This document shows positions 1 through 64,000 of a stretch of DNA of 64,000 bases, in pieces. The position numbers and the translations under genes were made by a program. The stretch is from positions 1 to 64,000 of the forward strand of contig NZ_KB898050.1 in assembly GCF_000377345.1 (NCBI RefSeq). The letters are read 5' to 3'. Position 1 is the stretch's first letter. Every line of letters begins with the position of its first letter. The stretch is from Thioalkalivibrio sp. ALJ16 (GTDB lineage Bacteria; Pseudomonadota; Gammaproteobacteria; Ectothiorhodospirales; Ectothiorhodospiraceae). A model generated the notes under the pieces. It did no database searches and was not told where the DNA came from. It worked only from the letters and a program-made list of their open reading frames with translations.

Positions 1-141
1 AACCGGAACATCCATCACATCAATGACATTGCCATTCGTAACGCCGACGGGGCGAACGAGATGCAGCAGGCCGTCGAGGCACTGGAGGCACTGGCGCAGC
101 AGCTGCAGGGCGAGGTTGCGGGGTTTCGCCAGCAGGCCTAG
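1..141 (+). CDS. Methyl-accepting chemotaxis protein, C-terminal end (partial)
   Basis: The window opens inside this gene, and only the last 46 codons are present. The frame starting at base 1 reads to a TAG at 139-141. The peptide is a helical heptad tail, with the segment LEALAQQLQGEVAGF followed by RQQA. The pattern A-x-L-x-x-L-A-x-x-L-x-x-x-V-x-x-F is the usual end of the cytoplasmic signalling hairpin of chemoreceptors, which controls CheA via CheW. No CheR-binding NWETF-like pentapeptide follows. The stop codon lies inside a CTAG that was duplicated by insertion of the adjacent 280-bp element, so the receptor keeps its natural end. The identification rests only on this tail. Confidence 0.7.
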   Translation, partial: NRNIHHINDIAIRNADGANEMQQAVEALEALAQQLQGEVAGFRQQA

Positions 142-421
142 GGGGACGCTGATTGAATCGCACGTCCGCGCTCGAGTCGCTTTTGCGTGCGAACAAGGCG
201 CGGTGACTGCCGTGCAGTCATTCTGCACAAGGGAACCGCAACGCCGTGCGCGCGCAAAAGCGGCCGAGCCCCTGCTTTCATTGGCTTGTGGGGTTGGTGC
301 CCCCTGTTCCCCGATCCTGCGTTGCGCCGCTTGCGGGTAGAACCACTACCCGCTGCACGACACGCCTTGTCTCGGAAAACAGGGGGCACCAACGCGGACG
401 TGCGATTCAATCAGCGTCTCC
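142..421 (+). mobile_element. MITE-like 280-bp element, copy 1 (with CTAG duplications at 138-141 and 422-425)
   Basis: This is a non-coding element with 29-bp terminal inverted repeats at 142-170 and 393-421, which differ at one base near the outer end. It is flanked on both sides by CTAG. A second copy of identical length lies at 6729-7008 in inverted orientation and is about 95 percent identical by eye. Internally it holds a perfect 16-bp inverted pair (293-308 with 378-393) and a hairpin with 8-bp arms (333-340 with 346-353). No ORF in it looks coding. The size, terminal repeats, fixed length and target duplication fit a miniature inverted-repeat element mobilised in trans. A 4-bp YTAR-type target recalls IS5-group elements, but the parent transposon is not in the window. 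Confidence 0.85.
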
Positions 422-479
422 CTAGGAGCCTGTCGGATTCGGGAACAGCGGCCGGTGGCCAGCCGTTTCCGGCGCGTCG

Positions 480-2039
480 CTAGAAGCCCCGGCGCAGGGC
501 GTCGAAGCCGAGGGCGACATCATCCGGGTCGGCCCCGGGCTCGATCCGCAGGCGCGCGCGGACGGTGTCGCGGTCGATGTGGGAGTCGGTGATCGCAGCC
601 TCCGGCAGGCGGTACAGCCACCAGGCCAGGGCTGCCTGACTGCGGGTCTCCGACCAGGGCTCCAGGTCGGATCCCACGCGTTCGGCATGGGCCCCCAGGT
701 CAGCGTCGAAGAAGGGCTCCAGGCGGTCCAGTGCCGCCACCGGGTCGGGCATGGACGGGAGTTCGCCTTCCAGCGCCTCGGTGGAACGTGCCAGTTCCTG
801 GCGGGCGATCTCGGGCCAGATCTGGGCCGGGAGGTAGCCCTCCATGGCGGGACGCCCGGCGGCCGTGAGGCCGTGCAGGTAGCCGCTCTCGGTCTGCAGG
901 TAGCGGTCCAGTGCCTGCAGGGCGTCGCGCGCCCAGTCCAGGGTGTCGCGATCCTCCATCACCCTCGCGAAACTGGCCAGGGCGGCGATGGCCTGGCCGG
1001 AGGTGTCGGCGTAGGTATTGCGGTCGACCTGTGGTGGTTCGGTATCCGCGCGTTTTTCGGTATCCAGCTGGTAGTACTCGCGGTCGGCGTACTGGCTGTT
1101 GCCGAAGCGGAGCTGGCGCGCGTCCCACAGCTGTTCACGCAGATAGTCGCGAATGCCATGGGCGATATCGCGGTAGCGCTCGTCGCCGAGGGTCTCGTAG
1201 GCCTCGGCAAACAGCCAGAGGAACGCGGCGTTCTGGTCCAGGCGCTTCGATGTCTCCAGGGCCAGCACGGGGTCGCGCTGGTCCGGGTCGTGGAAGAAGA
1301 AGAACCCGCCTTCGACCTCATCAAAGAGGTCGTCCGCAACCTGGTGCAGCAGCCCCGGTATGCGGTCTTCCCAGCCCTCGGTGCGCAGCAGGAAACGGTA
1401 GGTCCAGGGCTGCGGGCGCTTGCTGAGGGTGCCGAACGTGGCGCTGCCGCTCAGGCGGTCGGCGCGGGCGTCGTAGACCTCGTCCAGCATTTCCACGAAG
1501 GTGTCGAGATTGTCGATCGCGGCATCGTCGGGGGTGATCTCGCGTCCGGTCACCGAGAACATGTCGCGCTGGCTTTCGAGGATGCTCTGCAAATCACGGG
1601 CACTGACGTGTCCGGTGAAGCGGGTGAGCATTTCGTCCTCGGCGTTCACGATGACCACGAAGGGCAGCCCGCGTCCACCGTAGCGCCGGAACAGATCGGC
1701 ACGTTCGTCCAGATCCACCAGCACCGGGATGTAGTGACGCTCGATGCGGTCAACCACATCGGGGTTCTCCAGCGATTCATCCTGAAAGTCACGGCACCAG
1801 GTGCACCACTGGCCGTGGAAGTAGAAGAAGATCGGGCGCTCCCGCGCCTCGGATTCTTCGAACAGGGCGCTGTCCCACTCCTGCCACTCAATGGCCGAGT
1901 CGGCCGGGTAGTCCTCCGCTGCAACCGGGCTGGCGAACGCCAGCAGGACCAGCACGGTCGCAAGCCCCCGGAGCATCCGGCCGGGCCGTGGGCGGGTACG
2001 CAGCAGCGAGTGAAGGGGGCGGAAGTGTTTCATGGCCAT
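480..2039 (-). CDS. Secreted DUF255 thioredoxin-like / six-hairpin protein
   Basis: This encodes about 519 aa. An N-terminal signal sequence (hydrophobic run MLRGLATVLVLLAFASPVAA) is followed by a thioredoxin-fold domain with the redox motif WCTWC, preceded by FYFHGQ. After that comes a long alpha-helical region resembling the six-hairpin glycosidase/epimerase fold of the DUF255 (YyaL-like) family. The members of that family I know are mostly longer and lack a signal peptide, so this looks like an exported, shortened variant. The ATG at 2039 (or 2033) is chosen because the codons upstream are not coding in character and the signal peptide begins just after it. A periplasmic thiol-redox role is inference; the substrate is unknown. 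Confidence 0.7.
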   Translation of the reverse strand: MAMKHFRPLHSLLRTRPRPGRMLRGLATVLVLLAFASPVAAEDYPADSAIEWQEWDSALFEESEARERPIFFYFHGQWCTWCRDFQDESLENPDVVDRIERHYIPVLVDLDERADLFRRYGGRGLPFVVIVNAEDEMLTRFTGHVSARDLQSILESQRDMFSVTGREITPDDAAIDNLDTFVEMLDEVYDARADRLSGSATFGTLSKRPQPWTYRFLLRTEGWEDRIPGLLHQVADDLFDEVEGGFFFFHDPDQRDPVLALETSKRLDQNAAFLWLFAEAYETLGDERYRDIAHGIRDYLREQLWDARQLRFGNSQYADREYYQLDTEKRADTEPPQVDRNTYADTSGQAIAALASFARVMEDRDTLDWARDALQALDRYLQTESGYLHGLTAAGRPAMEGYLPAQIWPEIARQELARSTEALEGELPSMPDPVAALDRLEPFFDADLGAHAERVGSDLEPWSETRSQAALAWWLYRLPEAAITDSHIDRDTVRARLRIEPGADPDDVALGFDALRRGF

Positions 2040-2293
2040 ACTTTGTTGTGATTCATTTACTGTTATAGACCAGCCGCCACGACGGGCGTTCGGGTGGGGA
2101 GGCGGTGGTAGGATGGCCGCCTGTTTTGCTTGGGAACACGGGTCGGGATGGCCATGATGATCGAGCACGCCCGGCATCGGGTCCTGTATGCGTCGAACGT
2201 AGACGAGCGTGGTGCCCGCGCGGGGGGGATCAAGCCGGGTGCCGGGCATGTCCGGCTGCCGCGCAATCGCGGTATCGCGCGCAGGGCGCAGCC

Positions 2294-3256
2294 ATGACGG
2301 CGGGTGCCTGGCGGCCAACGGTTGCGTACCTGCTGCCGGGTTTGTGGGCGCGGTCCGGGCCTCTCGAGGCGGCTGCACCGCCGCGCGCCGTTCACCGCCT
2401 CGGCCGCTGGCTCGGGCGGGCGCGTGCGTATGGCGGGGCGGGACTCGCAATCGGCTGGGAGGCGGCGCTCGCCGAACGTATCGGTTATCGCCCGACCGCC
2501 AGCGGGGCCCGACACTTTCTGGCCTCGCCGGTACAGCTGACGCCCGGAATGAAGGACCTGGTCGCGCACCCCGTGGATGCCGTCGAGGAGGCCGAGCGGG
2601 AGGCGCTGTGGGCGGCCGCGCAGCCTGAACTCGAGGCCGCCGGTGCCCAACTGGTGATGGCGGCGGACGGACTGTGGGAGCTGCGCATGGAGGCCGAAGG
2701 CGAGGTATCCGGGTTGCCCCCGTCGCTGGGGCTGGGGCGCGCGATGTCCGCGCCCCCCCTGCATGGCGAGGCTGCGCGGCGACTGCAGGTGCTGACCACG
2801 GGCCTGCAGATGGCCTGGTTCCAGCACCCGGTGAACCTGCAGCGCGAACGGGACGGGCGGGGTGCCGTTCACGGCCTGTGGTTATGGTCGCCCGGCCGGC
2901 CGGGCGCGGAGTCTGCGGCCGGTCGTGTCTGCGGGGGCGGGGCGCTGGGGCGCTGGCTGGCCGCGGGCGCGGGGCTTGACTGGCAGGCCGATCCGGCCGC
3001 GGCCCCCGTGGCGCAGGGCGATACCGTGGTGGTGGTGGATGCGCTGGCGGCGCCGCCGACCCCCGAGCGCCGGCTGGAACTGCTGGAGTCGGTGGCCACG
3101 GAGGTGGTGGCGCCGCGAATGCGGGGGTTGCGGCGCGGCGACATCAAGGCGCTGGAGTTCATCGACCCGCAGGCGGAGCCGGGGACGGGACCGGGGGCGC
3201 TCGCGCTCGGGCGCGGCGATCTGCTGGCGTTCTGGCGGCGGGCACGCAGGCCCTGA
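2294..3256 (+). CDS. RpfE-type regulatory / phosphoglycerate mutase-like protein
   Basis: About 320 aa. The pattern HFLASPVQLTPGMKDL, then PPSLGLGRAM, then HPVNLQRER followed by LWLWSPG, is that of the family annotated as 'regulatory protein, RpfE type', distantly related to cofactor-independent phosphoglycerate mutases. In Xanthomonas and many gammaproteobacteria this gene lies near recJ, with prfB-lysS in the same neighbourhood. Here prfB-lysS follow directly, but recJ is absent. The ATG at 2294 starts the conserved part; the frame is open further upstream but non-coding in character. The biochemical function is not established. It probably has its own promoter in the 2040-2293 gap shared with the divergent DUF255 gene. 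Confidence 0.65.
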   Translation: MTAGAWRPTVAYLLPGLWARSGPLEAAAPPRAVHRLGRWLGRARAYGGAGLAIGWEAALAERIGYRPTASGARHFLASPVQLTPGMKDLVAHPVDAVEEAEREALWAAAQPELEAAGAQLVMAADGLWELRMEAEGEVSGLPPSLGLGRAMSAPPLHGEAARRLQVLTTGLQMAWFQHPVNLQRERDGRGAVHGLWLWSPGRPGAESAAGRVCGGGALGRWLAAGAGLDWQADPAAAPVAQGDTVVVVDALAAPPTPERRLELLESVATEVVAPRMRGLRRGDIKALEFIDPQAEPGTGPGALALGRGDLLAFWRRARRP

Positions 3257-3341
3257 AACGGCCTGCGGGTGTTATACTGCGCGGCTTTTCTCCCCACGCA
3301 ACGGGCCGCCGCGATCGGCGAGGCACCGGACGGAAATCGCC

Positions 3342-4437
3342 ATGGAACTGAACGCGCTGTATTCCCAGATTGATGACCTGAAAGGCCGCCTGGAAGGCCT
3401 TAGGGGGTATCTTTGACTATCCGGTCAAGGAAGAACGCCTAGAAGAGGTCCAGCGCGAGCTGGAAAACCCGGACATCTGGAACGACCCGGAGCGGGCCCA
3501 GGCGCTGGGCAAGGAACGCGCCCAGCTCGAGAACATCGTCGTCAACATCCGCGAGATCGGCACGCAGCTGGACGACAGCCGCGACCTGCTGGAGATGGCG
3601 GAGGCCGATGACGATGCCGAGACGGCATCCGCGGTGGAGGCCGACGTCGCCGCCCTGACCGCGCGGGTCGAGGCGCTGGAGTTTCGGCGCATGTTCTCCG
3701 GCGAGATGGACGAGGCCAACGCCTATCTCGACATCCAGGCCGGCTCCGGCGGTACCGAGGCCCAGGACTGGGCCAACATCCTGCTGCGCATGTACCTGCG
3801 CTGGGCCGAGAATCACGGCTTCAAGACCGAGATCATCGAGCTGTCCGAGGGCGAGGTCGCAGGCATCAAGAGCGCGACCGTGCGTATCGAGGGCGAGTAC
3901 GCCTTCGGCTGGCTGCGCACCGAGACCGGCGTGCACCGACTGGTGCGCAAGTCGCCGTTCGATTCGGGCAATCGCCGGCATACCTCGTTCGCCTCGGTGT
4001 TCGCCTCGCCGGAGGTGGACGACAGCTTCGAGGTCGAGATCAACCCGGCGGATCTGCGCGTGGATACCTACCGGGCCTCCGGGGCGGGCGGGCAGCACGT
4101 CAACCGGACCGAGTCCGCGATCCGCATTACCCACGAGCCCTCCGGCATCGTGGTGGCCTGTCAGAACGACCGTTCGCAGCACAAGAACCGCGACACGGCG
4201 ATGAAGCAGCTGAAGGCCAAGCTCTACGAGATGGAGATCCAGAAGCGCAACGCCGAGAAGCAGGCGGTGGAGGACACCAAGTCCGACATCGGCTGGGGCA
4301 GCCAGATCCGCTCCTATGTGCTCGACCAGTCGCGGATCAAGGACCTGCGCACCAGCGTGGAGGTCGGCAACACCCAGGCCGTGCTCGATGGCGACCTGGA
4401 CCAGTTCATTGAAGCCAGCCTGAAGAGCGGGCTGTAA
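3342..4437 (+). CDS. prfB: Peptide chain release factor 2 (programmed +1 frameshift)
   Basis: RF2 recognises UGA and UAA and triggers peptide release on the ribosome. The first frame runs from ATG 3342 to an in-frame TGA at 3414-3416. Shifting +1 there joins it to the long second frame and gives about 364 aa, essentially the E. coli RF2 length. The stop-recognition tripeptide SPF is seen in VRKSPFDSG and the catalytic GGQ in GAGGQHVN. The short gap (24 bp) before lysS matches the classic prfB-lysS operon. A start further downstream would miss the conserved [17 protein letters not shown] beginning. Confidence 0.97.
3402..3417 (+). promoter_or_regulatory. prfB programmed +1 frameshift site
   Basis: An internal Shine-Dalgarno-like AGGGGG (3402-3407) lies three bases before the slippery CTT codon (3411-3413), which is followed by TGA C (3414-3417). 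This is the canonical RF2 autoregulatory site. When RF2 is scarce, termination at UGA is slow, the ribosome slips from CUU to UUU and reads GAC, and more RF2 is made. Confidence 0.97.
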
Positions 4438-4461
4438 CGCTTTCTTTTACCGGGATTCCCG

Positions 4462-5952
4462 ATGACCGAAACCACCGACGAGAACAAGCTGATCGCCCAG
4501 CGTCGCGCCAAGCTGAACGAGTTGCGCGAGGCCGGCCCGGCCTTCCCCAACGACTTCCGCCGCGATGCCCTGGCGGCCGATCTGCACGCCGCGCATGACG
4601 ACACCGAAGGCGAGGCGCTGGAGGGGCAGGGGATTCGCGTGACCGTTGCCGGGCGCATGATCGGCAAGCGCGTGATGGGCAAGGCGAGCTTTGTCCGCCT
4701 GCGCGACCAGTCCGGGGATATCCAGCTGTTCGCCCAGCGCGACAGCCTGCCGGAAGGCGTCTACGCGGCCTTCAAGCACTGGGACCTGGGCGATATCGTC
4801 GGCGGGCAGGGCACGCTGTTCAAGACGAAGACCGGCGAGTTGACGGTCCAGCTGGACGATCTGCGCCTGCTGACCAAGAGCCTGCGCCCGCTGCCGGAGA
4901 AGTTCCACGGCCTGACCGACCAGGAACAGCGCTACCGCCAGCGCTACGTGGATCTGATCACCAGCCCGGACAGCCGCGAGCTGTTCCGCACCCGCACCCG
5001 GATCGTGCGCTACATTCGCGAATACTTCGAGCGCGAGGACTTCATCGAGGTGGAGACCCCGATGATGCAGGTGATCCCGGGCGGCGCGACCGCGCGGCCG
5101 TTCGCCACCCATCACAACGCGCTGGACATGCCGCTGTACCTGCGCATTGCGCCGGAGCTGTATCTGAAGCGCCTGGTCGTCGGCGGCTTCGAGAAGGTCT
5201 TCGAGATCAACCGCAATTTCCGTAACGAGGGGCTGTCCACCCGGCACAACCCCGAGTTCACCATGCTCGAGTTCTACGAGGCGTTTGTGGACCACCACGC
5301 GCTGATGGACCGTACCGAGACGCTGCTGCGCGGGCTGTGCGAGGACGTGCTGGGCACGGCCACCATCGAGTACCAGGGCGAGACCTACGACTTCGGCCAG
5401 CCGTTCACCCGCATGACCGTGCGCGAGGCGATCCTCGAGCACAACGCAGAGATCAGCAGCGAGGACCTGGCCGACATCGACAAGGTGCGCGCCCACTGCG
5501 AGCGCCTGGAGATCCCGATCAAGCAGAGCTTCGGGCTCGGCAAGCTGTGGACCGAGATCTTCGAGTACACCGCCGAGAACAAGCTGCGTCACCCGACCTT
5601 CATCACCGCCTATCCGACCGAGGTCTCGCCGCTGGCGCGGCGCAATGACGACGACCCGTTCGTGACCGACCGCTTCGAGCTGTTTGTCGGGGGGCGCGAG
5701 ATCGCCAACGGCTTCTCCGAGCTCAACGACCCCGAGGACCAGGCCGAACGCTTCCAGGCCCAGGTCGCGGAGAAGGACGCCGGCGACGACGAGGCGATGC
5801 ATTATGACGCCGACTATATCCGCGCCCTGGAATACGGCCTGCCGCCCACGGCGGGCGAGGGCATTGGCATCGACCGCCTGGTGATGCTGCTGACCGACAG
5901 CGCCTCGATCCGCGACGTGCTGCTGTTCCCGCACCTGCGCCCGGAGGCCTGA
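4462..5952 (+). CDS. lysS: Lysyl-tRNA synthetase, class II
   Basis: A 496-aa enzyme that charges tRNA-Lys with lysine, the normal length for bacterial LysRS. The N-terminal OB-fold anticodon domain (about residues 55-150, with [19 protein letters not shown]) is followed by the class II core. Motif 2 is visible as [19 protein letters not shown] and motif 3 as [15 protein letters not shown], with the usual end [11 protein letters not shown]. It lies 24 bp after prfB and is probably cotranscribed with it. Nothing unusual is seen. Confidence 0.97.
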
Positions 5953-6034
5953 TTCGGCACGCCACGCCGTCGCGTGAACAATCCCCCGGTCGTCGTGTCC
6001 CATTTCTGCAATGGCAGATAACGGGAGGTACGGC

Positions 6035-7458
6035 ATGCGAGCGGGAATGAAACGAGGCGACGCCATCCGCACCGGTGCGCTGGTCGCGGGGCTGGCCCTG
6101 ATGGGCTCGGCCCTGGCCGGCGAGGTGGTCGAGGAAGGCATCTCCAGCGAGTACGAACAGTTCGATCTCGTGCGGGTGGCCGGTGATCTGGAGCACCCCT
6201 GGTCGGTGGCCTTCCTGCCGGACGGCGGCTATCTGGTGACCGAACGCACGGGTGCGCTGAAACAGGTGCGCGATGGCGAGGTGAGCTCGGTCGAGGGTGT
6301 GCCGGAGGTCGTGGCGCGCGGTCAGGGCGGCTTGCTGGAGGTTGCGCTGCACCCGGACTTCGCGGCGAACCACCGGGTGTACTTCACCTATGTCACCGGG
6401 GATTCCGATCAGTCCTACACCGCGCTGGGCCGCGGGCGCCTGGAGGACGGGGCCCTGCACGACGTGGAGGAGCTGTTTCGCCAGGACCGGGGCGGGAGCA
6501 ATCCGGGCCACTTCGGTTCGCGGCTGGCCTGGCAGGCCGATGGCACCCTGCTGATGACGATCGGCGATCGACGCCAGGAGGACCCGGCCCAGGACCTGTC
6601 CGCGCATACCGGGTCCCTGCTGCGCCTGACCGAGGATGGCGAGGCCCCGGCGGATAACCCGTTTGTAGACCGCGATGATGCCCAGCCGCACATCTTTGCC
6701 TATGGCCTGCGCAATTCGCAGGGGCTAGGGAGACGCTGATTGAATCGCACGTCCGCGTTGGCGCCCCCTGTTTTCCGAGGCAAGGCGCGTCGTGCAGCGG
6801 GTAGTGATTCTACCCGCAAGCGGCGCAACGCAGGATCGGGGAACAGGGGGCACCAACCCCACAAGCCATTGAAAGCAGGGGCTCGGCCGCTTTTGCGCAC
6901 GCACGGCGTTGCGGCTCCCTTGTGCAGAATGACTGCACCGCAGTCACCGCGCCTTGTTCGCACGCAAAAGCGACTCGAGCGCGGACGTGCGATTCAATCA
7001 GCGTCTCCCTAGTGGTGGATCCGGAGGACGGCACGATCTGGCTGACGGACCACGGGCCCCGGGGCGGGGATGAACTGAATCGCATGGAAGCCGGGGGCAA
7101 CTACGGCTGGCCGGTGGTGTCGCGGGGGCGCGACTATCGGTCCGAGGAACCCTTTGGCGAGGCGCGTTACGACGCGGACATGATCGACCCGGTCTACGAG
7201 TTCCTGCCGACGCTGGCGCCGTCCGGACTGGCGATGGTCACGGCGGATCGCTTCGGGTCCTGGCAAGGCAATCTGTTGGCGGGCGGCCTGCGTGCTGAAC
7301 GGATCCTGCGCATCGTGATCGAGGACGACGAAGTCGTGCACATAGAAGAGCTGCTGCACGGCAAGATCGGGCGCATTCGCGATGTCCGCGAGGGACCGGA
7401 GGGGCACATCTACGTGCTGACGGACCATTCGGATGGCGGGCTTTATCGCCTGGAATGA
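6035..7458 (+). pseudogene. PQQ-dependent aldose sugar dehydrogenase (YliI-like), disrupted by insertion
   Basis: The 5' half (6035-6728) encodes a signal peptide (GALVAGLALMGSALAG) and the blades of a six-bladed beta-propeller dehydrogenase, including HPWSVAFLPDGGYLVTERTG and FGSRLAWQADG. The 3' half (7013-7458) resumes with VVDPEDGTIWLTDHGPRGGD and EAGGNYGWPVV. Between them is a 280-bp mobile element plus one duplicated CTAG, which brings in a TGA at 6737. Removing 6729-7012 joins GGG-CTA-GTG-GTG in frame and rebuilds about 379 aa, close to the E. coli YliI length (about 371). The start at 6035 follows a good ribosome site (GGGAGGT at 6022-6028). Both halves are otherwise intact, so the loss appears recent. 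The enzyme would oxidise aldoses in the periplasm. Confidence 0.9.
6729..7008 (-). mobile_element. MITE-like 280-bp element, copy 2 (with CTAG duplications at 6725-6728 and 7009-7012)
   Basis: Same length as the copy at 142-421 but in the opposite orientation. The 29-bp terminal inverted repeats (6729-6757 and 6980-7008) are perfect here. It is flanked by CTAG on both sides, and one CTAG plus the element accounts exactly for the interruption of the sugar dehydrogenase gene, which shows the empty target site was a single CTAG. The internal palindromes of copy 1 are conserved. It carries no credible ORF, so it must be mobilised in trans if it moves at all. Confidence 0.92.
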
Positions 7459-7555
7459 TCCCGATGCATTGAATGCGCGCGCCCCGCATCCGGACCGGCC
7501 CGCACACAGGGCCGGTCCGGCGGGTTGGGTGCTGTAGGCGAGCGGCCGCTGGCGG

Positions 7556-9769
<2,214 letters not shown>

Positions 9770-9903
9770 ACTCGGATCAAGCTCGCATTTCGATGGTGGG
9801 ACAGCGGGGTTCGGGCCGAACGGGCCGAACACATCGGGGCGGTGCCGGTCGGATCCGGTGTCTGCCTCCTCAAAGTACAACACGACCTGGCAAGGATGGG
9901 TGC

Positions 9904-11169
9904 ATGAATCCGCAACCGCAACGTTACGTCAGCCGCCTGACTCGGGAGACCCTGGCCCTGATTCTGGCAGGAGGGCGTGGCTCGCGTCTCAAACAACTGA
10001 CCCTGTGGCGGGCCAAGCCGGCCGTACCGTTCGGGGGCAAATTCCGGATTATCGATTTCCCGCTGTCCAACTGTATCAACTCGGGCATCCGCCAGGTGGC
10101 GGTGGTGACCCAGTACAAGGCGCACTCGCTGATCCAGCATATGCAGCGTGGCTGGAGCCTCCTGCGCGGCGAGTTCGGCGAGTTCATCGAACTGCTCCCG
10201 GCGCAGCAGCGGATCGAGACCTCGTGGTACGCCGGGACCGCCGATGCGGTCTACCAGAACATCGATATTATCCGCCAGCACAATCCGAGCTATGTGCTGA
10301 TCCTGGCCGGAGACCATATCTACAAGATGGACTACGGCCAGATGATCGCCTTTCACGTGGAGAGTGGCGCCGACATGACCGTGGGCTGCCTGGAGGTCGA
10401 GCGCAACCAGGCCAAGGCATTCGGGGTAATGGGGGTGGACGCCCGCAATCGCATTACCTCGTTTGCCGAGAAACCGGAGGACCCGGCCCCGATCCCGGGC
10501 ACCGAGACCCATTCGCTGGCCTCGATGGGGATCTACGTGATCAATACCAAGTTCCTGTTCGAGCAGCTCGTCAAAGATGCGGACGATACCTTTTCCTCGC
10601 ATGACTTCGGCAAGGACATCATCCCCAACATTATCAGCCGCTATCAGGTGATGGCCTATCCGTTCCGGGACGAGCAGGGCGTACGTCAGGGCTACTGGCG
10701 GGACGTGGGGACGATCGACTCCTACTGGCAGGCCAACCTGGAGCTGATCGGGGTTACGCCCGAGCTGAACCTGTACGACTCGGAGTGGCCGATCTGGACC
10801 TACCAGGAACAGCTGCCGCCGGCCAAGTTCGTCTTCGACGACGATGACCGCCGCGGCATGGCGATCGATTCCATGGTCTCCGGCGGCTGCATCATCTCCG
10901 GCAGCACCGTGCGGCACTCGCTGCTGTTCTCCAATGTGCAGGTTAACGCCTGCGCCACCGTGGAAGACTCGGTGATCCTGCCGAGCGTGACTGTCGGCGA
11001 GAACTGCGTGATCCGCAAGGCGGTGATCGACAAGGGCTGCAAAATCCCGGACGGGACCACGATCGGCGTCGACGACGAGGCCGATGCCCGCGACTACTTC
11101 GTCTCGCCCGGAGGGGTGCGCGTGGTGACACCGGAAATGCTCGGACAGGCGACCCACCATGTCCGCTGA
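9904..11169 (+). CDS. glgC: Glucose-1-phosphate adenylyltransferase
   Basis: A 421-aa enzyme that makes ADP-glucose from ATP and glucose 1-phosphate, the committed step of bacterial glycogen synthesis. The N-terminal nucleotidyltransferase signature [17 protein letters not shown], the segment [19 protein letters not shown] and [12 protein letters not shown] are plain. The C-terminal third is the left-handed beta-helix. The ATG at 9904 follows an AAGGATGGG ribosome site; the open frame upstream of it is spurious. It overlaps the next gene by 11 bp, so translational coupling is likely. No glgA (glycogen synthase) is seen in the window. Confidence 0.96.
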
Positions 11170-12907
11170 ATCCGGCAGTACCACCGCCCTCGCCACTCAG
11201 CCGCCGCAGCTGGATGTGGTGCTGTGCTGGCACATGCACCAGCCGCAGTACTTCGACTCCGGCGCCGGCGAATACGTGCTGCCGTGGACCTACCTTCACG
11301 CACTGAAGGACTACACCGATATGGCGGCGCATCTGGAGGCCTGTCCCCAAGCGCGCGCGGTGGTGAACTTCGCGCCGATCCTGCTGGAGCAGATCGCCGA
11401 CTACAGCGAACGCCTGGAGTCCGGTATTGGCAACCACTGCAGTTTCGGCGACCCGGTGCTGGATCTGCTGCAGATGGACATTGTGCCGGTGGAGCCGGTG
11501 CAGCGACGCGAGATCCTGCGCGTGTGCCTGCGGGCCCATGCCCCGCGCATGATCGAACCCTTCCCGCTGTTCGAGCGTCTCGCGGCCCTGGCGCGACAGG
11601 CGCTGGAAGACCCGATCCTGCTGGGCCACCTGGATAATCGCTACTTCCAGGATCTGGCCACCTGCTACCACCTGGCCTGGCTGGGCGAGACGGTACGCCG
11701 CGCCTACCCCGAGGTGCAGGGATGGCTGAAGACCGATACCGGGTTCAACCGCGATGTGCGTTCGCGCCTGCTGAAGGTGATCCGCGACGAGGTGAAGGGG
11801 ATCCTGCCGCGCTATCGCGAGTTGGCCCGTCAGGGGCGCGTGGAGCTCTCGTTTACCCCCTATGCCCATCCGATCATGCCGCTGCTGCTCGACCTGCGCT
11901 CCGCGCGCGAGGCGATGCCCGATGTGGCGCTGCCCGAGGCCCCGAGCTATCCCGATGGCGAGGCGCGGGTGCGCTGGCACATCGAACGCGGGCTGGAGGT
12001 TTTCGAGGAGCACTTCGGCTTCCGGCCCCGGGGCTGCTGGCCCTCCGAGGGCAGCCTCAGCGAGGCCACGGTGCGTCTGCTGGACGATTACGACATCTGC
12101 TGGACGGCCAGCGGGCAGACGGTCCTCGGCAACAGCCTGGCCGCGGCGGGCGAGACCGCGCAGTCGCACACCGGCTCCGCGGCGCAGGAGGGCTGGCTGC
12201 ACCGGCCCTACCGGCTGCAGGGGGCCGAGACCGAGCTGTTCTTCCGCGATGACGGGCTATCCGATGCCATCGGTTTCCGCTACGCCGACTGGCATGCTGA
12301 CGATGCGGTTGGCGATTTCGTGCACCACCTGGAGAACATCGCCGACGTCTCGCCCGATGGGGGCGTCGTCGCCGTGATCCTCGATGGCGAGAATGCCTGG
12401 GAGTACTACCCGGACAACGGTTTCCACTTCCTGCGTGCGCTGTACGAACGGGTGGCGGTCAATCCGCGGCTGAACCTGTGCACCTTCTCCGATGTATGCC
12501 AGCGCAGTGGTCCCCGCGCCGATCGTGGTGAGTTGCCCGGGCTGGTGGCGGGCTCCTGGGTGTACGGCACCTTCTCCACCTGGATCGGCGACCGTGACAA
12601 AAACCTGGGCTGGGATCGGCTGATCGAGGCGTGGACGGCGGTGAGTCAGGCCATTGCGCAGCATCCCTCTCTGGATACCCCGGAGCTGCGCCGGCAACTG
12701 GCGGTCTGCGAGGGTTCCGACTGGTGCTGGTGGTTCGGCGAGTACAACCCGGCGGGTTCCGTGAGCGACTTCGAGCAGCTCTACCGGCGGCACCTGGCGC
12801 GGCTGTACCAGCTGGCGGATCTGGACGTACCCGACTCCCTCGGCGAAGTCCTGTCGGTAGGGGGCGGGGACCCGGAAGCCGGCGGGACCATGCGCAAGGG
12901 GCAATAG
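11159..12907 (+). CDS. Glycoside hydrolase family 57 protein
   Basis: A 582-aa protein starting inside the end of glgC. The N-terminal [15 protein letters not shown] is the GH57 start motif (HQP). Further on, [13 protein letters not shown] carries the candidate nucleophile Glu, and [14 protein letters not shown] the candidate acid/base region. GH57 enzymes cleave or transfer alpha-1,4-glucans (amylase, glucanotransferase or branching types). The position between glgC and malQ suggests glycogen or maltodextrin turnover in the cytoplasm, and there is no signal peptide. Which GH57 activity it has cannot be told from motifs alone. Confidence 0.9.
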
Positions 12908-12910
12908 GGC

Positions 12911-14386
12911 ATGGAGGCCGGAAGCGAACACGCCAACCCCCTGATGCAGCGTCGGCGTGCCGGCGTCCTGCTGCACCCGACCTCGCTGCCCGGCCCGGCG
13001 CCGGTCGGCACCCTGGGCGCCGAGGCGCTGCGCTTCGTGGACTGGGCGCGCGAAGCCGGCTTCGGGCTGTGGCAGATCCTGCCGCTGCACCCGCCGCAGG
13101 CGGACGGGTCGCCCTATGCCAGCATCTCCGCGTTTGCCGGTGATGTCCGCATGATCGACCGCCACCGCCTGGCGGAACGTGCGGGCCTGGACGAACGGGA
13201 CATCCCGGTGGCGGAAGCGCTGCACCAGGCGCGTGCCGGTCTGGCACAGGCGCCGGAGGGCTGGGCACAGGCCTATCAGGCCTTCTGTGACGCCCAGGGC
13301 CCGGTGTGGCTGGACGATTTCGCGCGCTTTGTGGTCATCCGCGAGCAGGAGGGCGGCCGCCCCTGGTGGGAATGGCCGCAGGCGCGGCGGGACCGCGAAC
13401 CGGACGCGCTGGCGGCGCTGCAGCAGGAGGCCGCGGAGGCGCTGGAGGCCGTGCGCTTCGCCCAGTTCGTGCTGTTCGACCAGTGGCAGGACGTGCGCGA
13501 GCATGCGCGCGCACGCGACATCATGATCCTCGGCGACATGCCGATCTTCGTGGCCCATGATTCCGCCGAGGTCTGGGCCCACCGCGATCTGTTCGATCTG
13601 GACGCGACCGGTCATCCGCTGACCGTGGCCGGTGTGCCGCCGGACTACTTCTCCGCGACCGGGCAGCGCTGGGGCAACCCGCATTACCGCTGGGACCGGC
13701 TGCAGGCCCGCGACTACGATTGGTGGGTGGAGCGCATGCGCTGGACCCTGGAGACCGTGGACGCGGTGCGCATTGATCACTTCCGCGGCTTCGAATCGAG
13801 CTGGGCGATCCCGGCCGATGAACCCGATGCGACCGGCGGCCACTGGGTGGCGGGTCCGGGTGCTGCGTTTTTCGAGTGCCTGGAGGCCCGTCTGGGGGCA
13901 TTGCCGTTACTGGCTGAAGATCTTGGTGTGATTACCCCCGAGGTCACTGCGCTGCGCCTGCGCTTTGATCTGCCCGGGATGCGCATCCTGCAGTTCGCGT
14001 TCGAGGGTGGTCCGGACAACCCCTACCTGCCGGCCAACCATGACGAGCTGAGCGCGGTGTATACCGGCACTCACGACAACGACACGACGCTTGGCTGGTT
14101 CCACAGTCTGGACGCGCCGATGCAACAGCACGTGATCGCCACGCTGGATGCCGGAGCGGCCGACGAGATGCCCTGGCCGATGCTGCGGGCGGCCTGCCGC
14201 TCGCCGGCACAGCTCGCGATCCTGCCGATGCAGGATGTCCTGCAGCTGGGTTCGGAGGCACGGATGAACCTGCCGGGGACGGTGACGGATGCGAACTGGA
14301 GCTGGCGCTTCGACTGGGCGCAGCTGCCGCCGGAGCAGACACCGGCGATGCGCGCGCTGATGGAGTCCACCGGCCGCCTGGAATGA
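12911..14386 (+). CDS. malQ: 4-alpha-glucanotransferase (amylomaltase)
   Basis: A 491-aa GH77 enzyme that transfers alpha-1,4-glucan segments between maltodextrins. The N-terminus RAGVLLHPTSLPGPAPVGTL and the SPYASISAFAGD segment are typical of the family. VDAVRIDHFRGFESSWAIP holds the catalytic Asp and its surroundings, and YTGTHDNDTTLGWF is a conserved late motif. It starts 3 bp after the GH57 stop, so glgC-GH57-malQ form one transcription unit. A second possible start, ATG-CAG at MQRRRAG, lies 14 codons downstream. Confidence 0.95.
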   Translation: MEAGSEHANPLMQRRRAGVLLHPTSLPGPAPVGTLGAEALRFVDWAREAGFGLWQILPLHPPQADGSPYASISAFAGDVRMIDRHRLAERAGLDERDIPVAEALHQARAGLAQAPEGWAQAYQAFCDAQGPVWLDDFARFVVIREQEGGRPWWEWPQARRDREPDALAALQQEAAEALEAVRFAQFVLFDQWQDVREHARARDIMILGDMPIFVAHDSAEVWAHRDLFDLDATGHPLTVAGVPPDYFSATGQRWGNPHYRWDRLQARDYDWWVERMRWTLETVDAVRIDHFRGFESSWAIPADEPDATGGHWVAGPGAAFFECLEARLGALPLLAEDLGVITPEVTALRLRFDLPGMRILQFAFEGGPDNPYLPANHDELSAVYTGTHDNDTTLGWFHSLDAPMQQHVIATLDAGAADEMPWPMLRAACRSPAQLAILPMQDVLQLGSEARMNLPGTVTDANWSWRFDWAQLPPEQTPAMRALMESTGRLE

Positions 14387-14451
14387 TCCCGCGAGGGCGT
14401 CCCGGGGGGCGGCTGTCAGGGTGGGGTCAACGAAACAACTGGGCCAGGCAT

Positions 14452-14482
14452 AAAGAAGCCCGGCCCCTCGTCGGGGCCGGGC
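14452..14482 (-). terminator. Rho-independent terminator of the secreted Gln-rich protein gene
   Basis: A perfect 10-bp GC stem (14458-14467 with 14473-14482) with a 5-base loop. On the minus strand it is followed by the T-rich run TTCTTTAT (14457 downward). It lies about 45 bp beyond the stop of the 14526-15089 gene. On the plus strand no T run follows, so it would serve malQ poorly. Confidence 0.75.
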
Positions 14483-14525
14483 CGGGCTGCCGGTGCGCCA
14501 CTCGGGCGCGACGGTGCCGAGGGGC

Positions 14526-15089
14526 TTAGCGCATCATGCCGCCGCCCTGGCCACCCTGCTGCTGCATCTGCTGCTGAATGGCCTGCATGCGCTGGAGCAC
14601 ATCGTCGATGTCGGGATTTTCCTCGCGCATCGCGGACATCAGGTCCTCGCGCAGGGCGGCCTGCGCCTCCAGGATTTCTTCGTCCTGGGAAACGGCCTGC
14701 TGGGCCTCCTGCAGGTTCATCTGGGCCTGCTGAACCGACTCGGACTGAAAGATCTCCTGCTGCTGCTCGGTGCTCAGATCGGGATCACGCAGCTGCTCTT
14801 CGGCTGATTCGAGGGTTTCCAGATCACGGCGCGGCTGGTAGCCAGCGGATTCCATCTTGTCCAGGACCAGGTTCTCCAGTGCCTCGCCCTTCTGTTCGAG
14901 GTCCGGGTTGTTTTCGATGGCCCGCTGCTGGGTCTCGGCCAGCGTCTGCTGGAGCTGCTGCATCTCCATCTGCGGGCCTCCGCCCTGTCCCTGACCTTGG
15001 CCCATGCCCTGCGCCATGGCGAGCGGGCTGGCCAGTGCCAGTGCGGCCGCGGCAACAAGGGCGGCGAGGGATCGGGAATGAATCTTCAT
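14526..15089 (-). CDS. Secreted Gln/Met-rich helical protein, function unknown
   Basis: A 187-aa protein. A clear signal peptide (LAALVAAAALALASPLAMA, cleavage about residue 26) is followed by a Gly/Gln/Met-rich stretch, a predicted all-helical middle rich in Gln and Glu, and a second Gln/Gly/Met tail (QQQMQQQGGQGGGMMR). It resembles the DUF4168-like group of small periplasmic helical proteins, but I cannot name it with confidence. The start ATG at 15089 is preceded by an AGGAGT ribosome site. It is transcribed alone and has its own terminator. Confidence 0.65.
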   Translation of the reverse strand: MKIHSRSLAALVAAAALALASPLAMAQGMGQGQGQGGGPQMEMQQLQQTLAETQQRAIENNPDLEQKGEALENLVLDKMESAGYQPRRDLETLESAEEQLRDPDLSTEQQQEIFQSESVQQAQMNLQEAQQAVSQDEEILEAQAALREDLMSAMREENPDIDDVLQRMQAIQQQMQQQGGQGGGMMR

Positions 15090-15145
15090 AAACGGACTCC
15101 TGGTGAATTCGGGTACATCGTAGTCAAAGGCGACTTAACCCTAGC

Positions 15146-15913
15146 TTAACAAGCATGGCCTGATCCTGCCGGGTGGCCCCGCGCAGGGCGTGGACGGCCG
15201 CTATCCGCAGTGCGAACGGGAGCGGTGGCGGTGCGCCTGAACAGGGCGATATCCGCAGCCGGCAGTTCAAGCGTGCAGCCCAGCCGTGCGGCGATCCAGT
15301 GCAGGGTATGCGGCCCGTAAAAGGCGACATGAGTGGGATCGCGACGGTAATGCCAGCGGCGAAACCCGGCCGCGGGTGGCGGCCATTCGGTCATCATGGC
15401 GAGGATGCCGCCGGGGCCGAGCGCGGCCACCATGGCTGTCAGGGTCTGCAGGGGGTGATGCAGGTGTTCCAGCACTTCGGTGCAGCTGATGAAATCCCAG
15501 CCGCCGGACGGGGGCTGGGGCCGCTGTGGGGCAAAGGCCGGGTCCCATGCGTCCAGTGTGTAGCCGCGCGCGCGCAGCAGATCGGCGAGTACGGGCTGTG
15601 GCCCGCAGCCCCAGTCGAGGCCGGTGGCGGGGGGAGGCAGGGCGCGGGTCAGGGGGTCGCTCAGGCGTTCCAGATGCGCGCGGTACCCAGGGTCATCCGG
15701 GCGATTTTCGTGGGTCTGGTAATAGGCGCGTTCCACGTCGCGCGTCGGCCAGGTACTGCGTTCCAGCGCGATCAGGCCGCAGTGGTGGCAGCGGCGATAG
15801 TCACCGGGCGCCGGGTCGCGCGCACCGCGGTGATAGAACGGCCGGCTGTGCTGGCCGCACAGGGGGCAGGCGGCATCGTCGGCCGGGATCAACGGCGGAG
15901 GTAGCGGAACCAC
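15146..15913 (-). CDS. Class I SAM-dependent methyltransferase with N-terminal zinc ribbon
   Basis: About 255 aa. The N-terminus carries CPLCGQ and, about 20 residues on, CHHCGL, a four-cysteine zinc-ribbon knuckle. The SAM-binding glycine loop is seen as GLDWGCGPQPVLADLL, followed by FISCTEVLEHLHHP and LGPGGILAMMTEW, as in group 13-type methyltransferases. The start is uncertain: GTG at 15913 lies inside the end of the upstream zinc protease gene, and TTG at 15892 overlaps its stop codon. Either way translation is probably coupled to that gene. The substrate is unknown. Confidence 0.8.
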   Translation of the reverse strand: MVPLPPPLIPADDAACPLCGQHSRPFYHRGARDPAPGDYRRCHHCGLIALERSTWPTRDVERAYYQTHENRPDDPGYRAHLERLSDPLTRALPPPATGLDWGCGPQPVLADLLRARGYTLDAWDPAFAPQRPQPPSGGWDFISCTEVLEHLHHPLQTLTAMVAALGPGGILAMMTEWPPPAAGFRRWHYRRDPTHVAFYGPHTLHWIAARLGCTLELPAADIALFRRTATAPVRTADSGRPRPARGHPAGSGHAC

Positions 15914-16575
15914 GAGGCGATGTTCAGCAGACTCATCAGCGACTGCGACAGATAGGTGTAGGCCGCGGCCTTGAGGATGCGCTCGGCATGCGGGTAATCG
16001 GGCGGATGCAGATAGCCGCCTTCGCGCAGCATGGGCATGGCGCGGCGGAAGCTGGCATCGAACTCGGTGGGCAGGGTGATGAAGTGCACCAGTGCGGCCA
16101 GGCCCATGGACAGGACACCCGCGAGGAAGAACAGGATGCCCGGGGCCGGATGGCGGGCGATCAGCGTAATGAACGGGATCGCGACCAGCATCCAGGCGCC
16201 GAGCTGCTGGCCGTAGCGGGTCATGCCGACCAGGGTGCTGCGCATGCGCAGCGGGGCGTAGCCCTGGGCATGCTGCACGGCATGACCGACCTCGTGTGCG
16301 GCCACGGTGATCGCGGTGAGCGAGCGCCCGTCGTGGTTCTCGGGCGACAGGCGCACCGTGTGCGTGGCCGGGTCGTAGTGGTCCCCGCTGCCGGTCGTCT
16401 CTACGGCCACCCGGTTCAGGCCGTGGCGGTCGAGCAGCTCGCGCGCGAGTTCCGCGCCGGTGCCGTCGTAGCGGTCCGCCGGGCGGTGGTATTTCTTCAT
16501 GGTGTGACGCACCCACCAGCCGGGGGCCCAGGCGACGAGCAGCAGCAGCGGGACGAGCAGGATCAGCAGACGCAT
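15889..16575 (-). CDS. YugP-like neutral zinc metallopeptidase, membrane-bound
   Basis: 228 aa. One N-terminal membrane helix (MRLLILLVPLLLLVAWAPGWW) is followed by a cytoplasmic-type segment with the zinc-binding motif AAHEVGHAVQHAQG and then further hydrophobic helices (PFITLIARHPAPGILFFLAG). The middle segment VRLSPENHDGRSLTAITVAAH is typical of the YugP/DUF2268-like 'putative neutral zinc metallopeptidase' family. The gene is followed with overlap by the methyltransferase gene. The biological substrate is not known. Confidence 0.85.
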   Translation of the reverse strand: MRLLILLVPLLLLVAWAPGWWVRHTMKKYHRPADRYDGTGAELARELLDRHGLNRVAVETTGSGDHYDPATHTVRLSPENHDGRSLTAITVAAHEVGHAVQHAQGYAPLRMRSTLVGMTRYGQQLGAWMLVAIPFITLIARHPAPGILFFLAGVLSMGLAALVHFITLPTEFDASFRRAMPMLREGGYLHPPDYPHAERILKAAAYTYLSQSLMSLLNIASWFRYLRR

Positions 16576-16674
16576 CCTGCAATGATCACCCGAACCCCCG
16601 CGTCGCGGAAAGTGCCGCCACGTAGCGTGGCCATTTCCGGCGCCCCCGGCTCTGTGGCCGGGAACGCGCGAGGG

Positions 16675-18978
16675 TCAGTCGTCGGCCTCGTCGTAGTCGC
16701 CCTTGTGCTTCGGGTTGGGGCGCGCGCGGCGGTCACGCGAGTAGTCGCGGTCGTCCTCCTGGGTGTCTGTTGCGGCCTCGATCATGCGCAGATTCGCCGG
16801 GGGCGCGCTGCCGTCCTTCTCCTGACCGAAGTAGATGGTCTGGTGCGGGAACGGGATCTCGATGCCGGCGGCATCGAAGTGCTTCTTGACCAGGCGGTTG
16901 AACGCGCGGCCCAGGCCGAACTGCGTGCCCGGCAGCGTCTTGATGCGGATGCGTACGTTCACCGAGCTGTCGGCCAGGGCGGTCACGCCGTGGACTTCCA
17001 TCTCGTCGAGGATGTTCGGGCCCTGATCCGGGTCCTCCTTCAGTTCCTCGAAGGCCTCGCGCAGGCGCACGATGACCTCGTCGATGTCCTCGCGGTAGGC
17101 CACGCCGTATTCGCCGACGTGGTAGGCGAACTCGCGCATGTAGTTGGAGACGGCATCCACCGCGGAGAACGGGATCAGGTGATAGGTCCCGGACAGGTCG
17201 CGCAGGCCCATGGAGCGGATGGTCATCTTCTCGACGGTGCCGGTGGTGCCGGCCACGGTCACGACATCGCCGGTGTTGATCGCCTTCTCGAGCTGGATGA
17301 ACACGCCGGTGATGATGTCCTGCACGAGCTTCTGGGCACCAAACCCGACCGCGAGGCCAAGTACGCCGGCACCGGCCAGCAGCGGCCCGATGTTGATGCC
17401 GATCTCGGCCAGAACGACCATCACCGTCAGTACGCTCAGGGCGATCGCGATCGCGTTGCGGAACAGGGTCAGCAGGGTCTTCTCGCGGGCGCCGGGTTCA
17501 CCCTCTCCGGTATTCGGGTTCAGGCGGTGCTCGACCCAGCTGGCAAACACCAGCCAGATCGCGAGTGCCGCGAGCACGATCAGCGCAACCGAGATCGCGG
17601 TGCCCACCACCCGCATGCCGGCCTCGGAACCCAGCCAGGCCGCGAGGTTGAACACGCCCCAGGCATCCGCGATCACGGCCAGCACGATCAGCAGGATCAC
17701 CAGGCGCATGGTCTTCAGGGCCTTCGGCACGTAGGCATTCAGGCGCGCCTCCAGCAGCGGGAACTTTTCTCGCGTCTCGTCGGGCACGTGGATGTCGCGG
17801 CCGATGATCTGGCTCAGCAGGTTGGCGACAAACACACCGATGAACGCGGCCAGCAGGGTCTGACCGGTGGCCTTGGCCATGAAGGGCAGGGCGTCTTCCG
17901 GCCGCGTGACACTCACCACGGCCAGCGTCAGGAAGTACAGCAGCGCGATCCAGTGCCAGCTGCTGGCCAGCAGCGACAGGGTGATGCGCGTGAACGCGAA
18001 CCCGGCCCGGTTGGCCACCTGCAGCAGGCGGTCATGCACCCGCTGGCGGTTCTGCAGGATGATCACCGCCGCGTAGAAGAAGGCGGTCAGCATCACCAGC
18101 AGGCCGAGCGAGCGCCCCGCCTCGGTGGAGATGTGGTTGTTGGTGATCGGCACCAGCAGCAGCAGGCCGTAGCCGATGTAGGTGACCAGGCGCGCCAGCC
18201 AGGCGTTCCAGTAGGCGGCCTCGTCGCCGGCCATCGGCAACAGCCGCAGGCCCTGATAGCGGGTCGCGAAGATCAGGCGCAGGGCCGCCTTGGTGACCTC
18301 GATCAGCAGGAAGGCGTTCAGGAACAGGGAGTGCCGTGTGAGCATCTCGCCGGAATCCCCGAGCACGAACAGGGCCAGACCGTAGCCGGCCACCCAGGCC
18401 AGCAGCACGACCAGGAAGTCGACGACCGCGGCCAGCAGCACCGCGGGGAGGGCGCGCAGCAGGTGGTACTGCTCCGGCGAGTTGATGACCCAGCGGTCGA
18501 GCCCGGCAAAGATCGGACTGCCGACGCGGCGCAGGACCAGGAAGACGACGACGGTGAACGCGATCAGGATGACAAGATCCAGCACCCCGGCCCCGAAAGC
18601 GGCGATCTCCACGGCGCGCAGCGTGTCGCCGATGTCAGTGGCGATCGCGCCCAGGGCGCGGACCTCGGCCACGGTGCCCTCGGCCAAGGCCTGGGTGAGT
18701 TCCGCGATCTGGCGCGGCAGCGAGACCGGGTCTTCGGTGTCCGCCGTCGCCTCGTCCTGTGCGGCGGTTGCGGTGCCGGGGTCCGCGCGCTCGGCGCGCA
18801 GGGTTTCCAGCAGGCGTTCGCGCGCCTCCTCATTTTCCAGTGCCTCGATCAGGGCGTCGTGCAGATCGCGGGTGTCCTCGGCCTGTGCGGCGGCAGCGCC
18901 CCACGGCAGGAGGAACAGGATCAGCAGCAGCGGCAGCAGGCGGGCAAAGGCAAACGGCGTCGAGCGGGACTGGAACAC
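16675..18978 (-). CDS. Large MscS-family mechanosensitive channel (YbiO-like)
   Basis: About 767 aa, far longer than the 286-aa MscS. It has a signal peptide (LLPLLLILFLLPWGAAAAQA), a periplasmic helical N-domain, about ten membrane helices, then the MscS pore and beta domain. GPLLAGAGVLGLAVGFGAQK is the pore-lining TM3 equivalent, followed by DIITGVFIQLEKAINTGD. The soluble C-domain ends in a charged tail. The domain order and length match E. coli YbiO. The GTG at 18978 is chosen because GAGGT stands at the right distance and the signal peptide follows. It would release solutes on hypo-osmotic shock. Confidence 0.9.
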   Translation of the reverse strand: MFQSRSTPFAFARLLPLLLILFLLPWGAAAAQAEDTRDLHDALIEALENEEARERLLETLRAERADPGTATAAQDEATADTEDPVSLPRQIAELTQALAEGTVAEVRALGAIATDIGDTLRAVEIAAFGAGVLDLVILIAFTVVVFLVLRRVGSPIFAGLDRWVINSPEQYHLLRALPAVLLAAVVDFLVVLLAWVAGYGLALFVLGDSGEMLTRHSLFLNAFLLIEVTKAALRLIFATRYQGLRLLPMAGDEAAYWNAWLARLVTYIGYGLLLLVPITNNHISTEAGRSLGLLVMLTAFFYAAVIILQNRQRVHDRLLQVANRAGFAFTRITLSLLASSWHWIALLYFLTLAVVSVTRPEDALPFMAKATGQTLLAAFIGVFVANLLSQIIGRDIHVPDETREKFPLLEARLNAYVPKALKTMRLVILLIVLAVIADAWGVFNLAAWLGSEAGMRVVGTAISVALIVLAALAIWLVFASWVEHRLNPNTGEGEPGAREKTLLTLFRNAIAIALSVLTVMVVLAEIGINIGPLLAGAGVLGLAVGFGAQKLVQDIITGVFIQLEKAINTGDVVTVAGTTGTVEKMTIRSMGLRDLSGTYHLIPFSAVDAVSNYMREFAYHVGEYGVAYREDIDEVIVRLREAFEELKEDPDQGPNILDEMEVHGVTALADSSVNVRIRIKTLPGTQFGLGRAFNRLVKKHFDAAGIEIPFPHQTIYFGQEKDGSAPPANLRMIEAATDTQEDDRDYSRDRRARPNPKHKGDYDEADD

Positions 18979-19130
18979 AGCAGACCTCGGGTGTGGGCGG
19001 GGATCCGGAGGGCACTGGCGGCCGTGGATCGGGCCTTGTGTGTGCGGCTCCAGGCGCGACAAGGGCCGGCCAGGCGGCCCCATCGGCGGACACTAGCTTA
19101 ACGGCCCCGGGGGGCGATGCTCAATGCGGG

Positions 19131-19856
19131 CTACTCGAGCAGCATCGGGTCCAGCCAGGCGATGCCCAGCTGCCGCATCTGCTGCTCGACCCACTGGATA
19201 CGCCGGGTCATGCGGGGCCCGGGATTCACCGGGTCGTACAGTCCCGGGGCCGGCAGCATGGCCGCGAGCCGGGCCGACTGCTGGCGGTCGAGCTCGCGGG
19301 CGGGGCGCCCGAAGTAATGCTGAGCCGCATGTTCGATGCCGTAGATGCCGGGTCCGAATTCGGCGAGGTTGAGATAGATCTCCAGGATCCGCCGTTTCGG
19401 CCAGATCGCCTCCATGGTGGCGGTGAAGCCGGCCTCCAGGGTCTTGCGGAACCACGACCGGTCATGCCACAGGAACAGGTTTTTCGCGGTCTGCTGACTG
19501 ATGGTGCTGGCCCCGCGCAGGCGGTCCCCGCGCGCGACATGGTCGTCCACTGCCTTGCGCACCGAGCCCCAGTCGAAACCGCGGTGCAGCGGAAACTGCT
19601 GATCCTCGGCCGCGATGACCGCAAGCATCAGGTGACGGGGCAGGTCGTCCAGGCGCTGCCATTCGGGTCGCAGCCGCGAGGCCGTCTGCCAGTCCGTCGC
19701 CCAGACCATGGCCATGCCGTAGGGTGGATCGACGCGGGCAAACAGCAGCACCAGCGCGATCATCGCGCCCGCGACCAGCCCGAGCAGCACGGTGACCAGG
19801 CCAAGGGCCCAGTACAGTAGTCGGCAAAGGGGCCGCGGCCGACGATTCCGCGCCAT
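19131..19856 (-). CDS. mtgA: Monofunctional biosynthetic peptidoglycan transglycosylase
   Basis: A 241-aa GT51 glycosyltransferase anchored by one N-terminal helix (ALGLVTVLLGLVAGAMIALVL). The catalytic Glu motif is AAEDQQFPLHRGFDWGSV. It is followed by RGASTISQQTAKNLFLW and KRRILEIYLNLAEFGPGIYG, the standard GT51 signatures. No transpeptidase domain follows, so it is the monofunctional type that polymerises lipid II glycan strands. It is transcribed alone and convergent with nothing. Confidence 0.96.
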   Translation of the reverse strand: MARNRRPRPLCRLLYWALGLVTVLLGLVAGAMIALVLLFARVDPPYGMAMVWATDWQTASRLRPEWQRLDDLPRHLMLAVIAAEDQQFPLHRGFDWGSVRKAVDDHVARGDRLRGASTISQQTAKNLFLWHDRSWFRKTLEAGFTATMEAIWPKRRILEIYLNLAEFGPGIYGIEHAAQHYFGRPARELDRQQSARLAAMLPAPGLYDPVNPGPRMTRRIQWVEQQMRQLGIAWLDPMLLE

Positions 19857-20255
19857 CAGGCGATCCTCGGGGCGGCGCCCCGGGCGGGGACAGGGGAGCG
19901 GGCAGGGTGGTGCTTCATGATGGCTCTAGCATACCGCGCGCACGCGCCGCGCAGGAGTTGCGCGGAAATGCCAGCCACGGGCGAACTGTTCGCGGTTTTT
20001 ATGGCCAAAGGCGTTTAGGGAAGGTTTGACGAAAGTGCGTGCGCAGGCGGTCAGCCTGTTGTGTGCAAAGGCCTCTGTGGTGGGTGTCCGCTGTGCCTGG
20101 GTCCTCAGGGGATCGTTCGTCGCGCCCCGGCGCAACCAGAAACGGGCAGGCAGCCAGGAGACCGGCAGTAATGCGCGCGAAAACCGTGCATCCTGAGAGG
20201 GCCGGGTCTGCCCGGTACTACAACCCGAATCCGCGAATCGTGAAGGAGTAGAGCC
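19857..20255. other. Intergenic region between divergent mtgA and a small-protein gene
   Basis: A 399-bp gap with GC content somewhat below the flanking genes. It contains T- and A-rich patches near 19990-20040 that could hold promoters for either side. A short ATG frame at 20171-20251 would encode 26 aa ending YYNPNPRIVKE, with its stop five bases before the next ATG. It has no clear ribosome site of its own and I do not call it a gene. The strong AAGGAG before 20256 serves the next CDS. No terminator or repeat was recognised. Confidence 0.4.
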
Positions 20256-20585
20256 ATGGAACTGTTGCCCTACCGCTACACCACCCCGAGTGGCGAGGCC
20301 GTTTCCTTCGAATTCCGCCTGCATCCCGAGACCGGTTCGGCGGTGCGCGTGCAGCAGCTTCTGGATCGTCTGACCGAGACCCTGGATCACGAAATCGGGA
20401 TTCTCGGCGATACCTGTAATGGCGATGTGCTGCAGGCGCTTGCAATGGCGCTGGCGGTGCGTACCGAGATGATCCCGGCCGATCCGGACATGACCCGCGG
20501 GCTGGCGCGCGATGTGGTGGAGCGGGCGCTGCGTTCGCTGGCCGAGGCCGAGCACCGTCAAACCGGACCCGTGGGCCATGCCTGA
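20256..20585 (+). CDS. Small conserved-looking hypothetical protein
   Basis: 109 aa with a strong ribosome site (AAGGAG) at the right spacing. The sequence is soluble and mainly helical, with VQQLLDRLTETLDHEIGILG and GLARDVVERALRSLAEAEH. No family is recognised. Its end overlaps the start of the DCC protein gene by 8 bp, so the two are translationally coupled and probably work together or are at least coexpressed. Confidence 0.7.
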   Translation: MELLPYRYTTPSGEAVSFEFRLHPETGSAVRVQQLLDRLTETLDHEIGILGDTCNGDVLQALAMALAVRTEMIPADPDMTRGLARDVVERALRSLAEAEHRQTGPVGHA

Positions 20586-20976
20586 GACCCTGCCGGCGCC
20601 GGGGCGCCCGATCGTGTTCTTCGACGGTGGCTGCCCGCTGTGCCGGCGGGAGATTGGCCATTACCAGCGGCTGGACACGGCCGCGGCGGTGGACTGGCAG
20701 GATATCCACGCCGATGCCGAGCCGCTCGCGGCCTGGGGCATCGAATGGGAGCAGGCCATGCAGCGCATGCACGCGATCGCGCCGGATGGGCAGGTGCGCA
20801 GCGGAGCCTGGGCCTTCGTGCTGGTCTGGCGCCATCTGCCGTATTACCGCTGGATGGGTGTGGTGCTGCACCGTCTGCCGCCGGTGGTCTGGGTGATGGA
20901 TGCGGGTTACCGGGTCTTTGCGCGCTATCGCTGGCGTTCGCGCTGTGCGGACGGCCTGTGTCGCCCGGATCGCTGA
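20578..20976 (+). CDS. DCC-family thiol-disulfide oxidoreductase (DUF393)
   Basis: 132 aa. The N-terminal PIVFFDGGCPLCRREIGHY carries the D-x-x-C-x-x-C motif that defines the DCC (YuxK-like) family, a small thioredoxin-related group. The rest (WRHLPYYRWMGVVLHRLPPV) is the usual moderately hydrophobic C-terminal part, with a final SRCADGLC that adds two more cysteines. It starts inside the end of the upstream small gene. A redox role is inferred from the family; the partners are unknown. Confidence 0.88.
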   Translation: MPETLPAPGRPIVFFDGGCPLCRREIGHYQRLDTAAAVDWQDIHADAEPLAAWGIEWEQAMQRMHAIAPDGQVRSGAWAFVLVWRHLPYYRWMGVVLHRLPPVVWVMDAGYRVFARYRWRSRCADGLCRPDR

Positions 20977-20983
20977 CCTCCCC

Positions 20984-21145
20984 GTGGCCCACGCCAAACC
21001 TCATCTCCCGCACAAGACCTGCACGGTCTGCGGGCGGCCGTTTGCCTGGCGACGCAAATGGGCGCGTTGCTGGGACGAGGTGCGTTACTGCTCCGAGGCC
21101 TGTCGGCGCCGCCGTTCGCAGGTTCGGACCCCCCGTGAGGCATAG
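20984..21145 (+). CDS. DUF2256 family zinc-knuckle small protein
   Basis: 53 aa from a GTG at 20984, eight bases after the DCC gene. TCTVCGRPFAWRRKWARCWD followed by YCSEACRRRR is the whole DUF2256 domain, with cysteine pairs that probably bind zinc. The open frame begins at 20900 but the part before 20984 overlaps the DCC gene and is not conserved in character. Its last base overlaps the first base of the next gene. In other genomes DUF2256 genes often lie near photolyase or cryptochrome genes; none is present here. Confidence 0.8.
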   Translation: MAHAKPHLPHKTCTVCGRPFAWRRKWARCWDEVRYCSEACRRRRSQVRTPREA

Positions 21146-21747
21146 TGCGTGAACGTGAGGCGAAGCCTGTGAGCCTGTTTGCGAAGCTGGGCCTGATGCT
21201 CGTCTTCATGGTTTTACCGACGGCGGTGATGGCGGAGGACCTCGCCGCCGAGCGCGCCATTGTGGAACAGCTCGGGGAACCCCACCGTGTACTGCTGATG
21301 CGGCACGCCCTTGCCCCCGGAATCGGCGATCCACAGGGCTTCGATGTCGAAGACTGTTCCACCCAGCGCAACCTGTCGGACGGGGGGCGCGAGCAGGCAC
21401 GTGCGAGCGGTGAGCGGCTGCGGGCCGCAGGACTCACTTCAATTCGTGTGTTTGCCGGACCCTGGTGCCGCAACCTCGAGACGGCCGAGCTGCTGGGCTA
21501 TGGCACGCCCACGGTGCTCGAGGATGCGCTGGCGTCGATCTTTCGGGCCAACGCGGTGCACCGCGAACGGCGCATGCGGGCCTGGCGCGAACATCTGGCC
21601 GAGGCATACCGCGATGGGGCGGGGCCCGCGGTGTATGTGACCCACCTGGCCAATATTCGCGAGCTCAGCGGTCGCAGTCTGGGGTCCGGTGCGATGCTGG
21701 TGGTGGAGATCGACGCCGCCGGCGACGCGCGCCCGGTCGACCCGTAA
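21145..21747 (+). CDS. Exported histidine phosphatase family protein
   Basis: About 200 aa. A hydrophobic N-terminal segment (LGLMLVFMVLPTAVMA) suggests export. The phosphohistidine motif is seen as VLLMRHALAPG, followed by CSTQRNLSDGGREQARASGE, and a late catalytic His in VYVTHLANI. These are features of the histidine phosphatase superfamily (phosphoglycerate mutase fold). The GTG at 21145 overlaps the upstream TAG, which favours coupling. A second GTG at 21169, just before the signal sequence, is also possible. The substrate is unknown. Confidence 0.82.
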   Translation: MREREAKPVSLFAKLGLMLVFMVLPTAVMAEDLAAERAIVEQLGEPHRVLLMRHALAPGIGDPQGFDVEDCSTQRNLSDGGREQARASGERLRAAGLTSIRVFAGPWCRNLETAELLGYGTPTVLEDALASIFRANAVHRERRMRAWREHLAEAYRDGAGPAVYVTHLANIRELSGRSLGSGAMLVVEIDAAGDARPVDP

Positions 21748-21764
21748 TCCGGCTGAAGGCCCGG

Positions 21765-23333
21765 TTACAGGAGGATCTCCACGCGTTCGGCGCCCGGGGC
21801 GTCGATGCCGCGGTGCAGTAGCAGGGTGCCGCTGGCATTGAGCAGTTCGGTGCTCAGCTGGCGAAAGCGCACCACCGTCTCGGTCAGGCGCAGGCGGCTC
21901 TCCAGCAGGTCGCGCTGGGCCTGGGCCACCGCCAGGGCGGTACCGGCCCCGACCCGAAAGCGGGTCTGTTCCACGCGCAGCAGTTCTTCCTGCAGTTCCA
22001 CCGTCTCCTTCTGCGCCTGGATCTGTTCGCGCACGCGGGCGGCGTCGAACCAGGTGGCGCGCACGTCCTCGATGGCCAGCTGCTCCAGGTTGGCCAGGGT
22101 CTCCTGGATCTGCTGGCGGGTCAGGCGCGCGCGGGTGTGCTCGGCCTCGGCCGCGCGATTGCCGATCGGCATCTCGAAGCGCAGGCCGGCGGCCAGGTCG
22201 TAGCCGTCGCCCTGGCGGTCGCGCCAGGTGCGGCTGAAGCTGTCGGCGTAGCCGGACTGGCCCAGGGTGACGAAGAAATCCAGGCGCGGCAGCAGGCCGT
22301 TGCGGGTGCGCACCACCTCCAGCTGGTTGCGCTGCACGCGCAGGCGGGTCTCGTTGAGGTCGGCGCGGTGGTCGCGGGCCAGCGCCACGTAGGCATCCAG
22401 GGGCTCCAGGGCGTAGCGCTCCAGCTCCGGCTCCGAACGGGCCTCCAGCCGGGTATCCCAGAGCCCGCCGTTGTCGGCCTGCAGCAGCCGGGCCAGCGCG
22501 TCCTGGGCGCGGGCACGATCGGCACGCGCGTCGATCAGCCCCTGGCGGCGCAGCGCTACCTCGGCGCGCGCGGATACGGCCTCGGTCTCCGGGCGGTCGC
22601 CGGCCCGGATGCGGCGTTCGGTCTGGTCCAGCTGGGCGCGGGCGACCGCCAGGGCCTCCTCGAAGATGGCGATCTGTGCGTCGGCCAGTACCAGGTCCCA
22701 GTAGCGGCCCTCCACGTCCGTGATCAGCTGCTCCACGAAGCCGCGCACCTCGTATTCCGAGGCCTCCACATCCAGGCTGGCCTGGCGCAGGCGCACTAGG
22801 TTGGATTCGATCCGTCCCCCGCGCAGTAATGCCTGAGTCAGGCTCAGGCCGGCGCGGGTGGTGTATTCGATCTGGTTTTGAAAAGAGCTGTTAACCCGAG
22901 AGCTGCGAACGGACAAGGTCAGGTCCGTGCCAGTCGGCAGGGACTGTTGCAATCCGGCTTGTCCCCGTCTTTCGCTAAAGAAGGAATCCTGTGTGAAGCC
23001 TTCGAATTCACGCTCTTCGCGATCACGAAAGACATCGAATTCAGCGAAAAGCGCCGGATCAAAGACCGAACGTTCCTGAGCCTCAAAGGTGCCCTCGATG
23101 GCCGTTTGTAATCGTTCGGCCCGAAGGCCTCGGTTGCCTTCCAGGGCGCGTGCTACAGCCTCTTCGAGTGACAAGCTCTCTTCGGCCACTTGGTTGCGGG
23201 CGAACGTACGTTGTTCCAGCAATTCTTCGGCCGATAGCGTGAGACGCAGGCCGTCATCGGTGGTGCTCTCTCCGTTGGCCGTCGCAGACAGCGCCAGAAC
23301 GAGAAGCGAAAGGGCGGAGGTAAGGCTACGCAT
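21765..23333 (-). CDS. TolC-family outer-membrane efflux protein
   Basis: About 522 aa. A signal peptide (MRSLTSALSLLVLALSATANG) is followed by the paired helical repeats of the TolC fold; EEAVARALEGNRGLRAERLQ is the usual first-helix motif. It would form the outer-membrane duct for the RND pump encoded just upstream in the same operon. The ATG at 23333 overlaps the pump's stop by 8 bp. The first 150 codons or so (about 22870-23333) are clearly poorer in GC than the rest of the gene, so the gene may be mosaic. Confidence 0.92.
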   Translation of the reverse strand: MRSLTSALSLLVLALSATANGESTTDDGLRLTLSAEELLEQRTFARNQVAEESLSLEEAVARALEGNRGLRAERLQTAIEGTFEAQERSVFDPALFAEFDVFRDREEREFEGFTQDSFFSERRGQAGLQQSLPTGTDLTLSVRSSRVNSSFQNQIEYTTRAGLSLTQALLRGGRIESNLVRLRQASLDVEASEYEVRGFVEQLITDVEGRYWDLVLADAQIAIFEEALAVARAQLDQTERRIRAGDRPETEAVSARAEVALRRQGLIDARADRARAQDALARLLQADNGGLWDTRLEARSEPELERYALEPLDAYVALARDHRADLNETRLRVQRNQLEVVRTRNGLLPRLDFFVTLGQSGYADSFSRTWRDRQGDGYDLAAGLRFEMPIGNRAAEAEHTRARLTRQQIQETLANLEQLAIEDVRATWFDAARVREQIQAQKETVELQEELLRVEQTRFRVGAGTALAVAQAQRDLLESRLRLTETVVRFRQLSTELLNASGTLLLHRGIDAPGAERVEILL

Positions 23334-26300
23334 GGTTAACGGGCATCCGGTAGACGGGTTCATGGCCGTGCTGTTGGCTTCGACGGTGGAACAGCAGGTA
23401 TAGCGTCGGGATCAGCACCAGGGTGATCAGGGTAGACGACAGCAGGCCGCCGATCACCACCCTCGCCATCGGGGCCTGGGCCTCGCCACCGTCGCCCATG
23501 CCGATCGCCAGCGGCGACAGCGCGAGGATGGTGGTCAGCGTGGTCATCAGGATCGGGCGCAGGCGCTCGCCGGCTGCGGCCACGATCGCCGCGGTCAGTT
23601 CCGTGCCGTCGTCGCGGTGGCGCCGGGCCATTCGGTCCACCAGCAGGATCGCGTTGTTCACCACGATCCCGACCAGCAGCAGGATGCCGATCAGTGACTG
23701 CACGTTGAGCGTGGTGTCAGTGATCAGCAGCGCTGCGGTGACGCCGATCAGGGCCAGCGGGATGGAGAACATCACGATCAGCGGGTCGCGCAGGGATTCG
23801 TACAGGCTGGCCATGACCATGTACACCAGCAGGGTGGCCAGCAGGGTGCCCAGCAGCAGCTCGGAGAAGGCCGCCTCCTGTTCCTCGATATCGCCGGTGA
23901 CCGAGAAGTCGATCTCCTCCGGCAGGGGGATATCCGCCAGGGCGGCACGCACGTCCGCCGCGACCTCGCCCAGCGAGCGATCGCCGATATTGACGAACAG
24001 CGTGCTGATGCGCGCCTGCTCGCGGCGCTGGATGCTGTCCGGGCCCATCGCGGTTTCGAAGGAAACAAGGCTCCGCAGGGCGACGCGCTCGCCGTCCTCA
24101 CTGCGCACCGTCAGGTTCAGCAGGTCGTCCAGCGAACTCTGGTCGGCGTCGCGCAGCTGGACCCAGATACGGGTCTCGTCTCCGCCGGCGCGCAGCTGTC
24201 CGGCGCTGGAGCCGCCCAGCGCGGTCTCCAGGGTCTGGGCGATGGTACGCACGTCCACGCCCAGGTCGGCGGCGCGGGCGCGGTCGATGCGGGTGGCGAA
24301 CTCGGGCTGGCCGCCGTCGGAGCCGACGCGGGTATCGGTCACGCCGGGAATGTCGGCCAGCGCGGCCTCGAACCGCTCGACCACCGCGTTCATCGTGGGC
24401 AGTTCGAAGCCACGGACCTCGATGGACAGGCTCTCCTCGTCCGCGCCGCGGCCGAAGCCACGGAAGAAGATCCCGCTGGAGGCGCGTACGCGGACCTCGA
24501 CCCCGGGCGGGCTGCCCAGCGCCTCGCGCAGCGCGGCGGCGATGGCATCGGAGGAGCGGCTGCGGGTATCGCGCGAGCCGACCATCACGCGCATGTTGCC
24601 GGAGGCCGGCGAGGAGGCCCGGAACGCCGAGGCGCCGGAGCTGGAGACCAGGTTCTGCAGCTCCGGGACCTCGTCGCGGATGATCGCCTCCAGCCCGGCC
24701 ATGGTGGCGTACAGCTCGTTCAGCGGGGTGCCGGGTTCCATGGATACATGCACCCGGATCTCGCCCTCGTCGGTGGCGGGCAGGAACTCGGTGCCCACGC
24801 CGCGCAGACCGACGAGGGCGATCATCAGCAGTAGCAGGCTGATGCCAATGACCATCCACGGCTGGGTCAGGGTGTGCCGCAACAGGCCCTGGTAGCGATG
24901 TTCCATGCGCGCTAGGGCGCTGGTGTCGTGCTTGGGCATCGGTGCTCGGGCCATTAGCATCGGCACGAGGGTCAGGGCGACGATCAACGAGGCGGCCAGG
25001 GCAAACGCGACCACGGCCGCCAGGGGCTTGAACAGCTGGCCGGCGAGTTCCTCGGCGAAGAACAGCGGCAGGAAGATGGCGACCGTGGTCAGGGTGCTGG
25101 CGACGATCGCGGGGGCAACGCGCCCGGTGCCACTGATCGCGGCCTCGGCGGCGGTCTGTTCCGCGTGCTCTTCACGCCGGCGGGCGATGCTCTCGATCAC
25201 CACGATGGCGTTGTCGACCATCAGGCCCACGCCCAGCGCGATCCCGCCCATGGTCATCAGGTTGAGGGAGTGCCCGCCGAAGTAGACCAGGCCAAAGGTG
25301 GAGATCACCGCCAGCGGGATTGCGGTGGCGGCGACCAGCGTGTAGCGGATGTTGCGCAGGAACACGAGCAGCACCAGTACCGCCAGTGCGCTGCCGTAGA
25401 GGATGGCCTGGCCGACGTTGGTAATGGAGTTGCGGATGAACCCCGCCTCGTCGGTGACCGCGCGGATGTCGATCTGAGGGAAGTCGCGGTTCAGGCGCAC
25501 CAGTTCGGCATGCACCGCCTCGGAGACCTCGACCGTGTTGGCGTCGGCCAGCTTGCGCACGGCGAGCTGGACGCCTTCCTCTGCGTTGACCCGGAAGCGG
25601 CGGGTGACGCGCTGATGGGTATCGCGCACCTCCGCGACCTGGTGCAGGTAGGTCACGCCATCCTCGCTGCGCTGCACGATGGTGTCGCGGACCTCGTCCA
25701 CCGAGCGGAACTCGGCCGGGGTGCGCAGGCGGTACTCCCGCCGGCCGTCCATGATCGGCCCGCCGGGGGTGATCACGTTGGCGTCGCGGATGCGGTTGCG
25801 CAGGTCGTCCAGGCCCAGGTCGATGGCCTCCAGACGCTCCGGATCCACCTCCACGCGGACCTCGCGCTCCAGCCCGCCAAAGGTATCCACGGCGGCGACG
25901 CCGGGGATGCGCTCCAGGCGCGGGGCGATGCGGTTATCGATCAGGGTGCGCAGGTGGATGGCGTCCAGCTGCGAGCCCACCCCCAGGCGCATGATGGGCG
26001 AGTCCTGGGTGTCGAACTGGCGCACCAGCGGGCGGTCGGCATCATCCGGCAGGCGGTCCTGGATGCGCGCCAGACGATCGCGCAGGTCGTCCACGGCCTG
26101 GCGGATGTCCGTGCCCCAGGCGAAGTTGATGCGGACGTTGCTGTTGCCCTCGGCCGAGGTGGAACGGATCTCCTGGGCACCCGTGATTGCGGCCGCTGCC
26201 TGTTCCACCGGGCGCGTGACCAGTTGCTCGACCTCCTCGGCCCCGGCGTTGGGGTAGGAGGTCATCACCGTGACCACGGGGTAGGTGATGTCGGGCAGCA

Positions 26301-26406
26301 GGTCCACCGGCAGGCGCGTCAGCGCGGTCAGCCCGAGGATGACCACGATCAGGGCCACCATGCTGGTCAGCACGGGGCGGTGGACGGTCAGGCGCGCGGG
26401 ATTCAC
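23326..26406 (-). CDS. RND efflux pump permease (AcrB/MdtB-like family)
   Basis: 1026 aa, the normal size for a proton-driven RND pump. The N-terminus MNPARLTVHRPVLTSMVAL leads into TM1. The conserved TM4 segment GVGLMVDNAIVVIESI has a single Asp followed by Asn, as in several HAE-type subfamilies. SIPLALIGVTAALLITDTTL and LLVGIVVNNAILLVD are the second-half equivalents. Drug, lipid or organic efflux is likely, since the metal-pump (HME) signatures are absent, but the substrate cannot be read. The GTG start at 26406 overlaps the adaptor stop by 4 bp (GTGA). Confidence 0.95.
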   Translation of the reverse strand: MNPARLTVHRPVLTSMVALIVVILGLTALTRLPVDLLPDITYPVVTVMTSYPNAGAEEVEQLVTRPVEQAAAAITGAQEIRSTSAEGNSNVRINFAWGTDIRQAVDDLRDRLARIQDRLPDDADRPLVRQFDTQDSPIMRLGVGSQLDAIHLRTLIDNRIAPRLERIPGVAAVDTFGGLEREVRVEVDPERLEAIDLGLDDLRNRIRDANVITPGGPIMDGRREYRLRTPAEFRSVDEVRDTIVQRSEDGVTYLHQVAEVRDTHQRVTRRFRVNAEEGVQLAVRKLADANTVEVSEAVHAELVRLNRDFPQIDIRAVTDEAGFIRNSITNVGQAILYGSALAVLVLLVFLRNIRYTLVAATAIPLAVISTFGLVYFGGHSLNLMTMGGIALGVGLMVDNAIVVIESIARRREEHAEQTAAEAAISGTGRVAPAIVASTLTTVAIFLPLFFAEELAGQLFKPLAAVVAFALAASLIVALTLVPMLMARAPMPKHDTSALARMEHRYQGLLRHTLTQPWMVIGISLLLLMIALVGLRGVGTEFLPATDEGEIRVHVSMEPGTPLNELYATMAGLEAIIRDEVPELQNLVSSSGASAFRASSPASGNMRVMVGSRDTRSRSSDAIAAALREALGSPPGVEVRVRASSGIFFRGFGRGADEESLSIEVRGFELPTMNAVVERFEAALADIPGVTDTRVGSDGGQPEFATRIDRARAADLGVDVRTIAQTLETALGGSSAGQLRAGGDETRIWVQLRDADQSSLDDLLNLTVRSEDGERVALRSLVSFETAMGPDSIQRREQARISTLFVNIGDRSLGEVAADVRAALADIPLPEEIDFSVTGDIEEQEAAFSELLLGTLLATLLVYMVMASLYESLRDPLIVMFSIPLALIGVTAALLITDTTLNVQSLIGILLLVGIVVNNAILLVDRMARRHRDDGTELTAAIVAAAGERLRPILMTTLTTILALSPLAIGMGDGGEAQAPMARVVIGGLLSSTLITLVLIPTLYLLFHRRSQQHGHEPVYRMPVNHA

Positions 26407-27623
26407 GGGGTCTGTGCCTCGCGCGCGTCATCGTGGTCGGGGATGCGGCCCGGTTCACTCAGCCGCAGCGGGGTGCCGTCCGCAAGCAGGTGCTGGCCGA
26501 GGATCACGACCTCGGTGCCCGGCGGCAGATCGGGTTCCAGCAGCTCGACCCAGCCCCCTTCACGGACACCAGTGACGGCCTGATGGCGCCGGGCCGTTGG
26601 GCGCTCGCCACTGCGGTCCACGCTGAATACGGTGGGGCCGGCCTCGCGCTGGATGATCGCGTCGCGCGGGATGGCCCGCGCGCCGTCGCGCCGTCCCAGG
26701 GTGATCGCCGCCTCGACGAACATCCCCGGGCGCAGGCGGGCGTCGTCGTTGGGTAGTTCCACCTCGATCCGCGCCTGGCGCGAGCCGGGGCGGAACTCCG
26801 GTGCGATCCGCGCGATGGTCCCCGCGAATGCGGTGTCGGGGTAGGCGCCGGTGCGCACCTCGGCGGCCTGGCCGGGAGACAGCCGACCGTAGTCGGACTC
26901 CGTCACGGCAAGGATCGCCCGGACCGGCTGGAGCCGGACCAGTGCCAGCGCCGGCTCGCTGGCGCTGATGACGGCGCCGGGATCGACATACCGTTCCGCT
27001 ACCCAGCGCGTGGTGCTGGATGCATCCGCCTCGAGGCGGGCGTAGCCAAGCTGGATCTCGCGGGTGCGCAGTGCGGAGCGTCGCTGCCGGATCTGCGATT
27101 CGGCGAGGGCCACTCGGGTCTGCGCCAGGGCCAGTTCGGTCTCGGCGGCCTCCAGCTCGGAACGCGAGGCGATCCCCTGATCGCGCAGTTCACGGGTGCG
27201 CTGCAGCTCGCGCCGGGACGCGTCGCGGCTGGCGATGGCCTCCGCCAGGCTGGCCTCGGCCACTTCCAGTTCCGCCGCGGCCTGGGCGAGGTCCTGCTCG
27301 AACTCCTCGGTATCCAGCTGCAGCAGGGGATCCCCCGGTTCCACGCGGTCCCCCAGATTGACGAAGACCTCGGCGACCCGGCCGCCGACACGGGGTGTGA
27401 TCTCGATGCGGTCCGCGCCCTCGATGCTTCCGATGAAGCGCCGGCGCTCGACCAGGTCACGGGTCTCGATGGCGGCAGCCGCCACGGCCACCGGTCTCGT
27501 CTCGCCACCGCCAGGGCGAGTGCCTGGCGCGGCATCGTCATCCGGGGCGAGCAGCATCCAGCCCAGCAGGCCGGCGGCCAGGAGGAAGAGAGCCGTGGTG
27601 ATCAGGGTGGCGGGGCGGGGCAT
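26403..27623 (-). CDS. RND periplasmic adaptor (HlyD/AcrA-like)
   Basis: About 406 aa. A membrane anchor (ATLITTALFLLAAGLLGWML) is followed by the lipoyl half GRVAEVFVNLGDRVEPGDPL, a long coiled-coil hairpin rich in Ala, Glu and Arg (about residues 100-190), then the beta-barrel and membrane-proximal domains (RPGMFVEAAITLG). It bridges the RND pump and the TolC protein encoded downstream. The ATG at 27623 is preferred over a GTG directly before it. It is first in the three-gene efflux operon; a divergent promoter zone lies in 27624-27759, shared with tspO. Confidence 0.93.
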   Translation of the reverse strand: MPRPATLITTALFLLAAGLLGWMLLAPDDDAAPGTRPGGGETRPVAVAAAAIETRDLVERRRFIGSIEGADRIEITPRVGGRVAEVFVNLGDRVEPGDPLLQLDTEEFEQDLAQAAAELEVAEASLAEAIASRDASRRELQRTRELRDQGIASRSELEAAETELALAQTRVALAESQIRQRRSALRTREIQLGYARLEADASSTTRWVAERYVDPGAVISASEPALALVRLQPVRAILAVTESDYGRLSPGQAAEVRTGAYPDTAFAGTIARIAPEFRPGSRQARIEVELPNDDARLRPGMFVEAAITLGRRDGARAIPRDAIIQREAGPTVFSVDRSGERPTARRHQAVTGVREGGWVELLEPDLPPGTEVVILGQHLLADGTPLRLSEPGRIPDHDDAREAQTP

Positions 27624-27759
27624 CACAGCTCGCTTTTATTCGGGGTAGTCAGGGGTAGTGTGGCGTGGTTCACTGAATCCTGAATGAATTCGGTTCGGAA
27701 TCCGGGCCTTGTTCGGGGCATCCTGCCATGCGACCACGAATCTCGAGGAGAATTCTGTA

Positions 27760-28278
27760 ATGACAGGCGATACGGCCCATGCGTCGCGTCCGCGACGGCG
27801 CTCTTTCGGTGGGGACATGCTCGGGCTGCTGGCCTGGATGGTACTGGTGTTTGCGGTGGCAGGGCTGGGTGGCTGGGCCACCAGTCTTTCGGTGGGCGAC
27901 TGGTACCCAACCCTGGCACGGCCGCCGTTGAACCCGCCGGATGCGGTGTTCGGCCCGGTCTGGAGCGTGCTGTTCGGCCTGATGGGGCTGGCGGCGTGGC
28001 ATGTGTGGCGCCGCGTCGGCCTGACCGGGGCACCGGTCGCGCTGGGTCTGTTCCTGGCGCAGCTTGCACTGAACCTGGGCTGGTCGGTGCTCTTCTTCGG
28101 CCTGCAGCGCCCGGATCTGGCACTCGCCGAGATCCTGATCCTGTGGCCGCTGATCCTCGCCACGCTGATCGCCTTCTGGCGCATCGACCGCATCGCCGGC
28201 GCGCTTCTGGTGCCCTACCTGCTGTGGGTCGGCTTTGCCGTCTACCTCAACGCCGGCATCGTCTGGCTCAATACCTGA
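27760..28278 (+). CDS. tspO: TspO/MBR family tryptophan-rich membrane protein
   Basis: 172 aa with five predicted membrane helices. WYPTLARPPLNPPDAVFGPV and the following WSVLF, plus LNLGWSVLFFGLQRPDLAL and LWVGFAVYLNAGIVWLN, are the standard TspO signatures. The family binds porphyrins and related molecules and affects tetrapyrrole, stress or light responses. The ATG at 27760 follows GAGGAG; the ORF extends upstream to 27709 but only the later start has a ribosome site. It is divergent from the efflux operon. Confidence 0.94.
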   Translation: MTGDTAHASRPRRRSFGGDMLGLLAWMVLVFAVAGLGGWATSLSVGDWYPTLARPPLNPPDAVFGPVWSVLFGLMGLAAWHVWRRVGLTGAPVALGLFLAQLALNLGWSVLFFGLQRPDLALAEILILWPLILATLIAFWRIDRIAGALLVPYLLWVGFAVYLNAGIVWLNT

Positions 28279-28302
28279 TCGGGTGCCGCTGAAACCCGGT
28301 TT

Positions 28303-28544
28303 CACCACGAAGCTCACGAAGGCACGAAGAAGGTCGAGATCGAGGGCGATTACACCACGGAGTGCACGGAGGACACGGAGAAGGGGTAAGACTGAAAAGC
28401 AGGAAGGTCCAATAGACACGGTCGCGGGTTCTGTCCTCTTTCGCCAGCCGAAACGCCGGAGCCGCTTCTTTCCCTCCGTGTCCTCCGTGCACTCTGTGGT
28501 TACAAGCTCTTGCCCTTCTTCGTGCCTTCGTGAGCTTCGTGGTG
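28303..28544. repeat. 242-bp compound palindrome (nested inverted repeats)
   Basis: The outer arms 28303-28333 and 28514-28544 are a perfect 31-bp inverted pair built from CACGAAG units. The inner arms 28354-28379 and 28474-28499 are a second pair of about 26 bp with one mismatch, built from CACGGAG units. The centre (28383-28470) is unpaired. This fills most of the 347-bp gap between tspO and the GAPDH gene. Repeats made of such CACGAAG / CACGGAG blocks are widespread in proteobacterial genomes. No ORF in it is credible. It could act as a strong transcript fold or as a mobile palindromic element. Confidence 0.85.
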
Positions 28545-28625
28545 GCCCCGGATTTTGGTGCCCGGGTGTCATGCGTTGGTCATGTGGGCGGAGTAAACTG
28601 ACGCGATTTTTCGCGGGAGGGCGAA

Positions 28626-29639
28626 ATGGCCGTGCGGATTGGCATCAACGGGATGGGGCGGATCGGCCGCCTGGCACTGCGCGCGGCCTGGGATCGGGAC
28701 GATCTCGAGATCGTGCACCTGAACGAGATCGCGGCGGACGGTACGGTCACCGGGCACCTGCTGGAGTTCGATTCGGTGCACGGGCGCTGGGATCGCGGCA
28801 TCCGGGCCGAGCCGGATGCGCTGCAGATCGACGGCCGCAGCCTGCGACATACGCAGCTGGGCGAGCCGGGGCAGGTGCCCTGGGCCGAGTCCGGTGTGGA
28901 TATCGTGATCGATGCCAGCGGCGCCTTTCGCACCATGGAGACCCTGCAGCCGCACTTCGATCGCGGGGCCCGGCGTGTGGTCGTCGCGGCGCCGGTGAAG
29001 GACGAGCTTGCGCTGAACGTAGTGATGGGCGTCAACGATTCGGCCTACGATCCGGCCCGGCACCGCGTCGTCACCGCTGCCTCCTGCACCACCAACTGCC
29101 TGGCGCCCCTGGTCAAGGTGCTGCATCCGGCCCTGGAGATCCGCCACGGGACGATCCTGACGGTGCATGACATGACCGCCACGCAGTCGGCCGTGGACCT
29201 GTCGCGCGACAACCTGCGCCGGGCCCGTGCCGCCGGGCTGAACCTGATCCCGACCACCACCGGGTCGGCGAAGGCGATCGGCGACATCTTTCCGGAACTG
29301 AACGGACGGCTGAACGGCCATGCGGTGCGCGTGCCGCTGATGAATGCCTCGCTGACGGATTTCACTTTCGAGGCGGCGCGCGAGACCTCCGCGGAGGAGG
29401 TCAACGCCCTGCTGCGCGAGGCCGCGAACGGCGACCTCTCCGGGATCCTGGGCTTTGAGGAACGTCCGCTGGTCTCCAGCGATTTTCGTACCGACCCGCG
29501 CTCGTCCATTGTCGATGCGCAGTCGACGATGGTGGTGGATGGCACGCAGGTGAAGGTGCTGGCCTGGTACGACAACGAATGGGGCTATGCCAACCGGCTG
29601 GTCGAACTGGTCGCGCGCGTGGCCGAGCAGGGCGCGTAA
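28626..29639 (+). CDS. Glyceraldehyde-3-phosphate dehydrogenase, ArsJ-associated type
   Basis: A 337-aa complete GAPDH: the NAD-binding [15 protein letters not shown] at the N-terminus, the catalytic Cys at about residue 154 in [11 protein letters not shown], and the C-terminal [16 protein letters not shown]. The stop is 5 bp before the arsJ start. In known arsenate-resistance systems this GAPDH makes 1-arseno-3-phosphoglycerate from arsenate and glyceraldehyde 3-phosphate, which ArsJ exports. The pairing with ArsJ, not the sequence alone, supports this role. A ribosome site GGGAGGG lies just before the ATG. Confidence 0.9.
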
Positions 29640-29644
29640 GACGA

Positions 29645-30874
29645 ATGGGCGGCCCGGCCGAAACGCCGAACGCACCGCCTACCCTGGGGCTGGGCGCCTA
29701 CGCGCGTATCACCGCGAACTACTGGGCGTTTACCGTCACCGACGGCGCGATCCGCATGCTGGTCGTGCTGTTCTTCCACCAGCTGGGCTACAGCCCGCTG
29801 GAGATCGTGTTTCTGTTCCTGTTCTACGAACTGTTCGGGGTGATTACCAACCTGACCGGCGGCTGGCTGGCCGCGCGGCTGGGGGTGAACACGACGATGA
29901 TCGCCGGGACCTTGCTGCAGGTCGCCGCGCTGCTGATGCTCACGGTGCCCGAGGCCTGGCTGGGCGTGGCCTACGTGATGTTCGCGCAGGCGCTGTCGGG
30001 CATCGCCAAGGACCTGAACAAGATGAGTGCCAAGTCCGGGGTGAAGCTGGTCGCCGGCGACGGCGAGGGGCGGCTGTTTCGCTGGGTGGCGGTCCTTACC
30101 GGATCGAAGAACGCGCTGAAGGGGGTGGGCTTCTTCGTCGGCGGCGCGCTGCTGTACTCGGTCGGGTTCCAGATGGCGCTGGTGATCCTGGCCGGGATGC
30201 TGGCGGTGGTGATGCTGTTCTCCATCGTCGGCCTGCCACGCGGGCTGGGGAAGGTCGGCGGCAAGCCGAAATTCACCCAGATGTTCTCCAACTCCGCGGC
30301 GATCAACGTGCTCTCCGCCGCACGCTTCTTCCTGTTCGGCGCGCGTGATGTCTGGTTCGTGGTCGCCCTGCCGGTGTTTCTGAGCGCGACCCTGGACTGG
30401 AACCACATGCAGGTGGGGGCGTTTCTGGCGCTGTGGGTGATCGGTTACGGGATCGTACAGGCCTCGGTGCCGCGCCTGCTGGGCCGCGGCGGGCTGCATC
30501 CGACCGGGCTGACCGCGCGGCTTTGGGCCTTCATCCTGATGCTGCTGCCCATCGGCATCGTAATCGGCCTGGAGACGGGGCTGGACCCGGCCTGGGTGCT
30601 GATGGTCGGGCTGGGCGTGTTCGGCGTGATCTTTGCGATCAACTCTGCCGTGCACTCCTTCCTGATCCTCGACTACGCCGAGACCGACCGGGTCGCAATG
30701 AAGGTCGGCTTCTACTACATGGCCAACGCCGGTGGGCGTCTGGTCGGCACCGTCGCCTCCGGTGCCATCTTCATGGTCTGGGGCCTGGAGGGCGCGCTGG
30801 TCGCCTCCACCCTGTTCATCTTCGCCACCTGGATGATCTCCTCCCTGCTCCCCCGCGAGGCCGCACGCGCCTGA
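29645..30874 (+). CDS. arsJ: ArsJ-type organoarsenical MFS exporter
   Basis: 409 aa with about twelve membrane helices of the major facilitator fold. GAYARITANYWAFTVTDGAI and MLVVLFFHQLGYSPLEIVF at the N-terminus, KDLNKMSAKSGVKL in the loop and LTGSKNALKGVGFFVG are typical of ArsJ. Together with the upstream GAPDH it should export 1-arseno-3-phosphoglycerate across the inner membrane and so remove arsenate. No arsR, arsB, arsC or arsM is seen in the window. The ATG at 29645 is the first after the GAPDH stop. Confidence 0.9.
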   Translation: MGGPAETPNAPPTLGLGAYARITANYWAFTVTDGAIRMLVVLFFHQLGYSPLEIVFLFLFYELFGVITNLTGGWLAARLGVNTTMIAGTLLQVAALLMLTVPEAWLGVAYVMFAQALSGIAKDLNKMSAKSGVKLVAGDGEGRLFRWVAVLTGSKNALKGVGFFVGGALLYSVGFQMALVILAGMLAVVMLFSIVGLPRGLGKVGGKPKFTQMFSNSAAINVLSAARFFLFGARDVWFVVALPVFLSATLDWNHMQVGAFLALWVIGYGIVQASVPRLLGRGGLHPTGLTARLWAFILMLLPIGIVIGLETGLDPAWVLMVGLGVFGVIFAINSAVHSFLILDYAETDRVAMKVGFYYMANAGGRLVGTVASGAIFMVWGLEGALVASTLFIFATWMISSLLPREAARA

Positions 30875-30988
30875 TGCCGGCAAGGCTCGGTTGCCGTTGT
30901 CGAGAATCGTGCAGCGCTCGTTTTGTTGAGTGCACAGCCCGCAGAGAAGGGGCGTGCAGCAGGGCGGCGCCTGGATCGCCTGTGGCTC

Positions 30989-31005
30989 TTGGCATAAAAT
31001 GCCAA
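30989..31005. promoter_or_regulatory. Palindromic operator before parDE
   Basis: TTGGCAT-AAA-ATGCCAA is a perfect 7-bp inverted pair with a 3-base spacer, 22 bp before the antitoxin start. The AT core TAAAAT overlaps a plausible -10 element, so a bound protein would block transcription. Position and symmetry fit autoregulation by the ParD antitoxin through its ribbon-helix-helix N-terminus. Confidence 0.7.
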
Positions 31006-31027
31006 TAGTGATGGACGGAGGTTAAGC

Positions 31028-31309
31028 ATGCCTACACGAAACATTGTCCTGACGCCGGAGCAAAGCGGTTTTGTGGAGCAGCTGGTTCGATCCGGGCGCT
31101 ATCAGAATGCCAGCGAGGTTCTGCGTGACGGGCTCCGCCTCGTACAGGCTCGCGAGCGTGAGCAGGAGGCGCGTCTGGAAGCCTTGCGGCGGGCGACTGC
31201 GAAAGGTATCGCGGACCTGGAGGCAGGCCGCTACACCGAACTGGATACCGAGCGCGACCTCGAGGCGCATTTGCAGGAACTGACAGAACAGTCCATCGCG
31301 AAGGGATAA
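31028..31309 (+). CDS. parD: ParD-type ribbon-helix-helix antitoxin
   Basis: 93 aa. The N-terminus MPTRNIVLTPEQSGFVEQLV plus RSGRYQNASEVLRDGLRLV is the CC2985/ParD family DNA-binding domain. The C-terminal half is acidic and helical and would wrap the toxin. A good ribosome site (GGAGG at 31018-31022) precedes the ATG. It is followed after 3 bp by the toxin gene, and a palindrome just upstream is the likely autoregulatory site. Confidence 0.9.
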   Translation: MPTRNIVLTPEQSGFVEQLVRSGRYQNASEVLRDGLRLVQAREREQEARLEALRRATAKGIADLEAGRYTELDTERDLEAHLQELTEQSIAKG

Positions 31310-31312
31310 GCC

Positions 31313-31669
31313 GTGAACGAGTCATCCGGACAATGGACTGTCCGTCTCGCGGCGCATGCCGAGCAGGATCTGCGGGATATTGTTTCGTGGACGGCGGAGC
31401 ACTTTGGCGAGCATCAGGCCCGCGCCTATGCCGGCACCCTGTCCGCGGCGATCCGGGCATTGCAGGACGGGCCCGCCAACCCGACTGTGCACAACCGCGA
31501 GGATATCGGTCCGGGTATCTGCACCCTCCATGTCGCACGCGGAGGGCGGAGAGGCCGACATGTGCTGGTTTTCCGGCCCGCGTCCGACAAACCGCGTTGT
31601 GTGGAGCTATTGCGTGTGCTCCATGATGCAATGGACCTGCCCAGCAGGCTCACGCCTGGAGATCGGTAA
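31313..31669 (+). CDS. parE: ParE-type toxin
   Basis: 118 aa from a GTG at 31313. VRLAAHAEQDLRDIVSWTAE is the RelE/ParE-fold first strand and helix; the final segment ends CVELLRVLHDAMDL, as in ParE toxins. ParE proteins poison DNA gyrase and are held by ParD. Its last 20 bp overlap the 3' end of the convergent LysR gene. It appears intact. Confidence 0.88.
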   Translation: MNESSGQWTVRLAAHAEQDLRDIVSWTAEHFGEHQARAYAGTLSAAIRALQDGPANPTVHNREDIGPGICTLHVARGGRRGRHVLVFRPASDKPRCVELLRVLHDAMDLPSRLTPGDR

Positions 31670-32567
31670 GGTCCGGGGGCTCCTGATCCTCCCCGTTATG
31701 TAGTCCCTCGATCACGGCCGCAAGGGTTCGGGAGCGGTAGCGGTCCGCGTGGCGGACCCAGCCGAGCTGGCGGGCGATGGGCGGGGCGGGCCACTCGAGG
31801 ATGGCCAGCTCGTCGGTGGCCATGGTGCGGGGGAGGAAGCCGATGCCGAGGCCGGCGGCGATCATCATGCGGATGACCTCCAGGTACGGGCTCTCCTGGG
31901 CTGCGGCGGGGTGCAGGCCCTGTGCGGCCAGGGCCTGGTCGATCTGGCGGCGGGTGGTGGAGCCCACGGGCGGCAGGATCGTTGGCCACTCATGCAGCCG
32001 TTGCAGGGTCTCCTGCGGGGCATCCTGGGCGCGGCCGCGGGCGATCATCGGGACCAGGTCATCGGTCCAGACGGGCTGGGCCTCGGAGCCCTCCGGCAGG
32101 TCGTCGGGCAGGGTGGCCAGGGCCAGGTCGGCGTCGCCGTGCATCACCGCCTCGATGCCGGCCTCGGAATCCATGAACGCGAGTTCCAGTTCCAGCTCGG
32201 GGTAGCGGGTGCGCAGAGCGGCCAGCGGCGTGGGCAGCCGGTGCAGGGCGATGTGGTGCGAGGTGGCCAGGCGGATGCGGCCACGAACGACCTGGTCGAG
32301 GTCCGCCACCTGCTGCTCGATTGCGTGCAGGCGGGCCAGAATCTCGCGGGCCTCGGGCAGCAGGCGTTCGGCGACCTCGGTGGGCCGAACGCGGCGCCCC
32401 TGGCGCTCGAACAGGGGGCGTTGCAACGTCGCCTCCAGCGACTGTATGCGCTTGCTGATCGCCGGCTGGGTCAGGTGCAGCCGCTCGGCCGCGGCGGAGA
32501 AGGCGCCGGTATCGACCACCGCCACGAAGGCCTGCAGGGACTCGATGCTGAGCTGTTCCGGCCGCAT
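31650..32567 (-). CDS. LysR-family transcriptional regulator, divergent from leuCD
   Basis: 305 aa. The N-terminal winged helix-turn-helix (SIESLQAFVAVVDTGAFSAA, then LTQPAISKRIQSLEATLQRP) is typical; the remainder is the LysR effector domain. The start is the ATG at 32567, 20 codons into the conserved part of a longer open frame. Placed head to head with leuC across about 370 bp, it is a candidate regulator of leucine biosynthesis, but its ligand is not readable. Its 3' end runs 20 bp into the parE gene. Confidence 0.9.
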   Translation of the reverse strand: MRPEQLSIESLQAFVAVVDTGAFSAAAERLHLTQPAISKRIQSLEATLQRPLFERQGRRVRPTEVAERLLPEAREILARLHAIEQQVADLDQVVRGRIRLATSHHIALHRLPTPLAALRTRYPELELELAFMDSEAGIEAVMHGDADLALATLPDDLPEGSEAQPVWTDDLVPMIARGRAQDAPQETLQRLHEWPTILPPVGSTTRRQIDQALAAQGLHPAAAQESPYLEVIRMMIAAGLGIGFLPRTMATDELAILEWPAPPIARQLGWVRHADRYRSRTLAAVIEGLHNGEDQEPPDLTDLQA

Positions 32568-32941
32568 TTCCGCCGCCTCCGTGGGATAATGACCGGCTGA
32601 CCGATGCGGTGCCGGATCGCCAATCCATAACCGTTTGGAATGATAAAGATAATAAATCGGATTTGAAAGAATGGAAGGGCGGCCGCAGACTCCGTTAAAC
32701 AGTCGTCCTGAAATGACGTCATTGCGAGGCCCCGCAGGGGCCGTGGCAAGCTCCGTCCGGAACCACCGGATCCTGATACTGGCGCTCTGCCAGCTTTCGG
32801 AGGTTGCCGCGTCGCCTTCGGCTCCTCGCAATGACGGTGCGTGTTGCGGCGCGGTGCAAGGGCGGGCCTTTGGAGCGCTGGTAGATCATCGGCGGTGGGG
32901 CGCAAGAACGATAGAACGCGGCGCGGCCGCGGGAGCAGGTG
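32568..32941. promoter_or_regulatory. Divergent LysR-leuC control region
   Basis: A 374-bp gap. Bases 32622-32674 form a distinctly AT-rich island in this GC-rich genome (runs such as GATAAAGATAATAAATC), the best candidate for the regulator's binding site and the two divergent promoters. The rest, 32717-32836, is a palindromic repeat listed separately, and 32837-32941 shows nothing recognisable beyond the leuC ribosome site region. No leader peptide rich in leucine codons is seen. Confidence 0.5.
32717..32836. repeat. 120-bp palindromic intergenic repeat (CATTGCGAGG type)
   Basis: Ends in a perfect 13-bp inverted pair, CGTCATTGCGAGG at 32717-32729 and its complement at 32824-32836. Short inner GC-rich palindromes such as GGCCCCGCAGGGGCC lie near the left end. 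This end motif is a well-known dispersed intergenic repeat in many proteobacteria. It sits within the leuC leader and would be transcribed with it. Confidence 0.8.
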
Positions 32942-34354
32942 ATGGCAGGCAAGACACTGTACGACAAGCTGTGGGAGGCGCATGTGGTGCGCGAGGAGCC
33001 GGATGGCTCGACGCTGCTCTACATCGACCGCCACCTGGTTCACGAGGTAACCAGCCCGCAGGCCTTCGAGGGTCTGCGTCTGGCCGGGCGCACGCCCTGG
33101 CGCGGGGATTCCGTGCTGGCGGTGCCGGACCACAACGTGCCCACTGCCAATCGTGACCGCGGGATCGAGGATCCGGTCTCGCGTACCCAGGTGGAGACGC
33201 TGGAGACCAACGTCACGAGCCTGGGGCTGAAGTTCTTCCCGATGGCCGATGTGCGCCAGGGCATCGTGCATGTGATCGGTCCCGAACAGGGCGCGACCCT
33301 GCCGGGCATGACGGTCGTCTGCGGCGACTCGCACACCTCCACCCACGGCGCGCTGGGCGCGCTGGCCTTCGGCATCGGTACCTCCGAGGTCGAGCATGTG
33401 CTGGCCACGCAGTGCCTGTGGCAGAAGAAAACCAAGGCCATGCAGATCCGCGTGGAGGGCGAGCTGCGCCCGGGCGTGACCGCCAAGGATGTGGTGCTGG
33501 CGATCATCGGCCGTATCGGCACCGCCGGCGGCACCGGCTATGCGATCGAGTTCGCCGGCTCGGCGATCCGCAGCCTGTCGGTCGAGGGCCGCATGAGCAT
33601 CTGCAACATGTCCATCGAGGCCGGGGCCCGCGCGGGCATGGTCGCGGTGGACGAGAAGACCATCGAGTACGTGCGCGGCAAGCCGCAGGCGCCGAGCGGC
33701 GAGCTGTTTGAAAAGGCGGCGGAGTACTGGCGCACGCTGGTCTCCGACCCGGATGCCCAGTTCGATGCGGTGGTGGAGATGGATGCCGCCGAAATCGCCC
33801 CGCAGGTGAGCTGGGGCACCTCGCCGGAGATGGTCGCACCGATCGACGGCCGCGTGCCGGACCCGGCGGCCGAGTCCGATCCGGTGCGCGCCGAAGGCAT
33901 GAAGCGTGCGCTGGAGTACATGGACCTGCAGCCGAACACGCCGATGACGGAGATTCGTCCGGACAAGGTATTCATCGGCTCCTGCACGAACTCGCGGATC
34001 GAGGACCTGCGCGCGGCTGCCGAGGTGGTCAAGGGCCGCAAGAAGGCTGACAACATCAAGCTGGCGATGGTGGTGCCGGGCTCCGGGCTGGTGAAACAGC
34101 AGGCGGAGCAGGAAGGGCTGGACCGGATCTTTCTGGATGCCGGCTTCGAGTGGCGCGAGCCGGGTTGTTCCATGTGCCTGGCGATGAACGCCGACCGGCT
34201 GGAGCCGGGCGAGCGTTGCGCCTCGACCTCGAACCGCAACTTCGAGGGCCGTCAGGGGCAGGGCGGACGTACCCATCTGGTCAGTCCGGCGCTGGCCGCC
34301 GCGGCCGCCGTGGCCGGGCACTTCGTCGAACCGTCGGCGCTGAAGGAGGCGTAA
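32942..34354 (+). CDS. leuC: 3-isopropylmalate dehydratase large subunit
   Basis: About 470 aa. It isomerises 2- to 3-isopropylmalate with LeuD and carries a [4Fe-4S] cluster. The cluster cysteines are visible in [14 protein letters not shown] and [15 protein letters not shown]. The N-terminus [12 protein letters not shown] and [20 protein letters not shown] are typical of LeuC. An ATG at 32942 and a GTG directly before it are both possible starts. leuD follows after 3 bp. Confidence 0.97.
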
Positions 34355-34357
34355 GCG

Positions 34358-35008
34358 ATGCAGGCCTTTACCGTACACAAGGGGATTGTCGCGCCGCTGG
34401 ATCGATCCAATGTCGACACCGACGCGATCATCCCGAAGCAGTACCTGAAATCGGTCAAGCGCACGGGCTTTGGCCCGAACGCCTTTGACGACTGGCGCTA
34501 CCTGGACCCGGGCGAGCCCGGCATGGACAGCTCCCAGCGCCGCATGAACCCGGATTTCGTGCTCAACCAGGCGCCGTTCGACCAGGCGAGCATCCTGCTG
34601 GCGCGCAAGAACTTCGGCTGCGGCTCCTCGCGCGAACACGCGGTGTGGGCGCTGACCGACTTCGGCTTTCGCGCGGTGATCGCGCCGTCGTTCGCGGACA
34701 TCTTTTTCTCCAACAGCTGCAAGAACGGCCTGCTGCCGGTGGTGCTGGCCGAGGACGAGGTGCAGACGCTGTTCGATCAGGTCCAGGCGAACCCGGGCGC
34801 GCAGGTCGCGGTGAACCTGGAAGAGATGACCGTAACGGCGCCGGACGGTACGGTGTTCCGTTTTACGCTCGACGAGGACCGGCGCCACCGCCTGCTGAAC
34901 GGCCTGGACGATATCGCCCTGACACTGCAGTACGCCGATGACATCCGCGCCTATGAGGAGCGCCAGCGCCGCGAGTGGCCCTGGATGGCGGAGCACTCGC
35001 AGGGCTGA
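34358..35008 (+). CDS. leuD: 3-isopropylmalate dehydratase small subunit
   Basis: 216 aa, the swivelling subunit that completes the active site of isopropylmalate isomerase. [20 protein letters not shown] and [15 protein letters not shown] are the LeuD signatures. Length and start (ATG right after leuC) are normal. A large hairpin repeat separates it from leuB. Confidence 0.97.
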
Positions 35009-35019
35009 ATGCTTCCCCT

Positions 35020-35091
35020 TGTAGGAGGCCAGCGCTCTGGCCGATTGGGCGCCAGGACAGGCCCAATCGGCCTGGGGGCTGGCCTCCTACA
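35020..35091. repeat. 72-bp hairpin repeat between leuD and leuB
   Basis: Outer arms TGTAGGAGGCCAGC (35020-35033) and its perfect complement (35078-35091); inner arms GGCCGATTGGGC (35039-35050) with its complement (35061-35072). The whole can fold as one long stem with small internal loops. The TGTAGGAGG end resembles REP-like elements of gammaproteobacteria. No T run follows, so it is more likely an mRNA stabiliser or partial block than a true terminator. Confidence 0.8.
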
Positions 35092-35134
35092 GGTAGAGAA
35101 GAAATTCGATTGATCTGATGGTTAGGAGAGGTTT

Positions 35135-36208
35135 GTGAGCCGAATTCTGGTATTGCCCGGGGACGGGATCGGGCCCGAGATCGTGGCCGAGGCGCTGAAG
35201 GTGCTGGAGCGCGTGGGCGAGATCGGGGGCCTGGATCTGGAGATCGAGCAGGGCCTGATCGGGGGCGCGGCGCACGATGCGGCAGGTCACCCGTATCCGG
35301 AGGCCACCCGCGAGGCGGCGCGCCGCGCCGACGCGATCCTGCTGGGCGCGGTCGGCGGCCCGCAATACGAATCGCTGGAGCGCGACCTGCGCCCCGAGCG
35401 TGGCCTGCTGGGTATCCGTTCGGACCTGGGCCTGTTCGCAAACCTGCGCCCGGCGATCCTGTATCCGCAGCTGGCCTCGGCCTCCACGCTGAAGCCGGAG
35501 GTCGTCAGCGGGCTGGATATCCTGATCGTGCGCGAGCTGACCGGCGGGATCTACTTCGGCCAGCCGCGCGGGATCGAGGAACGCAACGGCGAACGCTACG
35601 GCTTCAATACGGCCGCCTACAGCGAATCGGAGATCGAACGCATCGCGCGGGTTGGGTTCGAGGCGGCGATGAAGCGCGGCAAACGCCTGTGCTCGGTGGA
35701 CAAGGCCAATGTGCTCGAGGTCTCGGAACTGTGGCGCGAGGTGGTCGAGCGCGTCGGGAAGGAATTCCCCGAGGTCGAGCTGTCTCACATGTATGTGGAC
35801 AACGCGGCCATGCAGCTCGTGCGTGACCCGAAGCAGTTCGACGTGATGGTCACCGGCAACATGTTCGGCGACATCCTGTCCGATGCCGCGGCCATGCTGA
35901 CCGGCTCCATCGGCATGCTGCCCTCGGCCTCGCTGAACAGCGAAGGGGTCGGTCTGTACGAGCCGATCCACGGGTCCGCGCCGGATATCGCCGGGCAGGG
36001 CAAGGCCAATCCGATGGCAACCGTGCTGTCCGTGGCGATGCTGCTGCGTCACAGCCTGAACCGCAATGACCTGGCCGAGCGCATCGAACAGGCCGTGGGT
36101 CGGGTGCTGGATCAGGGCCTGCGTACGCCGGACATCTTCGGCGAGGGCATGACGCTGGTGGGCACCCAGGGGATGGGAGATGCCCTGGTGGCCGCGCTGG
36201 ACGACTAA
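35135..36208 (+). CDS. leuB: 3-isopropylmalate dehydrogenase
   Basis: 357 aa, starting at GTG 35135 with AGGAGAGG before it. It oxidatively decarboxylates 3-isopropylmalate using [23 protein letters not shown], the substrate-binding [13 protein letters not shown] and the C-terminal [18 protein letters not shown] are diagnostic. It completes leuC-leuD-leuB; no leuA is seen here. Confidence 0.97.
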
Positions 36209-36254
36209 CCAAATATCAGTAGCTTGAAGATTAAAATTAAACCGGGAATGAACG

Positions 36255-37280
<1,026 letters not shown>

Positions 37281-37366
37281 TTTAATCCGGGAAAACGCCG
37301 GGCTTTGTGTTCGGCATATCCGTGGCCAGGGGTGTATGGGCCACGCGGCACATTCAGGGGGAATTC

Positions 37367-39838
37367 GTGCGCAAGTTAATGGTCGGGCTTTTGTTCTTGC
37401 TGCTGGTGGCCCCGGTGTCCTCGAACTCCGTGGGCTTCGGTGAAGTAGACCTTCAATCCTTCCTGAATCAGCCCTTGCGGGCCGAGATTCCCCTGCGCGG
37501 CGTATCCGCCGTCGCGGACTCCCTGCGAGTCCGCCAGGCCTCAGAGGACGCTTACCGCCGTGCCGGTCTCAACCGCGGCGGAGTGCCAGGGGACCTCGAG
37601 ATCTCGGTGGAGGATGATCGCGTGATCCTGACCACGCGGCGTCCGGTGCGTGAGCCCTACGTGGGCATCCTGCTGGAGGCCCGCTGGGATGGTGGCCGTG
37701 CCTTGCGTGAAGTCTCGCTGCTGCTGGACCCGCCCGGCACCATGCCTTCCGGTGTGGGTGCCCCGGCGGTGAGCGCGGCGGAAGCGGACGACGTGCGGCG
37801 GGCACCGCGCGAAGGCGACACGATTCGGGTGCGCAGCGGGGACACGCTGTACGCCGTCGTGCGTCGCAGCGGGATCTCGGGTTACAGCGACGAGCAGGCC
37901 ATGCTGGCCTTCCTGGAAGCGAACCCCCGCGCCTTTATCGGCAACAACATCAATACGCTGCGCGCCGATGCCGAGCTGCGCACGCCCTCGCGCGCCCAGC
38001 TCGAGGCGCGCAGTGCGGCCGAGGCCCGTGCCGAAGTGGCGGAACAGACACGCTCCTGGCAGGAATCGGTCCGCACCGCGCGGGAAGAGCCGGAGCCCGC
38101 ACCGGAGGACGCCGATGCGGTCGCCGCGGACGACGCCGCTGCAGCGGAAGACGAGGCGGCCGAGGCGGTAGCCGAAGCCGAAGCGGCCGCGCGTGAGGAA
38201 GACGAAGACGAAGCCGTGGCCGCCGAGGATGAAGCAGCGGCGGCCGAGGCCGAAGTGGCCGCGGAAGAGGAAGCCGCGGTGGCCGAAGATCGCCTCGAGA
38301 TCGTCGCGGACCTGCTGCCCGAAGACGTGGCGGCGGGCGCGGACGCGGCCGGTTCCGAAGATCTGTTGCAGGAGGCCCTGCTGTCCCAGCGCGCGGAAAT
38401 GGAGGGGATGCGCGAGCAACTCTCCGAACTGCGCGAAGAACTGGGCGAGCGCGGCCGCCTGGCCGATATCTCCAGCGAGAACATGGCCGAACTGGAGGCG
38501 CAGCTGAGCCAGCTGCGGTCCGAACGCGAGCAGCTGCGAGCCCGGCTGGATCGCGCGGACGCCGAGCGCAACGCTCCGCTGCACGAACGGATCATGAACG
38601 ACCCGCTGTTGCTGATGATGGCGATTGCGCTTGTGATCCTGCTGCTGCTGGTGCTGCTGGCCTTTGCCCGCGGTGGGCGCCGCGAGATGCTGGTTGATGA
38701 ACAGGCTGCCGGGCTGAAGCCCCGCGCGGACAACAGCAAGGTTCAGGCCAGCGAGTCCGAAACCGCGGGCTACGAGGCGCGGGATGTGACCGCTGACGAC
38801 CGATCCCAGGCCCCCTCCGTTGCCGCGGGCGCCGCAGCGGGTGTCGTGGCAGGTGCTGCCGCGGCCGGCACGCGAGAGGAAGAGGACGGTGAGTCGCAGC
38901 CGGAGGACGCGGTCGCACGCACCGATGAGCACGATGAAGACCTCGGCGAGGTTGTCGTGGCCAGCACCGGCCCGCAGGAAGGCGAAGGGTCGGACGACGT
39001 TCTGGCCGAGGTCGATGTGTGCCTGGCGTATGGCATGAACGATCAGGCGGTGGAAACGCTGAATGCCGCGATCGAAGGCAACCCCGAGAACAAGCAGTAC
39101 CGCCTGAAGCTGGTCGAGGCGCATCTGGCGCTGGAAGACGAAGCCAGCGCACGTCAGGCGGCCAGCGGGCTGCGTGATCTGCTGGATGAGGGCGACAGCG
39201 ACATCCGCGATCAGCTGTCCGAGCTGGAATCGCGTATGGGGGCGTCCGGGGGTGACGGGGCTGCGGAAGCCGATGAGATGCCCGCATCCGATCTGGATCT
39301 GCCGTCTGCAGCAGACGCGAGTGCGGATGCCGACGGCGACAGCAACGAGATCGATTTCTCCGGGCTGGAGTTGCCGGAGACCGACAGCGAGATCGGACCG
39401 GAGACGGCTGCTGCCAGCACGGATGAGGACGAGCAGGGCCTGTCGTTTGATATCGACGAGAACCTCGAATCGGATCTGGCGAAGGCGGCCGATGACGACG
39501 CCGGTGATGCGATCACCGACGACCTGAACAACCTGTCGTTCGATCTGGACGAGAGCGAGCTGCCGGACGAGGACGCGGAGGCCAGTGGTGGCGACGCCGG
39601 TTCCGAGGACGCGGGACTGGATCTGGACGAGACCCTGCTCGGGTCCGAGACGGCTGCCGCGGGTGGAGAGGATGCCGAGACGGACGAGAACGTCACGCGT
39701 CTGAGTCTGGCCCAGGCCTACGCCGACATGGGTGATCAGGAAGGTGCCCAGGAGCTGATCGACGAGGTGCTGGCGTCCGGTACTGATGAGCAGAAGCGCG
39801 AGGCCGAAGCGATCCGGGAGCAGATCAAGGGTTCGTGA
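37367..39838 (+). CDS. fimV: FimV-like polar hub protein
   Basis: About 823 aa. A signal peptide (MVGLLFLLLVAPVSSNSVGF) is followed by a FimV N-domain (VDLQSFLNQPLRAEIPL), a LysM-like peptidoglycan-binding segment (RVRSGDTLYAVVRRSG), a long Ala/Glu/Asp-rich acidic stretch, a coiled coil (about 335-400), one membrane helix (LLLMMAIALVILLLLVLLAF) and a cytoplasmic tail. The tail ends in a TPR-like FimV domain (RLSLAQAYADMGDQEGAQEL). FimV organises type IV pili, twitching and cAMP signalling at the pole. The GTG at 37367 has a good AGGGGGA site. Very low-complexity acidic repeats are notable. Confidence 0.92.
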   Translation: MRKLMVGLLFLLLVAPVSSNSVGFGEVDLQSFLNQPLRAEIPLRGVSAVADSLRVRQASEDAYRRAGLNRGGVPGDLEISVEDDRVILTTRRPVREPYVGILLEARWDGGRALREVSLLLDPPGTMPSGVGAPAVSAAEADDVRRAPREGDTIRVRSGDTLYAVVRRSGISGYSDEQAMLAFLEANPRAFIGNNINTLRADAELRTPSRAQLEARSAAEARAEVAEQTRSWQESVRTAREEPEPAPEDADAVAADDAAAAEDEAAEAVAEAEAAAREEDEDEAVAAEDEAAAAEAEVAAEEEAAVAEDRLEIVADLLPEDVAAGADAAGSEDLLQEALLSQRAEMEGMREQLSELREELGERGRLADISSENMAELEAQLSQLRSEREQLRARLDRADAERNAPLHERIMNDPLLLMMAIALVILLLLVLLAFARGGRREMLVDEQAAGLKPRADNSKVQASESETAGYEARDVTADDRSQAPSVAAGAAAGVVAGAAAAGTREEEDGESQPEDAVARTDEHDEDLGEVVVASTGPQEGEGSDDVLAEVDVCLAYGMNDQAVETLNAAIEGNPENKQYRLKLVEAHLALEDEASARQAASGLRDLLDEGDSDIRDQLSELESRMGASGGDGAAEADEMPASDLDLPSAADASADADGDSNEIDFSGLELPETDSEIGPETAAASTDEDEQGLSFDIDENLESDLAKAADDDAGDAITDDLNNLSFDLDESELPDEDAEASGGDAGSEDAGLDLDETLLGSETAAAGGEDAETDENVTRLSLAQAYADMGDQEGAQELIDEVLASGTDEQKREAEAIREQIKGS

Positions 39839-39904
39839 CCTTCCGCCTCGGCGCGGGCCGGGCGGAAGATGCCGCCCGGCGGTCTTTCAGCTGGAGCAGT
39901 GCAG

Positions 39905-39940
39905 GGCCCCGCCGGGGGTATGTCCCGGTCGGGGCCTTTT
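39905..39940 (+). terminator. Rho-independent terminator after fimV
   Basis: GGCCCCG at 39905-39911 pairs with CGGGGCC at 39930-39936, with extra GC pairs inside, followed by TTTT at 39937-39940. It lies 67 bp after the fimV stop and just before the next gene. Confidence 0.7.
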
Positions 39941-39972
39941 CATGTGGATGGCTTGAGCAGGGTGGCAGGCGG

Positions 39973-40692
39973 GTGATCGATACTCCGGGAGGGCAGTTGC
40001 AAACGGCCCCGGCCCCGCGGGAGGTCGCGCAGGCGGTGTGGGCCCTGCTGGGGGTGCTGGCGGCGTCGCTGGCGCTGGTATCGGCCCAGGTACTGGTGGT
40101 GGGGGTCACGGCGACGCTGGCGCTGTTGCTGGCTTTTGGCAGTGCCTTCTCCTGGCGCCGGGCAGGGCGCCTGCTGCTGCGGATGAAGTGGTTCTATCTG
40201 TCGCTGCTGGTGTTTTACGGCCTGTGGCCGACCGGTGCCGCTGGCATGGTGTCCGGTATGGGGGAGGCGATTGTCCGCATTCTGGCGCTGATGGTGGTGG
40301 TACTGCTGGTGGTCTGGCTCACCGAATATGCGGCAAGACCGGTTTTGGTGCGCGCCCTGGGAGCGATTCTGGGGGCGGCCTGGCGAGGGCCCGGAAACAG
40401 GGGCGAGCGTTTCGCGCGCCGGCTGTTTCTCGCCCTGGCCTATTTCGAGTCGGAGCAGGAGGCGCTGCAGCGCAAGCGGCACGCACTTTCCGGATCACGC
40501 AAGGCGCGTCTTGCCGCCGTGCGCGAGTGGCTGGTCGTTCGCCTGGATCAGGCCCTTGCGGGCGCATGGGAGGAGCCACCTCTGGCATCCGGGGGGCACG
40601 GCTCGGCGGCACCGCGTGCGGGTTCCCGGTGGCCGGTGGTGGTGCTGTGGCTGGGCGTGGCGGTGGCCTGGCTGTTGTGGTGGTGGCTGTGA
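39973..40692 (+). CDS. Inner-membrane protein of unknown function (possibly CbiQ-like)
   Basis: About 239 aa from a GTG at 39973; the open frame begins earlier but that part contains the fimV terminator. There are four or more hydrophobic helices (VWALLGVLAASLALVSAQVL, VGVTATLALLLAFGSAF, ILALMVVVLLVVWLTEY and a C-terminal WPVVVLWLGVAVAWLLWWWL), with a basic loop between. The arrangement loosely recalls the T component (CbiQ/EcfT) of energy-coupling-factor transporters, but the Ala-Arg-Gly motifs are not convincing and no ABC or S-component genes are adjacent. It is located between fimV and truA. Confidence 0.65.
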   Translation: MIDTPGGQLQTAPAPREVAQAVWALLGVLAASLALVSAQVLVVGVTATLALLLAFGSAFSWRRAGRLLLRMKWFYLSLLVFYGLWPTGAAGMVSGMGEAIVRILALMVVVLLVVWLTEYAARPVLVRALGAILGAAWRGPGNRGERFARRLFLALAYFESEQEALQRKRHALSGSRKARLAAVREWLVVRLDQALAGAWEEPPLASGGHGSAAPRAGSRWPVVVLWLGVAVAWLLWWWL

Positions 40693-40705
40693 GGGTCGGG
40701 ATTTG

Positions 40706-41566
40706 ATGGGCGGCGAAACAGAACAGCAGGATGCGGCCCTGCGCCGGGTCCCCGGGGGCGGCCTGCAGCGGTGGGCCCTGGGGGTCGAGTACGACGGGCG
40801 GGGCCTGCTCGGATGGCAGCGTCAGAAGGACGGGCCCAGCGTGCAGGAGCACCTGGAGGCGGCGCTGGGCTATGTGGCCAACCATCCGGTTGAGCTGGGC
40901 TGCGCAGGCCGTACCGATGCCGGGGTGCATGCGACGGCCCAGGTGGTGCACTTCGATTCGCCGTCCCGCCGCGAGGCAGGTGCATGGGTGCTGGGGAGCA
41001 ACAGCCGATTGCCGGACGGTATCGCAGTGACCTGGGCGCGGGCGGTGCCCACCCGCTTTCATGCCCGTTTCGGTGCATTCGGGCGCCGCTACCGGTATGT
41101 GATCCTGAACCGGGCCGTACGCCCGGCGCTGGATGCGGGGCGGGTGTCCTGGTGGCGCCGCCCCCTGGATGCCGAGCGCATGCATTATGCCGGTCAGGCC
41201 TTTGTGGGCGAGCACGACTTCACCAGCCTGCGGGCGGCCGCCTGCCAGGCCAAGTCGCCGATGCGGCGGGTGCATTCGCTGTCCGTGCGGCGACACGGCT
41301 CGCTGGTGGTTCTGGATATTCACGCGAACGCGTTTCTGCATCACATGGTGCGCAACATTGCCGGGGTACTGCTGGCCGTGGGTGACGGGCGGATGGACAC
41401 GGACTGGCCGCAGCAGGTGCTGGCGGCGCGCGATCGCCGCGCCTCCGGGATTACGGCACCGGCTGGTGGGCTGTATTTCGTGCACGTCGATTACCCGGCC
41501 GAGTTCGAGCTGCCGGTGACGGCGGGGCCGGTGTACGACGGTGTTCCGGGCAATGGAGCGGGCTGA
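40706..41566 (+). CDS. truA: tRNA pseudouridine(38-40) synthase
   Basis: 286 aa. It makes pseudouridine at positions 38-40 of the tRNA anticodon stem. LGVEYDGRGLLGWQRQ and the catalytic Asp at about residue 71 in GCAGRTDAGVHATAQVV are diagnostic. FLHHMVRNIAGVLLAVGDG is the late motif. ATG 40706 is 13 bp after the membrane protein gene. A short N-terminal extension before the fold is seen. Confidence 0.96.
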   Translation: MGGETEQQDAALRRVPGGGLQRWALGVEYDGRGLLGWQRQKDGPSVQEHLEAALGYVANHPVELGCAGRTDAGVHATAQVVHFDSPSRREAGAWVLGSNSRLPDGIAVTWARAVPTRFHARFGAFGRRYRYVILNRAVRPALDAGRVSWWRRPLDAERMHYAGQAFVGEHDFTSLRAAACQAKSPMRRVHSLSVRRHGSLVVLDIHANAFLHHMVRNIAGVLLAVGDGRMDTDWPQQVLAARDRRASGITAPAGGLYFVHVDYPAEFELPVTAGPVYDGVPGNGAG

Positions 41567-41633
41567 TTGCGGGAAAGGCGGGCGTGCTGTCAGCTTCTGG
41601 TAGGCTTGCCGCCACTAGACGAGGTCAGGGTGC

Positions 41634-42275
41634 ATGCGGTATCGGGTGAAGATTTGCGGTGTGACGACCCCGGAACAGGCCTGTGCCGCGGCCGCAGCCG
41701 GGGCCGATGCGATCGGGTTGGTGTTCCATGCGCCGAGTCGGCGTTGTGTGGACCCGGAACAAGCGGCCTCGATCGCGGCGGCACTGCCGCCCTTCGTTAC
41801 CACGGTGGGGCTGTTTGTGGATCCCGACGCGTCGCGGGTGGAGTCGGTGCTGGGTCGGGTTGCACTTGACTGCCTGCAGTTCCACGGCGAGGAGTCGGCG
41901 GCGTTCTGTGCGGGTTTCGGGAGGCCGTACCTGAAGGCGATTGCGATGGGCGCCGGGGCCGATCCGCGTCGCGAGATGGACCGCTATCCGGGGGCGCAGG
42001 GCTTCTTGCTGGACAGTCACGGCGGGGCGCAGTCCGGAGGCTCCGGGCATCGCTTTGACTGGCAGCGGGTGCCCGCGGACCTGGGCCGGCCGTGGTTGCT
42101 GGCGGGTGGGCTGGATGCGGCCTCTGTGCGCGGGGCGCTGGAACACCTGCGGCCTTATGGAGTCGATGTGAGTTCCGGGGTGGAGTCCGCACCCGGGATC
42201 AAGGATGCACGGCGTATGCGGGCCTTTGTGCAGGCCGTGCGCCAATGCGAGGTGGAGACTGATGAGCAAGATTGA
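41634..42275 (+). CDS. trpF: Phosphoribosylanthranilate isomerase
   Basis: A 213-aa TIM barrel of tryptophan synthesis. [20 protein letters not shown] and [12 protein letters not shown] are typical; [19 protein letters not shown] is the phosphate-binding end. Its stop overlaps the trpB start by 14 bp. truA-trpF-trpB-trpA-accD-folC is a common gammaproteobacterial order. Confidence 0.96.
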
Positions 42276-43470
42276 CTGGGCCGCATTTCCGGATGCCCGC
42301 GGGCACTTCGGGCCGTATGGCGGGCGCTTTGTATCCGAGACGCTGATGGGCGCGCTGGATGAGCTCCAGGCCGTGTACGAGCAGTACATGGGGGATCCGG
42401 ATTTCATGGCGGAACTGGATCATGACCTGAAACAGTTCGTCGGCCGGCCGAATCCGCTGTATCACGCGGAGCGCCTGTCGCGGGAGCTGGGTGGCGCGCA
42501 GATCTACCTGAAACGCGAGGATCTGAACCATACCGGCGCCCACAAGGTGAACAACACCATCGGTCAGGCCCTGCTGGCGAAGCGCCTGGGCAAGACCCGG
42601 ATCATTGCCGAGACCGGCGCCGGCCAGCACGGGGTCGCGACCGCGACGGTGGCGGCACGTCTGGGCCTGGAATGCGTGATCTACATGGGCGAGGAAGACA
42701 CGCGGCGGCAGACGCCGAATGTCTATCGCATGCGCCTGCTGGGTGCCGAGGTGGTGGCGGTGAAGTCCGGCACCCGTACCCTGAAGGATGCCCTGAACGA
42801 GGCGATGCGCGACTGGGTGACCAACGTCGACGACACCTTCTACATCATCGGTACCGTAGCCGGCCCGCACCCGTATCCGGCGATGGTCCGTGATTTCCAG
42901 GCGGTGATTGGCCGCGAGGCGCGGGAGCAGCACCTGGAGATGACCGGACGTCTGCCCGATGCGCTGGTCGCCTGTGTGGGCGGCGGTTCCAATGCGATCG
43001 GCCTGTTCCACCCGTTCCTGGCGGACGAATCGGTAGAGATGATCGGGGTCGAGGCAGGGGGCGAGGGCGTCGAGACCGGTCGGCATTCGGCGCCGCTGTG
43101 TGCGGGGCAGCCGGGCGTGCTGCATGGAAATCGCACCTATCTGATGGAAGACGAGAACGGACAGATCATCGGCACCCACTCGGTGTCTGCCGGGCTGGAT
43201 TACCCGGGGGTGGGCCCGGAGCATGCCTGGCTCAAGGACATCGGCCGGGTCCGTTATGTGTCGGTCACCGATGATCAGGCACTGGCCGGCTTCCACCGCC
43301 TGACGCGGACCGAGGGCATCATCCCGGCGCTGGAGACCAGCCACGCGGTGGCGCACGTGCTGGAGCTGGCGCCGCAGATGCGCCCGGATCAGAGCATCGT
43401 CATGAATCTGTCCGGCCGTGGTGACAAGGACCTGAATACCGTGGCCGAACGCGAGGGGATCACGCTATGA
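42262..43470 (+). CDS. trpB: Tryptophan synthase beta chain
   Basis: 402 aa. The pyridoxal phosphate lysine is at about residue 95 in [20 protein letters not shown]. The phosphate loop [10 protein letters not shown] is clear. It condenses indole with serine. The ATG at 42262 is chosen because the protein begins [20 protein letters not shown], as usual. It overlaps trpA by 4 bp. Confidence 0.97.
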
Positions 43471-44300
43471 GCCGTATCGAACAGCGCTTTGCCGAACTGC
43501 GCGAGCAGAACCGGGCGGCCTTGATCCCGTATGTAACGGCCGGCGACCCGGAGCCTGGTGCCACCGTTCCGCTGATGCATGCGCTGGTCGCGGCCGGTGC
43601 GGACCTGATCGAACTGGGCGTGCCGTTCTCCGACCCGATGGCGGACGGCCCTGTCATTCAGAAGGCCTGTGAGCGCGCGCTGCGCTTCGGTACCGGGCTG
43701 CGTGACGTGCTGGGCATGGTGGCGGAATTTCGCAAGACCGACAGCCGCACGCCGGTGGTGCTGATGGGCTATCTGAACCCGGTGGAGCGGATGGGCTACG
43801 AGGCCTTCGCCTCCAGCGCCCGGGCAGCCGGGCTGGACGGCCTGCTGACGGTCGACCTGCCGCCGGAGGAAAGCGAGGATGTGGTCGGGCTGCTGGAGTC
43901 GGCCGGGATCGATCCGATCTTTCTGGTCGCGCCGACCACCTCGGAGAAGCGCATCGATCACGTGGCGCGCGCCGCGCGCGGGTTCGTGTACTACGTCTCG
44001 CTGAAGGGCGTGACCGGCTCGCAGTCCCTGGATACCTCGGCCCTGGCCGAACGTCTGGAAGGGCTGCGGCGGCATACCGGGCTGCCGCTGGGCGTCGGTT
44101 TCGGGGTTCGCGACGCGCGCACGGCCGCGCAGGTGGCCGCGGTCGCGGATGCCGTGGTGGTGGGCAGCGCGATCGTCCGGCTGGCCGAGGATCACGACGG
44201 CGATGCCGACGGTTTTGCGCGGGCCGCGGCCGCGGTGGTGCGCGAAATGCGTGACGCCATGGACGCCGCGCGTTCCACCGGTGTGGCGGCCTCGGTGTAG
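43467..44300 (+). CDS. trpA: Tryptophan synthase alpha chain
   Basis: A 277-aa TIM barrel that releases indole from indole-3-glycerol phosphate and channels it to TrpB. The catalytic Glu is in [19 protein letters not shown] and the second acid in [29 protein letters not shown] is the phosphate-binding end. It starts in a 4-bp ATGA overlap with trpB. Confidence 0.97.
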
Positions 44301-44336
44301 AATGCGCGGCGCCGATTCGGATTACAGGGAGACGGC

Positions 44337-45296
44337 ATGAGCTGGTTCGAGAAGTTGATGCCTTCGCGCATTCGCACCGACAACGCGACCAAGCGGGGCG
44401 TGCCCGAGGGGTTGTGGGTGCGCTGCGAGGGCTGTGACGCGACGCTGTACCGGCCGGAGGTGGAGCGCAATCTCGATGTCTGCCCGAAGTGCAGCCACCA
44501 CCGGCGCATGAGCGCGCGCCGGCGCCTGGAGACCTTCCTGGATTCGGAGGGCCGCGAGGAGATCGCGGCCGATATCGAATCGTCGGATGTCCTGAAGTTT
44601 CGCGACTCCAAGAAGTACAAGGACCGCCTGATTGCTGCGCAGAAGGCGACGGGTGAGCGGGATGCCCTGGTAGTCATGCAGGGGCAGCTGCTGGGCCGCC
44701 CACTGGTGGCGTCGGCGTTCGACTTCCGCTTCATGGGGGGGTCCATGGGGTCTGCGGTGGGCGAGCGCTTCGTGCGTGGGGCCAATCGTTCGCTGGAAAA
44801 GGGCATCCCGCTGGTCTGTTTCAGCGCCTCGGGCGGGGCGCGCATGCAGGAAGCACTGTTCTCGCTGCTGCAGATGGCCAAGACCAGCGCGGTCCTGGCA
44901 CGTCTGCAGGAAGAACGCATCCCGTTCATCTCGGTGATGACGGACCCGACCATGGGTGGCGTCTCGGCCAGCCTGGCCATGCTGGGCGATCTCAACGTGG
45001 CCGAGCCCAACGCGCTGATTGGCTTTGCCGGGCCGCGCGTGATCCAGCAGACGGTGCGCGAGACCCTGCCGGAGGGCTTCCAGCGCTCCGAATTCCTGCT
45101 CGAGCACGGCGCGATCGACATGATCGTGGATCGCCGCGACATGCGCAGCCGCCTCGCCTCGGTACTGGGCATGCTCACGCATGGGCCCGCCCCGGGCAAC
45201 GTGGAGGACGCAACTGGGGCGGCTGCGGACGAAGTGGATGTCATCGCCGCCGACAGCAGTGACGAGGCCGCGGACGCGCCGCCGCCGCGCAGCTAG
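44337..45296 (+). CDS. accD: Acetyl-CoA carboxylase carboxyltransferase beta subunit
   Basis: 319 aa. The N-terminal zinc ribbon has Cys at about 30, 33, 49 and 52 (CEGC then CPKC). The crotonase-like core follows ([58 protein letters not shown]). It transfers carboxyl from biotin to acetyl-CoA with AccA. The last 35 residues are an acidic low-complexity tail. Confidence 0.96.
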
Positions 45297-45302
45297 GCGC
45301 CC

Positions 45303-46634
45303 GTGCGTTTCTCCACCCTGGCGCAGTGGCTGGCCTTCCAGGAGCGGCTGCATCCGGTTGGCATGGATCTGACCCTGGAGCGGATCGCGCTGGTCGCCGA
45401 TCGGCTCGGCCTGCGCGACGGGCAAGGCCCCCGCAGCGTGGTGATCGCGGGCACCAACGGCAAGGGTACGGTCGCGACCCGGACCGCCGCCCTGCTGCAG
45501 ACGGGTGGCGTGAAGACCGGGCTGTTCACCTCGCCGCATCTGCTCCGGTACAACGAACGCATCCGCGTGAACGGTACCCCGGCTGCGGATGCCGATCTCT
45601 GCCGCGCATTCGAGGCCATCGACCAGGCACGCGGTAACGATTCCCTGACCTACTTCGAGTTTGGCGCACTGGCTGCGGCCTGGTGGTTCCGCGAGAGTGG
45701 CGTCTCGGTGCAGGTGCTGGAAGTCGGACTGGGCGGACGCCTGGACGCCGTGAATATCTGGGATGCCGACGTGGCCGCGATCACCGCAGTGGATCTGGAT
45801 CATCAGACCTGGCTGGGCGACACCCGCGAGGCGATCGGGCGCGAGAAGGCCGGGATCATGCGCGCGGGCCGTCCGGTGGTGCTGGGCGAGCCCGAACCGC
45901 CCGCCAGCGTGCTGGAACACGCCGAACAATTGGCGGCGCGAGTCCTGCGTAGCGGGCGGGATTTTCGACTCGAACGTACGGGCAATCGGCTCGACTGGCA
46001 TTACGGGGGTGCCACGCGCGAGTGGCGGGTGGAGGGCCCTGCGGCAGCGCTGGACGGGGCCGGCCTGCTGAACTCCGCCACGGCCCTGGCCGTGGTCGAG
46101 GCACTGGGCGCCGAGGCGGACCTGAATGACGCGGCCATCAGCCAGGCCCTGGGCACCTCCGCACCCGGGCGCCTGCAGGTGCTGCCGGGGGCCCCACAAT
46201 GGTTGCTGGACGTCGCCCACAACGTGCACGCGGTGGGTGAACTGGCGCGCTGGCTGGAGGCGCATCCGGTGCCGGGCCCGGTGATTGCCCTGGTGGGTGT
46301 GATGGCGGACAAGGAGCGCGCCGCCATGTGGGAGCAGCTTGCTGGCCACATCGCCGCCTGGCTGCCATTGCCCCTGGAGCTGCCACGTGCGTTGCCGGCG
46401 GATGCGCTGGCCGAGGAGCTTGCGGCCGGCGGCCAGACGGCTGTGGAGCTTGCGGGCGATACGCAGGCCTGTATCCGGCGCGCCGAAGCCCTCGCGGGTC
46501 CGCAGGGCCGCATTGTGGTGTTCGGGTCGTTCCATACCGTGGCCGCCGTGCTGGAGGCATCCCCCACGCTCGCGGCCGCTGCGCGGGTGGACGGGGCCGG
46601 CACGCCCACGGTGGAGGCCCGGCGTGCGGGCTGA
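45303..46634 (+). CDS. folC: Bifunctional folylpolyglutamate/dihydrofolate synthase
   Basis: 443 aa from a GTG at 45303, six bases after accD. The Mur-ligase-type P-loop is VVIAGTNGKGTVATRTAALL; TGLFTSPHLLRYNERIRVNG and VLEVGLGGRLDAVNI are the next motifs. It adds glutamate to dihydropteroate and folates. Normal length and context. Confidence 0.96.
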   Translation: MRFSTLAQWLAFQERLHPVGMDLTLERIALVADRLGLRDGQGPRSVVIAGTNGKGTVATRTAALLQTGGVKTGLFTSPHLLRYNERIRVNGTPAADADLCRAFEAIDQARGNDSLTYFEFGALAAAWWFRESGVSVQVLEVGLGGRLDAVNIWDADVAAITAVDLDHQTWLGDTREAIGREKAGIMRAGRPVVLGEPEPPASVLEHAEQLAARVLRSGRDFRLERTGNRLDWHYGGATREWRVEGPAAALDGAGLLNSATALAVVEALGAEADLNDAAISQALGTSAPGRLQVLPGAPQWLLDVAHNVHAVGELARWLEAHPVPGPVIALVGVMADKERAAMWEQLAGHIAAWLPLPLELPRALPADALAEELAAGGQTAVELAGDTQACIRRAEALAGPQGRIVVFGSFHTVAAVLEASPTLAAAARVDGAGTPTVEARRAG

Positions 46635-46733
46635 GCGCGGACGCGGCGCTGGCGCTTGCGGCGGGGCGGGGCTGGGGCGTAGTTTCCGTGTAGTCTGGCC
46701 GGGTTTCCTTTCCTCGCGGTCACGGGTGCTTGC

Positions 46734-47333
46734 ATGAACGCTGACAATCCAATCCGCTTCCGTCTGGTCGGCGCCGTGATCCTGATCGTGCTGGCCGTGA
46801 TCTTCCTGCCCTGGCTGTTCGACGGGGCGGGCTACGAACACATGAGCGGTATCGACGACCCGGTACCCACGGTCCCGACCTTTGCCGAGCCGGATATCGC
46901 CCTGCCGTCGGAACGCCCGGAACCGCGCCGGGATGCCGCGCCTGCAGCGCCGGCGCCCGAACGCGAGGGACCGGTCGCCGAACTCCACAGTCTCGAAGGC
47001 GACGCGGACACCGCAGCCGACGCCAACGGCCGCGATTCCGAGGCCGCCGCCGTGCCCGCGCCGCCAACGGTGCCGGCCGAGGCGGATCAGCCGGTGCAGG
47101 CGGGCTGGGCGGTGCAGGTGGGCAGTTTCCGCGACGAGGCCAATGCCCGCGAGCAGCTCGCACGGCTGCGCGAGGCCGGCTGGGCCGCCTTCGTGGATGA
47201 TTCGATGGCGGACGGGCGCCCGATCTACCGGGTCAAGGTCGGGCCGCTGGCCCAGCGCGACGAGGCGGTGGAACTGGGTGCGCGGCTGAAGGAGGAATTC
47301 GAGCTTTCCGGCATCGTGGTGGCACACCCGTGA
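46734..47333 (+). CDS. dedD: SPOR-domain cell-division protein, DedD-like
   Basis: 199 aa. One membrane helix (LVGAVILIVLAVIFLPWLF), an Ala/Pro/Glu-rich periplasmic linker (about 40-120) and a C-terminal SPOR domain (GWAVQVGSFRDEANAREQLA then YRVKVGPLAQRDEAVELG). SPOR domains bind denuded septal peptidoglycan. The position between folC and cvpA-purF is exactly that of E. coli dedD. Confidence 0.93.
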   Translation: MNADNPIRFRLVGAVILIVLAVIFLPWLFDGAGYEHMSGIDDPVPTVPTFAEPDIALPSERPEPRRDAAPAAPAPEREGPVAELHSLEGDADTAADANGRDSEAAAVPAPPTVPAEADQPVQAGWAVQVGSFRDEANAREQLARLREAGWAAFVDDSMADGRPIYRVKVGPLAQRDEAVELGARLKEEFELSGIVVAHP

Positions 47334-47406
47334 TGGCGATCCGGGCCTGCGCGCGACCGGCGCCTGCGGTAAACTACGCCCCCCTTCAGCCCACGATGCC
47401 CGCTCC

Positions 47407-47955
47407 GTGAACTGGATCGACCTCGTCATCATCGCCCTGATCGTCGTATCGGGGCTGATCAGCCTTTTCCGCGGTTTCGTGCGCGAGTCGTTTTCGCTCG
47501 CCACGTGGATCATCGGGGTGTGGCTGGGTATTCGCTATGCCGCCCCGGTGGCCGACCAGCTGCCGCAGGCGATCGCCGATGCCACCCTGCGTCTGGGGAT
47601 CGGTTTCGCCGTGATCTTCATCGCCGTGCTGATTGTGGGCGGGCTCCTCGGCGCACTCGCCAATCGTCTGGTGCGTGGCACCGGCCTGACCGGAACGGAT
47701 CGCTCCCTGGGCGTGATCTTCGGGCTGCTGCGCGGCGCATTGCTGGTGGCGGTGCTGGTGTTCCTGGCATCGCTGACCCTGATGCCGGAAGAGGCATGGT
47801 GGGAGAACAGCCGCCTGATACCCGAATTCGAACGCCTGGTGGACTGGCTGATTGCGCAGTTGCCGGAGGGCTGGCAGGAGCAGATTCGCGACCTGCTGGC
47901 GAGTGACGAACCGGTCGAAGAAGTGATCCCCGACGGCGCCGAACCCTCGCCGTAA
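47407..47955 (+). CDS. cvpA: Colicin V production family membrane protein
   Basis: 182 aa from a GTG at 47407. Four hydrophobic helices starting [20 protein letters not shown] and the conserved [20 protein letters not shown] identify CvpA. It precedes purF as in E. coli. The family is linked to envelope homeostasis; the exact role is open. Confidence 0.94.
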
Positions 47956-47974
47956 ACCTGGAGCCAGAAACCGT

Positions 47975-49483
47975 ATGTGTGGAGTTGTCGGAATCGTCGG
48001 GCGCAGCCCGGTGAACCAGCCCCTTTATGATGCCCTGCTGGTGCTGCAGCACCGCGGTCAGGACGCTGCGGGCATCGTGACCTGTGACGACGACGGGCGC
48101 CTGCATCTGCGCAAGGACAACGGTCTGGTGCGGGATGTGTTCAACAACCAGCACATGCAGACCCTGACCGGGAACATGGGGATCGGCCACGTGCGCTATC
48201 CCACGGCCGGTTCCTCGAGCTCCGCCGAGGCGCAGCCGTTCTACGTGAATTCGCCCTTCGGCATCACCCTCGGGCACAACGGCAATCTCACCAATGCGCG
48301 CGAGTTGAAACAGGCGCTGTTCGCCACCGATCGTCGACACATCAACACGGATTCGGATTCCGAGATCCTCCTGAACGTGTTTGCGCAGGAGCTGATGCGT
48401 TTCCTCGACAACGGTCTGACGCCGGACTCGGTGTTCGATGCCGTGGAGCGTGTGCACCAGCGCGCGGACGGGGCCTACGCCGTGGTGGCCATGATCGCCG
48501 GGCGCGGGCTGCTGGCGTTCCGTGACCCGTACGGCATCCGCCCGATCGTCTACGGTTCGCGCCAGGCGGAGGAGGGCGGGGTCGAGTGGATGGTGGCCTC
48601 GGAAAGCGCTGCGCTGGATTCCCAGGGCTTCGAGCTGGAACGCGACCTGGCGCCGGGGGAGGCGCTGTTCATTACGCCCGAAGGCGAGGTCTCGACCCGG
48701 GTCTGCGCGGCGGACACCCGGCTCAACCCCTGCATCTTCGAGCACGTGTACTTCGCCCGGCCGGATTCGGTTATCGATAACGTGTTCGTGCATCGCGCCC
48801 GCATGCGCATGGGTACGGCGCTGGGCGAGAAGATCCGCCGTACCTGGCCGGATCACGACATCGACGTGATCGTGCCCATCCCCGACACCGGCCGCACCGT
48901 CGCGCTGGAGATGGCGCATGAACTGAACATCAAGTACCGCGAGGGGTTCATCAAGAACCGCTATATCGGCCGCACCTTCATCATGCCCGGCCAGACCAAG
49001 CGGCGAAAATCGGTTCGCCAGAAGCTCAATGCGATCTCGCTCGAGTTTCGCGGCAAGAACGTGATGCTGGTCGACGACTCCATTGTGCGCGGTACCACTT
49101 CGCGCGAGATCGTGATGATGGCGCGCGAGGCGGGTGCGAAGAAGGTCTATTTCGCCTCTGCGGCGCCGCCGGTGCGCTACCCCAATGTGTATGGAATCGA
49201 CATGCCAGCCGCCGAGGAGCTGATTGCCCACGGGCGTGACGAGGCGCAGGTATGCGAAGCGATTGCGGCCGACCGGCTGATCTACCAGGACCTGGATGAT
49301 CTGCAAAAGGCGGTGCGCCGTGGCAACAAGAGCATTCAGGAGTTCGACTGCTCGGTGTTTACCGGCGAATACGTGACCGGGCTGCCGCCCGGCTACCTCG
49401 AGCATCTGGCCGCCTTGCGCGGCGACGGGCTGGTGAATACGCCGGTGGCGGGCGAGGTGCTGGATCTGGCCAACAAGAAGTAG
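47975..49483 (+). CDS. purF: Amidophosphoribosyltransferase
   Basis: 502 aa, first committed enzyme of purine synthesis. The catalytic Cys follows the initiator Met ([15 protein letters not shown]), and [13 protein letters not shown] is the glutaminase motif. The PRPP loop is [20 protein letters not shown]. It starts 19 bp after cvpA, forming dedD-cvpA-purF. Confidence 0.97.
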
Positions 49484-49490
49484 ACGCGAG

Positions 49491-50072
49491 GTGCCCTTGC
49501 CCAGTCTCGAATGGATTGATCCCGTGGTGGCGGATGCGCGCCGCCGGGCCCCCGATGCGGATGGCCTGCCGGTCGTGCTGGTGCGGGTGGATCAGCAGCG
49601 ACTCTATGTCTGGGAACAGGGCCGGGTGACCGACATCTATGATGTCTCCACGGCCGCGCGCGGCGTCGGTTTCGAGGAAGGGTCGTTCACCACGCCGCTG
49701 GGCCTGCATCGCATCGCCGAGCGTTTTGGCGAGGGTGCCCCGCGGGGCACGATCTTCCGCGCCCGCGGCAATACCGGCGAGATCGCGGACATCCTGACCG
49801 AGCCCGGTGCGCGCAGCCCGCGCGACAACATCACTTCGCGCATCCTGTGGCTGGACGGCCTCGAGCCGGGCATCAATCGCGGTGGCTCGGTGGACTCGCT
49901 GCGCCGTTATATCTACATCCACGGGACCGACGAGGAGGGACGCATTGGCGAGCCCGCCTCCGAGGGTTGTGTACGCATGCGCAACGACGAGGTGATCGAG
50001 CTGTTCCCGCGTCTCCCCGTCGGCACCCCGGTCCTGATCCTGGACGGCCCGCAGGTCCCGGAGCTCGGCTGA
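49491..50072 (+). CDS. L,D-transpeptidase (YkuD domain) without a signal peptide
   Basis: 193 aa from a GTG at 49491, seven bases after purF. The YkuD catalytic motif is visible as YIHGTDEEGRIGEPASEGCV followed by RMRNDEVIELF, with His at about 144 and Cys at about 160. The N-terminus (LPSLEWIDPVVADARRRAPD) is not hydrophobic, so unlike most peptidoglycan cross-linking enzymes of this family it has no evident export signal. It may be read through from purF. Confidence 0.88.
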   Translation: MPLPSLEWIDPVVADARRRAPDADGLPVVLVRVDQQRLYVWEQGRVTDIYDVSTAARGVGFEEGSFTTPLGLHRIAERFGEGAPRGTIFRARGNTGEIADILTEPGARSPRDNITSRILWLDGLEPGINRGGSVDSLRRYIYIHGTDEEGRIGEPASEGCVRMRNDEVIELFPRLPVGTPVLILDGPQVPELG

Positions 50073-50235
50073 CGCCGTGCCCGTCCCGTACCTCGGGGAA
50101 CCTTCTCACAAACCCGTTGCACGCGTGCCCGGACACGGTCCGAGCGGGCGTATCCGGCTGTGCGCGGGTGCCGCGCAGGGGTCTACGTTAGCAATTCGTG
50201 ATTTTTATGCATTCGCTTGCTAGAATAAGGGAATT

Positions 50236-50295
50236 ATTCCCGACTACTCTTGTCAGGTAAGAAGGGAATTATTCCTGATAAGTGTTGTCAGGAAA
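50236..50295 (+). promoter_or_regulatory. Two IscR type 1-like boxes in a 35-bp direct repeat before iscR
   Basis: A unit of about 31 bp, AAGGGAATTATTCC followed by TTGTCAGG 9-10 bases later, occurs twice (50227-50257 and 50262-50292) at an exact 35-bp spacing. The part 50236-50260 fits the published E. coli type 1 IscR consensus (ATASYYGACTRWWWYAGTCRRSTAT) at about 20 of 25 positions by my count; 50271-50295 fits at about 16. A possible -10, TAGAAT, lies at 50221-50226. The GGAATTATTCC palindrome in each unit is an additional symmetric element. This supports IscR autorepression. Confidence 0.75.
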
Positions 50296-50367
50296 TGGAG
50301 AACGGATTCCAGCCTGCGAACGGATGTCGAGCAGGACACATAGCTACGTTTTTCGGAGGCAACGCAT

Positions 50368-50847
50368 ATGAAACTCTCAACCAAGGGCCGCTACGCGGTG
50401 ACCGCGATGATGGATCTGGCCATCCATGACCGGATCGGGCCGGTGACGCTTGCCGACATCTCGCAGTGCCAGGGCATTTCACTCTCCTACCTGGAGCAGT
50501 TGTTCGCCAAGCTGCGCAAGGCCGATCTGGTCGAAGGCGTGCGGGGCCCGGGTGGTGGTTATCGCCTGGCCAAGCGTGCGGATCAGATCAGCATCGCCAA
50601 CATCATCACTGCGGTCGATGAGTCGGTGGACGTCACCCGGTGCAAGGGTCACAAGGATTGCCAGGACGGCAGTCGCTGCCTGACGCACGAGCTGTGGGAC
50701 GACCTGAGCCAGCAGCTCTATGATTTCTTGGACGGCATTACGCTGGCGCAGTTTGCCAACCGTCCGGAGGTGCAGAAGGTGGCCCGGCGCCAGGACGAGC
50801 GCCGCGGTGCTCGTCACCACTTCATCTTCCGTAACGACGCGGCGTAA
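50368..50847 (+). CDS. iscR: Rrf2-family iron-sulfur regulator IscR
   Basis: 159 aa. The winged-helix N-terminus [20 protein letters not shown] and [19 protein letters not shown] are typical. The [2Fe-2S] ligands Cys92, Cys98, Cys104 and His107 fall at the same numbers as in E. coli IscR ([19 protein letters not shown]). It senses Fe-S status and represses its own promoter when it holds the cluster. Here iscSUA do not follow: a strong terminator comes right after, and the next genes are unrelated. Confidence 0.95.
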
Positions 50848-50875
50848 CCGCACTTGCGGCTACGGACCCGGAACG

Positions 50876-50910
50876 GGCCGCCCGGTCAATATGACCGGGC
50901 GGCCTTTTTT
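50876..50910 (+). terminator. Strong Rho-independent terminator after iscR
   Basis: A perfect 13-bp stem (50876-50888 with 50892-50904) with a 3-base loop, followed by TTTTTT. It lies 29 bp after the iscR stop, which makes iscR monocistronic. The remaining 50911-51074 shows nothing recognisable. Confidence 0.93.
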
Positions 50911-51074
50911 GTTTGTGGGTCCGCTACCAGTGGCGCGTGGCCGCGGGGGACCGTTTTTCGAGGCGAGGCGGTGTTTACGCGGGTAGGGGTACCAGACCGT
51001 CCCGGAAGGCGGGGGCGCAACCCGAGACTGCGTGCAGCCGGTATCGGCGCCGTGTGATTTAGACCCGCATCCTC

Positions 51075-53129
51075 CTAGTTGGCCGCACGCGAAGGGCGTG
51101 GCGCGAAGGCCAGGCGGGCGCGTGGCACGGCCTGCAGCAGTGCGCGCAGGTGGTCCAGATCCGCCGCGCGCTGGGCGGGCGTCAGGCGGCCGAAACGTTG
51201 CCGGTTGTAGGTCCGGGAGAAGGTCTCCATAGCAGTGGCGAGCTCCGGGCGCGCGTCTGCGACCCGCCGCGACCAGGCGTCTACGGGTTCGTGCGGCGCC
51301 CGCGCCAGTGCTGGGTCGTGACGGGCCAGGCGGCGCGACAGGCGCCGCAGCACGCGGTCGGCCGGGGGATGCCGGCGCCGGAGGGTGCGCAGCCACATCC
51401 AGGCCAGCGCGACCAGGCCGATCGTACCGAAGCCGACCCCCAGGGCGATGAGCACCGAACGCCAGTCTCCCGGGTCCAGGCCGAGCCGCGCGAACAGCTC
51501 GCGCTGGCGTTCGGGGTCGAAGGCCAGGACCCAGCTTTCCCAGCGGAAACGGGCGAAATCCCGCCAGTCCTCGAGCCCGAACCGGGCACGTTGCAGCCAC
51601 GACAGGCCCTCGCCGCGGCGCAGGAAGTCGGGGATCGACTCGCCGGTGTCGCTGGCCAGTCCCGGCAGGCCCTGTTCGATTCGCTCCGGCGCGATCGCGG
51701 CGGTGGGGTCCACCCGTACCCAGCCTTCGCCGTCCAGCCAGACCTCGTTCCAGGCGTGGGCATCGGCATTGCGCAGACGCAGGTACTCGCCGCGGGTTTG
51801 CCAGGAGCCGCCCTGGTAGCCGGTGACCACCCGGGTGGGGATGCCGGCGGCGCGCATCAGCACCGCGAAGGCCGATGCGTAGTGTTCGCAGTAGCCGGCC
51901 TGGGTCTCGAACAGGAAGTGGTCGGTGGTGTCGCCGGCAAGGCGTGGCGGCCGCAGCGTATAGCGATAGGGCTCGCCGGCGAAGCGCTGCAGGGCGGCTT
52001 CGATCACGGCGTGATCGTCGTTGCCATGGGTGGCCCGCCACAGCGCGACCTCGGTCCGCGCGCGCGGTGCCGCTCCGGCGGGCAGGGCGAGAGCCCGTTC
52101 CCGTTCCGCGGGATCCAGATGCGGTTCGGCGACCCCGGGCGGTGTGGTCAGGTGGGCGGCTGCGCGGTACTGGATGCGGCTGGTGATGCGGCGATCCCGA
52201 AGGACTTGGTAGTTCGCGCGCAGCTCTGCGTCGTCGGGTAGTGCGACGGGGTAGTCCAGGACCGGCAGGTAGCGTCCGCGCGTGGGTTCCAGGGTGACGG
52301 TGTAATGCACCACGCGGTCATCGGTGTCCGGTGGCTGGATGGTCTCGCGGTCGCGGTCGGCCGACCAGCGGCGGCCGTCGAAGTCGGTCATGACCAAGGC
52401 GCGCCAGTACTGGGCCCGCAGGGGGGGCACCGTGTCGTCGAATTCCACCCGCAACGCGGTGGATTCGTCCTGCAGCAGCTCGGCAATGTCGCCCGGATTG
52501 AGTTCGTCGGAGAGTCCGGTGCGGGCGGCCTCTTCGCGCTGCGGGTCGCCCCACAGTGGGCCCTGGATGCGCGGAAAGGCGAGGAACAGCACCAGCATGA
52601 AGGGCATAGCATGCAGCAGCATGGCGCCCGCCTGGCGGGCGAGGCGGCGGCGCTCGATGCGGCGTTCGGCATGGACCTGGACCAGCGCGGCGGTGAGCAG
52701 CCAGGTGGCCAGCAGCGAATAGGCCGCGATCAGGATGGACTGATCGAAGAAATAGGTGGTGACGACCACGAAATAGCCCAGGAACAGGGCGATCACAATG
52801 TCCCGCCGATTGCGGGTTTCCAGCAGTTTGAAGGCGATCATCACCAGCAGCAGGGCGGTACCGGCCTCCTGCCCGAAGATCGTCCCGTACTGGGTCAGGG
52901 TGAGGCCGCCTGCAAGTACGGCCAGGATGGCCATGATGCCCATCGACGGGGCCGGCCGGCCGCTGGCGAGGAGCCAGGCGCGCGTGGCGATCGCCAGCAC
53001 CACCAGCAGGGTGATCCAGGGCGGCTGGTGCGCGACATGGGGCAGCGCAGCCACCGGCAGGGCAATGAGAGCGAGCTCCAGGCCGCGCAGGCCGGGGTCG
53101 GCGGCGACCGTATGGGTGCGTGGCTTCAT
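51075..53129 (-). CDS. tgpA: TgpA-like membrane transglutaminase (DUF3488/DUF4129)
   Basis: 684 aa. About six N-terminal membrane helices (LELALIALPVAALPHVAHQP onward) are followed by a periplasmic transglutaminase core with Cys in AGYCEHYASAFAVLMRAAG, His in NADAHAWNEVWLDG and Asp in WVRVDPTAAI, then one further helix and a cytoplasmic DUF4129-like tail. It matches Pseudomonas TgpA. It overlaps the DUF58 gene by 4 bp and forms the last gene of moxR-DUF58-tgpA. Confidence 0.94.
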   Translation of the reverse strand: MKPRTHTVAADPGLRGLELALIALPVAALPHVAHQPPWITLLVVLAIATRAWLLASGRPAPSMGIMAILAVLAGGLTLTQYGTIFGQEAGTALLLVMIAFKLLETRNRRDIVIALFLGYFVVVTTYFFDQSILIAAYSLLATWLLTAALVQVHAERRIERRRLARQAGAMLLHAMPFMLVLFLAFPRIQGPLWGDPQREEAARTGLSDELNPGDIAELLQDESTALRVEFDDTVPPLRAQYWRALVMTDFDGRRWSADRDRETIQPPDTDDRVVHYTVTLEPTRGRYLPVLDYPVALPDDAELRANYQVLRDRRITSRIQYRAAAHLTTPPGVAEPHLDPAERERALALPAGAAPRARTEVALWRATHGNDDHAVIEAALQRFAGEPYRYTLRPPRLAGDTTDHFLFETQAGYCEHYASAFAVLMRAAGIPTRVVTGYQGGSWQTRGEYLRLRNADAHAWNEVWLDGEGWVRVDPTAAIAPERIEQGLPGLASDTGESIPDFLRRGEGLSWLQRARFGLEDWRDFARFRWESWVLAFDPERQRELFARLGLDPGDWRSVLIALGVGFGTIGLVALAWMWLRTLRRRHPPADRVLRRLSRRLARHDPALARAPHEPVDAWSRRVADARPELATAMETFSRTYNRQRFGRLTPAQRAADLDHLRALLQAVPRARLAFAPRPSRAAN

Positions 53130-54151
53130 GCGCGCGAACCCTCTGGATCGAGGATCCGGGGCTCGCTGCGAAACTGGGCCAGGCTACGCAGGCAGAGGTC
53201 GCGGTGCCGGGCGCCCTGTCCGAGCTCCACGGTCTGGTCGGGCAGGCGCATGCCGAAGAGTCGACCCTCTTCGTGGGCGGCGAGGACCTGGTGGCAAAGC
53301 ATCGCCAGGCGGGTCTCGGTGTCGGCGGCCGGCATGGACTCCCAGTCGAGCCAGAGGTGGTCGCCGTGCCCGCTGACGGATTCGCGCACATGCAGTTTGC
53401 CGCTGCGGGCAAAGGCCTTCCAGACGATACGGCCGGGCGGATCTCCGGGGCGATAGGGGCGCAGGTGGTCGGGTGTCTCGCCGCTGTTGCGGGACTGCGC
53501 CTGGGGCTGGGTCGCGTGCCCCTCGGGACCCCCGAGGACGTTTCCGGGGTCGATGGGGGCCGGATAGACCAGGATCTCGGGGCTCAGGGTCAGCCAGGTC
53601 CAGGCCTCCAGGATGCCCAGCGGGTAGCGTGTGTGCAGGCGCTGGCGTGGCAGTTGGTAGACGCCGCGGGCCGGCGCGGGGAGCGTCAGCTCGACATGGG
53701 TTGAGGCCTCGGCGGGGACAGCCACCGGGGCGCTGGCGCGCGCGCCGATACTCAGGGTCAGGGCCTCGCGGGGGCGCCCGGATGGCTCCTCCAGCCGGAA
53801 CGCAATGCTCAGGGTGGCGCCGGCGAACACCGGTGCCACGGGCAGAGAGTGGATACGCAGTCCCAGCAGGTTGCGATGGGTGTACCACATGGCGTTGTGG
53901 CCGATGCCGACCAGCAGGAAGGTCAGCAGGAAGGCCATGTTGTTGGAGTAATTGATGGAACCCAGGAGCATGACTAGCAGGATCGCGACCAGGGTATAGC
54001 CGGCGCGCGTGGGCAGGATGTAGACGCGGTCGCGGCCGAGCCGGGCAGCCTGGCCATCCTGCGCGTGGCGCCGAGTGATCCAGCGGATGGCATCGTCGCG
54101 CAGCCGGTTGATGCGCTGGCGGGCGGACCCGCTCACGGGATCGGCACGCAT
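53126..54151 (-). CDS. DUF58 domain membrane protein
   Basis: 341 aa. Two N-terminal helices (VAILLVMLLGSINYSNNMAF and FLLVGIGHNAMWYTH) are followed by the DUF58 signature RPYRPGDPPGRIVWKAFARS. DUF58 proteins are always found with MoxR ATPases and have VWA-like folds in part. The ATG at 54151 overlaps the moxR stop by 19 bp; the longer open frame upstream is a shadow of moxR. Confidence 0.92.
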   Translation of the reverse strand: MRADPVSGSARQRINRLRDDAIRWITRRHAQDGQAARLGRDRVYILPTRAGYTLVAILLVMLLGSINYSNNMAFLLTFLLVGIGHNAMWYTHRNLLGLRIHSLPVAPVFAGATLSIAFRLEEPSGRPREALTLSIGARASAPVAVPAEASTHVELTLPAPARGVYQLPRQRLHTRYPLGILEAWTWLTLSPEILVYPAPIDPGNVLGGPEGHATQPQAQSRNSGETPDHLRPYRPGDPPGRIVWKAFARSGKLHVRESVSGHGDHLWLDWESMPAADTETRLAMLCHQVLAAHEEGRLFGMRLPDQTVELGQGARHRDLCLRSLAQFRSEPRILDPEGSRA

Positions 54152-55071
54152 TCCATCAGGCGGGCAACGCTGCGTTCCGGGGTTTCCGGCTCGCGCGTGC
54201 GCAGGCGGTGGCCGGCGACGGCGGGGAGTACGCGGGCGATGTCGTCCGGCGTCGTGTAGTCGCGGCCATCGAGAAAGGCATGGGCGCGGGCGGCGCGCAG
54301 CAGGCCGAGGCCGGCGCGCGGGGACAGGCCGTGGGCGAAGCGGGCACGATCGCGGCTGGCGGCGAGCAGGCCCTGGAGGTAGTCCAGCACCGCGCCCTCG
54401 GCATGCACCTCGCCGACCCGGTCCTGCCATGCCCTCAGCTGATGCGGAACGGCCAGGTGCGGCAGGATCGGGTGCGTCTCGGCGGCCAGTGGCGTGCCGC
54501 TGGCCGGGGCCGTGCGTTCCAGCAGTGCGCGCTCGGCGCGGGCGTCCGGGTAGCCGAGCTGGATGCGCATCAGGAATCGATCCAGCTGGGATTCCGGGAG
54601 GGGATGGGTGCCGACCTGTTCCTCCGGGTTCTGTGTGGCGATCACGAAGAAGGGCACCGGCAGTTCGCGGGTGGCTCCCTCGACACTGGCCTGGCGTTCT
54701 TCCATGGCCTCGAGGAGGGCGCTCTGGGTCTTGGGCGGCGCGCGATTGATCTCGTCGGCCAGCAGTACCTGGGTAAAGATTGGCCCCGGGTGGAAACGGA
54801 ACTCGCCGGTACCCTGCTCGAATACGGAGACGCCGAGGACGTCACCGGGCAGCAGGTCGCTGGTGAATTGCACTCGGCGGTATTCGAGGCCCATCGCGTT
54901 GGCCAGCGCATGCGCCAGAGTGGTCTTGCCAACCCCCGGCTGGTCTTCGATCAGCAGGTGGCCATTGGCAAGCAGGCAGGCCAGCGCCAGCCGTATCGGC
55001 TCCGGTTTGCCCAGAAGGACTTCGTTCAGGGCGTTTTCGACCCGCTGCAGGGCCTCCGATGCCGATGCCAT
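54133..55071 (-). CDS. moxR: MoxR-family AAA+ ATPase
   Basis: 312 aa. Walker A is EDQPGVGKTTLAHALA, Walker B is LLADEINRAPPKTQSALLEA, and FVIATQNPEEQVGTHPLPES is the sensor-1 area. MoxR proteins act as chaperone-like ATPases, here likely acting on the DUF58/TgpA envelope module encoded in the same operon. It is divergent from the MCE operon across about 130 bp. Confidence 0.95.
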   Translation of the reverse strand: MASASEALQRVENALNEVLLGKPEPIRLALACLLANGHLLIEDQPGVGKTTLAHALANAMGLEYRRVQFTSDLLPGDVLGVSVFEQGTGEFRFHPGPIFTQVLLADEINRAPPKTQSALLEAMEERQASVEGATRELPVPFFVIATQNPEEQVGTHPLPESQLDRFLMRIQLGYPDARAERALLERTAPASGTPLAAETHPILPHLAVPHQLRAWQDRVGEVHAEGAVLDYLQGLLAASRDRARFAHGLSPRAGLGLLRAARAHAFLDGRDYTTPDDIARVLPAVAGHRLRTREPETPERSVARLMECVPIP

Positions 55072-55201
55072 GCCGATCTCCTGGTGCGAATGGGCCGGGG
55101 GCTGTTTTGCGCAGGCCCCGGTGGAAGAGTTTGTCCGGGGCGAATGGTTCCCGGGGGCAGGTTGCGGCTACCATGGCCGCAATTGTCCCGCGGGTGAATG
55201 G

Positions 55202-56347
55202 ATGGACTCTGCTGCCGCCGGTTCCGGCCAACCGTTTGAATATGATGCCACAGCCGGATCGCCGGCCCGACTGCGCCTGCGCGGGCGGCTGGACGTGCGC
55301 GCGGTGGAGCGCGCCTGGGGGCCCCTGCGGCGCGCGGCGCGCGGGCTGGGCGGGGCGGGCGCCACGGTGATCGTGGACCTGTCCGCGGTCGACTACTGCG
55401 ACGGCGCGGGCGCGGCCCTGCTGCATGCCCTGGAGCAGGACCTGCAGCGGGCCGGTGCCGAGCTGCGGCTTGAGGGCATGGCGCGTATGGTCGCGGACCA
55501 GATCAAGCCGTATCGCGAGCTTGATGCCGTACAGCCGGCACGGGCCGGGCGCGGGCACGGCTGGTGGCCGGGCCTGCTCGACGCGGTGGACCGAGTCGGG
55601 CGCGCGGCGTACTCGCAGGCTACCTTTGTCGGCGAGCTCACCCGCGCGGTCGGCAGTGGTCTGCGTCATCCGCGGCAGGTGCGCTGGGGCGATACCCTGC
55701 GGGTGGCGGAGGCGGCTGGCTTCCAGGCGCTCCCGATCGTGTCGCTGATTGCCTTTCTGCTGGGCGTGATCCTCGCCTTTCAGTCCGCGATCGCGATGCG
55801 TCAGTTCGGCGGTGAGATCTTCGTGGCCAATCTGGTTGCGGTCTCGCTGTTCCGCGAACTGGGGCCGCTGATGATGGCGATCCTGCTGGCGGGCCGTTCG
55901 GGGGCGGCCTTCGCGGCCGAGATCGGGACCATGAAGGTGAACGAGGAGGTGAATGCCCTCAAGACCATGGGTCTGGATCCGGTGCGCTTCCTGGTGCTCC
56001 CGAAGGTACTGGCGGGGCTGCTGGTGGCGCCGTTGCTGGCGCTGTACGCGAACATGATCGGGCTGATTGGTGGCGCGGTCGTGATGCAGGGCTTCGGCAT
56101 CCCCTGGGTCGCCTATTTTAACCAGGTAGCGGCCGCGCTGACGCCTTCCGATCTGTTCTCCGGTCTGGCGAAGGCCGTGGTATTCGGCCTGGTGGTGGCG
56201 GGTGTCGGCTGCCTGCGCGGTCTGCAGACAGGCAGCGGAGCGGCGTCGGTGGGGCTTGCGACCACCAGCGCCGTGGTCACGTCCATCATCCTGATCGTGG
56301 TGCTGGACGGCCTGTTCGCGGTCCTGTTCTATCACATGGGGGTCTGA
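55202..56347 (+). CDS. mlaE: MlaE-type MCE permease with fused N-terminal STAS domain
   Basis: 381 aa. Residues about 15-100 form a STAS domain (TVIVDLSAVDYCDGAGAALL), the fold of MlaB. The rest is the MlaE permease: ALPIVSLIAFLLGVILAFQS, LFRELGPLMMAILLAGRSGA and AFAAEIGTMKVNEEVNALKT. In E. coli MlaB is a separate protein; here the two are one chain. The ATG at 55202 gives the full STAS; upstream frame is non-coding. mlaF follows after 3 bp. Confidence 0.92.
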   Translation: MDSAAAGSGQPFEYDATAGSPARLRLRGRLDVRAVERAWGPLRRAARGLGGAGATVIVDLSAVDYCDGAGAALLHALEQDLQRAGAELRLEGMARMVADQIKPYRELDAVQPARAGRGHGWWPGLLDAVDRVGRAAYSQATFVGELTRAVGSGLRHPRQVRWGDTLRVAEAAGFQALPIVSLIAFLLGVILAFQSAIAMRQFGGEIFVANLVAVSLFRELGPLMMAILLAGRSGAAFAAEIGTMKVNEEVNALKTMGLDPVRFLVLPKVLAGLLVAPLLALYANMIGLIGGAVVMQGFGIPWVAYFNQVAAALTPSDLFSGLAKAVVFGLVVAGVGCLRGLQTGSGAASVGLATTSAVVTSIILIVVLDGLFAVLFYHMGV

Positions 56348-56350
56348 GGC

Positions 56351-57154
56351 ATGGTCGAGGACGGCGCCCGGACACAGGCATGCGCGGACAGCGACGTGGT
56401 GATCCGCGTGCGCGGTCTGACCATGGGCTTTGATGACCTGGTGCTGATGCGCGATCTCGACTTCGATATATGCCGGGGCGAGATCTTCGTGATTCTGGGC
56501 GGCTCCGGCAGCGGCAAGAGCACCCTGCTCAAGCACATGATCGGGCTGTACCGACCGCAGGCCGGTCACATCTTTGTGGGCGGTGCCGATGTCGCGGTGG
56601 CGGACGGCGCGGAGCTGGAGGCCATCCTGCGCCGGGTCGGGGTGATGTACCAGATGGGGGCGCTGTTCGGGTCGATGACGCTGCTGGAAAACGTGCGTCT
56701 GCCGCTGGAGGCGCACACCGACCTGCCGCGCGAGGCGATGGATGCCATCGCCTGGTCGCGGCTGCAGCTGGTGGGACTGGGGAGCTTCAAGGACTTCATG
56801 CCCGCGGAGATCAGTGGCGGCATGCAGAAACGTGCGGCGATCGCGCGCGCCATGGTGCTCGACCCGGAAGTGCTGTTTCTGGACGAGCCCTCCGCGGGCC
56901 TGGATCCGATCACCTCGGCCGACCTGGACCGCCTGATCCAGCGGCTGGCACGGACCCTGGATATGACCATCGTGATCGTGAGCCACGAGCTGGCCAGCAT
57001 TTTTGCGATCGCGGACCGGGTCATTATGCTCGACAGGGAGAGTCAGGGGATCGTGGCCGAAGGTGACCCGGCCGCCCTGCGTGATACATCGAATCATCCG
57101 TGGGTGCAGAGGTTCCTGCGGCGGACGGAATCCGACGACGAGAGGCCCGCATGA
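56351..57154 (+). CDS. mlaF: MCE transporter ATPase MlaF
   Basis: A 267-aa ABC ATPase. Walker A is LGGSGSGKSTLLKHMIGLYR, signature ISGGMQKRAAIARAMV, and Walker B EVLFLDEPSAGLDPITSADL. The ISGGM form of the signature is typical of MlaF. It powers phospholipid transfer with MlaE and MlaD. Its stop overlaps mlaD by 4 bp (ATGA). Confidence 0.95.
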   Translation: MVEDGARTQACADSDVVIRVRGLTMGFDDLVLMRDLDFDICRGEIFVILGGSGSGKSTLLKHMIGLYRPQAGHIFVGGADVAVADGAELEAILRRVGVMYQMGALFGSMTLLENVRLPLEAHTDLPREAMDAIAWSRLQLVGLGSFKDFMPAEISGGMQKRAAIARAMVLDPEVLFLDEPSAGLDPITSADLDRLIQRLARTLDMTIVIVSHELASIFAIADRVIMLDRESQGIVAEGDPAALRDTSNHPWVQRFLRRTESDDERPA

Positions 57155-58164
57155 GTGCGCGACATCATTTCCGCCTGGGGCTGTTTATCCTGGGCGGCCT
57201 GGCGGCCCTGGTGGTCGCGCTGCTGATCCTGACCGCAGGCAATCTGCTGCGACCGTCCATCCAGATCGAGACCTACATGGATGCCTCGGTGCAGGGGCTC
57301 GAGATCGGGGCGCCGGTGAAGTTTCGCGGGGTCACGATCGGGGAGGTGACTGACCTGACCTTTACCTCCGTGGTCTACGAATCCGATATCCCGCCCGCGG
57401 ATCGCAAGCGGTATGTGATGGTCCGTGCGCGCCTGTATCCGGATCGCTTTGCCGCCAGCGCCCAGCAGGGGGACTTCCATGCCGGGGTCCTGGAGAACCT
57501 GATCGAGGCCGGCCTGCGGGTGCGCATGGCGGCTCAGGGCATTACCGGGATGAACTACCTGGAAACGGACTTCACCGACCCTGCGGCGCATCCGCCGCTG
57601 GATCACGGCTGGGAACCGGAGGCGATCTACATCCCGTCCTCGCCGAGCACCGCGATGCAGTTCCTCGAATACGCGGAAAACCTGCTCATGCGCATCGACG
57701 ATCTGGACATCGAGGGCGTGGTGGACAACCTGACCCGCCTGCTGGTGACCGTGGAGAGCAGTATCGACGCGCTCGACGTGGGTGCGCTCGGAACCCGCGC
57801 GGATCGCATGATCGAGGAGCTGGAGACGACCACGCGCACCGCCACGCGAGTGATGGCCTCCGTGGAGCGCCTGATCGAACACCCGGACACCCAGGCACTG
57901 CCAAGCGAGACCCGCGCGGCCCTGCGCGAACTGCGCCAGACCGCCGAGGCCGCCGATGTCGGGCGTCTGGTGGATCGCATGGACTCGATGGTCGAACGCC
58001 TGGATCGGGGGATGGATGTGAGCGAGGCCAAGCTGCTGGAGACCCTCGACGAACTGCAGGCCGCGATCTCCGGTCTGCGCAGCCTGTCGGACGACGTGCG
58101 CCGCAACCCGGGTGGTGCACTGTTCGGCGCGCCACCGCCCCGCAGCACCATGGACGAGGAGTAG
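57151..58164 (+). CDS. mlaD: MCE-domain substrate-binding protein, long form (MlaD-like)
   Basis: 337 aa. One N-terminal helix (FRLGLFILGGLAALVVALLI) is followed by the MCE domain (SVQGLEIGAPVKFRGVTIGE, then MAAQGITGMNYLETDFTD) and about 190 residues of helical, coiled-coil-like sequence. E. coli MlaD is about 183 aa, so the long C-terminal part is extra and could make a channel or reach the lipoprotein. It lies in an operon with mlaE and mlaF. Confidence 0.9.
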   Translation: MSARHHFRLGLFILGGLAALVVALLILTAGNLLRPSIQIETYMDASVQGLEIGAPVKFRGVTIGEVTDLTFTSVVYESDIPPADRKRYVMVRARLYPDRFAASAQQGDFHAGVLENLIEAGLRVRMAAQGITGMNYLETDFTDPAAHPPLDHGWEPEAIYIPSSPSTAMQFLEYAENLLMRIDDLDIEGVVDNLTRLLVTVESSIDALDVGALGTRADRMIEELETTTRTATRVMASVERLIEHPDTQALPSETRAALRELRQTAEAADVGRLVDRMDSMVERLDRGMDVSEAKLLETLDELQAAISGLRSLSDDVRRNPGGALFGAPPPRSTMDEE

Positions 58165-58168
58165 ACCG

Positions 58169-58846
58169 ATGACCCGATGGAGCGCCATTGTCCTGCTGTT
58201 GATCGTCGGCCTGCTGGGTGGCTGTACCCTGGTGCCCGAGCGCGAGCCGGTGGACCGCTCGTGGTTCCTGCTGGAGCTGCCGGCCGAGCCCGCCCCGCGC
58301 CTGGCGGAAGGCGACCAACCCCTGGCAGTGGAACTGGGCTCGGTGCGCGTGGCGCCGGCCTATTCCGGCAAGGGGCTGGTGTATCGCCTGGGCGATCACC
58401 GCTACGAGTCCGACTATTACAACGAGTGGTTCCTGCGCCCGGCCGAGCAGGTGGAACAACTGCTGCGGGAACGCTGGACGCGCAGTGGTTCCGCCCTCGA
58501 GCTGGTGGACAATGCCGAGGCCGCGCGGGCCGAGGGCCGTACGGCCGTGCAGCTGCACGTGCTGGTGACGGCGCTGTACGGCGATCTGGACGCCACACGT
58601 CTGGAGGGGCAGGCGGCAACCGACCCGGGCACGCCGCTGCGCGGGGTGGGGCGAGTGGGCCTGCGCACGCAGATTCGCGGCGATGGCCACGCGCGTCTTG
58701 CCCACATGGAGTCGGAGCACGGCATCGACCGCCGGTCCGCGGCACGCCTTGTTGCGGCGCTCTCGCAGGCAACGGCCGACGTGCTGGCCGAGCTGGAGGA
58801 GCAACTGCTGCGCGAGGGCGATACCGGCACGGGGGATCGCCCATGA
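58169..58846 (+). CDS. ABC-type transport auxiliary lipoprotein (PqiC-like)
   Basis: 225 aa. A lipoprotein signal ends in the lipobox LLGGC (Cys about 19). The rest matches the DUF330/PqiC type (LAVELGSVRVAPAYSGKGLV then YYNEWFLRPAEQVEQLLRE). PqiC is an outer-membrane partner of MCE proteins of the Pqi system. Here it follows MlaD after 4 bp, and its stop overlaps gpx by 4 bp. Confidence 0.85.
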   Translation: MTRWSAIVLLLIVGLLGGCTLVPEREPVDRSWFLLELPAEPAPRLAEGDQPLAVELGSVRVAPAYSGKGLVYRLGDHRYESDYYNEWFLRPAEQVEQLLRERWTRSGSALELVDNAEAARAEGRTAVQLHVLVTALYGDLDATRLEGQAATDPGTPLRGVGRVGLRTQIRGDGHARLAHMESEHGIDRRSAARLVAALSQATADVLAELEEQLLREGDTGTGDRP

Positions 58847-59346
58847 CCGGCGTCTTCGACTTCGAGGCCCCGCTGCCAGGGGGTGGGGTACAGCCTTTGG
58901 CCGACTGGCGGGGCGATGTGCTGCTGATGGTGAATGTGGCCAGCGAATGCGGCTTTACCCCCCAGTATGCGGGCCTGCAGACCCTCCACGAACGCTACGC
59001 CGCGCAGGGCCTTCGCGTGCTCGGCTTTCCATGCAACCAGTTCGGCGGCCAGGAGCCGGGCGACGCGGAACAGATACGCGCCTGCGGGCTGAACTACGGG
59101 GTTACGTTTCCCGTGTTTGCGCGCATCGAGGTGAATGGTGCGGGCGCGCACCCCCTGTACCGTTACCTGAAAGAGCAGGCCCCGGGCGCGCTGGGCACCC
59201 GCGCGATCAAGTGGAATTTCACCAAGTTCCTGGTCGGGCGTGATGGCGCCGTGCTCGAGCGCTTCGCGCCCCAGCGCAAGCCGCAGGACCTGGCCGGCGC
59301 CATCGAACAGGCGCTTGCCGCCGCGCGCCCGGACGATGTCCGCTGA
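58843..59346 (+). CDS. Glutathione peroxidase family protein
   Basis: 167 aa. The catalytic Cys at about residue 36 is in VNVASECGFTPQYAGLQTLH; FPCNQFGGQEPGDAEQI and the final KWNFTKFLVGRDGAVLERF are typical. The Cys type usually uses thioredoxin rather than glutathione and acts on hydroperoxides, including lipid hydroperoxides, which may explain its place in a lipid-transport operon. It overlaps the genes on both sides. Confidence 0.94.
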   Translation: MTGVFDFEAPLPGGGVQPLADWRGDVLLMVNVASECGFTPQYAGLQTLHERYAAQGLRVLGFPCNQFGGQEPGDAEQIRACGLNYGVTFPVFARIEVNGAGAHPLYRYLKEQAPGALGTRAIKWNFTKFLVGRDGAVLERFAPQRKPQDLAGAIEQALAAARPDDVR

Positions 59347-59863
59347 GTTCGAACACGACCCGCGGACACTGGGGCCCGGTGATCGCGGTCCGATACCCAC
59401 GGAGGCGGGCGCGCATGCCTTCTGGATGGAGCTCGCGCTCGCGCAGGCGGAACGGGCGGCCGCGACCGGCGAGGTGCCCGTCGGGGCCGTGCTGGTCGAT
59501 GCCGAGGGTCATTGCCTGGCCGCCGCGCACAACGCGCCGATCGGCCTGCATGACGCGACGGCGCATGCCGAGATCAGGGTGCTGCGCGCGGCGGGCCAGC
59601 GCTGCTCCAATTACCGGCTGACCGGCACTACGCTGTACGTGACGCTGGAACCCTGTTCCATGTGTGTGGGCGCCATCATCCATGCGCGGGTGGGGCGGCT
59701 GGTCTTCGCGGCATCGGACCCTCGCACCGGCGCCACCGGGGGTGCGATCGACCTGCTGCATCACCCTGCGCATAACCACCGTCTGGAATGCATCGATGGC
59801 ATTGCGGCGGAGCGTTCCAGCGAGCTGCTGCGGAATTTCTTTCGGTCACGCCGAAAGCGTTAA
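59336..59863 (+). CDS. tadA: tRNA adenosine(34) deaminase
   Basis: 175 aa. The zinc and catalytic motif is HAEIRVLRAAGQRCSNYRL with HAE, and LYVTLEPCSMCVGAIIHARV with PCSMC. It converts A34 of tRNA-Arg to inosine. N-terminal extension of about 25 residues before the core. It overlaps gpx by 11 bp. A 7-bp stem at its end lacks a T run, so termination is not evident. Confidence 0.95.
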   Translation: MSAEFEHDPRTLGPGDRGPIPTEAGAHAFWMELALAQAERAAATGEVPVGAVLVDAEGHCLAAAHNAPIGLHDATAHAEIRVLRAAGQRCSNYRLTGTTLYVTLEPCSMCVGAIIHARVGRLVFAASDPRTGATGGAIDLLHHPAHNHRLECIDGIAAERSSELLRNFFRSRRKR

Positions 59864-59976
59864 AGCCGCGTGACGCATCGGTGTAGCGCTGACGGTGCGT
59901 TGTGGCGCAAAATCGAGTGAAATGAGATGTTGTTCACGTTATCGCCCGCAGATGCGCGCGGGTCGATTGGGATTTT

Positions 59977-62250
59977 GTGCCCAGCCGTTGGGGTGTTTCA
60001 ATTAGCCAGCCTCCTTCCAAAGACGATCGCGGGGATTCAGTCCCGGAATCGGCCACCGGCGCTGCCAAAGCGGAGTCCATCGGCAATGAGGATCACGGTG
60101 CACCGGAGGTGCCGGTCCTGGATCAGGAGGGCCGCCCCGACAGCCTGCTCGGCGGGCTGATCCTGATCGCCCGTATGCACGGGCTGCGCCTGACCCCGGA
60201 TTCCGCGCTTGCGGGACTGCCGCTGGACGACGGACGGCTTTGCCCGTCCCTGGTCCCGCGTGCGGCACAGCGCGCCGGCCTGACCACGCGTACCGTTACT
60301 CGCGATGCCCGCGGGCTGAAGGACGACCTGCTGCCTGCGCTGCTGCTGCTGGACCAGAACGAGGCCTGGGTGCTGGTCGGCTGGAACGAAGACAAGAGCG
60401 TGGCCCGGGTGATCGACCCCGAGCTGGGTGATGCGGTCATCGATGTGCCACTGAAGCGGCTGAAAGAGCGCTACGTGGGACGGGCCATCTACGTACGGCC
60501 CGAGTTCCGCATGGATGCCCGCGCGCCGCGGGTCTCGAAGGAGAGCAAGGGGCACTGGTTCTGGCGGGTCATTCGCGAGAACCGGCCGCTGTATCGCGAT
60601 GTGCTGATCGCGGCGGTGATGATCAACCTGTTCGCGCTGGCGATGCCGCTGTTCGTGCTGAACGTGTACGACCGCGTGGTCCCGAACCACGCGACCGAGA
60701 CGCTGTTCATGTTCGCGGCGGGTGTCGTGATCGTGCTGATCGCGGACCTGATCCTGCGCACCATGCGCAGCCACTTCGTCGACAAGGCGGCGATGCGCGC
60801 GGACGTAAAGCTCTCCTCGCACATCATGGAGCGTGTGCTCGGGCTGCGCATGGAGAACCGCCCGGCCTCGGTGGGTTCGTTTGCGTCGAACATTGGCGCG
60901 TTCGAGTCGGTGCGCAGCTTTATATCGTCGGCGACGATCATCGCCTTCGTGGATCTGCCGTTCGCCTTCATGTTCATCGCCATCATCGCGTTGATCGCCT
61001 GGCCGCTGGCGATCCCCGTGGCCATTGGCGCGTTGCTGCTGCTGTTCTATGCCACCGCGATCCATCGCAAGCTGCACGGACTGGCAGAGGAGAGCTACCG
61101 CGTGGCGGCGCAGCGCAACTCCACCCTGGTCGAGAGCCTCACCGGTGCCGAGACGGTCAAGGCCCTGGGGGCGGAGGGGCGGGTGCAGGCGACCTGGGAA
61201 CGCGCCACGACGCACCTGGCCCGGACCAGCGCGCAGAATCGACTACTGACCGCAAGCGTGACGCACACGGCGATGTGGGCGCAGCACACGGTCGGCGTCG
61301 CGATCATCGTGCTCGGCGTGTTCTTGCTCATGGAGGGGGACCTCTCCATGGGCGGGCTGATCGCGGCCTACCTGATCTCCTCGCGCGCGATGGCGCCCAT
61401 CAGCCAGACCGCCGGGCTGCTGATGCAGTATCACCAGGCCTCGACCGCGCTCGGTTCACTGAACGAGATCATGGCGCTGCCGATCGAGCGTCCGGCGGAC
61501 TCGCACTTCCTGAGCCGCGACCGGTTCGAGGGCGCGATCGAGTTCCGCAACGTCGGCTTCGCCTATCCCGAATCCGCCACCCCGGCCCTGCAGGGGGTTT
61601 CGCTGAAGATTGAGCCGGGCGAACACGTCGCCGTGCTAGGACGCGTGGGTTCGGGTAAGAGCACGCTGGCCAAGCTGATCATGGGGCTTTATCAGCCGAC
61701 CTCCGGCGCGGTGCTGGTGGACGGAATTGACGTGCGCCAGCTGGACCCGGCCGAGCTGAGGCGGTCGCTGGGCTACGTGGGGCAGGAGGTCACGCTGTTC
61801 TACGGGAGCCTGCGCGAGAACCTGGTGGCGGCCGATCCGCTGGCCAGCGACGAGGCCATCCGCAAGGCGATCGCGATCTCCGGGATCGAGGATCTGATCA
61901 ACACCCATCCGGAAGGCGTTGATCTGCAGGTCGGGGAGCGCGGTAGCCGGCTTTCGGGCGGACAGAAGCAGAGTGTCGGCGTGGCGCGGGCCGTGCTGCA
62001 CGAGCCCAGCATGCTGCTGTTGGACGAACCGACCAGCTCCATGGACAACTCCACCGAGCAGGGGATGAAGCGCCGTCTGGCGGAATTCATTCAGGGGCGC
62101 ACCACCGTGATCGTCACTCACCGCACCTCGCTGCTGGAGCTGGTGGACCGGATTATTGTGCTGGACCAGGGCCGTGTGGTGGCCGACGGGCCGAAGGATC
62201 AGGTGATCCAGGCCCTGCGGGAAGGCCGCGTAGGCAAGGCGCAGGCATGA
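59977..62250 (+). CDS. Type I secretion ABC transporter (LapB/HlyB-like)
   Basis: 757 aa from a GTG at 59977. An N-terminal C39-like domain (about 40-170), without the catalytic Cys of true C39 peptidases, is followed by a six-helix exporter domain and the ATPase: Walker A VLGRVGSGKSTLAKLIMGLY (about 555), signature RLSGGQKQSVGVARAVL (about 659), Walker B SMLLLDEPTSSMDN. This is the LapB type, which exports large RTX adhesins with uncleaved C-terminal signals. Overlaps the next gene by 4 bp. No substrate gene is in the window. Confidence 0.92.
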   Translation: MPSRWGVSISQPPSKDDRGDSVPESATGAAKAESIGNEDHGAPEVPVLDQEGRPDSLLGGLILIARMHGLRLTPDSALAGLPLDDGRLCPSLVPRAAQRAGLTTRTVTRDARGLKDDLLPALLLLDQNEAWVLVGWNEDKSVARVIDPELGDAVIDVPLKRLKERYVGRAIYVRPEFRMDARAPRVSKESKGHWFWRVIRENRPLYRDVLIAAVMINLFALAMPLFVLNVYDRVVPNHATETLFMFAAGVVIVLIADLILRTMRSHFVDKAAMRADVKLSSHIMERVLGLRMENRPASVGSFASNIGAFESVRSFISSATIIAFVDLPFAFMFIAIIALIAWPLAIPVAIGALLLLFYATAIHRKLHGLAEESYRVAAQRNSTLVESLTGAETVKALGAEGRVQATWERATTHLARTSAQNRLLTASVTHTAMWAQHTVGVAIIVLGVFLLMEGDLSMGGLIAAYLISSRAMAPISQTAGLLMQYHQASTALGSLNEIMALPIERPADSHFLSRDRFEGAIEFRNVGFAYPESATPALQGVSLKIEPGEHVAVLGRVGSGKSTLAKLIMGLYQPTSGAVLVDGIDVRQLDPAELRRSLGYVGQEVTLFYGSLRENLVAADPLASDEAIRKAIAISGIEDLINTHPEGVDLQVGERGSRLSGGQKQSVGVARAVLHEPSMLLLDEPTSSMDNSTEQGMKRRLAEFIQGRTTVIVTHRTSLLELVDRIIVLDQGRVVADGPKDQVIQALREGRVGKAQA

Positions 62251-63671
62251 GCGGGCGCAAGCGCAAGGACGGCCAGGGGTTCGAGACGCTGGGCCGCGGT
62301 ATGGATCAGGCCGGGAAGGTCGGCGCCCCGATGGTGGACAGGATTTTTCGCCCCTGGCTGACCAAGGGGGGCGGCGATCATCGCAACTGGGCCTCGGACG
62401 CCGACTGGACGCAGATACAGGAGCGCCCGGTACGCGCCCGCGCGCTTCTCTACGGGATCCTGATTACGCTGGGTCTGTTGGTTTACTGGGCCTCGATTGC
62501 CGAGATCGACGAGGTGGCGCGCGCGGATGGGCGCGTGATCCCCTCGCAGAACCTTCAGGTCCTGCAGTCCATGGATGGTGGCGTAGTCTCCGAGGTACTG
62601 GTGCGCGAAGGGGATGTCGTCGAGCGGGGCGATGTGCTCGTGCGGGTGGACCCGACGCGGTTCCTGTCGGACCTGGGGGAGGCGAGGGCCAGCGAGTTCG
62701 CGTTGAAGGCGCGGCGCGCGCGGCTGATGGCACTGCTGACGGAGACCCCGTTCCTGATTACCCCCGAACTGCAGTCGGGCCCGGTGGCCATCGTCGAGCA
62801 GGAGCAGCAGCTCTACGAGGAAAGCCTGGAAGAGATGCGCTCGCGGATTCGTATTGCCGAGGAGCAGATGCGCCAGCGCCGCGAAGAGCTGAACGAAGTA
62901 AGGGCGCGGCGCAGCCAGGCGATCCGCGCGCTGGAACTGGCCAGCCGGGAGCTCGAGGTGACCGAACCGCTGGTGCAAAGCGGGGCAATATCCGAAGTGG
63001 AGGTCCTGCGCCTGCGCCGAGAAGTCTCCAATGCGCGTGGCGATCGTGATCAGGCGACCGCACAGATCGCCCGGCTGGAGGCCGCGATCGAGGAGGCGGA
63101 AGAGAAGATCCGCGAGGTGCGGCTGAACTTCCGCAACCAGTGGCGCTCGGATCTGGCCGATACCCTCGGGCGTTTGCAGGAACTGGCCGAGGGCACTGAG
63201 GGCCTGGAGGACCGGGTGCGGCTGTCCGAGGTGCGTTCGCCGATGGCGGGGATCGTGCAGCGGATGTTCATCACCACGCGCGGCGGCGTGATCTCGCCCG
63301 GGCGCGAGGTGGCCGAAGTGGTGCCGCTGGAGGACGAACTGCTGATCGAGGCGCGCGTGTCGCCACGTGATATTGCCTATCTGCGCCCGGGCCTAAGCGC
63401 CAAGGTGAAATTCACGGCCTATGACTTCGCCATCTACGGCGGCCTGGATGCGACCGTTGAGCACATCAGCCCGGACACGATCACCGACGACGACGGCAAC
63501 ACCTACTACAAGGTGCGCGTGCGTACCGAGGAAACCGGGTTTGACGAGGAACACCCGATCATGACCGGGATGGTGACGGAGGTGGATATCATCACCGGGC
63601 GTCGTACCATCCTGCAGTACCTGCTCAAGCCGGTCCTGCGCGCGGGCGAGCTGGCTTTTACGGAGCGCTGA
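62247..63671 (+). CDS. Type I secretion membrane-fusion protein (LapC/HlyD-like)
   Basis: 474 aa. One membrane helix (LLYGILITLGLLVYWASIAE) is followed by a lipoyl half (VLQSMDGGVVSEVLVREGDV), a long coiled coil (about 190-310) and the second lipoyl and barrel parts ending RTILQYLLKPVLRAGELAF. It joins the ABC exporter to an outer-membrane TolC-type duct. Same operon as the transporter (ATGA overlap). Confidence 0.94.
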   Translation: MSGRKRKDGQGFETLGRGMDQAGKVGAPMVDRIFRPWLTKGGGDHRNWASDADWTQIQERPVRARALLYGILITLGLLVYWASIAEIDEVARADGRVIPSQNLQVLQSMDGGVVSEVLVREGDVVERGDVLVRVDPTRFLSDLGEARASEFALKARRARLMALLTETPFLITPELQSGPVAIVEQEQQLYEESLEEMRSRIRIAEEQMRQRREELNEVRARRSQAIRALELASRELEVTEPLVQSGAISEVEVLRLRREVSNARGDRDQATAQIARLEAAIEEAEEKIREVRLNFRNQWRSDLADTLGRLQELAEGTEGLEDRVRLSEVRSPMAGIVQRMFITTRGGVISPGREVAEVVPLEDELLIEARVSPRDIAYLRPGLSAKVKFTAYDFAIYGGLDATVEHISPDTITDDDGNTYYKVRVRTEETGFDEEHPIMTGMVTEVDIITGRRTILQYLLKPVLRAGELAFTER

Positions 63672-63676
63672 GCGAT

Positions 63677-64000
63677 ATGCAGATCTTCATGATTGATCGG
63701 GCGTTGCGGCCTTCACCGCGCTGGGAAGAGGCCTTCCCGGATGCCCAGGTGCTGCGCCCACCGTTCCCGGCAACGCTGGCGGAGGGCGCCGAGGCCTGCT
63801 GGATCGGCACGGATCTGGCCGACTGGGAGATGCACGTCGAGCAAAGGACCCGGGTGCATCGGGTCATCGTGCACTCGCGCCACCCGCACGACGAGGAAGG
63901 CATTCGCGCGTTCGATGCCGGGGCTCACGGGTACTGCCATGCGCTGGCCAACGCCGCCCAGCTGCGAACCATCGCGGCCACCGTCACCGGTGGTGGTCTG
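63677..64000 (+). CDS. Response regulator, LuxR type (partial, runs off the end)
   Basis: An ATG at 63677, six bases after the membrane-fusion gene, opens a frame that stays open to the window end (108 codons). MQIFMIDRALRPSPRWEEAF is a degenerate receiver-like start, and IVHSRHPHDEEGIRAFDAGA followed by HGYCHALANAAQLRTI is the usual alpha4-beta5 region of NarL/LuxR receivers. The conserved phospho-Asp region reads EACWIGTDLADWEMH, so the phosphorylation site looks altered. A helix-turn-helix should follow outside the window. Confidence 0.7.
   Translation, partial: MQIFMIDRALRPSPRWEEAFPDAQVLRPPFPATLAEGAEACWIGTDLADWEMHVEQRTRVHRVIVHSRHPHDEEGIRAFDAGAHGYCHALANAAQLRTIAATVTGGGL

Follow-up and report, generated by a model that had tools for sequence, protein, structure and literature searches.

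The closest precedent for the element described here is the MITEPsy1/ISPsy2 (IS5 family) system of Pseudomonas syringae pv. phaseolicola, for which transposition has been demonstrated in vivo (PMC3189936). Like the Thioalkalivibrio MITE, MITEPsy1 is non-coding, carries IS5-like outer repeats, is flanked by a 4-nt duplication at CTAG or YTAA and has some copies that interrupt coding sequences, but it is 100 bp long with an 18-nt repeat and 6 copies, compared with 280 bp, 29 bp and ~40 copies here, and the sequences are different (PMC3189936). Mobility of the Thioalkalivibrio MITE is read indirectly, from presence or absence between relatives, vs in vivo transposition for MITEPsy1. GTAG-type REPs of Thioalkalivibrio are also palindromic, occur in the same genus and are sometimes found inside genes, but they are only 20–40 bp long, tied to IS200/IS605-like transposases and unrelated to the MITE (PMC3733652). 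This MITE family was undescribed in the open literature searched. For the gene that it interrupts, the comparator is aldose sugar dehydrogenase of the GSDH family (2g8s of E. coli; also 7cdy).

The interrupted gene and the element within it

The window (the whole stretch of DNA analysed, 64,000 nt) contains a GSDH (aldose sugar dehydrogenase-like) gene in two parts, both on the forward strand: a 5′ part with a signal-peptide-like start (6,035–6,727) and a 3′ part that runs to the stop codon (7,012–7,458). The match to PF07995 (GSDH) breaks exactly at the MITE, with profile positions 1–186 upstream (E 7.8e-66) and 185–332 downstream (E 2.1e-49), so that the two halves together span the 332-position domain; intact orthologues score across the whole profile. 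The nearest solved structure to the upstream half is 2g8s (residues 15–203, E 4.7e-42), and the downstream half aligns to residues 202–349 of the same protein. Fused across a single CTAG, the two flanks encode AYGLRNSQGL-VVDPEDGTIW in one frame, confirming the proposal of an earlier note on this DNA that excising the element plus one CTAG (6,729–7,012) restores ~379 codons, with RNSQGL joined to VVDPEDG. The rejoined frame has 379 codons from ATG 6,035, followed by a stop at 7,456–7,458, or 387 codons from an alternative ATG at 6,011.

In its present form the upstream frame enters the MITE and ends at TGA (6,737–6,739), four codons past the junction, and the downstream half, open in frame with a GTG (6,922) inside the MITE, lacks both the signal peptide and the N-terminal half of the protein. 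In soluble quinoprotein glucose dehydrogenase, the segments that we take to form the PQQ and calcium site are H (in GHFG), RN.Q, HGPRGGDE and RIRDVR. Compared with these aldose sugar dehydrogenases (2g8s, 7cdy), the gene is broken between the RNxQGL and HGPRGGDE segments. Because conserved PQQ/calcium segments fall on both halves, each would hold active-site residues and the break would separate parts of the active site; the interrupted gene is predicted to yield no functional protein.

The MITE body (6,729–7,008, forward strand; 280 bp) is defined by its boundaries, homologous copies and fold, and has no coding capacity, the ORFs within it being spurious only. The left terminal inverted repeat (29 bp, GGAGACGCTGATTGAATCGCACGTCCGCG; 6,729–6,757, forward strand) is the perfect complement of the right (29 bp; 6,980–7,008, reverse strand), and a CTAG lies on either side of the element (6,725–6,728 and 7,009–7,012); with these counted in, 6,725–6,757 and 6,980–7,012 form a 33-nt inverted repeat that is 100% complementary. 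Folded whole as a single strand (−108 kcal/mol; z = −12 vs shuffles), the MITE is a fold-back with a 37-bp terminal stem and two side hairpins, both imperfect and internal (6,757–6,778/6,836–6,857 and 6,888–6,904/6,956–6,972). It matched no Rfam family at E up to 0.1. A chance pattern is excluded because of the fold score and the ~40 homologous places in its own 2.76-Mb genome. The 280-bp MITE-like insertion first claimed from the sequence is therefore upheld by exact boundaries, a perfect 29-bp terminal repeat and many genomic copies.

Uninterrupted relatives and age of the insertion

BLAST with the interrupted gene as query identified nine relatives with contiguous flanks: ALE31 (G004), ALE14 (G022), AKL19 (G011), ALJ3 (G005), ALJ21 (G001), ALJ7 (G024), T. 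thiocyanoxidans ARh2 (G021), G025 and G029. Both flanks of the MITE correspond to one gene that is uninterrupted in all nine, in agreement with insertion into an intact GSDH gene. The flanks are 95–96% identical to those of ALE31 and ALE14, and the uninterrupted gene in both of these strains supports insertion after the split from them.

The insertion could alternatively be old and shared: on this reading the gene became a pseudogene long ago in the lineage, and its neat junction survived by coincidence. Since the split from ALE31, codon changes on the window lineage number 5 amino-acid-changing and 11 silent, vs 3 and 21 along the ALE31 branch; the ratio hints at relaxation, though not significantly (Fisher p = 0.23). 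However, the insert is missing from all nine relatives that have the gene, neither GSDH half contains a frameshift or stop, and the terminal repeat and CTAG duplication at this locus are still perfect, making an old insertion very unlikely. A shared insertion with decay mutations, which the earlier note had named as evidence against a recent event, is absent from all nine relatives carrying the gene. The description ‘recent’ holds relative to ALE31 and ALE14 (no insert, perfect repeats, open halves, largely synonymous changes) but comes with no date: the insertion is supported as young relative to the species split, and is undated.

Target site and its duplication

Base-by-base reading of seven relatives gave a single 4-mer at the empty site in 7/7, CTGG (within GGGCTGGTGGT or GGTCTGGTGGT), and CTAG at this position in 0/7. 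The expectation of an empty CTAG site within an intact gene was therefore borne out for the intact gene and the single 4-mer but not for its sequence, and CTAG as the target is supported by the flanks here but not by the seven empty sites. A single silent change, CTG to CTA, produces CTAG at the insertion site, and we infer that this synonymous change on the window lineage created the target just before insertion. CTAG is rare in the window (12 in 63 kb, vs 2,826 one-mismatch sites), so an element inserting strictly at CTAG should mostly hit freshly mutated sites; for such an element, at 2–12% divergence, 60–78% of empty sites are expected to be one mismatch away from CTAG.

The flanking 4-mers of 104 distinct copies were CTAG/CTAG (42), TTAA/TTAA (13), matched but non-palindromic (7; TTAG, CTAA, CTGG/CCAG, CAAG), inverted (4) or unmatched (38). 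Direct non-palindromic repeats, e.g. TTAG/TTAG and CAAG/CAAG, can derive only from the target, so the MITE makes a real 4-bp target duplication, and the possibility that CTAG is part of the element is ruled out by the same 4-mers. The CTAG copies at 6,725–6,728 and 7,009–7,012 are assigned as target duplication from matched 4-mers at other copies and, for the left one, also from the single 4-mer in seven relatives. A single CTAG was found in the empty sites at L298, L193/L315, L018 and L055, and as one of two states at L023. The 4-bp duplication proposed earlier thus stands, with CTAG here and matched CTAG, TTAA, TTAG, CTAA, CAAG or CTGG at other copies.

A different origin of the flanks would have the MITE bring CTAG (or TTAA) ends with it and overwrite the four bases of the target, in a coupling-sequence-like manner or by conversion. 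This would account for empty sites that differ from the filled site by at least two bases, and where flanks are near-identical the empty 4-mer often does differ from the filled one (at this locus CTGG, in seven relatives; elsewhere ACAG, CCAC, CTGA, TGGA and CGAA/CGAG). TTAA- and CTAG-flanked copies are also somewhat clustered on the MITE tree (parsimony 10 changes; 0/300 shuffles as low), a signal that was not relied on as it comes partly from three related long copies of strain ALJT. Such carry-over is nevertheless highly improbable: direct non-palindromic repeats occur, the scarcity of CTAG itself predicts mostly newly mutated targets with the one-mismatch share given above, and 4-mer sharing by nearest-neighbour copies is within chance (p = 0.28). 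Where one flank is not CTAG, carry-over predicts the odd flank at the empty site, but the empty site is CTAG (L018, L055). Carry-over of donor flanks was therefore rejected as the explanation for non-CTAG empty sites, its predictions having failed at L018/L055 and among nearest neighbours, with CTAG rarity explaining most cases.

The classical target-duplication model is kept, one excess notwithstanding. Empty sites at least two bases off the filled 4-mer, within nearly identical flanks, are slightly commoner than a simple strict-target model gives (L004, ACAG; L035/L296, CCAC; L029, CTGA; L164/L281, TGGA or TAGA; L208 [L208:2968], CCAA; L089, GCGA), and local fast evolution may lie behind them.

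Two further sites have unusual flanks. At L310 (G025:C1:154398-154671), a MITE copy lies inside a conserved gene in which relatives read GCC GAR AAC; CTAG there gives an in-frame TAG, so either, under the classical model, a nonsense mutation had disrupted the gene ahead of the insertion, or the duplicated bases are something other than a straight copy. L028, with L260 and L270, has inverted TTAG..CTAA flanks at an insertion apparently common to three strains, an arrangement that could result from quasi-palindrome correction of the fold-back.

The MITE family, its likely mover and the effect on the cell

Within the genome, similarity to the MITE runs from 97% identity to older, fragmentary copies. 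A second copy in the window (138–425, reverse strand), 97% identical, has CTAG on both sides and lies past the 3′ terminus of the ORF at 480–2,450. Among 58 genomes, matches were found in 16 of the same genus (own included; 7 to 36 each), with weak matches only in two genomes of the same class and none in the seven genomes that represent other genera within the family. The terminal repeat was identified only in Thioalkalivibrio records among the GTDB genome matches listed. IMG/VR viral contigs yielded no hit to this repeat, and a plasmid collection none to the MITE. Elsewhere, a copy at L026 (G000:C5:96289-96591) seemingly interrupts a cytochrome b561-like coding sequence, with flanks judged by eye. 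An IS5 copy directly adjoins a MITE at L100 (G029:C1:84310-85739), and two MITEs adjoin with one CTAG in common in ALE14 (G022:C31:320454-321039); at both, a CTAG from an earlier duplication has served again as target, producing tandem arrays.

Six contigs of the genome carrying the window (G000: C2, C9, C10, C14, C21 and C27) end at or near a MITE copy, so the repeat family breaks assemblies, but fusion of two contig ends at the repeat as the origin of the junction studied here is barely credible, as both flanks belong to a single gene and a single reading frame and adjoin in relatives, with conservation on either side, and the junction carries a duplication.

The same genome has one PF01609 transposase, at G000:C4, within a 1,220-bp element. 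This protein (328 aa) matches NCBIfam IS5 (NF033581, E 1.4e-92) as well as PF01609, and the element has terminal repeats GGAAACACTGATTTAAT/GGAAACACTGATCAAT and a 4-bp duplication, CTTA. Close relatives of the transposase are present in G029 (three copies, with CTAG or CTAC duplications), G022, G013 and G011. Elements of this type resemble the MITE in outer repeat (GGRRACRCTGATTTAAT), 4-bp duplication and genus, and a YTAR-type target rule is common to both (mostly CTAG, TTAA, TTAG and CTAA for the MITE; CTTA, CTAG and CTAC for the IS). They differ in being 1,200–1,220 bp long with a transposase and in having no internal sequence in common with the MITE, longer matches being due to adjacent MITE copies. 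Compared within the same genome (GGAGACGCTGATTTAATCG vs GGAAACACTGATTTAATCC), the outer 17–18 bases are shared with two differences; the G013 copy, which starts AGAGACGCTGATTTAATTCG, is close to the MITE end and a closer match than the own-genome IS. As the own-genome copy matches only in these outer bases, and with differences, the immediate parent of the MITE is unproven, and lack of leftover internal sequence is common in MITEs. A degenerate IS of G011 with a 52-bp edge match to the MITE was considered and rejected as parent: in the alignment this IS stops at TTAG, and the 52 matching bp belong to the remnant of a neighbouring MITE.

The MITEPsy1/ISPsy2 pair (PMC3189936) suggests, by analogy, an IS5 transposase as the likely mover, either this one or, we infer, a relative since lost. 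Exact boundaries with terminal repeats and direct 4-bp repeats, the empty sites of relatives, the copy number and an IS5 element of this genome with a matching outer repeat and a 4-bp duplication make it, in our view, very likely that an IS5-type MITE was moved in trans into a CTAG of the GSDH gene, duplicating four bases and splitting the gene. In the proposed sequence of events, a silent CTG to CTA change would first have made CTAG in the gene. An IS5-family transposase would then have acted in trans on the outer repeat (GGAGACGCTGATT...) of the segment at 6,729–7,008, on this account an IS5-type, non-autonomous MITE, which would have inserted into the mid-gene CTAG with duplication of those four bases, leaving two half-genes and an in-frame stop four codons past the junction.

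With lysS and a convergent glgB as its neighbours, the interrupted gene is a solitary one, so polar effects of the insertion are unlikely. An intact second GSDH paralogue, 42% identical in the N-terminal part, is present at G000:C9:40243-41235, and the complete relatives G002 and G009 have only this paralogue, without an orthologue of the interrupted gene. PqqE and PqqC are below the family cut-off in this genome and in all 22 same-genus genomes searched with it; because neither reaches the cut-off, a PQQ-dependent activity would need external PQQ from the medium, as for E. coli Asd. In view of the paralogue, the absence of PqqE and PqqC above cut-off and the two relatives without the gene, the earlier note's loss of periplasmic PQQ-dependent sugar oxidation was overstated: loss of activity is plausible for this predicted GSDH protein but not established for the organism. 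The interrupted gene is dispensable, and the effect on sugar metabolism is probably modest.

Disruptions like that of the GSDH gene are commonplace and well documented; this one is a clean case with empty sites in named strains, and it puts on record a genus-wide Thioalkalivibrio MITE family with a likely IS5 partner. Because CTAG is rare in Thioalkalivibrio genomes, a silent codon change can make the target into which such a MITE inserts.
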